Position numbers and translations under genes: made by a program
Assembly (NCBI GenBank): GCA_950295325.1
Contig: OX485805.1
Location: 47,394,758 to 47,458,757 of the forward strand
Source of the DNA: Polytrichum commune
Lineage: Eukaryota > Streptophyta > Polytrichopsida > Polytrichales > Polytrichaceae
Length of the DNA: 64,000 nucleotides
Direction of reading: 5' to 3'
Part shown: in pieces, positions 1 to 64,000 of the stretch
How the letters are laid out: the number at the start of each line of letters is the position of its first letter
Numbering within the stretch: the first letter of the stretch is position 1
The notes under the pieces: generated by a model
What the model saw: only the letters and a program-made list of their open reading frames with translations
The model's database searches: none
What the model was told of the DNA's origin: nothing

Positions 1-1884
1 AATGGTATTGAAATAAAATGACCATCAAATGCCCATACCCTAATGATATCAAAAATTGTGAAATCCTCATTATAGATATCCAAACGATATTAAAAAAAAA
101 GGATGATACTTTACCAACATTGGTATGTATGTAAATATTCATGTCACTCATCTCAAATGTGCTACATCGCTTATGGTATTTAGCAACACATGCGTAATTG
201 TGTGACTTACCCTATTTTGGGACGTATGCTACATTGCCCTAACGATTACCAACTTCACCATTAGTGTCACTTCATGACACTTGGCAGTCGAGTGCGCTTA
301 CTAATATCTTGGCATACATATTTTCAGTAGTGTTATGAGGCGTGTGCCTTTGTTATGCGAGGATCTACAAGTTGACTAGAGTGTCCACAAACTGCACTTA
401 ACATTTCCTAGTATGCTGAAGAATATCTTCCTCTTGCATAGCTCAAATGTAAACACATGACACTTGCCATTAGTATGCTCAATAATATCTTTCCCTTGCA
501 TACTAAACTAAAAAAACTATCAGCTCAAATATCCCAATGTGCTACACTCAATGTCATAAGTTAATTAAGCTTTCACTTAAAGAAGTTAGTTATGTTGATG
601 AATTAGCGGATGTGACACTTTGAAACCTCTAGACATCTAGTACATGCCCTTTGCAAAAAGTGTACATTACACTAAATACCATAAACATTGTAATTCTTTC
701 TTCCTTCCTTCCTTCCTTTCTACTTACTTGTGAAAGATGTATATACCATGTGGCAGGAATGCAATGTCCGATGCTTGCATAATCATCACAAAAGGTGGAT
801 CATAAGAACTCGGAAATGGTCTCGGGAATGGTCCAATCAAAATAATGGACTCAAGAATGTCACGATGTTATGATTTTTCATTTAAAAAAAACATTCATGT
901 TAACAATTAATATCTATTGGCAATTAATGGACATGACACTTTAAGATCTCTAGGCATCTAATTTAGGCATTTCACAAATAATTTACATGACACTAAGTAG
1001 GATGAATGGTGTATTTAATTTAATTTAATTTAATTTTTATAAAAGTGTATATGCCATGTGGCAGAAAGGCAACGTCTGGCGCTTACATATCTCAAAAGGT
1101 GACTTCTCAAAAACTTTTTCCTCTTTTGCATGGCCCAATGAACGGGTCCATTGTGCCATGTCATCAGGAGGCGCACCCCACTCATGCCACCTCATCTATC
1201 TAGTCACCGACTCGTATCCTTGATGAATGAAACCAAAAGACACAATAGTTAGTTGCATACAAGGTTCGGCATAAAACTAATGTACTAATCCGTGGAATAT
1301 TCGAGACCTCACTTTTATGATTCATAACATTTTAACAAACAAATAGAAAAAAGTGTTGATTTGGATTTAAAACAAGACAAGTATCCGGCACTATGGTGAT
1401 AAGCTACTACGGGTGTGTATGTGGTGCTCGATTCACTTTTTGATTCCCTACATTGGGCCTATAGGTACTTTCATTGATGGCATAAGGATCAATTGACAAA
1501 AGTTTGACAAGGGAATTATTGCTTTTACAACATTTGCAGTCCAGTCTTGTTTCATGTGTAGGTGGTGGAGAAGTCTTGGCAATAATGGTTCAATCAAAAT
1601 AATGGTCTTGGGGTGGAGACGATACACCATCACCAAGATAACATGTTAATGAGCCTGAAACATAACATTAATAGTAGCTGCATGATGGTTTGTTTCCAAG
1701 GAAAGAGGTTGGGACTAAAAATGCTATGATAGATTTTAACGCCTTGCTGAAAAGTTTGTGGTATACAACCCGAGTGTTCCCCATAAACGGGGAATCTTGG
1801 AACTGAATAGACAAGCATGTTCGTGTGATACACGATCCCACAGAATGCAACCAAGGAGTTGTGTAGTGTTATGAAACACATTGC

Positions 1885-2130
1885 TTAAGGTGGATGAGTC
1901 TTAAGTGGCTCGTTTTCGTAGATGAACCCCTATATTTGATTGGTATGGGGTTTAGTAAGGATCAAAGAGAAAACATCATAAAGACACGTGTTTATAAGAG
2001 ATTGGACGGTGTCTTCAAATTCTAATAAATGCTCCACACTCAATAGTGAACACGATTGAGAGGACTTATGTATCCAACTACGAAATCAACAAACATGCAC
2101 TTCCGATATGGCATTGTAAATGTACTTGTG
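1885..2130 (+). repeat. Dispersed repeat R1, copy 1
   Basis: Diverged copy of the R1 family. It shares with the copy at 38,740 the order 'cctatatttgat', 'gagattgga', 'ctcaatagtg' and 'aatcaa.aa.catgcac'. No coding capacity is seen. Confidence 0.55.
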
Positions 2131-2509
2131 GTGATCAACAATTTAATGCATTAGGAAGCTGATACAAATGGAATTCATGACATCATCAAATCACGTGATA
2201 GACATTCTCCCTAGCACTAAAATAAACTTGGTATCTAATTTGATGTTTGCGGCTTGTCATCTTCACTTGAATCTTTATAGACATTGTACTAATTTGCAAA
2301 TTTACAACAAACGAGCCTTGTAAATGCTTGAATGCCTCTCACTTTGACACATGAGGAAGTTGTCTTGAGATTAAAAAAAGAAAGTGTTTGGTGCGTATGT
2401 CAAGGTCAGGTGAGAGAAAATGTTTGTATACTTGACTTATTGTTTGGGCAATACCAATCTAAATTATATTGATACTAGAGCGATTTTAGATACCCATGAA
2501 GATTCTTGC

Positions 2510-2880
2510 ATCATATATATAAATCCGAATAAGGTAGATGTGCCTAATTCGGTTATTCATCTTAATTGGATACTTGTCTCTGAGTGATATGTGGTTGAGT
2601 GTGGCTCCAAGAATGCATACCACAATGACAAGTGTTTAAACAAGATTGAACTTACATGCTCAAAATATGATAACTACTCTAGGTTCATTAATCAACATAA
2701 TTGGGGGGGGGGACCTGTATGACCATTTAATGAGCATGAGAATCTTCACTTTGATGATGAATAAGATACTCATACGAGCTTCAAAATTTATCAAGAAAGT
2801 GGCTACAACCTCAATGTAGATTTGCTAACCATTTCGTCTTGATCATTTGTATCATATCTTGGAAGAACCGATATAGTCAG
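2510..2880 (+). repeat. Dispersed repeat R1, copy 2
   Basis: Long R1 copy. The segment 'gaccatttaatgagcatga' followed by 'aatcttcactttgatgatga' recurs with few changes at 19,600 and 46,950, and inverted at 18,740 and 35,400. It ends with the 'tagatttgctaaccat' section also seen at 18,660 and 47,045. Confidence 0.75.
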
Positions 2881-3169
2881 AAAAAAAACAACTATTCAAG
2901 ACCCATATTCTACCTTTAAAATATCGAAAGTAAAAAATACCGTCAACTATATCCTTACACATATAATATTAAGAAAAAAAAGTGAAAATCTCATTATAGT
3001 TACCCAAATGGTATTGGAAAAGAAATTTAAAAAGAAAAAACACATTACGATACCAGACCAACACTCGGTTAAAATGGCCCATCTCCCATTGGAGCCCCCT
3101 TTACCGTAAGTTACCATATTTTACTAGGCGCACAGTGAAAGTTACCTGTCCCGCATGGTAATAAATAGT

Positions 3170-5843
3170 TTTACCAGGCCATGGCCGGGCCGTGGCATCT
3201 CCTGCCTTGCCTGGCTTTGCCTTGCTCCGCTTGTCATTCTTTCTCATTCTGTCTGTCGTCGGGCATGTGAAGTCTCCGAAGCTCCATTATCATTATTGCG
3301 CAACATCCTTAGCCTAACTTAAGTTTCTACGATCGTCGATTCACCCCCACCGAGCTCCAAGAGGCCGCAGATTGCGTCCAATTCGGCTTCACGCCCAATT
3401 CTGCGTCGGATGCCGGGAGATCTCGGAGCTGGTGAGCGCAAATTCGACACATGCATTGTTGGTTAAGTGCGTTCACAAGATTTTCGAGGTTCAACCTCTG
3501 GTACTTCACTGCTTCTCCTAGGTTTCTTGTATCGAGATTATTGCCAGATGTCGCATTCCGGGCCGCGGTGTGGGGAAGAGAAGTTGGTGAGAAGAGATTT
3601 TGGTTTGTCGTTGGGTTGGTTCTTTTCCGCATGGCAGTGAGGTGACGGAAGTGCGGTTTGAATTTGTGTTGTAGGCTTTTTTGAGTGCTTCTCGGCTCCT
3701 TCTAGTTCTGCGCTTCGGATTGCGGCATTGCTGAGGTTAAGTTATTCTGCTCCTTTCTGTTTGATCGATCTCGTGGAGATCACCGTTGCGAAGGACGTAT
3801 CCTCCATTGATACCGGCGCCTGAAGAATCTTGAGAGGTGTGTGTTGTCGTCATTTTGAGTTTCTGGGAGCTTTTGTTTTACGTTTAAGGCAATTTGGTGG
3901 TTGTTGTCTGTCTTGAAAGACGTAGTTGATGAATGCGCGAGGAAGCGCCGAATTCTTCAATCTGGAATTGTGAAACTTGAGGCTCTGCTGTGCTTGGTGG
4001 AAGTTCTCAATTGTTGAGCTTGTTTTGGTCGATTGGTGATATCACCCAGTCTTGAATTTCACAGCATCTCATTGAAAGTAGCTCTTCCTCAATAGATCAC
4101 CAAAAATCCTGCTTTAGAATTTGTGTATGGTGGGTGCTCATGTTCATTTCCATTTTATCCTTGTTGGTCATCCATCGCAATTCTGAAGCAGCAGTACAAG
4201 GGTTTTGCACCATCTCACAGTACCGGTCTCCAAGACTTAAACCTTTTGAGAGAGTTCAGGTACCTATGTAGAACCTCTTTTTCAAAATCAGCCTTTCGTG
4301 CATTCAGAATCAGCCCTTGCCTCTAGCTTGAATAGCTGCATCTCGTCGCTGCAGACACAGGCTGCTCTGGATTGGTGTGGTTAGGATGAGGAATGCCCAC
4401 ATCCCATTTTACTCCGCAATGTGATGAGTTTACTTGCGCACCTTATAAGTGTACATTTCCGAAGTCTTCTGTTGATCCGAACCTAGAAGCTGCATTTGGG
4501 AGGAGATTGGGCAATGGACTGAATTGCTGAGAGTCACATCGCTTTGAGGCTACATAAAATTAAAATTTGTACGCCCATTCCCAACAATTTATGTATGGAT
4601 TCCTTTTGTCACTTGAATTTTTTCACGAACTGGGTCCTCGCAGACCATTTCAAAAAGACTTCGGAGTCAGAGAGAGGTAAACTTGCAAGACAACTTGCAT
4701 GTATGCAAATGTGGCAACAAAAGGATCTGCAACGATGGTACAGTAGTGCCAACCAGTAGTTTGCTTTTGTAACTTATATGAGTTTCACGGAATGTGGCCT
4801 GCCAATTCGAGTTGCAAACAGCTGTAATCTATGACTCTGATTAAAACCAGCTAGAAACAGCTGATTAAGAAGTTATGTATGTTCCATCAGTGAGTGATTT
4901 CGTAAATACACATATCGGAATTGATTTCTTGAGAAGGCTGCGATCATTGGTCAACATCTTTGTTGCACATCAACACCTCGCCTTGTGCCAAAAGTAGGCA
5001 GAAACCTCAATATTCGATTTGAACGGCAGATAGTATAGGCTGGGTCTTTTGAAGTCAAAGTATGGAGGGTAGCAATTGCGATCCCAAACCCATCTGATTC
5101 CGTTACTTCTGACAAAGGGAAGAGTGAAGCCAAAATTCCTGAAAGGAGGAGCGATCGGAGGGTGGACTTAGCGTTAGCGTTGTATATTGGAAAAGTTTCT
5201 ATCTAGGTTTAGAAAGGGTCATTATTGAAACCTTTCGAAGAATTCGTTAGAAAGGAGTTTGGGTTGTTCAAGTTTCAGCCGGACCAAGTTGGTTTCTTTC
5301 CTGGATCTGCCTCATTTGCCTCTAGCTTGTGAAGCTGCTGCATCTTGCCCCCTGCAGAGGCTACATCTTAATTCCCTTCACAATGTGATGAGATTGAGTC
5401 TGTTCTTTTTCAACTATTTACATAGATTGAGAGTTGTAACCTCTTTAAAATTAGATATTGACGAATCTCAGGAACGTACTCTGCTTTCTGTGGCAATCAA
5501 ATACAAGTGTTCAACTTACTTTGGAGCATTGAATTTCACTTGCATATATAATAAAGCTTAGATATTGTTGTGATGTTGTTGCGATCTGCAAGTGAGAATT
5601 TGTTCCATTTCCATTAAACTAGTCTTCAAACGGAGGTATAGGGATCTTCTTTATACTGGTGATCTCCCCTGACAAATTGACGGTACTTGTATTGTCCTTA
5701 GGAGCTGATTGGCTATGACCATTGCTGGCCCTTTCTGAATTGTTGGCCGGCTAGGATGTGTTGGTCGGCTTCATTCTTATTCTCTTATGATTAATCGTTT
5801 ACAGAAGCATACATGGTGAGTTGCAGCCTTGTGGCTTCTGTAG
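3170..5843 (+). promoter_or_regulatory. Probable promoter and leader region of the fused aldolase gene
   Basis: A GC-richer, repeat-poor stretch directly upstream of the aldolase exons. A possible first leader exon ends at a good donor near 3431 (ctg/gtgagc). I find no exon here for the missing N-terminal half of the first dehydrogenase domain: no Gly-rich Rossmann motif and no DxPVSGG-type motif. Two segments (about 4290-4440 and 5300-5395) share 'gcctctagcttg...agctgc' and 'caatgtgatgag', an old local duplication. The transcription start cannot be placed from the sequence alone. Confidence 0.4.
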
Positions 5844-7746
5844 ATAATGGCAGCTGGGTCGGAGGATGCACTTGAGAAATCAAGTCCTCTAATTTCTGGG
5901 AAGAGCCCGCACCAGTGTTTGTATACCAGATTGAGGAATGCTTATAATGATGTTGACTGCTTCAGATTAAGTCTATAAAATTTTTGAACCCAACTTTCTG
6001 GATCACGATTCCCTCGTACTTACGTTCTTTTCTCTTCCAGGAATGAGTGAAAAACTCTACACTATGGAGGGTGGCGTAGGATCTAGCAGGTAATCCCTCT
6101 GACCAGGATCTTTTGATAAGTTTATCAAAAAATTGGACAGATGAACCTCTGGCACCTTATTGTATGTTCAAAGAACTGGCGTTCTCAAGGTCCTTTATGT
6201 TCCAAACCTTGTCTCTGTCCAGGTGGGGGATCTCATGCTTTTTTTTTGGGACTGAATCCTGTTTTCAACTCACTTGTTGCATGTGATGATAAGTAGGCAC
6301 TAGTCTGTAGCCTACATTAGTGAGAGCATTGTGATCTGCATCTTTACCTAGGGATGTGTTCTTGGAGTTCTGAAACTTTGCATTTACTTTTCAGTAAGGT
6401 GAAGCTTGTGAACAACTTGCTCTTTGGGATTCATCTGGCTACTGCAGCAGAAGCCATGGTATTGGGGGCTCGGGCAGGCCTTAATACACGCATCCTTTTT
6501 GACATAATCTCTAATGCTGCAGGAAGCTCCTGGTATGCCCTTCAACCCACCGTGACTGTGTATTATCCACGGTTATTTGTCTTTCATACTGAGAGCAGTA
6601 CTTCATGTGCTTACATAAACCAGTCAGTCATGCTGAAATGCATTCTTCACATCATACCGGCTGTCTTGTCCGTACTATATTTCCAAGGAAGTTTTGAAGT
6701 TTCTGCATCTCGACTCCTTCGTATGGATGCCTTGTAAAGTTTGTTTATATGTTGTACTTCATTGGTGGTTGACACCACTTACTATGGGCACAATTATCAT
6801 AAATTTCTACATATCCTCTTAATATCTTTGGTCCAAGTACGACCTTCAGTGGGGCAATTCCAGGCCACTGCCCATAATTTATTTGTGGTGGATAGAGGAT
6901 CTCCTTGGGACAAGTCAGTAGTGTTGGCAAGGTTTCCAGGCACTTTACCAGGTTTCTCTCAAAAGGTTAGCCTGATAGGCATTGCAGGAGACTTGATGCC
7001 TCCAATCCCACCAAATCTGTCTGGGATGTTTGTATAACTTGTAAAAGTCCCACATTGATGATTTTGAGAAACTTGATGTTTGTAAAATGGTCACTCTCGA
7101 TTTTGTATTACCAAAGATTGGCTCAGATCTTTTCTAGTGGGCTCCTACTTTTGTAAGGTGTTGGTCATTACTAATGCAAATTTATTTGACTGCATCTTAT
7201 ACTGGGGCAGGGCATTTGTGAACCGAGTGCCTCGCATGCTTGATGCAGATTATACACCTTTGTCTGCTCTTGACACTCTTCTGAAAGACTTCGTAAGAAT
7301 CCTGGCTTTAAAACTTCCTCAAGATAATTTGTTAAAAGTTTGTGCCTGTTGAGGAAAAACATCATAAAACTATTGCATGGGTGGCCTGCAGGGTTTAATA
7401 ATGGAAGAGGCCAAGCGTTTGCGTTTCCCCCTCCCATTAGGCTCTGCAGCCCAGCAGCAGGTTCTTTTAGGTGAGTAATTAACAAGATACTACCATGAAT
7501 AAATTAGCGGTGTCTTTGATAATCTTTGATAATGCATTTCCAAACATGAATCCATCTATTTCATTTAAATTCTAATCAATGTGTTTTAGGCTCTATAAGA
7601 CATCTTTTTATGAGAACAGTCTCTCCACTACTACTGACTTGAGAAAGCCCAGTCTTTATAAAGAGGTCGTTTTCATAAATTATCCCTGGAAAATTGCAGG
7701 GTGTGCATGCGGATTTGGACAGGATGACGATGCTGCTCTAGTTAAG
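5844..7746 (+). other. Exons of the C-terminal half of dehydrogenase domain 1 (partial domain)
   Basis: Exons 5844-5898, 6041-6089, 6395-6532, 7211-7292, 7392-7470 and 7700-7746. They encode MAAGSEDALEKSSPLIS, then MSEKLYTMEGGVGSS, then KVKLVNNLLFGIHLATAAEA with the catalytic-lysine helix typical of beta-hydroxyacid dehydrogenases, then NRVPRMLDADYTPLSALDT. Exon lengths are 55, 49, 138, 82, 79 and 47 nt, identical to the six corresponding exons of domain 2, so the two domains arose by duplication of an already intron-split unit. The cofactor-binding half (Gly-rich loop, DxPVSGG) is absent, so this block should not be catalytic by itself. Confidence 0.85.
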
Positions 7747-10700
7747 GTAATTTCTTTCCATAGAACCTGTTATTACGCTGGAAAGACATGAAGTAGAAGT
7801 AGAAGTTAACCGATTTAAAGTAAGTACCGACTATAACCTGATTTGGTGTCTAAGTGAGGTCAAATCAAATAATCACAATTGTTATTGAGTAATACAGATT
7901 GTCAAGGAACATGGGAGCATGCCAATCTGAGTATTTAAACCTTGATTGTGGAGAGCCAAGAAGTTTCATATTCATAATTCTTGAAAAATCATTAGCTATT
8001 TGGAAATCTCTGGCAGTCAAGGAAAGTCAGACAGTACTTAGGGTCTCCTCCTTAAATTTCATATTTCAGATGAGATTACTCCATAACAGATCAAAGAGGA
8101 CCGAAACTCTTACACCTTGTAGAGCTGCTGAGCCTGTTCCAGACGTCAACAAAACTAGGTAATAATACTGAGATAGGTAAATTTAAGGTCTCATTTTCTG
8201 TAAATTGATGTATGGTGGACAAGAAAAGCATCACAAGGCCAAATTTCTTGTATCATGATGGTTGGTTCATATTGGTGAGATCATTTGGCGCTCTATGCAG
8301 ATTTGGGACAAGACAATGGGTGTATCTGTTGCTAGTCCAGTGACAGAAGGCGATACAGCAACAAAGGAGCAGACAGTGGAGCAGATAGTAGACAAATCAC
8401 CAATGCCACAACGTGTAGCATTCATTGGCCTAGGCGCTATGGGCTTTGGAATGGCTTCTTGGCTTGTTCAAGAGAAGTTCACTGTCTGTGGCTTTGATGT
8501 GAGTATGCAAACAAGTAGCCTTGCTAGTTTTGGAAGTGTGGTCAGTTGCTCAACAAGAACGTGGATTTTAAAATGAGCAACAACTGACACCAGTCCATGC
8601 TCTTCAAGCTTGATTGCTAAAGCTATACTAATCCTTGTCAAGTATCATTCCTTGGCTATTGGGCCGTTCTGGGACATAAATTAGAGATGTATAGCAGATT
8701 GAATTTTGTACTACCTGTGGTCCTTAATGTAGTCAGCATTTGAAAAATTCTACCAGGGCAAACAGTCTCTAAGTCCATTCATAAGGTTTTACCCTTCTCT
8801 TACTTCAAGTTGGAATTGGATCTTTGGATACCTAGGATACTGTGCCAGCAGTTGAAATAGGCATGTTGAATGTCACAGGTTTATAGGCCAAGCCTAGAGC
8901 GATTTGTGAAAGCAGGAGGGGAGTCCAGCTCTAGTCCTCAAGAAGCTGTAAAAGGTAATCACCTTTCCCTTGGTGTTGACGTGCTCCCTCAATGCCTTTC
9001 ATTGTTACTTGAAGAATGAAAAACATCATAGTTTGATTTAATGCGTGTATTAATCAAGTGGATTCTGGAATTTTGCAGGTGCACAAGTGGTTGTTCTCAT
9101 GGTCACTAATCAAGATCAAGCAGATAGTGTTCTTTATGGTCCCAACGGTGCTGTTCCAGGCATGTCAATCTTTTCTCAGAGCTTTTGATGTGCATCTGGT
9201 TCCGTAGTACACCCTTGTCACACTCACAAGGCATGTTGATACCAAAATCTGAGGGTAAAGGGAAGAATTGGTGGCTCTTTGAGATCACATTCTGCAACTA
9301 AACGCAAAGCATATGGGAATAAATGTGGTTAAGATAACATACTTCTCCCACAATTCGAAATGCATATGGTGCCAAGGGGCAGCCTTGACGCACTCCTCTT
9401 TGAACAGGAATCAACCCTCTAACACAAAATGGAGAAGTGTGGCATGAAAATAAAGAACTACAGGTGTATACTGCTACAGGAAGAGCCACTCCACCTGTGT
9501 TGGCATATCAATTAAAGTATTTGCAAGTGTTTCCTAATTACAAACAAAACACTACTGTTTTCAGAATTGGCAAATGGGGCGGCTGTCGTCCTGTGCTCAA
9601 CTGTGTCACCAGATTATGTCCGTCAGCTTGAGGCACGCTTGACAGGTTAGTGAGATCTTCCTTTTGGTAACGCTTCTGAAGTCATGCTTTTCTAGATGGA
9701 TCAATCTCTTCAGACCACCATTTTTATGTAACATAGAAAACTATTAAGTAAATTTTTGTTGACCCTGACAGGAGAGGGACGAGATCTAGTGTTGGTGGAT
9801 GCTCCAGTCTCAGGTGGAGTCGCAAAAGCAGCAAACGGAACCCTCACAGTTAAGTGTTGCTAAGCATGTATCTCCAGGGAATTCTGTAACTGTTATCTCT
9901 TACTTTGATCTGAACTTGCAAGTTCGAAATTGATGTTAGGGGTTCATACTTGTTGACAGATCATGGCAGCTGGCTCAGACACAGCCTTTCAACGAGCGGG
10001 ATCAATACTAAAAGGTAATGCAATAATGAAGCACCTTTTTTTCTCCTCAAAACCTAGGCCAGTCCTGGGTGATCAGAATGGGGATTCTCTGTCCAGTGAC
10101 GGTCAATACTTCCAAGGCTTTATATTTTGAGCACAGAAACTTTCAAGATAGATCTTCCCTACATTATCAAAACTTTGAGCAGCAACGTAGTACTATGTGC
10201 CACTCAAAACATGAGTTCACAAATGCATAGGCTCGGATTGGTCTTTGAACATATTGTCCAGGTGTGTAGCTTGAACGCCTAGTGTCAAGGTTTAGGCTTC
10301 TCCAGCAGTAAACCATCAGTACAGATATGTTATATACACTTCTGAATGTTGGCACATAGATAGACATCTAACCTATCTATCTATGTGGACAGCAATGAGT
10401 GAAAAGTTGTACATCATGGAAGGTGGAGCTGGCGCTGGCAGGTACGTTTTCCTTATTCTTTTGCCTGTATGGCATCATGACTCTAGGTTCCTCTTGCAAA
10501 AATGAAAGATGCATGTGAGCTTTGACGTCCTGGTGGTGTAAAGTGAGAGAGTGGAATTTGAAAAGAAGGATACCACCAGAGAAAACTATCTGTTTCAGTT
10601 ATTTCTGGTTGGTGTTGGATTTTTGAGAAGGTAGTGTTACTGCCTTTTGGTGCGTTTGATGAATTTGGTTTCATGACCATGCAGTACTGTGAAGATGGTC

Positions 10701-13700
10701 AATCAGCTGCTTGCTGGTGTACATATTGCATCTGCTGCTGAGGGCATTGCATTTGGTGCTCGCCTTGGATTGAACACTCGCGTCCTTTATGACATCATCA
10801 TGAAATCCTCAGGAGCTTCCTGGTATGTCTTCGTAACTACTGTAGATGTTGCTTGTCGTTTTCTATGCCAACTGGTACAGTCGGTTCATGTTTGGTGATT
10901 GGCGTTTCAGGATGTTTGGGAATCGTGTGCCACATATGTTGGACGAGGATTACACTCCATATTCAGCAGTTGATATTTTTGTCAAGGACCTGGTAACATG
11001 CAACCTTTTTCCTGGCCTTGTCTTGTAAATTTTTAATCTGGATATAAGGTAATCTTCAGCATTTCATTATCATATCTAGGTAAGAATCTCAGATTCTCAT
11101 CTGTGAATTGCTCCATCCGTTGCAAATTGCATTCATTCCCTCGTAGGCTCATGCAAGAGTAAAACTTTCAAGCCAAGGATGAAAATATTTTGTTGCAGAG
11201 GAGGTGAAATTGAAAATTGGCGTGCTTTAAGTTTGAATGCATCTTTGTTCTGTAGGGGATAGTTACAGGAGAGGCTAAGAGACTTAAGGTACCTGTTCCT
11301 TTGGCTTCTTCAGCTTGGCAACAATTTCTCACTGGTATGAGTTCATAATGCCAAGATTGTGATGTAATTACAAGATTCAATTTTAATAAACGTACTGAGT
11401 GGTTCTAAGAACCTTTGATAGGTTTTTTTTACGTGGCAACATGCGCTCGTGTGGTGACAACAGCTGAAAATAATGCACCTTGTATGATTCTTTTGTAAAT
11501 TTTCACAGGATCCGCTGCTGGTTTGGGTAGGCAGGATGATGCTGCAGTAGTCAAGGTGATGAACCATCTCCATGACATTTTAGACATTGAGTTACCAAGT
11601 TCTTGATGCCTTGCTTCAATCCTAAAGCCGTCTCTCATATAGCTCTATATATATGCTTCATATGCTTCATATTATATTCCTGAGTTGATGTGGCCATTAA
11701 ATTTTGGGGATAATGTCGTGAACTTGCTGTTTTGGATCTTATTCAGGTTTTTGAAAAGTTGACTGGGGTCATAGTTGCCTCTCCCAAAGATCCCGAGCTG
11801 ACAAGCAACAGTGTTTCTACTACATCAAATATCACTAAGTTTGGAAAACTAGAGAAAGACAGTACCTTGCAGGCCCTTCCAGAAGAGTGGCCTCAAGATG
11901 CAACAGAGGAGGTTTTAAAGGTTGAGCAGGAGGGACGAGCTAAAGTGTTGGTGGTGCTGGATGATGATCCCACCGGTACACAAACTGTCCATGGAGTGAC
12001 AGTTCTTACTGAATGGTGGGTGGATAGTGAAGGAAAGAACCTTGACAGAGTATGGTCATCAGAATTGGTTGCATATAATGTGTGCGAAGTTAATAGCAAG
12101 AGCATAATTTTTGATCTCCTGCTGCAGGAGTATTGAAACATTGAAGAAAGAATTCCAAACCTTCCCAAGCTGCTTCTTCATTCTCACTAATTCGCGAGCC
12201 CTCAATACTGATGAGGTAACAAGTGAATCCAAAACCACTGTCCTCACAGATCCTCTAATCTAGTTATTTGAGATACCAGATAGATTTCCATATTTCTTTT
12301 TGGTGAGGATTAATTTGTGGGACAGCATGTTTTTAATATCTCTGAAGCATTACAATTGATTGGATTTTCTGTCTCATTCCAATATTTCTGTTGAGTTACA
12401 TCAGTTTAATTGGCTTGTAGTGATGATTTTCTTCATGACAAAAGGAAATACACTGACTTTTATAATGTTAGTCAAATCGGACCTCGAACTTCTTGATAGA
12501 TCACTTGGAATATTACATAATGACTCAAATTTATGGGAGTCTGCAGGCTATCATATTGACTAAGGAGATCTGCAAGAATGTGGATATTGCGGCCAAAGCT
12601 GCAGGGGATGTTGGTTACACAGTTGTTCTTCGTGGAGACTCCACCTTACGTGGTCATTTCCCACAGGTATGGCAACTCAATTATCATCGATTTTTTAGAT
12701 TTTGCATTCAACAGGTATTGTTGGCTTTAGCATAACTTGATTTCTCAGAAAGAAAATCTAACATGAAGTTGCTAAGCAGGAAGCAGATGCAGCGGCATCT
12801 GTGTTAGGAGAATTGGACGCATGGCTGATCTGTCCATTCTTCTTACAAGGTGGCCGCTACACCATCAATGACGTCCACTATGTTGCAGACGGAAACACGT
12901 GAGATTCCTGCTTTGTATGGTTTTCTTTGTATGGCTGTGGCTGCTCGTGGTGCTTAGCAATGTTGGAGTGGTATTGTCTTTTTTTGAAACCATTTGCGTA
13001 TCCATACCAAGGATTTTACAGTTTTGGATACCAGTAGGGTATGGGTATCTGACAGTCTTTTTGTTTTTGCTACCATTTGGGTCTATATAACATGCAAGAA
13101 CCATCATACCCAGGCAGAATCATCCTGGTATGGTTTAGAACGGTATTGACCCAAACAATAACTTGGTTATACAAAGGTTCTCTTAACTTGACATACCCAC
13201 CGAATATCAATAATGTTTGACTGGTATTACAATTTTGATACCCACAGGATGTTCTTTGTTACCATTATCAATGTTGATTATTAATACCATGCAATTGCCT
13301 ATATACGGGTCCAACATTGGTGCTTACCACTTGGTTGCACATCATCTTCATTGTGTCACCACTATGGTGTGACAAAGCTCCACAAGTGAACAAATCCCAT
13401 GGAGCTGCTGAATTAAAGCTAGACATTTCATCTTATCATTACCTTTCTCTGTCCAGGCTTGTGCCAGCTGGGGATACTGAATTTGCACAAGATGCTGTTT
13501 TTGGGTATCAATCTTCAAACCTGCGGGAGGTAAGAAGCTGCATAAATGTTGGTGGTCGTTGATTCTTTTTGTGAAACCAAAAAAGCCGTGCAGCTGGTTG
13601 ACATTGTGACAATTCATCTTCTGTATAGAATGCTTCGATATCCGTCTTGCAATTCATGTGTCAATTGAGTCATTCACTTCACATTGTGGTGAACTATGTG

Positions 13701-16700
13701 TGCTGTTTTATCGATGTAGATATCAAGAGGTTACATTATGAAGGTTTCTTGACTGGGGTACGCTTGATTTTAACATGTGCACCTGCATTCTGAATCGTGT
13801 CAATTTAACCTCTTCTGACACTCTGACAGGTGTAGTGGAAATTTTTAGTGTCCAACTTGAAAGTGGTTCTGAACATCTTGCAGTGGGTTGAGGAGAAGAC
13901 AGGAGGTAGGTGGGTAGCCAAAGATGTTACATCCGTCTCTATTGAAACACTTCGTAAAGGGGGCCCATCAGTTGTATGCCAACAACTTTGTGGGATACCA
14001 AAGGTAACTACTTCCTAGAGCCTCAAAGTGTAAGCACAGTAAAACAATTTTCTTGGTTCTAGTATATTGAGCATGATGAGGTAACATTTAAGCTGGATGA
14101 TTGCTTGAAGTGAGGTAATGCAAACTGAACAGTAGGTACAGGTTGAAGACTAAACTGGAAGACTGAGGTAATATTCGACGCCTATTATTCTAGAGATTTG
14201 ACTCAAAGTGCTTTTGGCATTTCAGGGTTCTGTTTGTGTGGTTAATGCTGCTAGCAATCGTGACATCGAAGTCTTTGCAGCTGGCATGCTTCAGGTACTT
14301 CACATACATCTTTGTAAGATGGTGCTTGTAACACTTTCTGGCAATTATGGCCAATTGAGCTTATATGAAGCATACAACTGGATGCGCAAGTGCTGTTGCC
14401 ACTCAAATGCATAGTGTTCAGAATTTCTAGCATATATAAGGTAAGGTAGGATCTGAAACAATGGAATGATGAGGAATTTTGGTGGTATTTGGAAACAGGC
14501 GGAAATGAAAGGAAAGAAGTTTCTTTGTCGTACTGCAGCAGCATTTGTGTCAGCTAGAATTGGCCACCATCCAAAACTAATCACTCCACAAGACCTTGAT
14601 GTGAACACTCATCCTGGTGGGCAGAATGGCGGTCTTGTGGTAGTAGGCTCTTATGTGCCCAAAACCACTAAACAGGTTCAACACCACCTGATTACAGTAC
14701 TCTTAATTTCCTGATATGTTATCATTTGTGTGGAGAATTGTCTGCTCTAGTAGCACTCTGAATACTCTCGTCATTGTACGCAGGTTGAAGAACTGAGAGC
14801 ACAGTGTGGAGACTTTCTTGAGTGTATCACTGTAATTTTCTCACTATTCCATCCTGCACTTGCTTGTAGCTATGTAGAGCTTTTTCTTTTATACCTTAGA
14901 GGTTCCAGAAGTCCATTATGGGTCTCAAGATGTCATATGGAGTTGTTTAGAATCACCTGCTTCTGTTATGAGGTAATGATGTCAAAAGTAACTCCATCTA
15001 GAGTGTAGCCATTTAACCTTCATTTGGATTCTGAACCAATACTTTATGCAAAGAGTAATTTTGGCTTGCACAAATGACCTAGATTCAATCCATACCACGT
15101 AAATCTTACAACCGCTGCTACATATGACTGCATTTTCTTTTTTAGTAGTAGATTGTCTACAATATGGTTTTAGTCTCTTGAACCAAGTAATACATGACTT
15201 CAATACTTGTTCAGGCCTTGAACAAATTGTCACATAGACCAAGCAATAGTAGGTTAAACCTGCTAAAGGATGTTGTTGCTCAAATATTACATGTATCTCA
15301 TCACTATAATGTCAAATAAAACCCCTTTTATTACTGCAGATGAAATCTAGTTGCTGAGGTTTGCACATCACTTCTACCTCAATTTATCTTTGTTAAATTA
15401 TTGGTCTTCATTACACTAGTTTATTATTAGGTTTGAATTGTTGAAGTCCTCAGCATTCCGTTTATTGTTAGTGAATAATTAGAGTGCGACAGTGATGATA
15501 AATTTGAATAAAGGGGATGGAGGATCATCAAGACTGACCTTTAGCCTTTGGATGTTATTGCAGGTTAATGTGGGGGCTTTGGCAACAGGGTCACCCAAGG
15601 ATCGGGAGTTAGAAATCAGTCAGGCTGCTAGAATTGCTGATTCTTTGCTGTCTGCAGGGAAGGATACACTTATCATGACCAGCCGCCAGCTTGTCACAGG
15701 ATCCAGTAAGTTCCTTGGGCAAACTCTGAATGAACCTGTAGAGTATATATGACGTGTTTCTTGTCACACACAAGGGTGTCAGTGGGGTATAAGGTTGAAC
15801 TCAGTGAAGGCCAAGGAGTCCTTATGCACTGTGATTCTTCAGTATAGTACTTGGGGATGTGGTTATTAGAGTTGAAAGCAACGGGAAGATGTGATTTACA
15901 AATGTTATGGCCATGAATATTTCTTTTCCTGCACTGGAAGAAAGTTGAGTATGCTGGACAGCTCACAGTTGCCATCCAGAAAATGCTTACGAGGACAAGG
16001 AATTTATGTGCCGGCAGGTAAGGAAGAGAGCCTTAACATTGGGAGTAAGGTCAGTTCTGCTCTTGTGGATATTGTGACACGCATCAAGACAAGGCCAAGA
16101 TACTTACTTGCCAAGGTACTTTTCAGGAATTCATCAGTTGAATTGAGGTTTCAGATGTTAATCTTGTTAGTTTTAAGGTAAATGAGAACATTTTTATTCA
16201 CTCAATACAGGTGATATCTAATGTATAGGTTGGCTACATTAAATATGTTTCTACGAGTATAAGTTCTGAAATATTAGTACTGAGCACAAGAGTACGCATG
16301 GGATCTTGAATGATCTTGTACACAGGGAGGAATAACGTCGTCAGACCTGGCAACAAAGGCTATGGGAGCACAGCGTGCAGAGGTGGCAGGCCAGGCTTTG
16401 CCAGGGGTACCCCTGTGGCGTCTTGGTCCTGGCAGTCGCCATCCAAATATCCCATACATTGTTTTTCCTGGTAAGCACTACATTATCATTGAATTTGCAA
16501 ACAGCAAATCCTGGTGATGTATAGGCGGTGTGGACACTGCTGGCGAAGCCAAATTGTTACCACAAGTTGAACTTATGTTTTGGGTTCCAGGAAATGTTGG
16601 AGGTGTGGATGCCCTCGCCCAGGTTGTGAAGACATGGTCAAGGCCAGCAAGGTTGTCAACTAAAGATATACTCCTGGTAAGCTTATCATTCAAAATAAAG

Positions 16701-19700
16701 ATATGGTAATGGTGTGGTCAATATTGAAAGAGGGTCAATAAGAGGTTGTTATAAGGTAATAATCTAGCTTGTCAACACCACCATCGATGGTTTTGTTTCC
16801 CAAGAATCTGCTGCAAATGTGTAAATGCCTCCTTAGACAGTTGAGATTGTCTTTGCTGGAACTACATCCACACTCATCATACTCAACATCAAGCAAGTTC
16901 AATACAATGCTATGATGGACACATCTTTTCTTTGAGAGATAGTAGAACTGGTAGTAAGTGTTTGAGATCTGCAGGCAGCTGAAGAGGGGGGATATGCTAT
17001 TGGCGCATTCAATGTGTACAACTTGGAAGGTGCCATGGCTGTTGTAGCTGCAGCTGAGGAGGAAAAGAGTCCAGCTATTCTGCAGGTTCTTGTCTCCCAT
17101 ACATCGATACTTTCTCTTCAACTCATTCGAATAATTAATGATGAGTTGTGGAAGATCTCTTCAATGATTGTTCTCTCTGTCCTGGGAAATTGTGTGAACC
17201 TTTGACTTATCATCCTGCACATAATACTGATGGATAAGTTCGCTTGTTATCTCTGCTATTGTAATTGCTCAAATATTTTAATAATAATACTAGGTCCCAA
17301 ATGATATTGTGGTAGTGCTCTGAGGCAATTGCAGTCTCTGGTGAGAAATGCTCGTGATACTCATGGCAAATTTCTGGTTGCAGATACACCCAGGAGCACT
17401 GAGTCATGGAGGTAAACCTTTGGTGGCTTGCTGCCTTGCAGCTGCTAAGAATGCTACGGTATGCTTGTTTCAACTGTTACAAACTTTAGGACTAAATGGT
17501 GTAATATGTTGACCTGTTTGGGCTTTTATGTGGATGTTGATGGCTTATTAATAGTAAATATCGTGAAACCAATTGGTGAAACATTAACTAACTGCTGCCA
17601 TATACTGTACATCCCATGTCCAGTTTTTCTTTTCTAGCATGTGTGCCATTAATTTTAACCTTTTTGTAACCGTGACTTGACCTCTCAATTGTCTCATTGG
17701 CCTCTTGCATTGTTGTGGAGCATTAGATTTTCCTCAAATATTTCTTAGATGATTCTAACTTAAGAAATCTGATATTTCTCTTAATTAATAAGAAATCCAT
17801 GCCAAAATACCAAGTTCAAAAAGATAAAGTAGCTGATTCTCAACTCTTTTCTCTTGGTTTGGCTGAAACATTTAAATAATATTAAAGCATAGTAGAATCT
17901 CTTTTTGTAATTGAATGATTTGGCAGCGTTAGCTGAGTTGGGAAGGGGTCTATAGTAGCTTATACATGCAGGACAGTCAACATAATTTTGTGTACCTTCT
18001 GGTTTCAACAGGTTCCAATATCTGTGCACCTTGATCATGGTGACAACGAGCATGTGGTTATGGAAGCTCTAGAACTGGCATGTCACTTACCTTGTTTCTA
18101 ATTGTCAAGTTTGAAATCTCAATTGCCTATGAGGTTTACAAACACTAGCCCCAAATTCTGGTTGTTTCCTCGCATGCGCTTGTCACGAGCTTGATGCGTC
18201 TTCTGTATGTTAAAAGCTGATTTTTCTGTTATCTGGTCCCTGGAAAGGTGTTGTAATGTGTTTTTCTCTCATGAGCTGCAGGGCTTTGATTCTGTCATGG
18301 TTGACGGCTCCCATCTCTCCCTAGAGGACAATATCGCCTTCACAAACAAAATCGTCGCAGCTGCTCATGCAAGGGGTTTAGCTGTGGAGGCGGAGATTGG
18401 GCGTTTGTCAGGCACAGAGGATGGTCTTACTGTTCAAGAATATGAGGCTCGATTGACCTCTGTAGATCAGGTTGGGTGATGTGTTCAATCTCTCTGAAAA
18501 ATCAGTTCTGGGCAGTGAATTGGTATGCTGAAAAAAATTAGAACTAACTAGAGTTTGGAAAATGTTGATAAGGTATATAAGTCTTAAATGGTTTCTTTGT
18601 CTGACTTGCCCACTTCTTCTAGAATATGAGACATGTGATTAGTACAAGATGGTTAGCAAATCCAAATCGAGGCTGTGGCCACTTTTCTCATAATACTGGA
18701 GCTCATATGATTATGATATTCATTGTCAAAGTGAAGATTCTTGTGCCCATCAACTGATCATACAGGCCGTTCTTGGAGTCACACCAAGCCACATATACTC
18801 ACATATAGGTGTCCTGATATTAAAAAAAACTGGACAAGGGCTGTCTACCTTACGTTCTTCATCAGCTCTGAACTTTAATCCTACCTCCCCGTCAATCATC
18901 TTAGTCTGAATCTGTTATTGGACTTTTTGTTCTGTTTTGGTAGATACATACTCAGAAAATATTTAAGGAAAAAATGATTGTTCATATTGCAGGCTAAGAC
19001 ATTCCTGGAGAAAACAGGAGTTGATGCACTTGCAGTCTGCATTGGGAATGTGCATGGCAAGTATCCAGCTAGTGGCCCCAAACTAGACCTCAACCTCCTG
19101 AAGGTCTTCCTTCTATCCTTCATAACCTTTTCTGACTTCTCTGGTTTGAAATCGAGTTGACCTGCTTTATTCATCACTGTAATTTCAATATTCTAAGGGT
19201 TGAGTTGATTTGATGCAGGAATTACATGGAGTAGCAGTGTCACACAAGGCAGTGCTAGTTCTGCATGGAGCTTCAGGTGTCACCACAGATCTTGTTCAGG
19301 TATTGTGTCACTGCAGATTGATCTTTTGGTGTCTTTGTTTTAAGTACAGAAGATACCAAGTGTTAATTTTAAAACTAGGATAGGCAACCGATATTACTGT
19401 TGTTAGGAATTCTTGAGATAAGGTAGACAACCACTTTTTCGGTTACTTTTCTTAACCGGACACCTATAATTGAGTGGTATGTGGTTAGGTGTACCTCCAA
19501 GAACGGACACCAAAATGGCATCATTTGTTTCAAACAAATTGGACCACGTGCTCACAATATAGTCAACATAATCCCGGGGCGGGTTCGGGGGGGACCTCTA
19601 TGACCATCTAATGAGCACAAGAATCTTCACTTCGATAATGAATAAGATTGCATTCTGTGTGTCTGCAGGGTTGCATAGAGAGAGGCGTTCGGAAATTCAA

Positions 19701-19851
19701 TGTGAACACTGAGGTGCGTGGGGCATACATGAAATCACTCGGAAATGCAAAGAAGGACTTGGTGGAGGTTATGGGGTCATCAAAGGCAGCCATGAAGGAA
19801 GTTGTTGCTGAAAAGATGAGAATTTTTGGTTCATCAGGGAAAGCTCAATAA
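5844..19851 (+). CDS. Fused HIBADH-type dehydrogenase / DUF1537 kinase / class II aldolase (5' end unresolved)
   Basis: About 37 exons can be read, joining to roughly 1,260 residues. The order matches the plant ketose-bisphosphate aldolase class-II family protein (Arabidopsis At1g18270 type, about 1,370 aa): dehydrogenase-like domain 1, dehydrogenase domain 2, DUF1537 (four-carbon acid sugar kinase) and fructose-bisphosphate-type class II aldolase. Nearly all borders are GT-AG with matching phase; two introns use GC donors (9160 and 18,078). The stop is TAA at 19,849-19,851. The N-terminal half of domain 1 is not found upstream, and the exon ending at 5898 is followed by GG instead of GT, so the true start is unknown. 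ATG 6043 is the first in-frame start that needs no abnormal splice. Known: DUF1537 proteins are sugar-acid kinases. Inferred: the fusion handles a C4 sugar acid such as threonate, probably in the cytosol. The exon starting at 11,747 has an uncertain 3' border. Confidence 0.88.
8301..11555 (+). other. Exons of dehydrogenase domain 2 (complete HIBADH/threonate-dehydrogenase-like domain)
   Basis: Exons 8301-8498, 8879-8954, 9079-9159, 9565-9645, 9772-9848, 9960-10,014, 10,393-10,441, 10,685-10,822, 10,911-10,992, 11,256-11,334 and 11,509-11,555. Visible motifs in order: Rossmann loop FIGLGAMGFGMA, substrate motif DAPVSGGV, and KMVNQLLAGVH carrying the catalytic lysine. This is the full NAD(P)-binding domain plus helical C-terminal domain of the beta-hydroxyacid dehydrogenase family, so it is predicted active. 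The substrate cannot be told from the sequence; fusion to a DUF1537 kinase favours a C4 sugar acid. The intron after 9159 starts with GC and carries a LINE fragment. Confidence 0.9.
9170..9490 (-). mobile_element. LINE reverse-transcriptase fragment in an intron
   Basis: On the minus strand 9298-9489 reads openly and contains VQRGVRQGCPLAPYAF, the signature between reverse-transcriptase motifs 3 and 4 of plant LINEs. The residues before it (VRGLIPV) also fit. Downstream (to about 9170) the frame is broken and degenerate. Only a short relic is present, inserted antisense in the GC-AG intron between exons 9079-9159 and 9565-9645. Confidence 0.75.
11747..16676 (+). other. Exons of the DUF1537 (four-carbon acid sugar kinase) domain
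   Basis: Exons 11,747-about 12,081 (3' border uncertain), 12,128-12,215, 12,547-12,666, 12,780-12,898, 13,457-13,529, 13,884-14,003, 14,226-14,294, 14,499-14,675, 14,784-14,831, 15,564-15,705, 16,018-16,115, 16,326-16,470 and 16,591-16,676. Motifs: VVLDDDPTGTQTVHG, FFILTNSRAL, VLRGDSTLRGHFPQEADA, ICPFFLQGGRYT, VVGSYVPKTTKQ, AKGGITSSDLATKA and PYIVFPGNVGG, covering both the substrate-binding and nucleotide-binding halves of the family (known bacterial members phosphorylate 3-oxo-tetronate, threonate or erythronate). The first exon ends oddly: homology would put the border at 12,027 (GATAG) but TG follows, so the nearest in-phase GT is at 12,082. Confidence 0.88.
18625..18790 (-). repeat. Dispersed repeat R1, inverted copy in intron
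   Basis: Read on the minus strand it runs 'aagaatcttcactttgacaa', 'catatgagctcca', 'gtggccacagcctcgat' and 'tttgctaaccat', matching the right half of the copy at 2510-2880. It lies in the intron between exons 18,282-18,470 and 18,993-19,103. Confidence 0.7.
19425..19650 (+). repeat. Dispersed repeat R1, copy in last intron
   Basis: Begins 'ccggacacctataattgag', continues 'gtatgtggttaggtgt', 'ccaagaacggacacca' and 'gaccatctaatgagcaca', and stops about 20 bp before the last exon of the fused aldolase gene. It is close to the copies at 2510 and 46,772. Confidence 0.75.
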
Positions 19852-20939
19852 ATATCAAGACACTTCAACAAGGGGATTTATGACCATTGAGAGAATTCAG
19901 CCCAACCAAAATCTACCACAGCTGTCTATTGTGTACAAATAGATGATGCAGATCTACAAATGCCTCCAGTCTTAATAACCAACAAGATTCTGAATCGGTT
20001 TGGCGCTCTCATGTCCTGTGTTATCTGCATATGTTTAAGTATTAAGGCCACCAGCAAGCCGATTTTGTATATTATTGGACTCATTAGTACATTAAGTTTA
20101 AATTTGAGCCAGCTCCTCTGCTTCTGGAATCTTTCCTCTCCCAAACCCTAATAAGGACCGGAGATTGATTACCCTCCAGACTTGAAAAATGAGCTGATTT
20201 GTGAGTAAGAAAATGATTACTCGTTCATTGTACACTCAATAGTCAGGTCAACTCTATTTGACCTGCTTTGTTGCAATGTTCATGAAGAGTTCCTTTTTTG
20301 AGTCTGGAGGCATCTGTCCACACCTCTGTCTTTAATTCGATTCTTCTGAATATTGTTGGATGATGTTGGGTGTTGTATTCGTAACAGATGTGTAATCCAA
20401 CTGTGCACAGATCCTGCATGGATGCATAGATGGTCTTGGAGATTTAATCAGTGATATAAGTTACTGGAAACTGAATTATTTGTGATTGCAAACAATTTCA
20501 CAATCTCACAATCCCTGCAAACCTCAACACAGACAAAAGCACCAGCAACCTATTTGCGAAGGCAACTTAATCGCACATATCAATGTACAATCCTTGCCAA
20601 ATACGTCTCAAATATGGGTGTCTGAGTAAGAAATTTTAACTACTAGCCTTGCCATATCCTATCTGTACCCACCATCTATCTGCTTCAGGTTGGTGATTAC
20701 TAGGATGCTGCAATATTCTTCAAATTTGTGAAATAATTCCAAGTGGACATATACGGATAGTGGAGACTAAATCAATAAGGTTCTTAGATAATGGCCATTC
20801 AATTACCTTCTAATATGGTTATTTACATTTAATTACATTTAATCACACCTAATTAGTTTGATTGTGTATGAATACTTTGTGAAAGTAGAACATATCAACT
20901 AAACTATTATAAAATAAAGATACTAAAATAAAACACTAG
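19852..20939 (+). other. 3' untranslated and downstream region of the fused aldolase gene
   Basis: No gene. AT-rich sequence follows the stop codon; the 3' end cannot be fixed. A short inverted R1 fragment ('atatgggtgtctgagtaag') lies near 20,610. Confidence 0.4.
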
Positions 20940-21300
20940 TTTTAGTTCCATATTAAAATGACATAGACCATTTCAATGGTAAGTCACAAAAATTATAACC
21001 TCAGTGCTAATGTGGGTTTTGTAATGTTTTGGACTTCCAAGTTAATTACATGCTTTATTAACAGTTTCACTTCGAAAAGGAATCCCAATCAATTGCTTAT
21101 TTACTCAATGAAAGTGAATATATATATATATATTGGATTTTGGACCTTGAAAATGAAATGCACTCAATATGGGTTATATGGACAACCAACCTTCAAGAAT
21201 GCGGGTCAGGCTAGGGTCGGGGGGTTAGGCCAGGATCATGTTTTTTTTGGTGTTGCCCCTACCCGCCGCCCGACAAGTGCAACACTCATTAGGGCATTTT
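20940..21300 (+). repeat. Repeat R2, plus-strand copy
   Basis: Matches 51,560-51,905 in inverted orientation over about 300 bp. Shared pieces include 'tccaagttaattac', 'cccaatcaattgcttattta', 'tatattggatttt', 'gcactcaatatggg' and 'aaccttcaagaatgc'. An open frame runs through most of this copy, but no known protein is recognised. It includes a TA run at about 21,119-21,132. Confidence 0.75.
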
Positions 21301-21689
21301 AAAGAGACTTGGCTGAAACTCAATTTTGATAAAGTTGGGACTCAAATTCGATCAAGCCAAAACCAATAATGCCATGACACATGTCATGGTTGTGAGTGCT
21401 AAGGTGAGGAGGAATGAGCAGTTTAAATGAGCAATTATAGTAGAATGTAGCCATTGGTAATATGTTCGGACCAACTTTTGACTTCAAAAGTTTACAATAA
21501 TTTCTATTTAAGGAATAAAATTATTGAAAATGTTGCAGTCCTCCTAATGTTTGTCTTCCTACTTGGGATAAATTTGCACTACCTTATACTTCTCCAAAAC
21601 ATGGCGCAGATTCTCTCAAGTGCTCGGTTATGGGCGCCTTTGCTCTAGATGGCATTTCTACTTGGATGTCATACGGTGTGTAGGAAAAT

Positions 21690-22380
21690 AGGTTCTCACA
21701 TTCAAACAAATGCATACTATGACTTGTGTTTGAATTGAGGCACGTGCTGGATTATATGCCAGTGGTCTCAAAGTGGTTATTGCATGAGGCTTTATTCTAT
21801 CATCTATTAGAAGTCATGATTCCAATTTTAGACATGATTCTACTACACCGGTTATGGTATTCCGTGTCATGTACGCTTAGATGGATGAATGGTCTAAACT
21901 AGATGCTCAGAGGCCTAGAAGTGTCACGACCGCTACCCATCTACTAATTTGTCAACATGAGTAACTTTTTAAAGTACATAATTATTTAGGTGTTGATTGT
22001 TTACCATAAGACATTGGAATGCTTGAGGTTGTTGTTTTTACGTTGTAACATGCAAGAGGAAGATGATACTGAGCACACTAATACCAAATAGCATACAAGA
22101 ACCAAGAACTTATTGTCATGTGTATACCATTGAGTTCAAGACCATTGTGTAACTTAGGCACAAACTTCATGCTATTATTGAGCATACTAACGCCAAGATA
22201 TTAGTAAGCACACTAAAGCCAAGTGTCATTAGGTTGCACTGTCTAGCACAATAACTCCAAGTTGTTGGCCATTAGTGTTACCTAGTATAAGCCTCATAAT
22301 CACAACACTAAATTACATGTTTGACACTAGATACCATAAACATTGTACTTTTTCAACTACCAGATTAGTTTGAATGAGAG
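21690..22380. repeat. Diverged repeat related to 180-1010
   Basis: The stretch around 22,170-22,230 (…'ccaagatattagtaagcaca'…) is the reverse complement of sequence at about 270-325, and 21,880-21,930 is inverted relative to about 910-960, while 'ataccataaacattgta' (22,331) is direct with 676. A mosaic of old copies of one repeat; no gene seen. Confidence 0.5.
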
Positions 22381-22410
22381 TGTAGTAAGTCTACTACATG
22401 ATTGTGTATC

Positions 22411-24288
22411 TAAGGTAGGAATACCATAACCCGTGAAAATAAGGTGATTCGGCTAGAATGAGTGGCTTGAAATTTTGTGCAATATTTTTCAAAGATGGAG
22501 AAGAAGAAATGATGAGGAATGCAAGTTGTTTTGTAATTTTATTCCTTGCAAATAATTAGTTACATTTTTTCAAAGAGGCAAGTAACTCGAACCCCCTACT
22601 TGTACAATAGAGTCTCCTTAATCTAAACATCAAAATATTCTACTCCAGATTCAAGAACAACTATAGTTAAGTAGAAAATTTCTAGGTATTATTATATGTT
22701 TGAAGAAGTTCGCCACTTGATTTGCTTTAGTTGAGGGTCTTTAATACGCTCGGGCCACTGAGGATCATCCTCGGGGGGTGCATCTTTCATTAAAACCTAG
22801 AATCATGGGCGTTCATTGCATACTCTAAAAACCCCCTATATACAAGTTATTTTTTGTGAAATGAAGTAATACACATACAATTGCAACAATAAATATACAA
22901 GTGACAATATGTATACACAAAAGAACATCCATTCATATATAGTCATTAACATAAGTATACAAATATACTTTTGAACAATAATCAACCCCTATAATATGTA
23001 TAACAAATTATCCTAGCTTTCATCAGCAAAGTCGTTGAAAACTTTTTCATCTCCCGGATGTAACTCATAAACATTTGATTCACCAATATATGTCATTATA
23101 GCCAATGCAATTATTGTCTCTAAGTCTACCATCAAATGATCAATAAGATCATATGTCCACTTGTTGTTAGCTTTTTTTTGATACCAACATAAACCAATCT
23201 CCACGTTTGATGGACGGTCCATCAAGTCAATTAGATCCCTATACTCCACCCAACGATTACAAAACTCCCTCCGCATCCAATATGAAAACTTATGATATGT
23301 AGTATAGTAACAGTACCATACAAGTACAATTATTGTATACTTTTTAAAGGCCTTCCATATATGTACGTAACTATAAATTATAACATGTATACCATATGTA
23401 TACGTAATACGGCAAGGTCCAAATCAATACCCCTCATGTGCACTCACGTATACTCATACATGTTTAGCACAGTGCACCCCCCGAGGGATCATCAAGAAAC
23501 GCCTTTATACGATCACTCACAATGTTGGGCTCCGTAACAACCTCCATGTACACTACTAACACAAATAACACACTAGTGACACTATAGCACGACAACATAA
23601 TTTCGTGAACAGGTTGCACTCAACTTTAGTTACCTAGATATCACTATAATCAACTAGATATTTTGGCAAACCGAATTTAGAACAACTATAGTTAACTACA
23701 TTTCTTGGCAGGTCAACTCGTGAACAACTATAGTTACGAAAGGCAACTAGTCAACTAACAATTAGATTAGTTGGTTAGTTGTCCAAGGTCTGGTGTGCTT
23801 GAAGTGCAATAGTCTCATGCCCTCAATTTCGTGTGTGAAGTCACCCATAGTATATAAGGTAGAAATACCATAACCCATTAACCACCCTCTAGCTGTGCAC
23901 TAGACTGACGTCATAATGGTGAAGTGCCATTTCTAAAACCAATCTTAACTAGGCGGCAACTTCAATGCGTGTACACTTAGTGTAGCCAATTGAAATCAAG
24001 TGTTAATGTACTCATGAAGTAACCGATTTAGGCGATGTTATGTATGAAAATGCAGATTACTGCGTTCGGTGTAGGGAGAATCTAGTGAACGAGTAGTGGG
24101 TTGGACAAACTTTCCACTTTGAAAAATTGTAACATTTTTTGTATAGAGCAAAAAAATATGAAACAACTTGCATTTTTTCTTCATGAATCCTTCTCTTCTA
24201 TGTTGGAAAATTAATTATCTCATGATTGTCAGACCGGATCTTCAATGCGAATCACCTTATTTATACGGGTTATGGTATTTCTACCTTA
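22411..24288. mobile_element. Inverted-repeat element, about 1.9 kb, superfamily not assigned
   Basis: The first 42 bp (from 'taaggtaggaataccataac') and the last 42 bp are near-perfect inverted repeats (about 38 of 42), and weaker inverted similarity extends about 100 bp further in (shared 'aatgcaagttgttt'). A third copy of the end sequence lies at about 23,857. Inside, 'atcatcctcggggggtgca' near 22,763 is inverted near 23,472, suggesting a smaller nested element. An open minus-strand frame at 23,013-23,276 (87 codons, no recognised domain) lies between those inner repeats. No clear target duplication is visible. The element contains no recognisable transposase. Confidence 0.55.
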
Positions 24289-24508
24289 CATCTGAAGAGG
24301 TCCCTTAACCCCTGATGAGTGAAGGCGCATACAGCTTTGACTCATCAACCCCTTTGATCTTTTGGGACCATAGACACGGAAGTTAATTAATTGTCAAAAG
24401 TGTGGTAGCATGGCACAATCTTGATTGAAAGCAAGCCCACTCAGTTATGACTATAGCCACTGCATCAGTGGTCGAGGAGGTTTTTGGGCATGCATAATCG
24501 GTTGAGAT

Positions 24509-24857
24509 ACTACACTAAATATGATATTTAGTGTTTGATGCACTAAATACGAACGCATACACTAAACATCACTAACCCTATGAAAGTAAGTAACGTTAAA
24601 TGTGAACTCAAACACTAAATATCAACTATGGTAATATGTAGAAGTTACATGCACGAATTTAATGTTAGTAAGGAAACGAAAAATAATTAACAATGATAAA
24701 AGGAGACGGGAAGTGGCGATAGGGAAGGCGAGAGGGAAGGTGGTTGCGCATTTATGTTTAACACTAATTGTCAAAGAATTGAAAATTAGTGTTGAGCAGG
24801 ATAGGGTGGTAGCAACACTAAACATAATCAAACACTAAATATCATATTTAGTGTAGT
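24509..24857. mobile_element. MITE with CACTA-type termini (full copy)
   Basis: About 349 bp with 29-30 bp terminal inverted repeats starting ACTACACTAAATATG and ending CATATTTAGTGTAGT. The first 21 bp after ACTA are themselves palindromic around 'cactaaatatgatatttagtg'. An internal hairpin is formed by 'acactaattgtcaaa' and 'attgaaaattagtgtt'. No coding capacity. The CACTA start suggests the EnSpm/CACTA superfamily, but the flanks do not show a 3-bp target duplication. A second copy lies at 63,827-64,000 in the opposite orientation. Confidence 0.75.
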
Positions 24858-27009
24858 GTTTGCAAGTCTAACCGGTTACATCCTTCGGTTTTCCTTTATT
24901 AAATTGGGGTATATTTTATAAACTCCTCTAGAATAATGGGTATATTTTCCTGCTGTCTTGAACTTCAACCGGTTATTTCTCAAACTCAACCGGTTCATCT
25001 GTAACTAACTGCCCGATTATAGCCACTGCATTAAGCAGCAGATCAGATAAGCTCCAAAGGAAGACTTTGCTCAGCCAGAGTCACGACTCTGAGCCTACCT
25101 TCAATTTTCGAACCTTAATTACTGTGTATGTGTCTACTCAATGTGTCGATGTTGCTCTTCCTAGTTTCCCGAATCGGGTATGAAGTACAAATGGGGCACC
25201 GATCCCTTGTTGCAAGGAGAAATCCCTTCAATTGTGCATAATTTTTTGTGGGCCCTCTCAGGATATAATGATCAGATGTTGGGAGCTTAGTCTGAATATG
25301 AGTCTTCATGTGCAGCTTTTCGAGTATCTAACTATTATATTTCGAGAGCCCACAGAATGAGAGCTAAACGTTAAGTAATGTTATGTGATATGGGAATAGG
25401 ATCTTGAAACATGAGGGATGGGCTATTTTGCAAGGGGGAATGGGGTGTGAAACATCGTTTGGGTTTTTTAACGAAGGGGCACACATGACAATGTCATGTT
25501 TTATCCCAAACAAAGAACCTTTGACGAGTCGAATTCACCTAGAAAGTGAGTGGAATATTTGTGCGACCCACTAGATGCGAACAACCCAATAGTTGAGCAC
25601 CTCCACAAATTCTCAGATCAAAATGTGCAAACCACAATGAGATAGCCACCTTGCAACCGGGGTATGTAAATTGTCCTGTACTTCTAGCTACATACTTGCA
25701 TGTAAATTGCAAAGAAATCCTTCAAAATTTGAAGAGTGTCCAAAAGTTGAATTGAACATTGATGTGAGCATGAAGAACATATTTACAAGAACATCAAAAA
25801 ACATTTTAATTACTTCTACCAAAATCAACATCATTGATGTTCAAACAAAATTTGCATTAGAGTGGCAACCATTCTTGGGAGTGAACACCCTCACATGAGC
25901 ATTACAAACACAACAAAAACAAGACCACTTCCCATTTTAACATTTTTGACACATTCTAATCATCTCCAACTCAGCCAAAACATGTGTCTATGGGTAAAAA
26001 TCCATGTTGGCTTGATAATCATAGTTTTTTTTTTTTGCAAATGAATGAGGTAGGTGGAGTTAATGCAAGACGGAAATCATCCATCAACCATGAAATGGTT
26101 GCTTGGGAAATTAGGGGTTAATGTCTCAAATTCTGTCAAACCACCTCATGTACATTGGCCACTACTCTATGCACGCAAACCACAGGGCACACTAATTACC
26201 AACACCCACACTAACTAAAGTGACACTGGTATCTACACCAATTTTTGGATGCCGAGTTAGTGTAAATTTTTCTATTGCTTTCAATAAGCAATCCAAAATC
26301 AAGCAAGATGATATTTCTGCAATAGCATGTTGGTGTGTAATATGTCGATTACCACAACAATGCTTTAATCTCCATTCATTATGACTTCACACAGTAAGTC
26401 ACAGTATTTTTCACAATCACCCACACTAATTACTGTACTGTTGTACTAACATCAGACAATCGTTTTCTTAGCCAGAAGTGAATTTACAGGTTCCCACAGA
26501 AGTTCATAGTTTGAAGTCCTGAATTTGTTCTACAGAAAAGTAGTGTTGCAAGCTTTTCAAAATGCAAGTTGCAATTTGTTCCTGACAATGCTTCAGTACA
26601 GCGACAAAGTGAAACAGTGACAATGAAACACAGCCGAATTGCCCTTGCTTTCTCAAATCCATGACATATATTCAACTGCTCAAACTTAACTCAAGCCAAA
26701 GTGCCAAATCTTAGTGTTTGATTTTATTCATGGTAAAAAGGCCATTGCTCAAGCTGCTCTGTACTGTAAAAGGTCTCCTCCTTCCTACCTGCTCACCAAA
26801 TGCATGAGAAACAACTGTGCTGAAGACGGTGATCTACAAACTTCCACAGAAGTTTGTCTCTTTTACATTTTAGAACTACATTGACAAAATGTTTCTAACA
26901 GCTTACAAATCGACCTTCCACCTCTTAGTTTGCAGAAACACTATATAGCAGTATTGGAAACCCAGTCTCATCACCATAGAAGTAGTGAGACCTAATTGGA
27001 TGACACTCT
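24858..27009. other. Intergenic and 3' flank of ureG
   Basis: No gene, RNA or clear mobile element recognised. The right part (about 26,450-27,009) is presumably 3' UTR and terminator DNA of the minus-strand ureG gene. Confidence 0.4.
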
Positions 27010-30000
27010 TTATGATGAAACAGTGCTTTGTTTATATGCCTTCAGGACATGGCCCACAATGTCTGAGACTCCTACCCCATGTTTTACCTGCAGATGGACA
27101 TCACTGTCTTAATCAAACTTTGTAGTTAAATAGCATCTCAAAATTCAAGTGACAAGCATTTAATTCTCAGTCAGTGTGGATAGATACCCTTCAGGGTGTC
27201 ATATTTAAAGTGCTAACTCAACATTAAGCTAATGATTCATTCAACATTGGTTCAACTCATGATTCAGCCTCTTAAGCCTTGCAACTATAGAATATAGCAC
27301 AAAGAGGGGGAAAGAAGTAACCTTATCTTTGATAGGCATTGATTCAATGTTGTCATTTGATGTGATTATCCCAATGTGAAATCAGTGTTAATGTATGAAT
27401 TGAAAGGTTTGTGATAGCAGGTGGAGTTTAAAGAGCTGATAGTATATATAATCCAACTTACAAAAAAAAAGGGGGTATTGATATAGCACCTGTGCGAAGA
27501 CGAAAGGGCCCCCATCTCGCATGCGTATCGAATCACGTTCCATGACTTTCAGGTCAGCTCCCACTGCCTCTGCTAAATCTGTCTTGTTGATCACCTGTGG
27601 CAATGAAGCAACATCCATAGAGTTATCAACAACATTCCATCTCGACCAAGAATTATAAATCAAGGAAGGTTATTCTCTCCAATTCAAAAACACAACATCA
27701 TCTCAAAATGCAAGTGACCAGCGTTTAATTTTTACTCGGTGTTGATACATACCCCCCAGGTTCTAATAAATTTTCTGCGCTTACACAACATTTAGCTAAT
27801 GATTCATTCACCATTGATTCAACTGATAAAAGATAACAAAAGACTGGAATGCAATCCTATGTTTGGTAGCAGTGTTTGTAGTTTGATGCGCTTGAGAAAA
27901 TTTGAAATTAGTGTTGACATATGAATTTAGAGGTTTGTAATGTGATAAACATAGTGTTTATCCTCTGAAACACACAGTGCTGCTAATGACAGTCATAGTC
28001 AGTCCCCCACTACAGGGTGTACATTACTTAAACTGGAAAATAAGGAAGCACACACCACTATTTCTTAGCAGACAGACTTACAAGAAGATCTGCTTGCGTG
28101 ATGCCAGGGCCACCCTTTCGAGGGATTTTGTCCCCACCAGAAACATCGATGATGTAGATGATGTAGTCTGCCAGCTCCCTGCTGAAATTTGCTGCTAAGT
28201 TGTCTGAAAAGTGATTTCCAATGCACTTCAATATCAGAAAATATTACATAATCGAAAGGACAATGGACAGAAATTCTCACTACAACTGCTTCTCTTCTTA
28301 GGGGCACTTTACACCAGAGCTTGTAGAAGGGCCCACGTGGAAAGGATGGTCATGAAATAGCATGCAATTGAGTCTGGGTGCATATTTCGTTAGACTACAC
28401 TTGAAGGCCAGTGACCACATAAAGTACGGTTTTGATTTTCCATGGTACAACCATCGGATGAGTTTCCAAGGCCCTCACAATTTCATGGTCACAGCCCTTG
28501 GCCATAGTTTAAGAATGGCCCTTATTAGGTCTCAAACAAAATAAGCCAGTTTACGTATTAAACAGAAACAAATTCGACAACAGATGGAGGCTGTAAGGGA
28601 GGTGTTAAAAGATTTGAGATCCTGCATACCGCCTCCAGATTCACACAGCAATATATCGGCTTTGAAACTCTGTGAGAGCTCCTCAAGAGGTCCCAAATTG
28701 ATGCTTATATCCTCTCGAATGGCGGCATGTGGGCAACCACCTGTCTGCACTGCACAAATCCTTTCAGGAGCAAGAGCTCCGTGCTTCACCAAAAACTCCC
28801 CATCCTCTTCGGTGAAGATATCATTTGTCACCTGCCTCAAAAAAAACCCAAGTGCATTCTATTCAGCCCAAATGTTTGCACCAAGTGCTACACACCAAAA
28901 AAAACCTTTGTGGCAATAGCCTGCTGTGAGATCATAACAGGTAGAGGCAAAAAGATATAAACTTACTGCAGCAAGGCTGTACTTGTCACGCAAAGCTTCA
29001 CAAAGTGCCAACATGAGAGCTGTCTTCCTGTGTGCCAGAAGCATCAATGTACACATGACAGAGTCAGAACACGCATCTTAAAAAAATCAAAGTGAATGGA
29101 GATAACTCAAGTTCAAGAACTAGGTCTACCAACAGATGTTCAAAATGACATGTAAAGAATAATTTGAGGCAAGGGTTTCATGCAATGCTGGAATGACAAT
29201 GTGGATGCAAATAGTTGATGATGAGTATTCAACATACACCTGATGCTATTTGACATCAGTCCACCGTACCAAGAACCAAGAGAGAAGAAAAAAACAAGTT
29301 GTCATAGAGAGCAGAGTGAAAGTCACAAGAACAAAAAGAAATTACAAGAAGTCCTATTTAAGAAATTGTGCGTAAGGTTTAAAGTTTATCAATACCCAGT
29401 TCCAACTGGTCCACCAATCCCAATTGTGAATGCACGCTCCTGGAAATCTCGCGTGAGAAGAGGTGGTGCTCGTCTGCTGTAAAAACCTGGGGACTCCAGA
29501 GGCTCGTGCGTGTGTGGGGCTAATCCATCGTGTGAGTGATATTTCTTCCCATCAGCACCAACGTACTCTGCTCCTTCCCTGTTATTTTGACAGTACCATA
29601 TAGTTCAATCGCATGAGTTGAGGGTTTACTAGACAGGTGCAATTAAGCAGCAATCAGCAAATTGTAACTACATGTGCCCTTCACGTAATAGGTGACACCA
29701 GATGTAAGGGTGGCCTTTCTACCCCTTTCCTAGCACTTGATTTATGATGCATCCTACCATCTATGGTCCACCCAACCACAGTTGGGGTATAAATTTTCAA
29801 CCAACCATGTGGAAACCTAAGAGCTTGTCCATGCCCGTTCGTGGTGTTCACCTTCAAAACAAGTCAGTAGTCTTTAAAAGCCCTCTAATTCTTGTGATGC
29901 CCATTATGGGACTTAATACAGACTTAGACCAACTCGAAGATGAAGCAACACCATAATTCACACCGATTGCAACATCGGTGTCATCTTTGTTCTAATACAG

Positions 30001-30877
30001 AATGAACTCACAAATAGAATCATCATTGTGTAATAATGAATAGACATGAGTTGATGGTAGGTCTGAATTGAGGCGATCAGGTTGTCATAAGAATAGGTAG
30101 CTTAAGTCAGTGAGCTGAGCCAGCAGCACCTGAATTCCAATCAATTACCCGTGGTGTACAATTGGGAACAATCATCCTAAATTCAAGCAGTTGCAAATTT
30201 TCAAGCATTTCAACTTGGAGAACGTGCATCCTGTGACTCAAGATAGGGGTTTGGGGTTTAGGGTTCATGGGTGTGCAACCATGCATTAGGATCAACATTT
30301 CAAGCTAAAACAGAGCAAGTACTGAAAGCATAGTAAGGTATGTGGCCCTCTTGTGGGCACTCCAACTCCACAGACAATTTATGAACCATCGAAATCAGGA
30401 ATTCTCCCATCCAATTAGCCATTGAGAATCACATAGAGGTTGTCATTTCAAGTTTCTGAATCGAAGATGAGATGAAAAAGCTATAGGTGGTCAGAGTGAA
30501 GATTATCTTTCTCTTCAAGTGATCACATAGGCCCTCCCAATTGTGTTAACAATTGAACCTAGAATGGTGTCTGATTAGTCCAATCTCATTAGAACACATG
30601 TATTTTTTGGTGTCTATGTAACTACAAGCCTTGCCATATACCACTCAAAAGATCAGTATGCAATTAAGAAGAGTAACCACATAAGGCCCACATAACCTAA
30701 CAAGGGAAACGAACGAAAAAGTTGGGGATCTTACAGATGCGTATGAGTGTGACTGTGATCATGATCATCTTGGGAAATGTGAGCATGAGTGTGTTCGTGG
30801 TCATGTGAATGGCCGTGAGTGTGGGTGTGGTCATCGACATGGCCGTGAGAGTGGGTGTGAGTATCCTCCACATCCAT
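27010..30877 (-). CDS. ureG: Urease accessory GTPase UreG
   Basis: Seven exons on the minus strand: 30,877-30,735, 29,578-29,396, 29,027-28,967, 28,831-28,630, 28,203-28,082, 27,594-27,490 and 27,087-27,010. The lengths sum to 894 nt (297 residues plus stop), all borders are GT-AG and phases agree. The first exon encodes a His/Asp-rich segment (many HTH and HDH triplets) known in plant UreG to bind metal. Exon 2 ends and exon 3 starts within the P-loop GGPVGTGKTALMLA. Further motifs: [24 protein letters not shown] (the Cys-Pro-His nickel/zinc site), [30 protein letters not shown], and VINKTDLA (the NKxD guanine motif). UreG hydrolyses GTP while delivering nickel to apo-urease, with UreD, UreF and urease. 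The start ATG 30,877 opens the His-rich segment. Intron 1 carries a 5S-like SINE and an R1 copy; a tandem duplication lies just upstream. Confidence 0.95.
29640..29845 (+). mobile_element. SINE-like element related to the 5S-headed copy at 43,010 (copy A)
   Basis: The body shares 'ctatggtc.acccaa', 'attttcaaccaaccatgtgg', 'acctaag', 'gcttg.cc' and 'gcccg' in the same order as the minus-strand copy at 43,010-43,260. Its head, around 29,640-29,740, is much decayed but keeps 'gggtggcctttct...ctagcacttgat', matching the box-C end of the 5S-like head of the other copy. It lies in ureG intron 1, antisense to the gene. Borders are approximate. Confidence 0.6.
30440..30715 (-). repeat. Dispersed repeat R1, inverted copy in ureG intron 1
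   Basis: On the minus strand: 'gggcctta', 'ggttactc', 'agtggtatatgg', 'tagacacca', 'gagattgga', 'cacaattgggagggcctatg' and 'aatcttcactctga', the R1 order seen in other copies. Its right end lies only about 20 bp from exon 1 of ureG. Confidence 0.7.
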
Positions 30878-30973
30878 AGCTGCTCCTCTTCAACAGCAGA
30901 AATAATCCAACGTATATTGGAACTCTCACCCTGCTCAGCCTGAAACCCAGAGCCAGAAAGACCACCAGCACTT

Positions 30974-31889
30974 AGATCCTTCAATTCACACCATCCTCAT
31001 AAAATAACATTGTTAAGACAGTGTACCTCCAACCAATCCTCATGAGATTTTTAAGACTGTGTATGTCCAACCCTTCAACAAGGAATCAACATGCGCCAAG
31101 GAAGCACAAAGTTGCACTGTCCAATATCGTAAACTGAATCTGAGAGCACAAGTTGCTCCTTCCTATTAAAATATGATATCCTAGCTTCAAGGATTCATAC
31201 CTTACACACTATCCCCTCATGGTAGGGGCGGAAATGTGTTAAGAATCTTATGACTGTTATGGAATGATATGAAAGGTTTCGAATGATGTTGTGCTACATC
31301 TACTATCCCAATCCTCCTAGAAAATTTGCACCTTCACACACACCCCCCTTCGGTGGCCATGGCCTCCACCTGTTCCCAAAGACCTCAGAGTCCAAAATCA
31401 GACTACCTACGGAAACCAATGCATGTCCAAAACTTATCCCACAAGATGCCAAAGAAGAAAAATTTCTGCAGTTATTGAATCATGTGCTGACACCAAAAAT
31501 CAGATCCTTCAATCCACACCATCCTCCAAATCCAACATAACCTTCAACCCTCAAACAAGGAATCAAAGTGCACCAGGGAACTAGCACAAAGTTGCAGTGT
31601 CCAATATCTTGATCTGAATCTGAGAGCACCAGTAGTTCCTTCCTTTCCAGAGATGGTCTCTTAGCTTCGAGGACTCATGCTTACACACTATCCTCATGGT
31701 AAGGCCAGAAATAACATTAAGAATGTTACAAATGTTACGAATGATATGAAACGTCTAGCATGTTATGCTATCCCAATCTTCCTAGAAAATTCGCACCTCC
31801 TCATCTCCCTTACCTTTGGTGGCCATGGTCTCCACCTCGTTCTTCCACAAGACCTAAGGGCTCAAAATCAGCCTACCCACAAAACATAA
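30974..31889. repeat. Tandem duplication (period about 528 bp) upstream of ureG
   Basis: Unit 1 (30,974-31,418) and unit 2 (31,502-31,889) align from 'agatccttcaat.cacacc' through 'cacaaagttgca.tgtccaa', 'ctgaatctgagagcac', 'ttacacactatcc', 'ctatcccaatc.tcctagaa' and 'ggtggccatgg.ctccacct' to 'aaaatcag.ctacc'. Unit 1 begins about 97 bp upstream of the ureG start codon, so the duplicated DNA is the gene's leader and near-promoter. The units differ by many substitutions and small gaps, so the duplication is not recent. Confidence 0.8.
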
Positions 31890-32280
31890 TACATCCCCAA
31901 CACTTCTAATAAGCCTTATTTGGAGCAACAGATGATCACAAAACATCAATGTTGTTTTGCGGTAAGTTATAACTTAGAAGATGGTTTCCCGCAGTCAAAC
32001 GAATCATCGTTCATTCATGTGCTGACAATTGGCCCGCGAAACAGGATAGAGGAGGAAGTAGAACTTACCCACCTTAGATACCCCCGCCCTTTGGTGAGCG
32101 AGTCTGGTTCCGAGGCAAAGAACAAACTTAATGTAATGTAACGTCACAAGAGTTGCATACAATACAACAAATCCAATCGATCGCTCTCCGAGGCTTCGGA
32201 CTATGCAACGCAAACCTCGTTCGAGGGAATCTTATTGGGAATTTCGGATAAAACTCTCCGGTTTGGTGATGATTCCAATT
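31890..32280 (-). promoter_or_regulatory. Possible distal promoter of ureG
   Basis: A short stretch of mixed base composition with no repeat match (for example 'gcctcggagagcgatcgatt' on the minus strand near 32,190) lies beyond the tandem units. It could hold the transcription start, which would place the tandem units in a leader intron. This is inference from position and base composition only. Confidence 0.25.
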
Positions 32281-34390
32281 TCCTTGAAGCCTGCTAAACT
32301 TCCTTTTATTGTCAGTGCGGAACGTAGCTGAAAATGCTTAAGATGTGTATATTTAAATGTTAAAAGTCATACTTTGCATGTGATTTTTACTTCTTCAGTA
32401 GTGCCAAAAAGGATCTAAAACGTCACTACCCAATAACTTTTGCTTTGTTGTTGAAGATTTTGTCAAAAGTATATGGGCATGTGTGGTTGCAAAGGTTGTT
32501 GCGAAGCACCGTTGTCATCGACATCTTCGAATACAATCTCATGTGGACAAGGAACTTACTAGGTAGGTGTGGTATCCCAACCCGTGGCTTGGCATACAAA
32601 CCTTCAAGTTCATGCTTTATATTAGTAGAAATAATGAATACCGCACTACCTTATGCTTTTGATGAAATCTTATGTGTATTTAGTCATGTTCCTTTCTCGA
32701 TGCAAATGTCATGTCCTTCTATGTCTTGATATTCGGTGTATACAAGGTGCCTCACCAATGGTCAAACCCTCATTCACACCCAATCCCAACTTAAAAGTAC
32801 AAATCTTCGAATTCATCTAAGGTTGCAACAGAAACTTCTTTGAATTTGCCACAACTTGGAAAATAGACAAGTACACCATGTTCCCCCCTCCCCCCCCCTT
32901 TTTTCTCCCCAAACCATCATTATTAAAGCATGGGTCCATGGCTTTGTTCACGACCTAACGACCATTGTTCCATTGACTTTTAAGTTCCTACACACAAAGT
33001 CCACAAACTCATGAAACCTTTCTCACAAATTGCTATTGGGTCTTTAACCCACATCATTCTCAACAAACGTAATCTCAAAAACAAACGAGCCCTAATCCCA
33101 TTAGATTAGTATGTTCTTAATCACCTGTAGTTCACCTATACAAACTAGGTAGTAAGTAATCTTTGCAACCCCCCCTCCCTTCCCCCCATGCTCGTGGAAG
33201 CATGGGTGGAAGGTGGAGAAGAAGCAATGCATGTCATTGTACCACATTGATGTTTTTTTTATGTTTTATCTTTATTTGCACTTAGTCATTTCCTATGTAA
33301 TTTCCACTTTGCAGATGTTAACAGAGTTATCCTTACAAGATTGGGAGTAACCATCATGTGTTTGGAGGTGCATCTCGTCTTTGATGTGTTGGTTGGAAAA
33401 ATCTTTGGTTTCGACAAATACTCCACATATAGACATGCTGGGTCCACCAATCCTCGCAACTCCCAACAAGTTCCCAAGCTCAATTTACATGTTCCCAAGA
33501 GACAAACTTCAAACTCATGACAATTAATGAAACTCCAATGAGGTAAAAAAGAACTTGAAAAACTCTTTAATTATGTGTTTATTAGAGGATCCTAGCATGG
33601 GAGAGGCAAAGTATACAAAAATGAAAATGCCATTGAAACACACAAATTTGTGTGTTCTACCCCAAAAATTTTAATGATAAAAGGTGTTTAGTTAGACCGG
33701 GTCAAGTGACTTAGCCCAAGCCATGGTTTTGACCCCAAATGTCCGTCAATTGGGACATTATTTGAAGCATATTATGTATTTTATATGTATCATAAGTTTA
33801 AAAGTATTAATATCTTTCATTAGTTATATATACCATGCATTGGGTCAAATTCAACAATTTTTTTTGCCAAAATTCAATTTCTATGTCATATTCAAAGGAT
33901 ACAACCACCTTTACCTTTACCATTTCCATTATTTATAGGAGGATACATGTTATATTGTCTATGTTTAGATTCACCAATCCCATATTAAAATTAAAAATTA
34001 AAAATTCCATATTATTATTATTTTGAAAAATAAAAAATCTAAAAAATTAGTTAACATGAAAATAGTTTTACTAGTGTCAAAGTGGTAAAGGTACTACACT
34101 AGTCATAACAAGATTGTCACATCATTGTAAGTGTCTAAGCTTGCCTAAGGAACTTTGAGGATATGAAAGTACACATCTAACTTAAAGTTGGGAATGCTTA
34201 TACTTTTCCAACAATGGAAAGTGGCTTTGCCACGAGAGGCTTTGTCCTAAATGACATTTTAAAAGTAATCATTTTTATTTACAAGCCCTTTTCATATTAA
34301 ATTAGAACTTCCACTGAGCTTCACCAAACCTTAATCATTAAGTTATGACATGCATTACCTAGACCCTATTACCACTCAAAAATAATCTCC
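32281..34390. other. Intergenic DNA between ureG and the CSN1 gene
   Basis: No gene or identifiable mobile element seen. It holds C-rich runs near 32,881 and 33,170 and AT-rich DNA at 33,760-34,070. Confidence 0.5.
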
Positions 34391-34875
34391 AGAATGCCTC
34401 TATCCCATGATATGGGACATAGTCAACAAACGATGCCACATAGAGCAATGAAATGAAACTGACTTTAGAAACCCGGGAAGCCAAAAAGCTCTGCGAGCTT
34501 CTGCTGTGTGAATAGGACTGCCGATAGGCACCTCGGTTTTGGAGCCCTTAATCTGAGGACCTATCTTGGGACCTCGAATTGTCAGCATCTCGCACGGGGA
34601 CCTCGAAGCCCTAAAGAGAAATCTCCGCATAGTGCTTTCTTCTTCAGAAACGTCGCTAACATATTTAGCTACCAAACACTCATCGCATGCTCCTGCGGGG
34701 CTTCATCGTGCCTGTCGATCGATCTCGTATTTCTTGAGCTTCTTAAGCAACGCAGCCTGATTTTCGCGACGCAATCTGTCGAAGATTCGTCTGAAATTGA
34801 GTCCGATTTTAGCAAGTTTGGGCCAAGAATGTGAAGGATCGAGTTGCTCTAAGTGGGAGTAGCTGTCCGTAAGCT
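34391..34875 (+). promoter_or_regulatory. Promoter and 5' leader of the CSN1 gene
   Basis: GC content rises from about 34,450 to the start codon at 34,876, and no repeats are present, as expected for a plant promoter and leader. No individual elements can be claimed. Confidence 0.4.
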
Positions 34876-37800
34876 ATGGCGATGAGCGAGTCCGAAAATC
34901 ATGTGGCGGGGACTGGTGGGGGGACTTCGGAGGTGATTGATATTGAGAGCTATGCGAGTTTGTATACCGGGCACACCAAAATTGCCCGGCTACACTTCAT
35001 AGCGGACCACTGCAACGTGGTATCGAGAAACTTGGAGCTCGAGGCGTTGCGGATGGCGTTTGACGAGATAAAGAGAGGGGAAAATACAACTTTATTCAAG
35101 GAGTGCGTGGAGAAGATCAACGGGCGACTGGGCTCGAATTACACTTTGGACCAGGAGTGGATCGATATGGTGGATAGACGTGCTGCTCAACGCCAGGAGA
35201 AGCTCGACATGGAACTGAATGGATACAAGGTTAGGTTCGAACTCATCGATTATGTACTATATTGTTTGGGGTTTAGGATTGAAGGGGGTTGTCATACTAC
35301 AAGGGGTGATATTATACTGTGTAGGATTGTTAGGGTTTCAAGGGGGATAGAAAATTTTGGAGCTCATATGAATGTCTTGTTTTACTATTAAAGTGAAGAT
35401 TCCTTTTGCTCATTAAATGATCATATAGGTCCCCCCAATTATGTAGACTATCGAGCCTGGAATTGTGAACAATTTGGAGCACGTAGACCAATCTCTATTA
35501 AACACCTGATGCCTTTTTGGTTTCCGTGCTTAGATTCACACCTAACCATATACCCATCAAATATGGGTGCCCGATTTAGATGAGTAAGCGAATTAGGCCC
35601 ACTTACCTTCCAACAAAGTGCTCTAGCTATTTGCATCTTCCACCAGAGTTTTTTGAATGTTGAATGTTGATACAGTGGCATTATCTTATCTTGATAGCTA
35701 AACGAGTTGATCGAAGCCACGTTGACATGTAAGGATTACCCTAGGTCACGTAACCAGTTAGGCATTGCTCTATTTTGCAAGAGGAGCCAAGGCCATTCAT
35801 ATGTTACGTAGGGTTTGGCAGCCCCGCCACTCCAATTCTATCTCATTCTCTACTTCTTGCTAATGGAATAATGCTCTACATTTGAGCTGTGCAAGAGAGG
35901 ATTTGGAAGGCTAGGGGTTTAGACCTGTGTTCCACTAGGACACTTCTGTGTTTTTGAAACACCATTCATAAAATCATCTCCTGAGCTTTCATAACTCGCC
36001 GAGGGGTTGAGAGCTGAATTGTGCGATCAGGAAGGTATTTATGTTGGAATTGAACTGATTGAACGTTTATTGTCCACAGACGAACTTAATAAAGGAGAGC
36101 ATTCGAATGGGTTACAATGACTTGGGTGATTTTCATTATGCTCGTGGTGACCTTCAGCAAGCCTTTAAGTGCTACGTACGAACAAGGGATTACTGCACGA
36201 CATCAAAACACATAATTGCCATGTGCCTAAATGTAATTCTGGTCAGCATTGAGCTTGGGCACTTTGTCCATGTCTCAAACTATGTCTCAAAGGCTGATCA
36301 AACTCCTGATGTGCAAGACCAAGTTGTCATAGCCAAACTTAAATGTGCAGCAGGTCTGGCCCACCTTGAGAGCAAGAAGTACAAGCTCGCTGCTCGCAAG
36401 GTACTGCGTGCTATGGTCTACAATATCTAGTGGCTTTTCATTGTTGTCATATTTGCTCTTAATGGGAGGACAAGTGCTCCAGAGATTTGTAAATGAAAGA
36501 ATGACCAGCTACCTCATCTTGGAACTTAGTTTTTTTATTTACTAGAAAGTACTAAGCGTTTGTAGAAAGTGATGTATTATTTCTGGAGTTTGGTTTCATA
36601 GATGATCATGAGTAGCAAATGTTTATTAATGTATGTATGTCCTTATGGTGGTTATCTGGAGGAAATGAGCAAAGTGGTTTACTCAGTATATATTGGAGTT
36701 TGCAGTTTGTTGACACAAATTTTGAGTTGGGGAGCAACTACTCAGATGTTATAGCTCCTCAAGATGTTGCAACATATGGGGGCCTCTGTGCTCTTGCATC
36801 ATTTGACAGGGCAGAGCTGAAGGTACAGAAATCATTTTTCTCAATAATCCATTTCTATGACCTTTGCAGTTTCTGGGGCTCGTAAGCTTTAAGAGAGTCG
36901 TGTGATTTATTTTACTGAACACGTGCTGTGTTGAATGTGAAGAGTTGGAGGCTTTAACATGTGTTTGGTGAACAGACATTATACATGCATGCCCATCAAT
37001 TCACTTGTGTCATTGTGCTGTTATTATGTGTTGTGTAGAGTAAGGTGATTGACAGCATTAACTTCCGCAATTTTTTGGAACTGGTCCCTGAAGTGCGAGA
37101 GCTAATTCACGACTTTTATGCAAGGTACTGGTCAAATATTTCACTCAGCTCCCATGAATGTCGCCTCCTCATCTGTATGACCTATCTTGGCTTTGACATT
37201 TTTCATTTTTTGGGGAAGTTTACAAGCAATCTGTACTGTGAGAGTTGATATCACAAGCATTACTTATTTCTGTCAGAAGGTTCAAGATCTTATTGTGGCC
37301 AATAATGTACTACTGGCAAGCTATTTGTATCTAATGTTGCAATATGTAACTCTGATGTGTTGGCTGTCTGGCAGTCGGTACGCCTCCTGCCTGGGGTATT
37401 TGCAAAAACTGAAACCTAATTTATTACTTGACATCCATTTATTCGACCATGTGGAGACCCTCTATGAACAAGTCAGGCACAAGGCCCTTATTCAGTACAC
37501 CAATCCCTTCATTTCTGTAGATCTCAACACAATGGCTAGTGCTTTCAAAACAAGTGTCGCTGGGTTGGAGAAAGAACTTGCTGCACTCATCATGGAGAAC
37601 CAAATACAGGTCTGTAAATCACTAACTTAATGAAATGGTCACCTAACCAGTTCATTTGTATTCTTAAGTTCACTGCATAGCATTGAAGGTGTGAATGCTG
37701 CCACACCAAGCATCTCTGTTTGCAAGATGCCTTCTGTCTTGCTTTTATTGTCTTGCTTTACTATGTGATTTTGAGATTCTGCGAAGCTAATGAGTAAATT

Positions 37801-37988
37801 ATTCTGTGTGACAGGCTCGGATCGATTCACATAACAAAATTCTCTATGCACGACATGCAGATCAAAGAAACTCAACGTTCCAAAAAACCCTGCAAACAGG
37901 GTCAGACTTTCAGAGAGAAACCAGGGCTATGCTTCTTCGAGCGAACCTCATGCGTCAAGATTTTGTGATGAAGGGAGCGCGCAAATAG
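34876..37988 (+). CDS. CSN1: COP9 signalosome complex subunit 1
   Basis: Six exons: 34,876-35,229, 36,080-36,400, 36,706-36,822, 37,039-37,124, 37,375-37,609 and 37,815-37,988. They sum to 1,287 nt (428 residues plus stop) with consistent phases; Arabidopsis CSN1/FUS6 is about 441 aa. N-terminal part: [20 protein letters not shown] and a helical-repeat region including [20 protein letters not shown]. Then the PCI domain, with [59 protein letters not shown] and a C-terminal helix. CSN1 is the scaffold subunit of the COP9 signalosome, which removes NEDD8 from cullin-RING ligases and represses photomorphogenesis. RPN7 of the proteasome lid is the nearest paralogue; [15 protein letters not shown] and the C-terminus favour CSN1. 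Intron 1 carries an inverted R1 copy. Confidence 0.93.
35355..35609 (-). repeat. Dispersed repeat R1, inverted copy in CSN1 intron 1
   Basis: On the minus strand it starts 'ggtaagtgggcctaattcgc', 'ttactcatc', continues 'cacccatatttgatgggtat', 'atggttaggtgtgaatc' and 'aaaaaggcatca', and ends 'aatcttcactttaatagt' and 'catatgagctccaaaatttt'. One of the best-preserved R1 copies. Confidence 0.78.
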
Positions 37989-38325
37989 CCCTAACTAGAG
38001 ATTCTGCCTAATAAGTACCTCTTGAAAACATTTGGACCACCACCCCACTACAGCAAGAAACCAAGCCGAGGCATTCTGGTGATGACCAGAAGCAGGCTGG
38101 ATTCTTGTGATCGGGTGCTCTATACAGCCTTGAAATTGGCTTTTGACATTTTACTCTTAGATTTACACGCTGTTTCACTGTCTATTTGCTTGTCGCGAGC
38201 AAGTCAATGTGAGAAAGGCTGAAGTCAAAAGTCGATGCTTGATAAGGTTAAAAATCTGACAATGTTTTCCTTGATCCTGCCTCCAGAGTGCCAGCCAATA
38301 TCACATATTAATATTTTGCTTTAGG

Positions 38326-38524
38326 TTTTTATTTTTATTTTTTATTAGTGAGACAGAAGGCCGACAGGCCAGCGCCAAAGCACAGGAGGCAGTTCACCAC
38401 CTGGCAAGTTTTCCGTCAAGTAGAGAGGAGATTTCACAGTTGGGATTCGAACTGCCAATCTCTTCCTTCAGATTTGGGTATCTCTCCACCATCATCCGGT
38501 AGTTTAAGGTCATCTCGGGTAGTT
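38326..38524 (-). mobile_element. tRNA-derived SINE with A-rich tail and 17-bp target duplication
   Basis: On the minus strand an A-box-like TGGTGGAGAGA (38,491-38,481) is followed 27 nt later by a perfect B-box, AGTTCGAATCC (38,453-38,443), the spacing of a pol III tRNA promoter. The element ends in an A-rich tail (minus strand of 38,350-38,326). It is flanked by TAATATTTTGCTTTAGG (38,309-38,325) and TAATATTTTTCTTTAGG (38,525-38,541), 16 of 17 identical, a classic target-primed insertion duplication. It lies about 340 bp after the CSN1 stop codon. Confidence 0.85.
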
Positions 38525-38739
38525 TAATATTTTTCTTTAGGGTTGAGTACGAAGGTCTTGATAATTTGATTCTCCTACTACCCCTGGAATTTTTCAACTG
38601 CCATCTCAAAGGTCACTGTTGAAAGTGCACAAAATGAAAGCTAAAAGGTTCAACAGGTCGTGTGCAAAAATAAAAGCCAAAGTAACTTTTGAGTCAGACA
38701 AGACACTTGAAACAAATCATCAACTTCCCCTAAGGTTTG

Positions 38740-39120
38740 TGAGTATGATTTGGATACTTTTTGAATCGGACACCTATATTTGATCAGTGTGTGCTTAGGT
38801 GATGATTAAAGAGATTGTCAATGGGTATCTCATGTTTAAAAGAGGTTGGATCAGTACTTCAAATTTGGTAACCTACTCCACGCTCAATAGTGGCCACATT
38901 AAAAAAACCTATGTACACATTAGAGGAATCAATAAGCATGCACTTTCACTAAGAAAAACTAAATCAAAGGTCTGATTTTCAATCCGGCTTATGTTGATGT
39001 TTCACTGTAGATTTGCTATTGTGACAAAAGTTGTGTTGTGTAAATGTAAATGCTAGAAGTTGCAGAACATGAAAAATGAACCTATTAACACCCACATACA
39101 TGAATATATGTCACAATAGT
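38740..39120 (+). repeat. Dispersed repeat R1, copy after CSN1
   Basis: Begins around 'cggacacctatatttgatca' and runs through 'aagaggttgga', 'ctcaatagtggccac' and 'atcaataagcatgcac'. Its 3' part ('gatttgctattgtgacaa', 'aagttgcagaacatgaaaaa', 'acacccacatac') matches 56,545-56,660, so this copy links the two halves of the family. Confidence 0.7.
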
Positions 39121-40570
39121 TATAGCACACACAATTATCAGCCTGGTCAAACCATAGTTGAGGGTTGGAGAGCATGTTTGAAGTCTTGTTCCCCAAGGCT
39201 ATGATACATGTCATCTGATAGCAAGAGAGGAATGGAGGATGTCGAAATTGAAGACAATATCAAGGTTCTCAAAACCCTCCCTCACGTTTAGCAATTAAGA
39301 AGTGTCCACAATGTGTCAGTTTAATCAATGTTAACCTAGATATGCAACATGGTACTGTATTTCTCAACTTCACCTTAACGGTACTAGGTAGCACTTTATT
39401 AGTGTCACTTCTGACCCCTAATCTTAAGCATCAAAAAGGCCCTATCCAAGTGACGGGGCTCAACATAAACACAACGAATTATTTAAGCTATAGTCTTCAA
39501 TTTCTAATTAAAAGTGAACTTGTCTAAAATCAACTCGCTCATCAAGTACACTTGAAATTGGTTGACTATCCAATTTTAATAAAAGATTCAGGTTGAAATG
39601 CACAACCTAGCTGGGGCTTGGGTACAATTAATATAGCCTACCCTCCATATTACAACACTCTAGTCCAGGTGTCATATAATCTTCAATGCACTTGATTTGC
39701 CTCCCTACTACAACTACAAGGCTTGCAATATAATATTTTTTAGGCCAGATTTGTTATATAATAAAGGTGATTAATGTGCATATGTGCTGGGACCCGCACA
39801 TATTTCAATGTTCATAAGTGATTCATATTTTGGATTATACAGGGAAACCTTGGGGAATAGTGTGAACATATTTCTTCAATACATATGTTCTTTCATACTT
39901 ATGTATCTTTATTAAGTAAACTTATACAAAATGACATTTTACATTGAAATAGGTCATTTTCTTGAGAAACCTCGATAATACGACATTTAAGGCCACAATG
40001 TCATATTACCTAGAATATGACATTCAGTTAATACAAAAAAAAATTGCATGACCAAATGCATCTTAATAAAAGAGGGAGAACAAGGAGAACTGGGTATATT
40101 ATTTGATGATTGTAAGATTTGCCAAGACTCGTAGAACCAGTGTAAATAGGTCAAACACTGGGCCCCTTCGACCTTTAAGGGTTTAAATCCCACTGATGCC
40201 ATTCCTGATAACACTCTAGATAAATCTATTGAATGTTTTAGATTTTCTGGGTCTAAATACATAACTAGGCCTCAAAGAGAAGAAATAAGGACCTAGGTGA
40301 GAATCACTGGCACAGTCCCTAGTTACATGTACTTCATTGAAACATACAACACAACCTCATAAGAGGTCACCTGAAGTAGTGCTGGAGTCTCTGCAAAAGT
40401 CCTCTGGAAAGTTTATTGCAAAATAGGATATACTATTTCTTAGACTGCGGGATATGCCAGTGACTAGTACCTGTGCAATCTGTTAAATGTTTAAATCTCA
40501 ATCAGGAAATGCTGGCATGTGTTTATGGATCTGCAGCACATTAGAATTTGATCTCAAGCTTGAATGATGC
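39121..40570. other. Intergenic DNA between the CSN1 and ITPA genes
   Basis: No gene, RNA or convincing repeat recognised. The last few hundred bases presumably include the 3' UTR of the minus-strand ITPA gene. Confidence 0.45.
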
Positions 40571-43473
40571 TTATGCACTATCACTCGCTGGATCAATCGC
40601 CCTTGGGATTAAGTTGTAATTGTGAAAGTGTGCCTTCACTTTGTCTAGTGCTCTTCTACGATGTGATATCTTATTTTTCTCTTCCTTCAACATTTCAGCA
40701 AACCTGTATCAAACAAATTGGCAAGCATTAGTATCTATCAGAAAGGACCAATTTTTTCCACAAAAATCTGACTCAGGAAGAAATGCCTGCCTCACAATTA
40801 CATCACAAATTTTTGATCCAGTCATTTCAACATTTCAGAATCTTGCAGCAATTTCCACCAGTTGTAATAACAGACGCTTTGTGAAAAGCGCGTCAACTAC
40901 CCACAATGTCTTTTTTAAGTATTCAGAGTAAACTTACGTCAGATCATAGCCATCTGGTTGAAAAACTGGATCCCAGCCAAAATTGCCAGCTCCTCTTGCA
41001 GGAACAATCTTGCCCTGTACTTCTTCCAAGTCAGCCACCATGCAACTTGGAACACTTTATGTAAACCTTTACTTTGAAAACTGAATTTCTCATGGGAATT
41101 TCTTGCTTTGGAGATACTGAAATCTGCCACCTTGCAGTCCAATGCATAGAACAAGAGATCATTCAGGAGTATTGCCAACAGGAGCTACTAGAGTGAAATT
41201 ACCTCAGTTCGACCACTGAATGTTATTGGCTCAGAATCAGGTCCAAGAGCAAGTGAAAAGACACACAGTGCATATGCTGACTTGTCTTCGTAAGCTGCCA
41301 ACAAATTGTTCAAACCTGCAACATCCTGACTCAAGTGAGTGTCAGATAAAAGACAATGAATCTGTGGTAAATGCCAATTAAGTTGAGCTTCTAGATACGT
41401 ATCATTATGATCATGAGTAGTTTATGGTTACAATTCTTCATATCTGCAACTAACAAGGTAGAAATACATAAGATACTGCAGCACTTATGAAGTTGGGACA
41501 GTGTCTAGGACCTTTCAAATCCAGGCAACTGTAGGAACTTGAGAAAGGAGAATATCAAGCATTGTGTAAATCGTAATGTCAAAACGCCCCCTTATTTGAT
41601 ATCAAGATACAGATAAAATATACGCTACAAAGTGGTACTTATACCTTACATCTTGACATGGCTAAGCTTCCATTCGTCAACCACATTCACAATGCCATCC
41701 TACTTTCAATTGTAATGTAACATATTAGGTAACCTTCGCATGGATCCTTTCACTCAGATTTTGAGACATTGTGCTGGAAGTGCAAGTTTTGCTCATACCT
41801 TCATGACCGGTCTTCTGAAGAAACCACTTTCTGCATGTCAGGACTTCAGTAAGTTAGTTCATCAACCACATGCCTGCAAGATAACATGACAAGAATAACT
41901 TGTTGAACCAGGTGTGTTTAGCATTTCTAACAGTAATCTGTGCATGCCTGTCAGCTTCTACTCATTAGACTAAGTTTAGAGAAGTGTTGATGCCCTGTAG
42001 TACATTATAGTGTCAACTTTTGAAGCCGACCTTTATTTGCCCATTTGAAGGAAGCAATGGACACAGATGAACTTACAGTAAACATCACTGTGCTCTTTCC
42101 ATCTCACCCAAGTAATTGACATGATTTCTCATCATGGGTTTAAGAGCTTACATATAAGGGCCTGCCACCCAACCAAATCACATGAAGTAATGATGAGATG
42201 ATGAATACTGGATTACCTCACAGGCTATTGCTATAGGATAAAGTTACAAAAATAACAGCATAATTCACTGCTTGTAACAAGAGGCTAATAGTAGAAAAGT
42301 GAGAAAATTCTTGGCATCTCAAGGGCCCATTTGCAAATTATTATTATATGCAAACTTATCAGTTACGTGTGCCTCAAAAAACAAGTGAGGGCATACCTGG
42401 AAGGCCTTTTAACGCATGGAAGCATAAACAAGTGTCTTCCACTAGCACCGGTCCACCAATCTATGCACATTCAAACATAACATAACAAATGACTCAGACA
42501 ATGTTGATGTAGAGGCAACTTCATCAAGTGTAGACATAGTTAGTCAGGCTCAAACCTATATTACTGAGTTGAAATTATATACAGCTAAGCAGAAGTGATT
42601 CAGAATGAATATTATTGATATGACAGATTAACGTCATCCTGCAGCAATACCAACTTAATAGGACATGTGATGCAAGGTGAAGTGCATGATGCCCTTCACT
42701 CTACAAATCTGTTCTGTGAATGTGAATTGACTGGCTGGCTACATTCATAAGGGTCCAAGAGAGACCAGCAATTCACCTCTCTTGCTGCAAGTCGTGCCTT
42801 CGCCTTCGATATGTCTTCTGGCTCCCCTTGCAGCTCTGGAACTGCAGCAAATTCGAAATGAAAAGGAAGTCAATCCCAGGGCCATTAAAGGAGAGATGAG
42901 TTACAATGTTGCTTCGTCGTTGAGTTGATCTAAGTTTATAAAAATCCCGAAACAGGCATCACGAGAATTAGAGGCCCTCCAAAGACTACTACCTCCTTTT
43001 AAAAAGAAACACATTGTTCGGGCACGGTCAAGCCCCTAGGTGCCCACATGGTTGGTTGAAAATGTCCCGTTAGCCCGGATTCCCCCACTATGGTTCACTA
43101 TGGTTCAATTGGGTCGACCATAGGTGGTAGGGTGTAGGGTGGACCGGAAATCAAGTCCTAGAAAGGTCACTTATCCGAGTATTATTCCGGGTAGCTTAAC
43201 CTCGGAGTTCCCATGGGATCAGGGTTCAGGCCTGGCTTAGAGCTAAGGGGAACACCTGTCAAGATGTCACTGCATTTAGAAACAATAAATGTGATAAGCT
43301 CCAAGCATATATCTATATTGTCAGGCGAAGTATTCAGACTTACGATCAAGCTTTAGAGACTGGAAGGGAATGGACTGGCCGAGGATCATCTTCACTTCTT
43401 CCAACTTCTTTGCGTTTCCCGTCACGAATGTGACCGGCTTCGTCAATGTCATCTGCACTTTCGTGACCGCCAT
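40571..43473 (-). CDS. ITPA: Inosine triphosphate pyrophosphatase (ITPA/HAM1 family)
   Basis: Eight exons on the minus strand: 43,473-43,344, 42,841-42,777, 42,460-42,397, 42,161-42,152, 41,830-41,799, 41,315-41,203, 41,014-40,938 and 40,703-40,571. They sum to 624 nt (207 residues plus stop), the usual length of the family (about 200 aa), with all phases consistent. Motifs: [12 protein letters not shown] (substrate loop TxNxxK), [36 protein letters not shown] and [13 protein letters not shown]. The enzyme hydrolyses ITP, dITP and XTP to monophosphates, keeping deaminated purines out of nucleic acids; it acts in the cytosol. No targeting peptide is seen. Exon 4 is only 10 nt long but is needed for the GPYIKW motif. 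Intron 1 contains a 5S-headed SINE-like element in the same orientation. Confidence 0.95.
42152..42161 (-). other. 10-nt microexon of the ITPA gene
   Basis: On the minus strand the 10 bases GCCCTTATAT are bounded by ggcag before and gtaagc after. Joined between the exons ending at 42,397 and starting at 41,830 they complete Gly-Pro-Tyr-Ile of the conserved motif and keep the frame. Without them the reading frame is lost. Confidence 0.85.
43010..43260 (-). mobile_element. 5S-rRNA-headed SINE-like element (copy B)
   Basis: On the minus strand the head (about 43,258-43,138) follows 5S rRNA: GATCCCATGGGAACTCCG then AGGTTAAGC (box A region), then TACTCGGAT (intermediate element region), then AAGTGACCTTTCTAGGACTT (box C region). 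About 23 of the first 27 aligned bases equal the plant 5S consensus as I know it. The body that follows (to about 43,010) is not 5S and is shared with 29,745-29,845. Insertion is in ITPA intron 1. No clear target duplication or tail was found, so a 5S pseudogene fused to a repeat remains possible. Confidence 0.7.
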
Positions 43474-44290
43474 TGCTTCGGTCTCTGTTTCTCGGTTTGC
43501 CCGAGATTGATCTATCGTGAAAACAAAGAAATGGCCTGCTCCCGCTCTCCAAATGTACCTCCTTCACATCTACAACCACGCGGAAGAAAAAACAGAATTT
43601 AGTAACCTTTCCACAGAAAATAGAGACATCCAAAATGAGAAAAATCGAGCCTTGAATCTTCAAATGGAAATCAAAAGAAGGAAAAAACGTCACCACATAG
43701 AACCCCTCTCTCGTGTAAACTGGACATGGAATAAAAGAGAAACCAAAAACCAAAAACCAAAACCAATACTATAGGGTCTCAGATACAAGTACAAAACAAA
43801 CAATTGCTCTGGGATCAACAATTCTAAACCATAACATATTCCAGAGCGGAAGAATTCGAACTAAAACCATAGTAGTAGGACCTCACCAAAAATTCGAAGG
43901 ACAATAATTGCCTCCTCCTCCTCCTGCTAACCTGCGCAGACCCGTCGCATTAGTGGTCCAGAATCCTTCGAATTTGGCTTCAATTACGCCAATTTTTCAC
44001 ACACTTGACTCAGAATCATTCTCTGTTTCTAAGATGCTCGATGAATGGACACCAGAGAAGAACGGCGGCCATGGCACGCGGATGTTTCAATGTCTTCACC
44101 TCCGAAGGAATCAACGGGAACTCCAGATTTCTTTCTAGGGTTCCCAGGTCCCAGGTCCCAATTTCGTATTCGAGTCTTGAAAATCGAGGTCCCACTGGGG
44201 ATCCTGGTAAGCTTAGGGTTAGTTTGCATGTAGGCAGTGTTCAAGATTAAAGCCCTCATATGAGTTTCATTTTGAAGGGCTCTCAAATTT
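43474..44290 (-). promoter_or_regulatory. Leader and promoter region of the ITPA gene
   Basis: Upstream of the ITPA start on the minus strand. Purine-rich leader-like sequence (minus strand) at 43,480-43,800 with a GAG repeat near 43,910-43,925, then a GC-richer patch at 44,040-44,210. No separate gene is supported. Confidence 0.35.
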
Positions 44291-46539
44291 CAGCCCTCCA
44301 ATTTGAAGGGCTGGTTCAAATCCAAGACGTCAACCCAAGAATATAGAAATGAAATACAAAACTCATATTAAACTTGTGCATGAATTATAAGATACGTGTT
44401 TCTAGTACAATGTGAAGAATTAAGAATTAATCATCTAACTCCACTTCTTGTAGTGACAGTGTCCTACGCTTGTTGGTTCTTGTGGTGGGTAATTTATATT
44501 GAGGACTTCATTTTTAGTTTAAGGTTGCGTTTTGAAAGTATATTTTGAAGGGGCAAATCGCATTTAAAGGGCATTGGAGACTTCAATCTTGAGCATTGCA
44601 TCTAGGCCACTCACCCACCAGACTCTTGAGTGTAGTGTAAAAGCGAAAGTGGACCATGTTGAATGACCACAACATAAGTATAAGTTCGAGTACCCCCCCC
44701 CCCCCCCATGACAATATAATATTTCTAGAACCCAATGGCAATTTAATTGATTGCCATGGCCCTTAGTTTTGCATTAGACCCACCTCTTGCAATATCCGGT
44801 AGACCATGAAATACTATCCACTTGATGCCATGTAAGACGTCATCTAGATTTTTATTCATTCAAATTTTTTTGGTCCCTTCATGCCTTCAAGGTCTAGTCT
44901 AAAGTGAGCTTGGACCATCTCTGGCTTCTCGATCAATCACAAAATTTCTATATCATGGGTTAAGAACCCTCAACCTCTAGTGTAAAGTGATCTTAAGCTT
45001 ATTACCAATTTATATGAGTTGCTTTCATCTTTTTTTTTGTTCATATTTGTGTGGGTTGAGTTATCACAATGGTCATGTCATCACTAAGCACAATGCTCCC
45101 TCACTACTTCTAAATAAAATAGATGCCATGTTTCATGCGAACCTTACCCCGACACTAAGATTGAAACCATCATTTTTTAAGGAACATAATATGTTTCTTC
45201 CTAGCCGAATTATCCTCCTAGCTAGGGTAAGTGGCAAGTGCAACCTCAATGTCATAGTAGATGTTTTCCAAAATCACACATAAAATATTCATTTATGTTC
45301 ATCTTTGTTCCAATCAAACTAATGGTTTCACCCCTGTTATCACAAAGCACGTTCTCGTGAGCTCTTTGTATGTGTTATGTTTCTTTATGGTTACTTGATC
45401 CACATTGATACACCAGCATGTCTGCCACTCAATATTGAACATGCATGCAACATGGGGTCCTCTTTTCCAATATCACGATCAAGAGATTTTTCTTATTGAA
45501 CAAGGTAGTGCATGCAAATGTACACACAAAAAACACCACATTGAAATGATCAAAACCAATGATGAATTCTATGAATTTGTAATAACAACAATCCCATCAT
45601 TATACAAAGAACAACCACAAATAAAGTTATGTATATGGAAAGGAAATGTGAGGAACCATGCCATAGACTGTAGTAGATGCCTATTGTTTATTATAGCAAA
45701 TGGCAAGATGACATGTGTTCATTGCTAGACATAGTGGTCATACCATGACAAGGTCATCCATTATGGGTGATAAACATGCCCTATTTTTGAGAGGCTGCCT
45801 TTTCATCGAACTCTAGGGAGCAAGTTCAAAAAAATAGAGTCCTGGGGTTTCCAAAGTTCCCAATGTAGTGAACTAATAAGGGAGGGGAGGTGTCAGAGAT
45901 AGGTGAAGCTCATGGCCATAAAGAAAATGTAGCAGCACTTAAATGGGAGAGGCAAGTACCGAATATAAAGTACAGTCTAATTATGACAAGGTAACCATGG
46001 TTTCAAAGACAAGAGAATTCCTTCCTATTCCTTTGTAATGATTGTTGGGCTAAGGTGTCGGATATAGGACACTTGGTGAGGGGTATTTAGGACCAAGTTA
46101 GTGTGTAATTAGATCGTTAGGTGTCACTTACACAACACATGATGAGTGTGTACATAAAGATAAACTCAGAGATAATAGATAGACAAGATTTGATTGTAGG
46201 ACAAGAGCTGTTCAAGTCTAAAATAAGACCTATTGAAATCTATCCAAGAACACTCTAGCAGAATACCTAAAAGATTCATAACTAATTCAAGAACAATAAA
46301 TTTTTAAAAATTAAAATTGTGACAGATCTTTGTACGGTTCCTCTGCACGGGAAAAAAATTCATACCAAATCCCAATGTACATAAATAGAAAAAATTGCTC
46401 AAGATGTAGACCTCTATAATAGGACAGGTTACCTTCATGTACCTCCTTGTATCCAAGGACAGACACATCAAGATAATCATTTAGCTTGACCGCTCTGAAA
46501 CTAAGAATGATCTCAGTCATGAGTCAGTACTAGCATGAC
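44291..46539. repeat. Intergenic region with repeat R3 (44,610-45,000)
   Basis: R3 is recognised by the recurring phrase 'gtgtagtgtaaag.gaa..tggacc', present near 44,630, 44,895 and 44,970, and again near 62,350, 62,610 and 62,695 with similar order and spacing. A 15-base C run lies at 44,693-44,707. At 45,405-45,728 an open plus-strand frame of 107 codons ends in a Cys/His-rich tail (DCSRC…CVHC). I do not recognise it and cannot tell whether it is coding or a transposon relic. Nothing else is seen. Confidence 0.5.
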
Positions 46540-47195
46540 CACAATGTGCAAATTGCCAATTCCAAGCAAGCAACATCAAAGTTTGAGAATCCTAGAGGGG
46601 TCAAATGTGTGGCCCTGCACAAAGATTGTGGAATGAATAATGTATAAGAATGTTGCCAAATCCAATGATACACAACAAAGCCTTCCGAACACAATCCTGC
46701 AAACAAATGAACCCTTGATCTCGAGTGTGGGGAGCATTCCCCACCCAGAGTGAGTAATTGATGGATGGTTGTAAGTACGCAGGCCCAATTTGGCTACTCA
46801 TCTTACTCGGACACCTATATTATTTGAGTTGTGTGGTTAGGTGTGGACATAAGTACAGGAAACAGAAAGACATGACTTCAAAATGCTCAAGATTTGTTAA
46901 CCATTATACAGTATGTTCAATAGGCAACGTGGATGATGGGAACCACATTTGATCATTTAATGAGAAAGCTAATCTCCACATTGATGATGAACAAGATATT
47001 CATATGAGCTCTGAAAATTACGAGATAAATGGCTCCATGCACAATTTGGATTTGCTAATCATCTCACACCAAGTGTGTTTTAAGGCCTGCTTACCTTAGT
47101 GAATTCCTACAAACAGCTCGTCAATGATCTCGAGTCCTCCATCCACCTCTTCGGGATTGGTCACTCGCTCCCTTCGATTTCCATCTTGCTGGTTT
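46540..47195 (-). pseudogene. Truncated duplicate of the neighbouring DUF7870 methyltransferase gene, split by an R1 insertion
   Basis: 46,540-46,770 matches 47,485-47,735 (3' UTR and last codons of the gene at 47,610-48,653), including 'ttgatctcgagtgtggg' and 'atggatggttgtaa'. 47,100-47,195 matches 47,745-47,835, the region encoding the EGSEWPILKRW to DELFVEVH part. Between them 46,772-47,098 is a mobile repeat. The copy has stops and frameshifts, and nothing corresponding to the first two thirds of the gene is present, so it cannot make a methyltransferase. It sits immediately downstream of its parent in the same orientation: a partial tandem duplication followed by decay. Confidence 0.85.
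46772..47098 (+). mobile_element. R1 repeat inserted in the methyltransferase pseudogene
   Basis: About 327 bp with imperfect terminal inverted repeats: TAAGTACGCAGGCC at the left and GGCCTGCTTACCTTA at the right. The inside matches other R1 copies ('cggacacctatattatttga', 'tgtggttaggtgtgga', 'tgatcatttaatgaga', 'ctaatctccacattgatgat', 'ggatttgctaatcatct'). Because the parent gene is uninterrupted at this point (about 47,740), the borders of the insertion can be seen directly. A clear target duplication is not visible. Confidence 0.8.
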
Positions 47196-47609
47196 GTAGC
47201 ATATGAAATTGCAAAAAATCAACATACAGATGGGAGGCTGCACCATGGTTGGTCAGTGGAAGTTTTTGAATCAAATTCTACAATTGTGAATAAAAATTGT
47301 GAGTCCTTTCTGGTCAAGAATCTGGTTTTCCCGGCAGTGCAGCGTTGATGAGTAAGCTCTCAAATAACTGAGGATCTACTAAATGCATTTGGAACTAAAT
47401 GTTGTCTGTCGCAAAGAATGAACTCTCACTCAATGTGTGTCGATAGCAAAGTCAGTGCTATCGATCGTAAGCCACAAATGTGCCAAATGCCAATGCCAAG
47501 CTCAAAGCACGCAACAGTAAAGCTTGAGAATTGTGCAATGGCTAAAAGTATGGCCCTGCACGAAGAATCATTGTGGAATGAAGGATGTCAGAGAATGTTG
47601 CTGAAATCA

Positions 47610-48653
47610 TCAGGGCCATGGATGCACAAAGAAACCTTTCGACCGTAATCCGGCAAGCAAGTGAGTTGCTTGATCTCGAGTGTGGGGGAAGATGCCCCAT
47701 CCGTAGTGAGCCATGGAGGGATGGTTATAATGAACCTCGACAAAGAGCTCATCAATAATCTCAGACATTTCCGGATCGTCCATCCACCTCTTCAGGATCG
47801 GCCACTCGCTACCCTCTATGTCCATCTTCACCACCACGGTGTCAGAGGATTTTAGATTCAGCGTCTCCTTCATGAACCGCGTGATGTTCAGAGCACCAGT
47901 TGTGTCATCATCCTCGTCAGACACCAGCTTGTTGTAGAATTTCATCCGGTTGAGCATCCAGGACGGGAACCCCGGAACCTCATTCACCACGAAAGACATA
48001 GGGTTTGCTTCTGCGGTGTTGTTCAATTCGTCATATGGAATGTCTGGCAACCGGAGCAAGTTAGGAGTTATCTCGAACGCATGAAGCTCCGTGAAGTCAC
48101 ACGGGTACATCCGCATGAACCATTGGATGCTCGTCTGAAATGCGTTCGCTCCGAGGTCAAGGTACACTCTTCTCTCTCGCAAGTTGAGATTCACCTTATT
48201 CCCTAGCAACCATGGCAGGAGCTGCAACTTGTCTTCTGCGTCTGCAACGTATTTCAAAGCATATCCTCTCCGGAAGTTGTAAGTGTCGTCCAGCATTTCA
48301 ATCAACTGCCCCTTCACCTTGCACCTTGCTGGCTTCCCGATCCATTTCACCTGGTGCCAAGGGTTTTCGCCTGCCCTTGCTATCCAAATCGGCTTCGCAG
48401 GTAAGTGTCCTAAAATAGAGCCGCAAAACTTGTCTTCTCTGTGGTTCCATTTGTCCACGAGTGACTTCGCATCGTCTCCGACGATTTTGCCCTCCCTTAA
48501 GCGCAGTGCATCAGCTGATAAGCTGGAACAGACTCCGGCGTCCTGCACAAGAACGTCGACGCTAACATAGCTTACGAGGAACAGGATGATTGAACAGTAA
48601 ATTGCTGGATGTATCCCTTGAAAACAGGCTTGAAATTTTCGCACGAAAGTCAT
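47610..48653 (-). CDS. DUF7870 / FkbM-like SAM-dependent methyltransferase, type II membrane protein
   Basis: A single intronless frame of 347 residues starting at ATG 48,653. A short cytosolic N-terminus is followed by one membrane segment (about residues 17-36, IYCSIILFLVSYVSVDVLV), then a lumenal-type domain. Residues about 165-180 hold VYLDLGANAFQTSI, a methyltransferase motif I (DLGAN), and about 265-285 hold VVVKMDIEGSEWPILKRW, the FkbM-family motif. The C-terminus has VEVHYNHPSMAHYGWG and ends FFVHPWP. Plant proteins of this family are annotated as SAM-dependent methyltransferases of the secretory pathway with no proven substrate, so none is proposed. The signal-anchor fits a Golgi or ER location. 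A truncated copy lies just downstream. Confidence 0.85.
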   Translation of the reverse strand: MTFVRKFQACFQGIHPAIYCSIILFLVSYVSVDVLVQDAGVCSSLSADALRLREGKIVGDDAKSLVDKWNHREDKFCGSILGHLPAKPIWIARAGENPWHQVKWIGKPARCKVKGQLIEMLDDTYNFRRGYALKYVADAEDKLQLLPWLLGNKVNLNLRERRVYLDLGANAFQTSIQWFMRMYPCDFTELHAFEITPNLLRLPDIPYDELNNTAEANPMSFVVNEVPGFPSWMLNRMKFYNKLVSDEDDDTTGALNITRFMKETLNLKSSDTVVVKMDIEGSEWPILKRWMDDPEMSEIIDELFVEVHYNHPSMAHYGWGIFPHTRDQATHLLAGLRSKGFFVHPWP

Positions 48654-50490
48654 TTCTTCGCACTGCTGTACTGTATTCTCCTCCCTCCTTCAAGCTCTTT
48701 GAAACCCTAACCTGCTGTTTCTGATGCCTTCCTTTCAAGCATCGCCGTGAAAAGCTGATTGAATGCAGCGGCTTAGATCTACATTCACATGGTTGGAAAG
48801 ATAACCACAAATGAGAAGCACTCAACTCATCAGCGGAAATGACATACATTTCAGATTCTGCTGCTGCATACTGGTAGTTATTACTTACAGGTATGCTCAA
48901 GTCATTTTCAGTACCCTCCGTAGTCAATCTTTATAGATCGCTCGCTTGTCAACAGAGAAAGGCACACAAAAGTGTCTTCCTTTGCAGTACTTCGAATGGA
49001 GTCCAATCCGAAATGAGTCACCTCGCATGAAAGAAGCTAGCACTTATCTTGCGGGCACGGACCTACTAACCGCAAGATGAAAATGGAAATCTTTTGAACC
49101 TTTTGCAGGATGATAATGTTGTGATGTTTCGACTCTCTAATCCATTTACAGAAATTAGAGCAACATGGCCACTTTATATCTGGACAAATTTCCAAAGCAT
49201 AATCCGATGCAGAAGCGGCATACCGAAGTATGTGTCCTGTTGCGACAGAGATCCTGGGAATAGAAAATCCAAACCGTGTGGCAATATTGCAGGAGCAACC
49301 TAAACGACAGGGCGACATTGGTTATTATTTTACCGTCGCCCTTCTAGGAGCGGGGATCAAGTTTCAATGATTTCCTTCATAATTTTGAGTCGTACCGCAT
49401 TTTGTAGGGCACAACATGCAGCCCTCTGTTCACTCGTCAAAAATGTAGCCGTGAGACTTTAAGAACTATGTCGACATGTAGCGGTTGCTATCGCCGAAGC
49501 AAAAGGTCGCATGATCCAGCTCGGGGAGCTGAAGAGACGCGGGGCAGGTGCACTCCTATTACCAGACCAAGCCCAACTCTGCGACAACCTGCAACTAAGA
49601 GATGAAAATCTTCGAGCTCCTCCGCAGATGAAACCACTCGAATGACGCGAAGACATACAAAAATGGATCTGTTCCACTCAAATCTTTCCAGGCGATTAAT
49701 TACCCGAGAAAGCGATGCAGTAAAACTTCGACCACGGCTTGGCAAATATCAACAAAACTACTCGAAAATGGCCGAATGCCATCGGAGCCAATCTGCTGCA
49801 GGGTACCAGCATGAAAATCAACCTCTATCTCGAATCAATGCAAGATGACTAGATCCAGGAAGAAGTTTCGATTTTACATCTGAAACTCCATCAAATGTGA
49901 GGTCACATTGAACCTGACATGCGATCCGAGTCCATATCATCCCATCACTCCCCCCATTAACCTTCCCATTCCTCACACCAACGGTCAAACAACAAACGTT
50001 CCATCACCAACCTCCGCATGCACACAACCGATAACCAAAACCTTCCCAAACAAAACAGAAAAAAATAGTAACAATGTGCAGATTTGCTACAAGCTCGTCA
50101 CCTCCTAATTGAACACCTTCGGAGATGTGGCCACCGCCTCTTCCAATCCTCACCGGAGCAAATTTCCAGCACCACATTCCCGCAGCTGTCCAATGCAAGC
50201 TTCAATCCCAAACACAAATATTTTCTCGAAAGCTTGCAGACAAATTTCACCGGATCACGAAACTCAACCCAACCCAACCCAACCCAATGTCGGAAGGCCT
50301 GAGAGATCGGATGAAGAAGCGCTGTGCCCACATCAATCAGAGCTCAGCTGCCACTTCCTGCAGCGGCCAGATCTCAGCCGTCCGATCTGAGTCCGACCTG
50401 CTTCAATGCCCTCGGTCACTCATCTGGGTCGATCTGGACCGTCGATCGGCAAAGCCTCATTATGAACTGATCTCGGCCCATAAATAAGTT
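48654..50490 (-). promoter_or_regulatory. Leader and promoter region of the DUF7870 gene
   Basis: No second gene is supported. Several short open frames occur on both strands but none has recognisable motifs. The GC-richer segment 50,100-50,460, read on the minus strand, resembles a plant leader with a possible start site near its right end; a (CCCAA) run lies at about 50,267-50,285. Leader introns are possible. Confidence 0.35.
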
Positions 50491-52490
50491 ACCGTATCCC
50501 ACTTGCCATTGTATTCAAGTTTTCATTGGTACCATTCTATTTAAAAGCATAGGTACCATTTGGCCAGGCCTAGGCCGGGGACTCGTGGCACTCATGTATT
50601 TTCATTAGTGAGAGTTCATTCATCTTTGCGGATGAGATGAACTTTAGACACTACCTCATGTTGTCGGCTCCTTGTCTCAAGGGTTTCAAAAATACCAAGT
50701 TTTAGTAGTTCTAAACTGTGTTCGGGGAGAACCGACGGCTAGTTCATTATCAGCCGATGGATTTCCCCTCATGGCCGGTCCAAATTTCCAACCATCGGAT
50801 GGCAATCCGACTGTAATTTCAATCCTCTGGCAATTAGCCGATGGACCATAAAATGTCCCGGAAATGTAGCCGATTCTTCTTGTGAGTTACTGGATTTTAG
50901 TCGGAAGCATCCAGAGCGTTATTTGTTTGGGGCATCTGATGATGCACTTGAGGAAGTACCTTAAACCTTAAACTTTTTGAATTATGCAACCTTTCCATGA
51001 CCAAATCCAATTGCTTCGATGAAGAATTGGGGGACCCTTGGCCTTCAAGCGGTGAAGGCATTGCTAGGTTCAATTCCTACCAAGGATGTTAACTCTTCAA
51101 ATTTAAAGTTTTGAACATGCCTTTCTTTTCACTTATTCAAGATTTTGTACTAAGAAATGATTTCTAATAACTTTTCATACATTTTTTAAACAATTAGTGC
51201 CGATATGAATTCCATTTAATCGGATATTGACCAATGAAAATATGAAAATATAGGCAATTGGCCGATTGATTTTACAAAAGACCGGCTCTTGCCGATGTAA
51301 ATTGGAAAAAAATCCGACCCTTCGTAGCAACTACCGGCAATTAGCCACTAGGGCTTCAAAAACTTCCCGAACTCTAGTTCTAAATGATCCTAGTCTAATC
51401 TGATACTTAAGGCAATAATACAAAGGGGGTTAGATAAAATAAAAATGCCTCGTATAGAAACGAGTGGGTGCATCATGCGTTGCCAACCTATGATTACTAG
51501 TCCGGTTATTTTTAAGAAATTAATATGGGCGGACATTAAATACCCCCTCACGAACTTTCAGGGGTGTCAAATCCGGGCTAGGGCAACCCTCTAAAGAAAT
51601 TTTTGAACCCAATAAAAATTTATTGCCCATCCCGCCCAACTTCGAAAATAAACATTGCCCTTGCATTCTTGAAGGTTGTTTGACTACAAATCCCATATTG
51701 AGTGCACTTCACTTCAAGGTCTAAAATCCAATATATATGTGCACTTCCAATTAGTAAATAAGCAATTGATTGGGATTTCATTCCGGAAGTGAAACCATCA
51801 ATGAAGCACGTAATTAACTTGGAGGTCAAAAGCATTACAAAATTCTCATTAACATTGAGGTCATAATTTTATGACTTAAAACTATCTTTGTCAATGACAT
51901 CCTAATGATAGATTAGTGCAAGTGTTCATAAAATGATCAAAATGAAACAATGAATGTAGAATATAAAACATACAACAAAATAAATAAATAAAAATCAATC
52001 TTATTTTTTTAAGGTAATATAATATGAGCTATAAATAAATGGTATGTTATTTCGAATTAGACTTGTGGGACAACGTTATGGATGGGATATACTCAGAAAA
52101 TCATAAGTTTCTGACTATAGCCTATATGAATTATTGTGATGTTTTATCCTCATCAAATATTGTATTATCTTTCAAATCACATGGTGTATATTAATTATTT
52201 TCATATTATTTTTATTATTTTTATAATAATAATAATAATATTGAATTTATTTTTGAGTTCACCAATTTATCATAATTTGATATATATTATTTTGACATAT
52301 TACAAATGTTTGAGCAATCACACCCGTGCAAAATAAATGAATTATGAACAAATAAATGTCTATGACAACACATCATTATTATATATTGCACACGTTGATA
52401 TCTTGTGATATTTATCAAAGTAACCATGTGGAAGTCAAAGCCACATCATGGCCTTGGAAACAACTTATGGGAGGTTAGAAAATGGGCTTA
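50491..52490. repeat. Repeat-rich intergenic DNA with inverted R2 copy
   Basis: From 50,720 to 51,360 the words 'gccgat', 'atcgg', 'ccgac' and 'ccgg' recur many times, often as 'aattagccgatgg' or 'ttggccgatt', suggesting a decayed element built of short inverted pieces. 51,560-51,905 is the minus-strand copy of R2 (see 20,940-21,300). 52,000-52,400 is AT-rich with no feature. Confidence 0.5.
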
Positions 52491-52762
52491 GAGCATCTCC
52501 ACCCTTGGGCAGTAAGGTAGGCTCTCCAAATGCGCTTTGAAGGGCTCCAAACATCCATTAAATTTCTTTAGAGTGGCACTCCCCCACTGTTACTTGCATA
52601 TTGGCTCTTCAAGCCAAAAACGGTCAGGAATATTCCCTGTGATGACATGTCCGACCCTGGCCAAAAATAACCCACCTGTCCACTTTCCACTTTCGAACCT
52701 GTTTCAAGGAAGGTGTTGAAATGAGAGCTTGTCACTTAGCTGGCCTTGCTGGCAGTGATTAC

Positions 52763-53086
52763 CTTGAGGGAGGATTCTGTAGCTTTGAGGGAGGCTGCTG
52801 TTTCTGTAGCTTTGAGGGTTTAGGGTCAATGAATGCTCTGTTTTCCTGAATGGCTGCTGCGGGATACACTCCGCTCTGTGAGTTGTAGCTCAAGGTTGGC
52901 TGCCTGCTCGAATCCTCCAAACTCCAAGGGACAACAGGCAAGTCCTCTGGTTTGATAAATTTCCAATTAAATCGATTGTTCTGACTGCATTCTTGTACCG
53001 AAATCATAATAGGTATCGAAAGCTTTGTATATTCCAGTACTGTCAAGGACGCCTGTGTGTATTCGTCTCTTTCCTCATCGTATATC
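52763..53086 (-). other. Exon-like open segment inside the Harbinger element, possibly captured from a host gene
   Basis: On the minus strand a 324-nt open stretch (frame encoding IYDEERDEYTQASLTVLEY … PEDLPVVPWSLEDSSRQ … PPSKLQNPPSR) is preceded by cactcag and followed by gtaatc, both good splice borders. It is not similar to transposase or ORF1. I do not recognise the protein. It may be a captured host exon, an ORF1-side exon, or chance. Confidence 0.35.
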
Positions 53087-53319
53087 CTGAGTGAAGGGTT
53101 TTAGGGTTTAGTGGCATGGTTTAAGTGTTTCTGTTATAAACAATTGAAGTTCATTACATGTGGTTTTTTTTTTTATTATTCTGCAAGTTTGGCACGGAGA
53201 AGGTATGCCCAATCTCATGTGTCTTGAGCAACACTGCTCTGTCATGATCAGGAATATTACGCAATACCTTACTAAGGAATTGAGGCAACTAGACCCCATC
53301 ATATCGTCTAAGGTATATG

Positions 53320-53480
53320 GGTGTTATTTGGTTTCTTTTTTAACTGGACACCTTTATTTGATTGGTGTGTAGTTAGGTGAAGTTGGTTGAAGCTATTGTT
53401 CATATCTGTGGTCAAAGTTATGCATAAATGTACTACTTACACGGCAGTCAGTCAATCAGTACTTCAAATCCCTACCTCTT
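53320..53480 (+). repeat. Dispersed repeat R1 fragment upstream of the transposase
   Basis: Contains 'ctggacacctttatttgatt' followed by 'ggtgtgtagttaggtga', as at 38,760 and 46,810. It diverges after about 100 bp. Confidence 0.6.
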
Positions 53481-53642
53481 GGTACAAACACCAGCCATGA
53501 ATCAATTGGCAATATAAATAGCCCTCACACCCACGAACCGAGACTTTATGTTCTGGTTCACGACATAATTATGGATGTAGTTAGGATAATCAAATACCTT
53601 GATTTTCAGATAAGCTGACACTTAAGACTGTGCAGGGATTCC

Positions 53643-54940
53643 ATGGATGCTTGGCGCGAACAATTTAGGGCATGCAGGCAACGCCTCCTCGATGATGACG
53701 ATGAGAATGATGTTGTCCTGAATTTTGTATTGGGATTAGGGTTTGTGAATCCCGAACGAGGATTACCATCAATTCGTTGTGGATCCCGGCCTGGAAAGTC
53801 CCCTAACATTGAGCGGTTTAGGGTTGAGATGCATCATCGCATGATTTCTGATTATTTTTGTGACGAGCTGGTGTATGGGTCAAATTTGTTCCGTAGACGC
53901 TATCGCATGCAACATTCATTTTTTTTGACAATCATGGAGAAGGTTTCTCAACGAGACAATTACTTTGTCCAGAAAGTAGATGCATGTGGGTATGTAGGAC
54001 TTTCATCGCACCAAAAGTGCACATCTGCGCTACGAATGCTTTGTTATGGTTTGTCGGGAGATGCCACGGATGAATATTGCCGAACAAGTGAAAGCACGGC
54101 TATGGAGTGTATGAAGAGATTTTGTTTGACAATTAGGGCGGAGTTTGAAGATCATCATCTGAGGCAACCAACTCGGGAAGACTTTGAGAAACAACTGGCT
54201 ATTAATCGTGATCGCGGGTTCCCCGGCATGTTCGCATCTCTTGATTGCATGCACTATGTTTGGAAGAATTGTCCCGTTGCTTGGCAGGGGGTTTTTGGAG
54301 ACAAAAATGGCAATATGTCTATCATTTTGGAGGCGTTGCGGATAGGGATTTGCACATTTGGCATGTTTTTTTTGGATTGCCCGGTTCTAACAATGACTTG
54401 AATGTGCTTGATAGGTCTCCCTTGATCCATAATATGCTCACTTCTGAGGCTCGTGATATGACTTTTCAAGTGAACGGGAGCAATTACGATCGTTATTATT
54501 TGCTCACTGATGGAATCTATCCAGAGTGGGCATGTTTTATTCAAAGCATTCATGAACCTCAAGACGAGAAAATGACTTACTTTACTGAGCGGCAAGAAGC
54601 CGTGCGAAAAGATGTTGAACGATGTTTTGGAGTTTTACAAGCGCGGTTTGCGATTCTCTAAAATCCATCCCGGTTTTGGAGCATAGACATCATTACAAAC
54701 ATCATGTTCGCATGTTGTATCATCCATAACATGATAATCAAAGATGAAGCGGACATAGAAGGACTTGAAGACATCATTTCGGAATTGAGACAAGATGCGG
54801 TACCCTTACGCCGTGGGTTGTCTTTTGAACAATTGATAGAAACCACAAAAGAGGTAGAAAATCACGACACTCATTTTGGACTAAGGGATGACTTGATAGA
54901 ACATTTGTGGGCACTCAAAAGTGCCATACATATGACATAA
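53643..54940 (+). pseudogene. PIF/Harbinger transposase (DDE_Tnp_4, HARBI1-like), disrupted
   Basis: The protein runs in one frame from ATG 53,643 to about 54,332, continues after a one-base loss in another frame to a stop codon at 54,659-54,661, and then continues in that same second frame to 54,940. Conserved points: MEKVSQRDNYF and the helix-turn-helix region, FASLDCMHYVWKNCPVAW with the first catalytic Asp, FFGLPGSNNDLNVLDRSPL with the second, and ERCFGVLQARFAIL with the Glu, followed by CIIHNMIIKDE. The triad is still there, but the frameshift at about 54,332 and the nonsense codon at 54,659 stop a full protein. Apart from these two lesions the sequence is well preserved, so inactivation is probably recent. 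Confidence 0.9.
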
Positions 54941-54964
54941 TATGTATTTGAAACATTTATATAA

Positions 54965-55264
54965 TCAATAATAATATCTGTTTCCGTTTAATGTCAAGCC
55001 GATGTCCACATCTTCCTCTACTTCTAAGTTATCCGTATTATTCTCTTGTGCATAAACATTCCATGAAGTGGGCTGATTTAAAGACACATACTCTATTCCA
55101 TCATACTCTACACCATTACGGTACTCTACACCATCGTGCCCCGTCTCCTCTCCATAACTTGGGCGCGAAAGTGCGTGGGCTTCAGAGGCCACAACCTCCG
55201 GATTATCGACAAACGAACTCCGCACCTGATAATCACCTGTACGTATAAGCATCAACAAATTCAA
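54965..55264 (-). CDS. Open frame of unknown function next to the transposase end
   Basis: About 99 codons, ending 25 bp from the 3' end of the transposase on the opposite strand. It contains an imperfect internal repeat (GVEYRNGVEYDGIEYV) and an acidic tail (LEVEEDVDIG). No domain is recognised. It could be an alternative last exon of the ORF1 gene, which runs in the same direction upstream, or an accidental frame. Confidence 0.25.
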   Translation of the reverse strand: MNLLMLIRTGDYQVRSSFVDNPEVVASEAHALSRPSYGEETGHDGVEYRNGVEYDGIEYVSLNQPTSWNVYAQENNTDNLEVEEDVDIGLTLNGNRYYY

Positions 55265-56444
55265 ATTAAATCTCTACAATACTGCCCTTAACTCATGTTT
55301 CTCTTCAGAATGCCTCTTAACCTACATCACCATCACCTGTTAATTAGTGTTTCCACTACTTGGTAATTCAAAAATATATATAGCTTCGAGGCAGATTGCC
55401 ATGTATCACTAATAAGAAACGAACCCTCTCCCAGTCAAACTATTCATGTCCCCTTCCCCTATTCAAAATTACACTAAATAGTCCAAGTAGTGTGGGTGGA
55501 AAATTAATGAGGATACAATTGTATTGGCCACACAAATTTTCTAGCGATGATGGAAATAATGTGGGCCAAAGAGTTCAGGTCATCCCCTTTGCCTTTCTAG
55601 ACACTTTTAACCAACACTGAATACGAGTTCAAGGCAAAAGAGAGCACAAAAAATTAAATAGTCACCCTATCAGTTTCTAGCAAGAAAGATTCACAACCCT
55701 TCAATCTCCTGCAAGAAAGATTCTATGTAACAAGTTAAAGGTGAAGTTCCGTTACACGCCCAAATTAAAGCACACTTCCTACAAATGCATCAAAATACAA
55801 ACAAATATGCTACCAGCAAGTTCAGCGTACAATGAAGTACAGTACTAACATTGTGTGATGCAATATGGCACACCAAAACTGCAAGATTCATAAACACAAA
55901 ATTTTAATCCACTCACTTCAAACATCCAAACCAACAGATATGTGGAAACAAAATGTAAACAATCTAGCATATAAAGGTCAAACCCAAGAATCTGACATCT
56001 AGAAAGGATTAGGTGGAGGAGGCAATTCATATGTCAATATATTAGTTCATAGTACCTGAGAATTCGAGACCTACAATCCATCCAGATACCTGAGAGAAAG
56101 AGCTTCCACCTACTCGAAAGATGGCATGGAACATTTAAGCAATTGACTTTATCTTATTTGTCTAAAGGGCAGGACAAGAAGAGCCTACCATCACTGTTTT
56201 GCAATAATTCCACTAACCAAAAAATAATGCACAGCATTGTTGTGTGATGGACTACTAGGTCATTTTAAGCAAACAAATGGGGGCCTTACCTAGGCAATAT
56301 AGGACTCCAACCTGAGGAACTAACTAAGGTACCCATGAAGCTTCACTACAGCTCTATTCTCAAGGTCATATTTTGCAAAAGGGTAAAAAAATTACAGTTG
56401 ATGATAAAATTTATACATGTTGCGGCTAAAAAAGCATCCAGAAC

Positions 56445-56660
56445 CACATATTGTTAGGTGTGGTGCAAGTATACAATCAACGTGGGCCACATTAACTAGT
56501 ATTATGCCAATCAATGTTAAATTCTATCTAATTTTTCAATGTGATTTTTGCTAATGCTTCATTGTAGATTTGCTAATGCATCACAAGTTTTGTTGTGTAA
56601 ATCCAATCAGTAGAAGTTGGAGAACATGAAAAACTAGCTGAATAACACCCATATACCTTA
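56445..56660 (+). repeat. Dispersed repeat R1 (right half) inside the Harbinger element
   Basis: 'gggccacatta', 'tcattgtagatttgctaatg', 'tttgttgtgtaaat', 'agtagaagttggagaacat' and 'aacacccatata' match 38,885-39,110 in the same order. Confidence 0.65.
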
Positions 56661-56911
56661 AGGAGTTTTCAAGAAAAGTGAAATGAATTTAGATATTGCA
56701 TGACTATTTGTAGGAGCAAATGCAAATCAAGAGCCACATCAACCCACCAAAAAATGGCGGATGTCTTATGTCAACACCTAGCCTAGTGACAATGAACCAC
56801 AAGATTGACGCATCGAATACTCAGCAAAGCAAGAATAACACTTCTCTAGTAGAAGATATGGCCCCTAACCTCCATATTAGACATACCACCTCAAGAGCCA
56901 AATATTGATTA

Positions 56912-57300
56912 CTTTTGGACTCAGCTAATCTATGACAGAGTAGTATACTACCTGCAGAAAGCGATTTTAATTCAATTCCCTTAGTACACATCGAATCAAG
57001 TATTTGAATCCACCTGACTACCACCTATTCACTACTCATAGGTAGAATCAATCAATTCTATAAACTCTGAACCAGTGGCCGAGAAATTTCTGGGCAAAGT
57101 GAGTCGGTCAAGATTCTAGTGATTCTAAATCGCAACACTGAAAGCAATTAGCCTAGATAGTCAGCTCCTGTGGCTATTTCAGCAAATTGCTCACTGATTG
57201 GCGAAAGAAATTGGACTCAGCTAATCTATGAAAGTCATCAGAGTAATATACTACCTGCAGAAAGCGATGTTTAATTCAATTCCCTTAGTACACATCTAAA
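56912..57300. repeat. Local direct duplication of about 90 bp
   Basis: 56,912-57,000 and 57,211-57,297 are near-identical from 'ttggactcagctaatctatg' through 'tactacctgcagaaagcgat' to 'ttcaattcccttagtacaca'; the second has a small insertion (about 'aagtcat'). About 300 bp separate the starts. They lie between the two transposon genes. Confidence 0.85.
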
Positions 57301-57382
57301 TGTAGCAGCCACCCGAGTAATGGAGTCCCAGATTGAAGTCTGAAAGAATGACGCCACCCTTTTCATCATCAGCTAAATGAAA

Positions 57383-60300
57383 TTAATATATATAAAAACT
57401 GAATTCCTCACTTGATTTGGCAAAGCTCATGTAAGTGAAATGTGCACCTTCAAAATTTTCTTCGTGTTGATCATGATCACTCTCAAAATCCTCGAGCTCC
57501 GCATCGAAAACATGTCGTCCATCAATGTGGCCGCCAATACTACGCATTTGCTGCATCGTTTCCCTGTTTTCACGGGTTTCGGCCTCCGCAACCTCTCTTT
57601 CTCTAGCAGCCTCCATCCTTTTCATTGCCTCACCGTCTTCGCGTTCTCGCCTTTCTCGTTCTGCCTTCTCCGCAAGTCGTTTGCGAAGTTTCTCCAATTC
57701 CTCCTCTTGACGTAGGCGGAAATATTCTTGGGCGGTCGGTGTTGCCGAGGAGTCGATGGTTTGCATTAGTAGGATCATGTTTTGATCCTCGAGAACACTC
57801 ACCTTACGAATTTGGGCATCGGCGATTGCCTCTGTGGCCATGGCTTGACGGTTCGCTACATTTTCAAAAATCTTGTTTGATCGTTGTGCCTCCTTCGCCA
57901 CCTTTGTCCCCATGAGTCGGTCCCTCAATGGCGTGTTGGACTTGAGTGGAGAGTCCACAACACCCACGGATTCCGTGGTGCCTGCTTGGGACTCGTACTC
58001 TGAAGACAAGGATTTCCTTTTGCTAGGAGTTATCTGCCTCGTGGTCGTCACACCATCAGCCCACCGCGGATAATCTTTAATAATTGACCAGCAATGTACG
58101 TATGTGAACTCAACATTTTTTTTACTCTTTGTGCGGTACAAGTCTTTGGCCATGCGAATGATATCAACCTCACATACTCCCGATTTATTCAACCGTTTAA
58201 TTTGTTGATAGCATCTCATGAACTTGAGGGCATCGTGCTTAATGATGCTCCACTTTGACTCTAAGGACCGCGCACCCCGATGAACTACCGGATTAAAGCT
58301 GTCGTAATGTTCGTAAATCCTCTCCCATAATGCACTGCTTTTCTGCTGATTGCCTACAATTGGATCCTGTAAAATTGCTAAAACGCTCCTAGCAAGCTGC
58401 CATTCCTCGTCCGGCACAAAATTCTTCCCTTTCCCGGGTTTTGCAGCAGCTGCTCCACGACCCCGGCCTTGACACCCGGTTCTACCACCTCTATGGCCAA
58501 AACTCTGATCCCCCCTAATTCCACCAGCACTTTGAAAATCATTATCAAAAAATTCTTCGGAGCTCACCAATGGTGCTTGCCCAAACTCGTCGCAATTTGC
58601 GAAATTGGCTTGTGCCTGAGGCAATTGAGCGCGCCTCAAACCCCCAGCCTCCTGTTGCAAAATTCTTCGTGCCACACCACGTCTATTTGTTGATGGTCTT
58701 GATGGCACACCACCACCGAAGCCCACAACAAAATCCTCCTCATAGAATAAGTCGCCTTCAAGGTCTATCATCTGAAGTTCAAAATTCAATACCCTGAGTT
58801 AGTGGAAGCATTAGAGTCAGGGACTCATTTTGATTGTTCTGACTCAAGTTATGTACTTTTCTCATGGAGCAGCTACTGCAATTGGGTGTGAACTTAAAGA
58901 TGCTCCCATCCAGTGCACTGCCAGGTGCAATTTCAACTTAATCCTAGTCATGTGAGATTTACTGAGCTGAAAGGGTATGTACAGATGTAGGATATATGAA
59001 AACCTTGTGATTGGTATGTGCCTTGATAATAACATCTATGTTCATAGTTTTGACTGTCAGGGTGAATGTCACCTAATATCTATGAAAGGCTTGAGAAGAA
59101 TTAAGTTTCTCTCAGATGATTTCTCTTATTTCCTTACGGTGCATTGCACAGTTCAAAGAAGCTCTGCTGACTTTGCAAGATTCTTTTTACTACACAGGCA
59201 GCAGTAATAAGCACTAATAACGAAGTGGCAAAAGGAATTAGGTGATGAAAGGAAAGTACACTGAAGAAATACTCGATAGGAAACCACGGTGCATTTTAAA
59301 GCATAGAATAGGTATAGAAGATTGATCTTCACAAAACACAAATCCCTGCGGAATATCCGTCCTGTTAATTAATTCCTCCACAAAACCAGGCACACATCTT
59401 CATGCAAAATGTGCCCTGAACTGAACTTTCAATGAGTGGCTGCCATTTAGATTACTATCAACAAACAACCATGTAAAGGATATTGACAAATCTGGACGTT
59501 GTTTTGGCAATGACAACCACCTGCTATTCACCTGACATTCCACATCACCCACCCACATTCTAGCTCTCTATATGAGAGCAGCTGAAGTGACTCCAACATA
59601 CAACAGACTTGCACCTCTTCTAGTGAGTGTTTCAAGGTGACATTCATTACCGAAATCCTTCAATTTTACTTCTATTTCAAGAATAGTTGTTGAAGACAGT
59701 GGCATCATATACCTAGAAACTGTTGTTCTACATTACACTGAGGTTGAAGATCTACTTAACAAAATCATACATGTACACACTCAACTGTTGGATCCAAGCT
59801 TTTCAGTGAGCTCTGGCAAATTCGGTGCCTAAAAAATGGCTGAATCCTCTGTTGCACGCCCCAGAAAATGAAATTTGAGCTAAAAGGCCCATCACAACCC
59901 GCAAGAATACGAGGGGATCAACACATGTACATTATATAAATCAAGCCTATTGAAGTGAGTAGTTTTGGGATCTGTCAAGTGGCCAATGCAATTGGATATG
60001 TAAATTTCAGACTTTATATCAATTTGATCAGTTTTGAAACTTAAGATACACAATGGATTTGACTGGTTACATAGGGGCATGCAAAATGCAGGGTGGGTGG
60101 TGCCAAGCGGTTTGAATTTGCTCTATTTGAGCCAATGGGTTGCATTCTTGATCCATAGAATGATATGTTAGAATTGCACAATCAATACCTCGAAGATAGG
60201 TGTCATTTTAGACCACTAACCACTTGTGGATTTAAATATCTTAGAAAGAAGTCTCATGTTGCATGTGTGTGTTGAACACAATTGTCTTAAGATTGAACCA

Positions 60301-61709
60301 TATTTCCTCCATGTATATTTCACAGAAAATCAAACTTTGTCTCTCAATCTTACTCAGTTCAATTGATATCACACAGAAGTTTTGATGCATTGTAGTGAGG
60401 AACATTCTTCTCAACAAGAAGATAGCACCAAGCAACCTCATGTGACTAGGACGTGAATTGATGTTTTGATGATGGTAACCAAGATAGTGTACCACATACA
60501 ATATGCAGTCATGATTTGAGGGCCTAAAATAACCAAACTAAACAAGTATCAGCTGCTTTCTAGGTTACTTTAGGCTCAATGACTCGCATACTAAAATGTG
60601 CCTATACTATTGGCTGAGTATTTCCTATTCCTAAGCAGAAAATATTGAACACTTTATAAACAGACTTAAAAGGATCTAGTTGGCTCTCAAGCAGAAACAT
60701 GCAACATGGAGGTTTGGACAACCACATGATCAAATGAGACAATCCCATATCTTAAAATGCAAGAACCAAGTCTCATATTCAGTTAAAGAATGCACGTCAC
60801 ATGTCTAGACTTGACTGAGCTAAGGAATTCCTTATGTGAGCCCCAGGACAGTATTAATGGTCCCAATACATTTATATAATGTACATGTGTCAGGATCAAC
60901 ACATCAAAAGCTCACTGACCGGCACAGTCGATTTCACCTGAACTTTTGCAACTCCTTGGGTATGTTAAGCCTGATCGAAAGCAACCCAGACACAAAGTGT
61001 CGCATACAGAACGATCGAAGCCCAGAATGCTCTTGAAGTGCTGATGAAGATGATTTCTCCCACTTCAACATAAATGTGAGCTCACAACAGATCATGAAAG
61101 ATGGAGATCAACACCTAGGCTGTATGCTTCGGTTGACAGAACCTTGCTCAGAACCCCAAAACTGCTCTTTCAACCCTCGATACCACTTTAGGATACCAAC
61201 AGAATTGCACAGTTCCACCGAGCTTAACCTCAGATCAAGAACTTACCAATTGAAAGGAGCATCAAAAGAATTCAACCACAACAAATCACACATATCACCT
61301 AATTGCACAGACACGAGCTGTCGAAATGAATTCCCAAACTCCCGAATATGGACACAGGTCTGCTAAACAGCCAGAGAATTACCCAGGATTTACCTGTCTC
61401 TCAAATTTACGACAGATTCTGCCAAGACATTTAGTTCGAAGAAACGTGACTACGAATGCAACACTCCTGTAATCCTCCCGTAATCCTCTATTTGAAAGCT
61501 TACATGCGACATTCTCTTATAGCTACGGCTGATGAGGCGGAGTGTAAAACGATGTAGAGTTCCAGTACCTGATCCCGCACTGCACCTCCGACATCGCAAC
61601 CACCTGCGGATGATCGTCGAGTTGCCGTCCCGCGGCCTCGTCCACGCACTCCCCGGCTGCGCCCGACGCTTGCAGAATCTCCTCCGCGACTGCGCCCCCG
61701 TCTAGCCAT
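57383..61709 (-). CDS. Harbinger ORF1: Myb/SANT-like (NAM-associated type) DNA-binding protein
   Basis: Two exons are proposed: 61,709-61,569 (47 codons; MARRGRSRGG… then RGVRGRGRG, an Arg/Gly-rich start near the element end) and 58,771-57,383 (462 codons plus stop), joined in phase 0 across a 2.8-kb intron with GT-AG borders. The second exon begins MIDLEGDLFYEEDF, has another RG-rich stretch (GHRGGRTGCQGRGRG), then a SANT/trihelix-like segment with WQLARSVLAI, LWERIYEHYDSFN and SLESKWSIIKHDALKFMRCY, and a long charged coiled coil (EELEKLRKRLAEKAERE). Plant PIF/Harbinger elements need such an ORF1 protein together with the transposase, probably to bind the ends and bring the transposase into the nucleus. 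The joining of the first exon is inference. The second exon is fully open. The intron 58,772-61,568 holds nothing else recognised. Confidence 0.8.
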
Positions 61710-61956
61710 GTCCACCCTACAGAACTGCTCTTGATTCCCAAAAGTGGCACGATTCACTGAATCGCAAGAGGATGAGGCCCGGAATGTGGGCGCAGCAAGA
61801 GCAACGCTCACCCGCGAGGATAGTGAGTGGAGCCCGAAGTTTGAAGAGCCCTCGCAAGTTTGAAGAGCCCGGGCAAGAGGGGTGGGGCAAGTTTTTCTTC
61901 AAGGCCACGCTAAAGCGCTTGCCGAGTCCCTTTAGCGCGTATGGGTGGAGATGCTC

Positions 61957-62734
61957 TTAGAGCATCCAATGCCACATCATTGCCTCTTGCCAACTAATTG
62001 ATATTTACAAAATAGCCAGTAGTTCACAATAGCTATAAGGGAGAAAATAGGTCTTACATGCCAACTCGGAGGTGTTTCACTAAAGTAAGCTCCATCCAAG
62101 CTTCTTGATGGACTCATCCGATTTTTGTTACCGGATGACTTTACTTGAGTGCCACGAATCCCCGGCCGCCAGGCCTAGATACCCTCCTCTTTGAATTGGC
62201 CCCACCAACATTACCGAGGTAAAGGGATTTAAACTTAGGGCCACTTCGCACACGAACCAAGAGCCGTGACCATGAAATTGTGAGAGCCCAAAAGAAGGTG
62301 ATCAAAGGCCGTCCCAAGACACCTCCAAAATCATGTATTGTGGTCACAGACCCTCAAGTGTAGTGTGAAGCCATATGTGACCGGGTCCTTGACCAAATGC
62401 TATTTCAATGATTTTTTGTTCATGCGGGTCCTCGTGCACGATAAAATAGAATAAATCAATGGTTGTGAGCATTCGGAGTGCCATGGTCTCCTGGTTTTGT
62501 ATGAGGCCTACCTCCAAGAGGTGATTTTTGAGAATAATCCAAGTGACCATGAAACATAATCCATGTAGACGTTACATCCATCTTGCAATCACTTACTCCA
62601 TTGGTCCTTGAGCGTAGTGTGAAGCGAACTTGGACCGGCTTTGCCTTTTCCACCAATGAGAGTGCTTGAAGTGGAATGGTCACAGGCTCTCAATCTCGTG
62701 TGTGAAGTGGCCCTTATGAATATTGTATTTAGTG
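61957..62734. repeat. Intergenic DNA with repeat R3 (62,340-62,720)
   Basis: 'cctcaagtgtagtgtgaag' (62,353), 'ttgagcgtagtgtgaagcga' (62,609) and 'tctcgtgtgtgaagtggccc' (62,694) match 44,620-45,000 in order. 62,645-62,715 also matches 23,795-23,845 ('gtgcttgaagtg.aat.gtc', 'ctcaat.tcgtgtgtgaag'). The last 11 bases (62,724-62,734) are the left target duplication of the adjacent SINE. Confidence 0.65.
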
Positions 62735-63111
62735 AGGCACCACGGGCCTTGGCTCAGTGGTTAGGGCTCATGGCTCCCCAATGAGGAGGTTGTGGGTTCT
62801 ATTCCCCATGCCGGCGTGGTGCTCACCACCTCAGTCCACCCGACCATGGTGGGGGGTCCTTGGACCTTGTTGTATGGGTACCTCAAAGCCCTTTGGGGGG
62901 ATACCATGTCCGGTATCTTCAAGGCACTAGTGGCTAGCTAGGAACTTGTATAGTGTGTCACTATAGTGTCCATCCTCGAAAGGGGAGAGTAGTATTTGTC
63001 CCAATGTCCCCTTGTCCAGTGGGCATCGGGTCATTGGCATTACGAATGGACACTTTATTCACGCCGGCCCCTTGCTTGAAAGGGGTTGGAGTTTCTATCC
63101 ATCTATCTATA
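62735..63111 (+). mobile_element. tRNA-derived SINE with exact 11-bp target duplication
   Basis: A-box TGGCTCAGTGG at 62,750-62,760 and B-box-like GGTTCTATTCC at 62,795-62,805 have tRNA spacing (34 nt between boxes). A unique body follows, then a 3' end of 'tatccatctatctata' type repeats rather than poly(A). The flanks TGTATTTAGTG at 62,724-62,734 and 63,112-63,122 are identical. The tRNA head lacks good acceptor and anticodon stems, so it is not a tRNA gene. Length is about 377 bp including the tail. Confidence 0.9.
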
Positions 63112-63122
63112 TGTATTTAGTG

Positions 63123-63826
63123 TTACATGATATTTTATGTCACTCCTTCCCTCCGTAATGTAACTCCCCTCCTTTGCTTCTTTAAACCCTAAGGAACGGA
63201 TGTGCTCAGTTTAAATCTCCCTCCTTGTTGTCACTTTTCCCTCCCATATATCATGGGTCTTGACATTAAAGAAATCCCACCCAAAAATTCAAGACACACG
63301 CTCACACACATCACGTGGTTTCATTGTCATTTATTGTAGTGTTGTCTTTATGTTATTTCATAATATCACATGATGCACTAATCTTCATTATCACGCATCC
63401 ATGTTAACACTACACCTCCTTAATATCATGTGCACTTGGGTTGCCACAAGCATGCTATTAGGGAGCTTAGAGTCTAACTAAAGACACACCTTATGTTTGA
63501 TTTTACAAATAGTGTCATCCCAATTTATTTTGGTATATTTTGCATCACGACATTTATGTAATGAATTATTGTTATGGATGATTGAAATTTGCATGAAAAT
63601 CCACTTAGTACGTGACAGTGGTTGCGACATTGTAAAAAATATAATGTCCCATTCTTTTTTACAAGGAACGACGAATAATGTTAGGTATACAATTAGTGTT
63701 CATGACACTACAGATGTGGTTTACAATTACATTGTTTTTGTCTAATTAGTGTGGGTCACCATTTGAAGTTATGCTTGCTATATTTTTTTACTAAGAGTAT
63801 CAATTTCTACCCAAATAATATAAGTA
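63123..63826. other. Intergenic DNA, nothing recognised
   Basis: AT-rich DNA with no supported gene or repeat; only short open frames without motifs. Confidence 0.5.
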
Positions 63827-64000
63827 CACTAAATAGGATATTTAGTGTTTGATTGTATTTAATGTTGTTACCACCCTACTCTCCTCAACACTAATTCTCA
63901 ATTGTTTGACAATTAGTGTTAGAATATATTTTCATAGGGTTATTGATATTTAGTGTATGTGTCTGTATTTAGTGTATCAAACACTAAACATCCTATTCAA
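63827..64000. mobile_element. MITE with CACTA-type termini, second copy, cut by the window end
   Basis: Starts CACTAAATAGGATATTTAG and contains the internal hairpin 'caacactaattctcaattg' / 'acaattagtgtt'. The right side ('tattgatatttagtgtatg', 'gtatttagtgtatcaaacac') is the reverse complement of the left side of the copy at 24,509, so this copy is inverted relative to it. The final terminal repeat lies mostly beyond the window. Confidence 0.75.

Follow-up and report, generated by a model that had tools for sequence, protein, structure and literature searches.

A dispersed family of 5S rRNA-headed SINEs in a moss and its likely partnership with a RandI/Dualen-like LINE

The genome of the moss Polytrichum commune almost certainly contains a dispersed SINE family of hundreds of copies with a 5S rRNA-derived head, two members of which lie in the window, i.e. 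the whole 64,000-nt stretch of DNA that was analyzed. The best overall explanation, which we hold to be highly probable, is a retroposed SINE family, with a RandI/Dualen-like LINE as its likely partner. RNA polymerase III would transcribe the SINE from its 5S-type internal promoter, the LINE enzyme would recognize the 3' hairpin and the following T/C tail of the SINE RNA, and the RNA would be copied into nicked DNA by target-primed reverse transcription, the RandI/Dualen-like LINE being present in the same genome. The original prediction of a SINE-like family with a 5S head and two copies in the window is borne out, as the family is dispersed and both copies fit its consensus. The features in the window are:

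42862 to 43257, minus strand: SINE copy 1 (approximate limits; identical to the 401-nt family consensus at 299 of 358 aligned positions)
43141 to 43257, minus strand: 5S rRNA-derived head of copy 1 (6 nt missing at the intermediate element)
29622 to 29992, plus strand: SINE copy 2 (approximate limits; identical to the family consensus at 282 of 344 aligned positions)

Both copies exist where they were predicted, but the interval originally given for copy 1 (43,010-43,260) omits its 3' part, and the element length of 250 bp that was ascribed to it has to be revised, since full copies of the family are about 400 bp long with fixed ends. Because the last approximately 30 aligned bases of copy 1 fit the consensus loosely, its exact 3' end is uncertain, and its 3' hairpin is unrecognizable. 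Copy 2, for which a shared non-5S body had been predicted at 29,640-29,845, indeed has a clear body and a clear 3' end with a T-rich tail; its head is decayed and mostly unrecognizable, and BLAST of copy 2 against a full copy covered reference positions 92-360. A stretch of about 31 nt around consensus positions 205-240 is missing from the two window copies and, judged by length, from others. Both appear from their sequences to be old fossils for which a present role is not likely.

The head of copy 1 (43,141-43,260) aligned to the 5S rRNA of the same genome with a score of 29.5, compared with 3.1 +/- 1.8 and a maximum of 12.5 for 1000 dinucleotide shuffles; the 5S likeness of copy 1 exceeds chance. 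The 5S promoter boxes had been reported to keep their order and spacing in this copy, which holds in part only: 6 nt are lost between box A and box C, at the intermediate element, and box C reads GGATAAGTGACC instead of GGATGGGTGACC. Unlike copy 1, the family consensus has an uninterrupted stretch from box A to box C. Neither window copy was reported by the Rfam 5S model.

Both copies had also been placed in introns, of an ITPA and a ureG gene, respectively. Copy 1 is indeed flanked by ORFs of the minus strand, one on each side, that match Ham1p_like of the ITPA family weakly (E 0.0037 and 0.0088, neither reaching Pfam's cut-off), and it is oriented in the sense direction of these ITPA-like exons. 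The ureG gene (PF02492, E 8.3e-10 at 28,535-28,858) runs antisense to copy 2, which lies upstream of the first recognizable ureG-like exon (29,392-29,604, identified by eye and without a Pfam match), so that copy 2 may be either in the 5' flank or in an intron. Between the SINE copies, a gene of the 26S proteasome RPN7 family has an exon at 36059-36427 on the plus strand (PF10602, E 1.1e-35). A tRNA head was looked for, and ARAGORN found zero tRNA in the window.

The assembly comprises 408 Mb in 64 contigs, seven of them large, with the window on a contig of 59 Mb. The plastid psaB, on contig C8, is closest to the entries 8htu, 6l35/7xqp and 7ksq/7kux of the moss Physcomitrium patens (1700.6-1704.6 bits, with the following entry at 1667.2), and seven large contigs would agree with n=7 in Polytrichaceae. 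Searching the assembly with minus-strand positions 42,880-43,262 as the initial query gave at least 50 matches (40 scored out of 990 first-look candidates), and among the matches listed the family was found across all seven large contigs. For comparison, 38 loci (L002-L039) were aligned, along with both copies from the window, to one locus as reference; 33 of these 40 copies were full length, with an identical start base and running on to a pyrimidine tail. The 401-nt consensus was derived from these 33 full copies, which have a mean pairwise identity of 0.796 (0.726-0.857), while the identity of copies to the consensus in aligned columns is 0.823-0.915. The predicted abundance of copies with both head and body is evident from a 28-mer over the head/body junction, which occurs 840 times in the genome when up to 3 mismatches are allowed. 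The count is 419 for a body motif (up to 2 mismatches) and 300 for a tail motif (up to 3 mismatches), with 0 occurrences of the reversed control for each of the three motifs.

A search with the consensus gave a top copy of 89% identity (best 40 scored of 2730 candidates), and no recent copy was seen among these 40. The family members that were seen are old. Since the consensus was built from copies picked by their likeness to an old one, a younger subfamily could have been overlooked. At L029, L051, L065 and L071 two or more SINE pieces adjoin each other in the same orientation.

A family moved by retroposition was predicted to show target duplications and a common 3' tail, and these are present together with fixed ends. 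The 5' flank was compared with the stretch following the tail in the 33 full copies, from which the two window copies were left out, and 157 mispaired flanks served as control. Target-site duplications of 10-14 bp with a score of at least 8 were found in 13 of the 33 copies and in 0 of the 157 mispaired flanks, and at score 7 the numbers were 17 of 33 and 4 of 157. The duplications match, for instance, at 14/14 (L012), 13/13 (L007), 12/12 (L010), 11/11 (L013) and 10/10 (L004) positions, while the one in L033, counted among the 13, could be tail because it is pyrimidine-rich and abuts the tail. No duplication was found at score 8 in 20 of the 33 full copies, and none at score 7 in 16.

Scattered 5S-like sequences do occur in this genome, with at least 29 matches to the Rfam 5S model above cut-off among the 47 scored of 15,430 candidates, and an unrelated repeat could by chance have come to adjoin such 5S pseudogenes. 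We give this reading practically no credit, since the head and body are joined in the same manner in hundreds of copies and the target duplications enclose head, body and tail as one. It had been pointed out that body copies devoid of any 5S-like head elsewhere in the genome would speak for such an origin. When loci were selected by the body (20 hand-chosen of 56 exact body-motif places), 16 of the 20 had a head match, although those in L073 and L081 were merely 34 and 60 nt, and only L068, L071, L074 and L082 had none, which again argues against chance neighborhood. Among 20 loci selected by the tail (21 of the 23 first places among the matches listed) a head match was present in 12 (short in L048 and L064) and absent in 8. 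Copies shortened from the 5' side thus occur in the family, and 5' shortening is the usual outcome of target-primed reverse transcription.

Our initial guess was a Cassandra-type TRIM, i.e. a small LTR retrotransposon with 5S sequence within the LTR, or solo LTRs of such an element, and plant Cassandra elements do carry 5S sequence in LTRs of comparable length according to PMC10853983. The search for repeats and the analysis of target duplications led us to abandon this guess, and we now regard it as very improbable. A paired long repeat beside the element was absent in seven of seven loci, the sole repeat, in L008, lying away from the element. The duplications of 10-14 bp differ from the 5 bp that PMC10886601 describes for plant TRIMs with small-RNA promoters, and the copies terminate in T/C runs of variable length, which also argues against a TRIM. 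Apparent TG...CA ends on copy 1 were likewise dropped, as other copies begin and end elsewhere.

The SINE head was compared, as had been proposed, with the 5S rRNA of the species itself. Consensus positions 1-109 and the genome's own 5S gene (L041) are equal at 77 of 97 aligned positions with a score of 40.0, compared with 3.3 +/- 1.9 and a maximum of 15.5 for 1000 dinucleotide shuffles. The head is collinear with the 5S rRNA from the first nucleotides through box C, and box A, the intermediate element and box C fall inside the aligned part. An Arabidopsis thaliana 5S sequence gave a score of 35.5 with the consensus head. The stretch GGCCGGAATAGTACT is exact in the head and in the genome's own 5S and absent from the Arabidopsis 5S; other head positions side with the Arabidopsis sequence. 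The 5S head is likely of local origin.

Conservation of the head is slightly above that of body and tail, with a mean majority of 0.891 for the head, 0.870 for the body, 0.864 for the tail and 0.912 for the box C stretch. The Rfam 5S model reported two of five other loci of the family, at 23.8 and 22.0 bits with a cut-off of 38. Diverged 5S-like matches occur in pairs, spaced by about 182 bp, at C2:59433593-59433888 and C7:14288127-14288425, and may be 5S pseudogenes in tandem or a different repeat that contains 5S sequence. Inside the SINE consensus there are two T4 runs, at positions 172 and 313, and T4 or longer is present before the last 20 nt in 27 of the 33 full copies (T5 in 7, T6 in 0). 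Such internal runs could end polymerase III transcription early and so shorten the transcripts.

The 3' end of the SINE is ATTCACGCCGGTGGCAACATCGGAGTC-like (68 segments at 64 of 80 loci) and is followed by T/C runs, with 649 T and 279 C among the 1088 bases after the hairpin segment. Candidate partners were searched with Pfam profiles for endonuclease and reverse transcriptase, giving at least 150 matches each, and several reverse-transcriptase classes are present in the genome among the matches listed. Loci carrying the SINE tail alone (L086-L089, 4.4-5.5 kb) were tried as another route to the partner and rejected on their ORFs, none of which exceeded 148 aa.

The class represented by L092 has a 3' end, for example in L106, that reads CATTCACGCCGGTATCATATACTGGCGTTA and then continues in T/C runs. 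Twelve ends of this class were examined, from L092, L093 and 10 of 14 further stretches, L108-L111 being without the class. Each of the 12 forms a terminal hairpin ahead of the T/C tail (-11.1 to -15.6 kcal/mol, z -3.3 to -5.8 versus mononucleotide shuffles), and L099 and L107 are among the copies that are changed on both sides of the stem. The hairpin of the SINE consensus is weaker (-10.0 kcal/mol, z -1.6), and covariation in the SINE stem was not above that in shuffled columns, with a pairing of 0.793 compared with 0.787 (maximum 0.803). Nine of the 12 LINE ends are closer to the SINE end than all but 10-375 of 20,000 random windows, a set that may itself contain SINE pieces since its top window scored 23. 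The ends of L093, L100 and L101 were not notably SINE-like, the corresponding number of random windows being 1148-3425. Three of the 12 ends (L098, L102 and L106) contain the 12-mer ATTCACGCCGGT without a mismatch.

The SINE 3' end, with its ATTCACGCCGGT-like sequence, hairpin and T/C tail, thus resembles that of the L092-class LINE, and we consider a partnership between the two likely, although not proven. Our reservation reflects the weak BLAST result, the three of 12 ends that are unlike the SINE, and the pairing in the SINE stem that equals shuffled columns; in plain BLAST the SINE tail matched the L092 end with E 2.9, and a non-terminal L090 match was better (0.40). It is also conceivable, and in our opinion rather unlikely, that the 5S-headed SINE owed its mobility to a LINE other than the RandI/Dualen-like one and that the tails are convergent. 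The shortness of the end similarity, its lack in three of 12 ends and its weakness in BLAST would agree with convergence, and so would the existence of other reverse-transcriptase classes. The loci L094-L097, taken without defined 3' ends, had no BLAST hit to the SINE with an E under 0.9. Against convergence, the ATTCACGCCGGT-like sequence, the hairpin and the T/C tail coincide at the extreme 3' end of both SINE and LINE, and the L1-like class of L090 and L091 has a poly(A) end, unlike the SINE. A precedent is moreover provided by Chlamydomonas, where the table in PMC3747384 pairs a SINE with a (CTTT)n tail with a RandI LINE.

The favored partner, the L092-class LINE, has an open frame of 2372 aa at the L092 locus with matches to RVT_1 (114.6 bits) and RNase_H (56.0 bits), each above the Pfam cut-off, and to an APE endonuclease (Exo_endo_phos_2, PF14529, 31.7 bits with a cut-off of 27.4). 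Residues 493-581 of the C-terminal half of L092 also gave a PCIF1_WW match (E 1.7e-06) of 28.2 bits, below the cut-off of 31.1. Among 11 LINE C-termini the C-C-H-C and R-H positions are invariant and P-D is near-invariant, and with these motifs the C-termini presumably resemble the REL endonuclease found in R2-type elements. When solved structures were searched with a profile of the LINE C-terminus, nothing was significant, with R2 at E 1.0 ranking below unrelated kinases at 0.88-0.90. LINEs with both endonucleases are named Dualen or RandI in PMC3636483. The L092 class is apparently a RandI/Dualen-like LINE in a land plant, with a candidate REL-like second endonuclease. L114 together with L092 (C5:33407900-33416300) has APE, RT, RNase H and the REL-like C-terminus in one frame as well as a covarying 3'-terminal hairpin.

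No 5S-derived plant SINE was found in the titles and abstract openings of the papers that searches of the open-licence PMC literature listed, and on that basis it is a probability, not a fact, that the family is undescribed. More broadly, and with somewhat more doubt than confidence, we suggest that mosses harbor a 5S-derived SINE lineage that is moved by a dual-endonuclease RandI/Dualen-like LINE by way of a common 3' hairpin and T/C tail. If this is true, the partnership would be of the kind listed for Chlamydomonas, and such a pair in a land plant would inform how plant LINEs recognize their templates.

Animal 5S rRNA-derived SINEs constitute SINE3, and 5S-headed SINEs have arisen several times, as stated in PMC10886601. 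Like animal SINE3 as described, the moss family is short and non-autonomous, has a 5S head with box A, intermediate element and box C, and shows target duplications; it differs, comparing by description, in its plant host and, as far as seen, in having its own body, 3' hairpin and T/C tail. The 5S rRNA-related SINEs of Aspergillus fumigatus, as summarized in PMC5063351, are likewise from outside the animals and differ by description in their fungal host. Closer to the moss is SINEX-2_CR of Chlamydomonas with RandI-2/RandI-3, which shares the green lineage, a (CTTT)n tail and the pairing with a RandI LINE; its promoter is listed as unknown in the table of PMC3747384, whereas by description the moss family has a 5S head. 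The land-plant SINE/LINE pairs in the same review table have tRNA promoters. Capture of a 5S promoter by a retroelement is likewise seen in Cassandra (PMC10853983) and Ajax (PMC10886601), which in the descriptions given there are LTR elements, in contrast to the moss SINE with its longer duplications and no paired long repeats in the seven loci. The 2024 Cassandra paper (PMC10853983) cites promoter capture by SINEs as something known from animals, and PMC10886601 relays the proposal that Cassandra was born from a SINE3 inserted in an LTR. That proposal requires a plant SINE3, so the moss family makes it testable, and if our reading is true such a SINE would be the sort of donor that has been proposed for the Cassandra 5S promoter.
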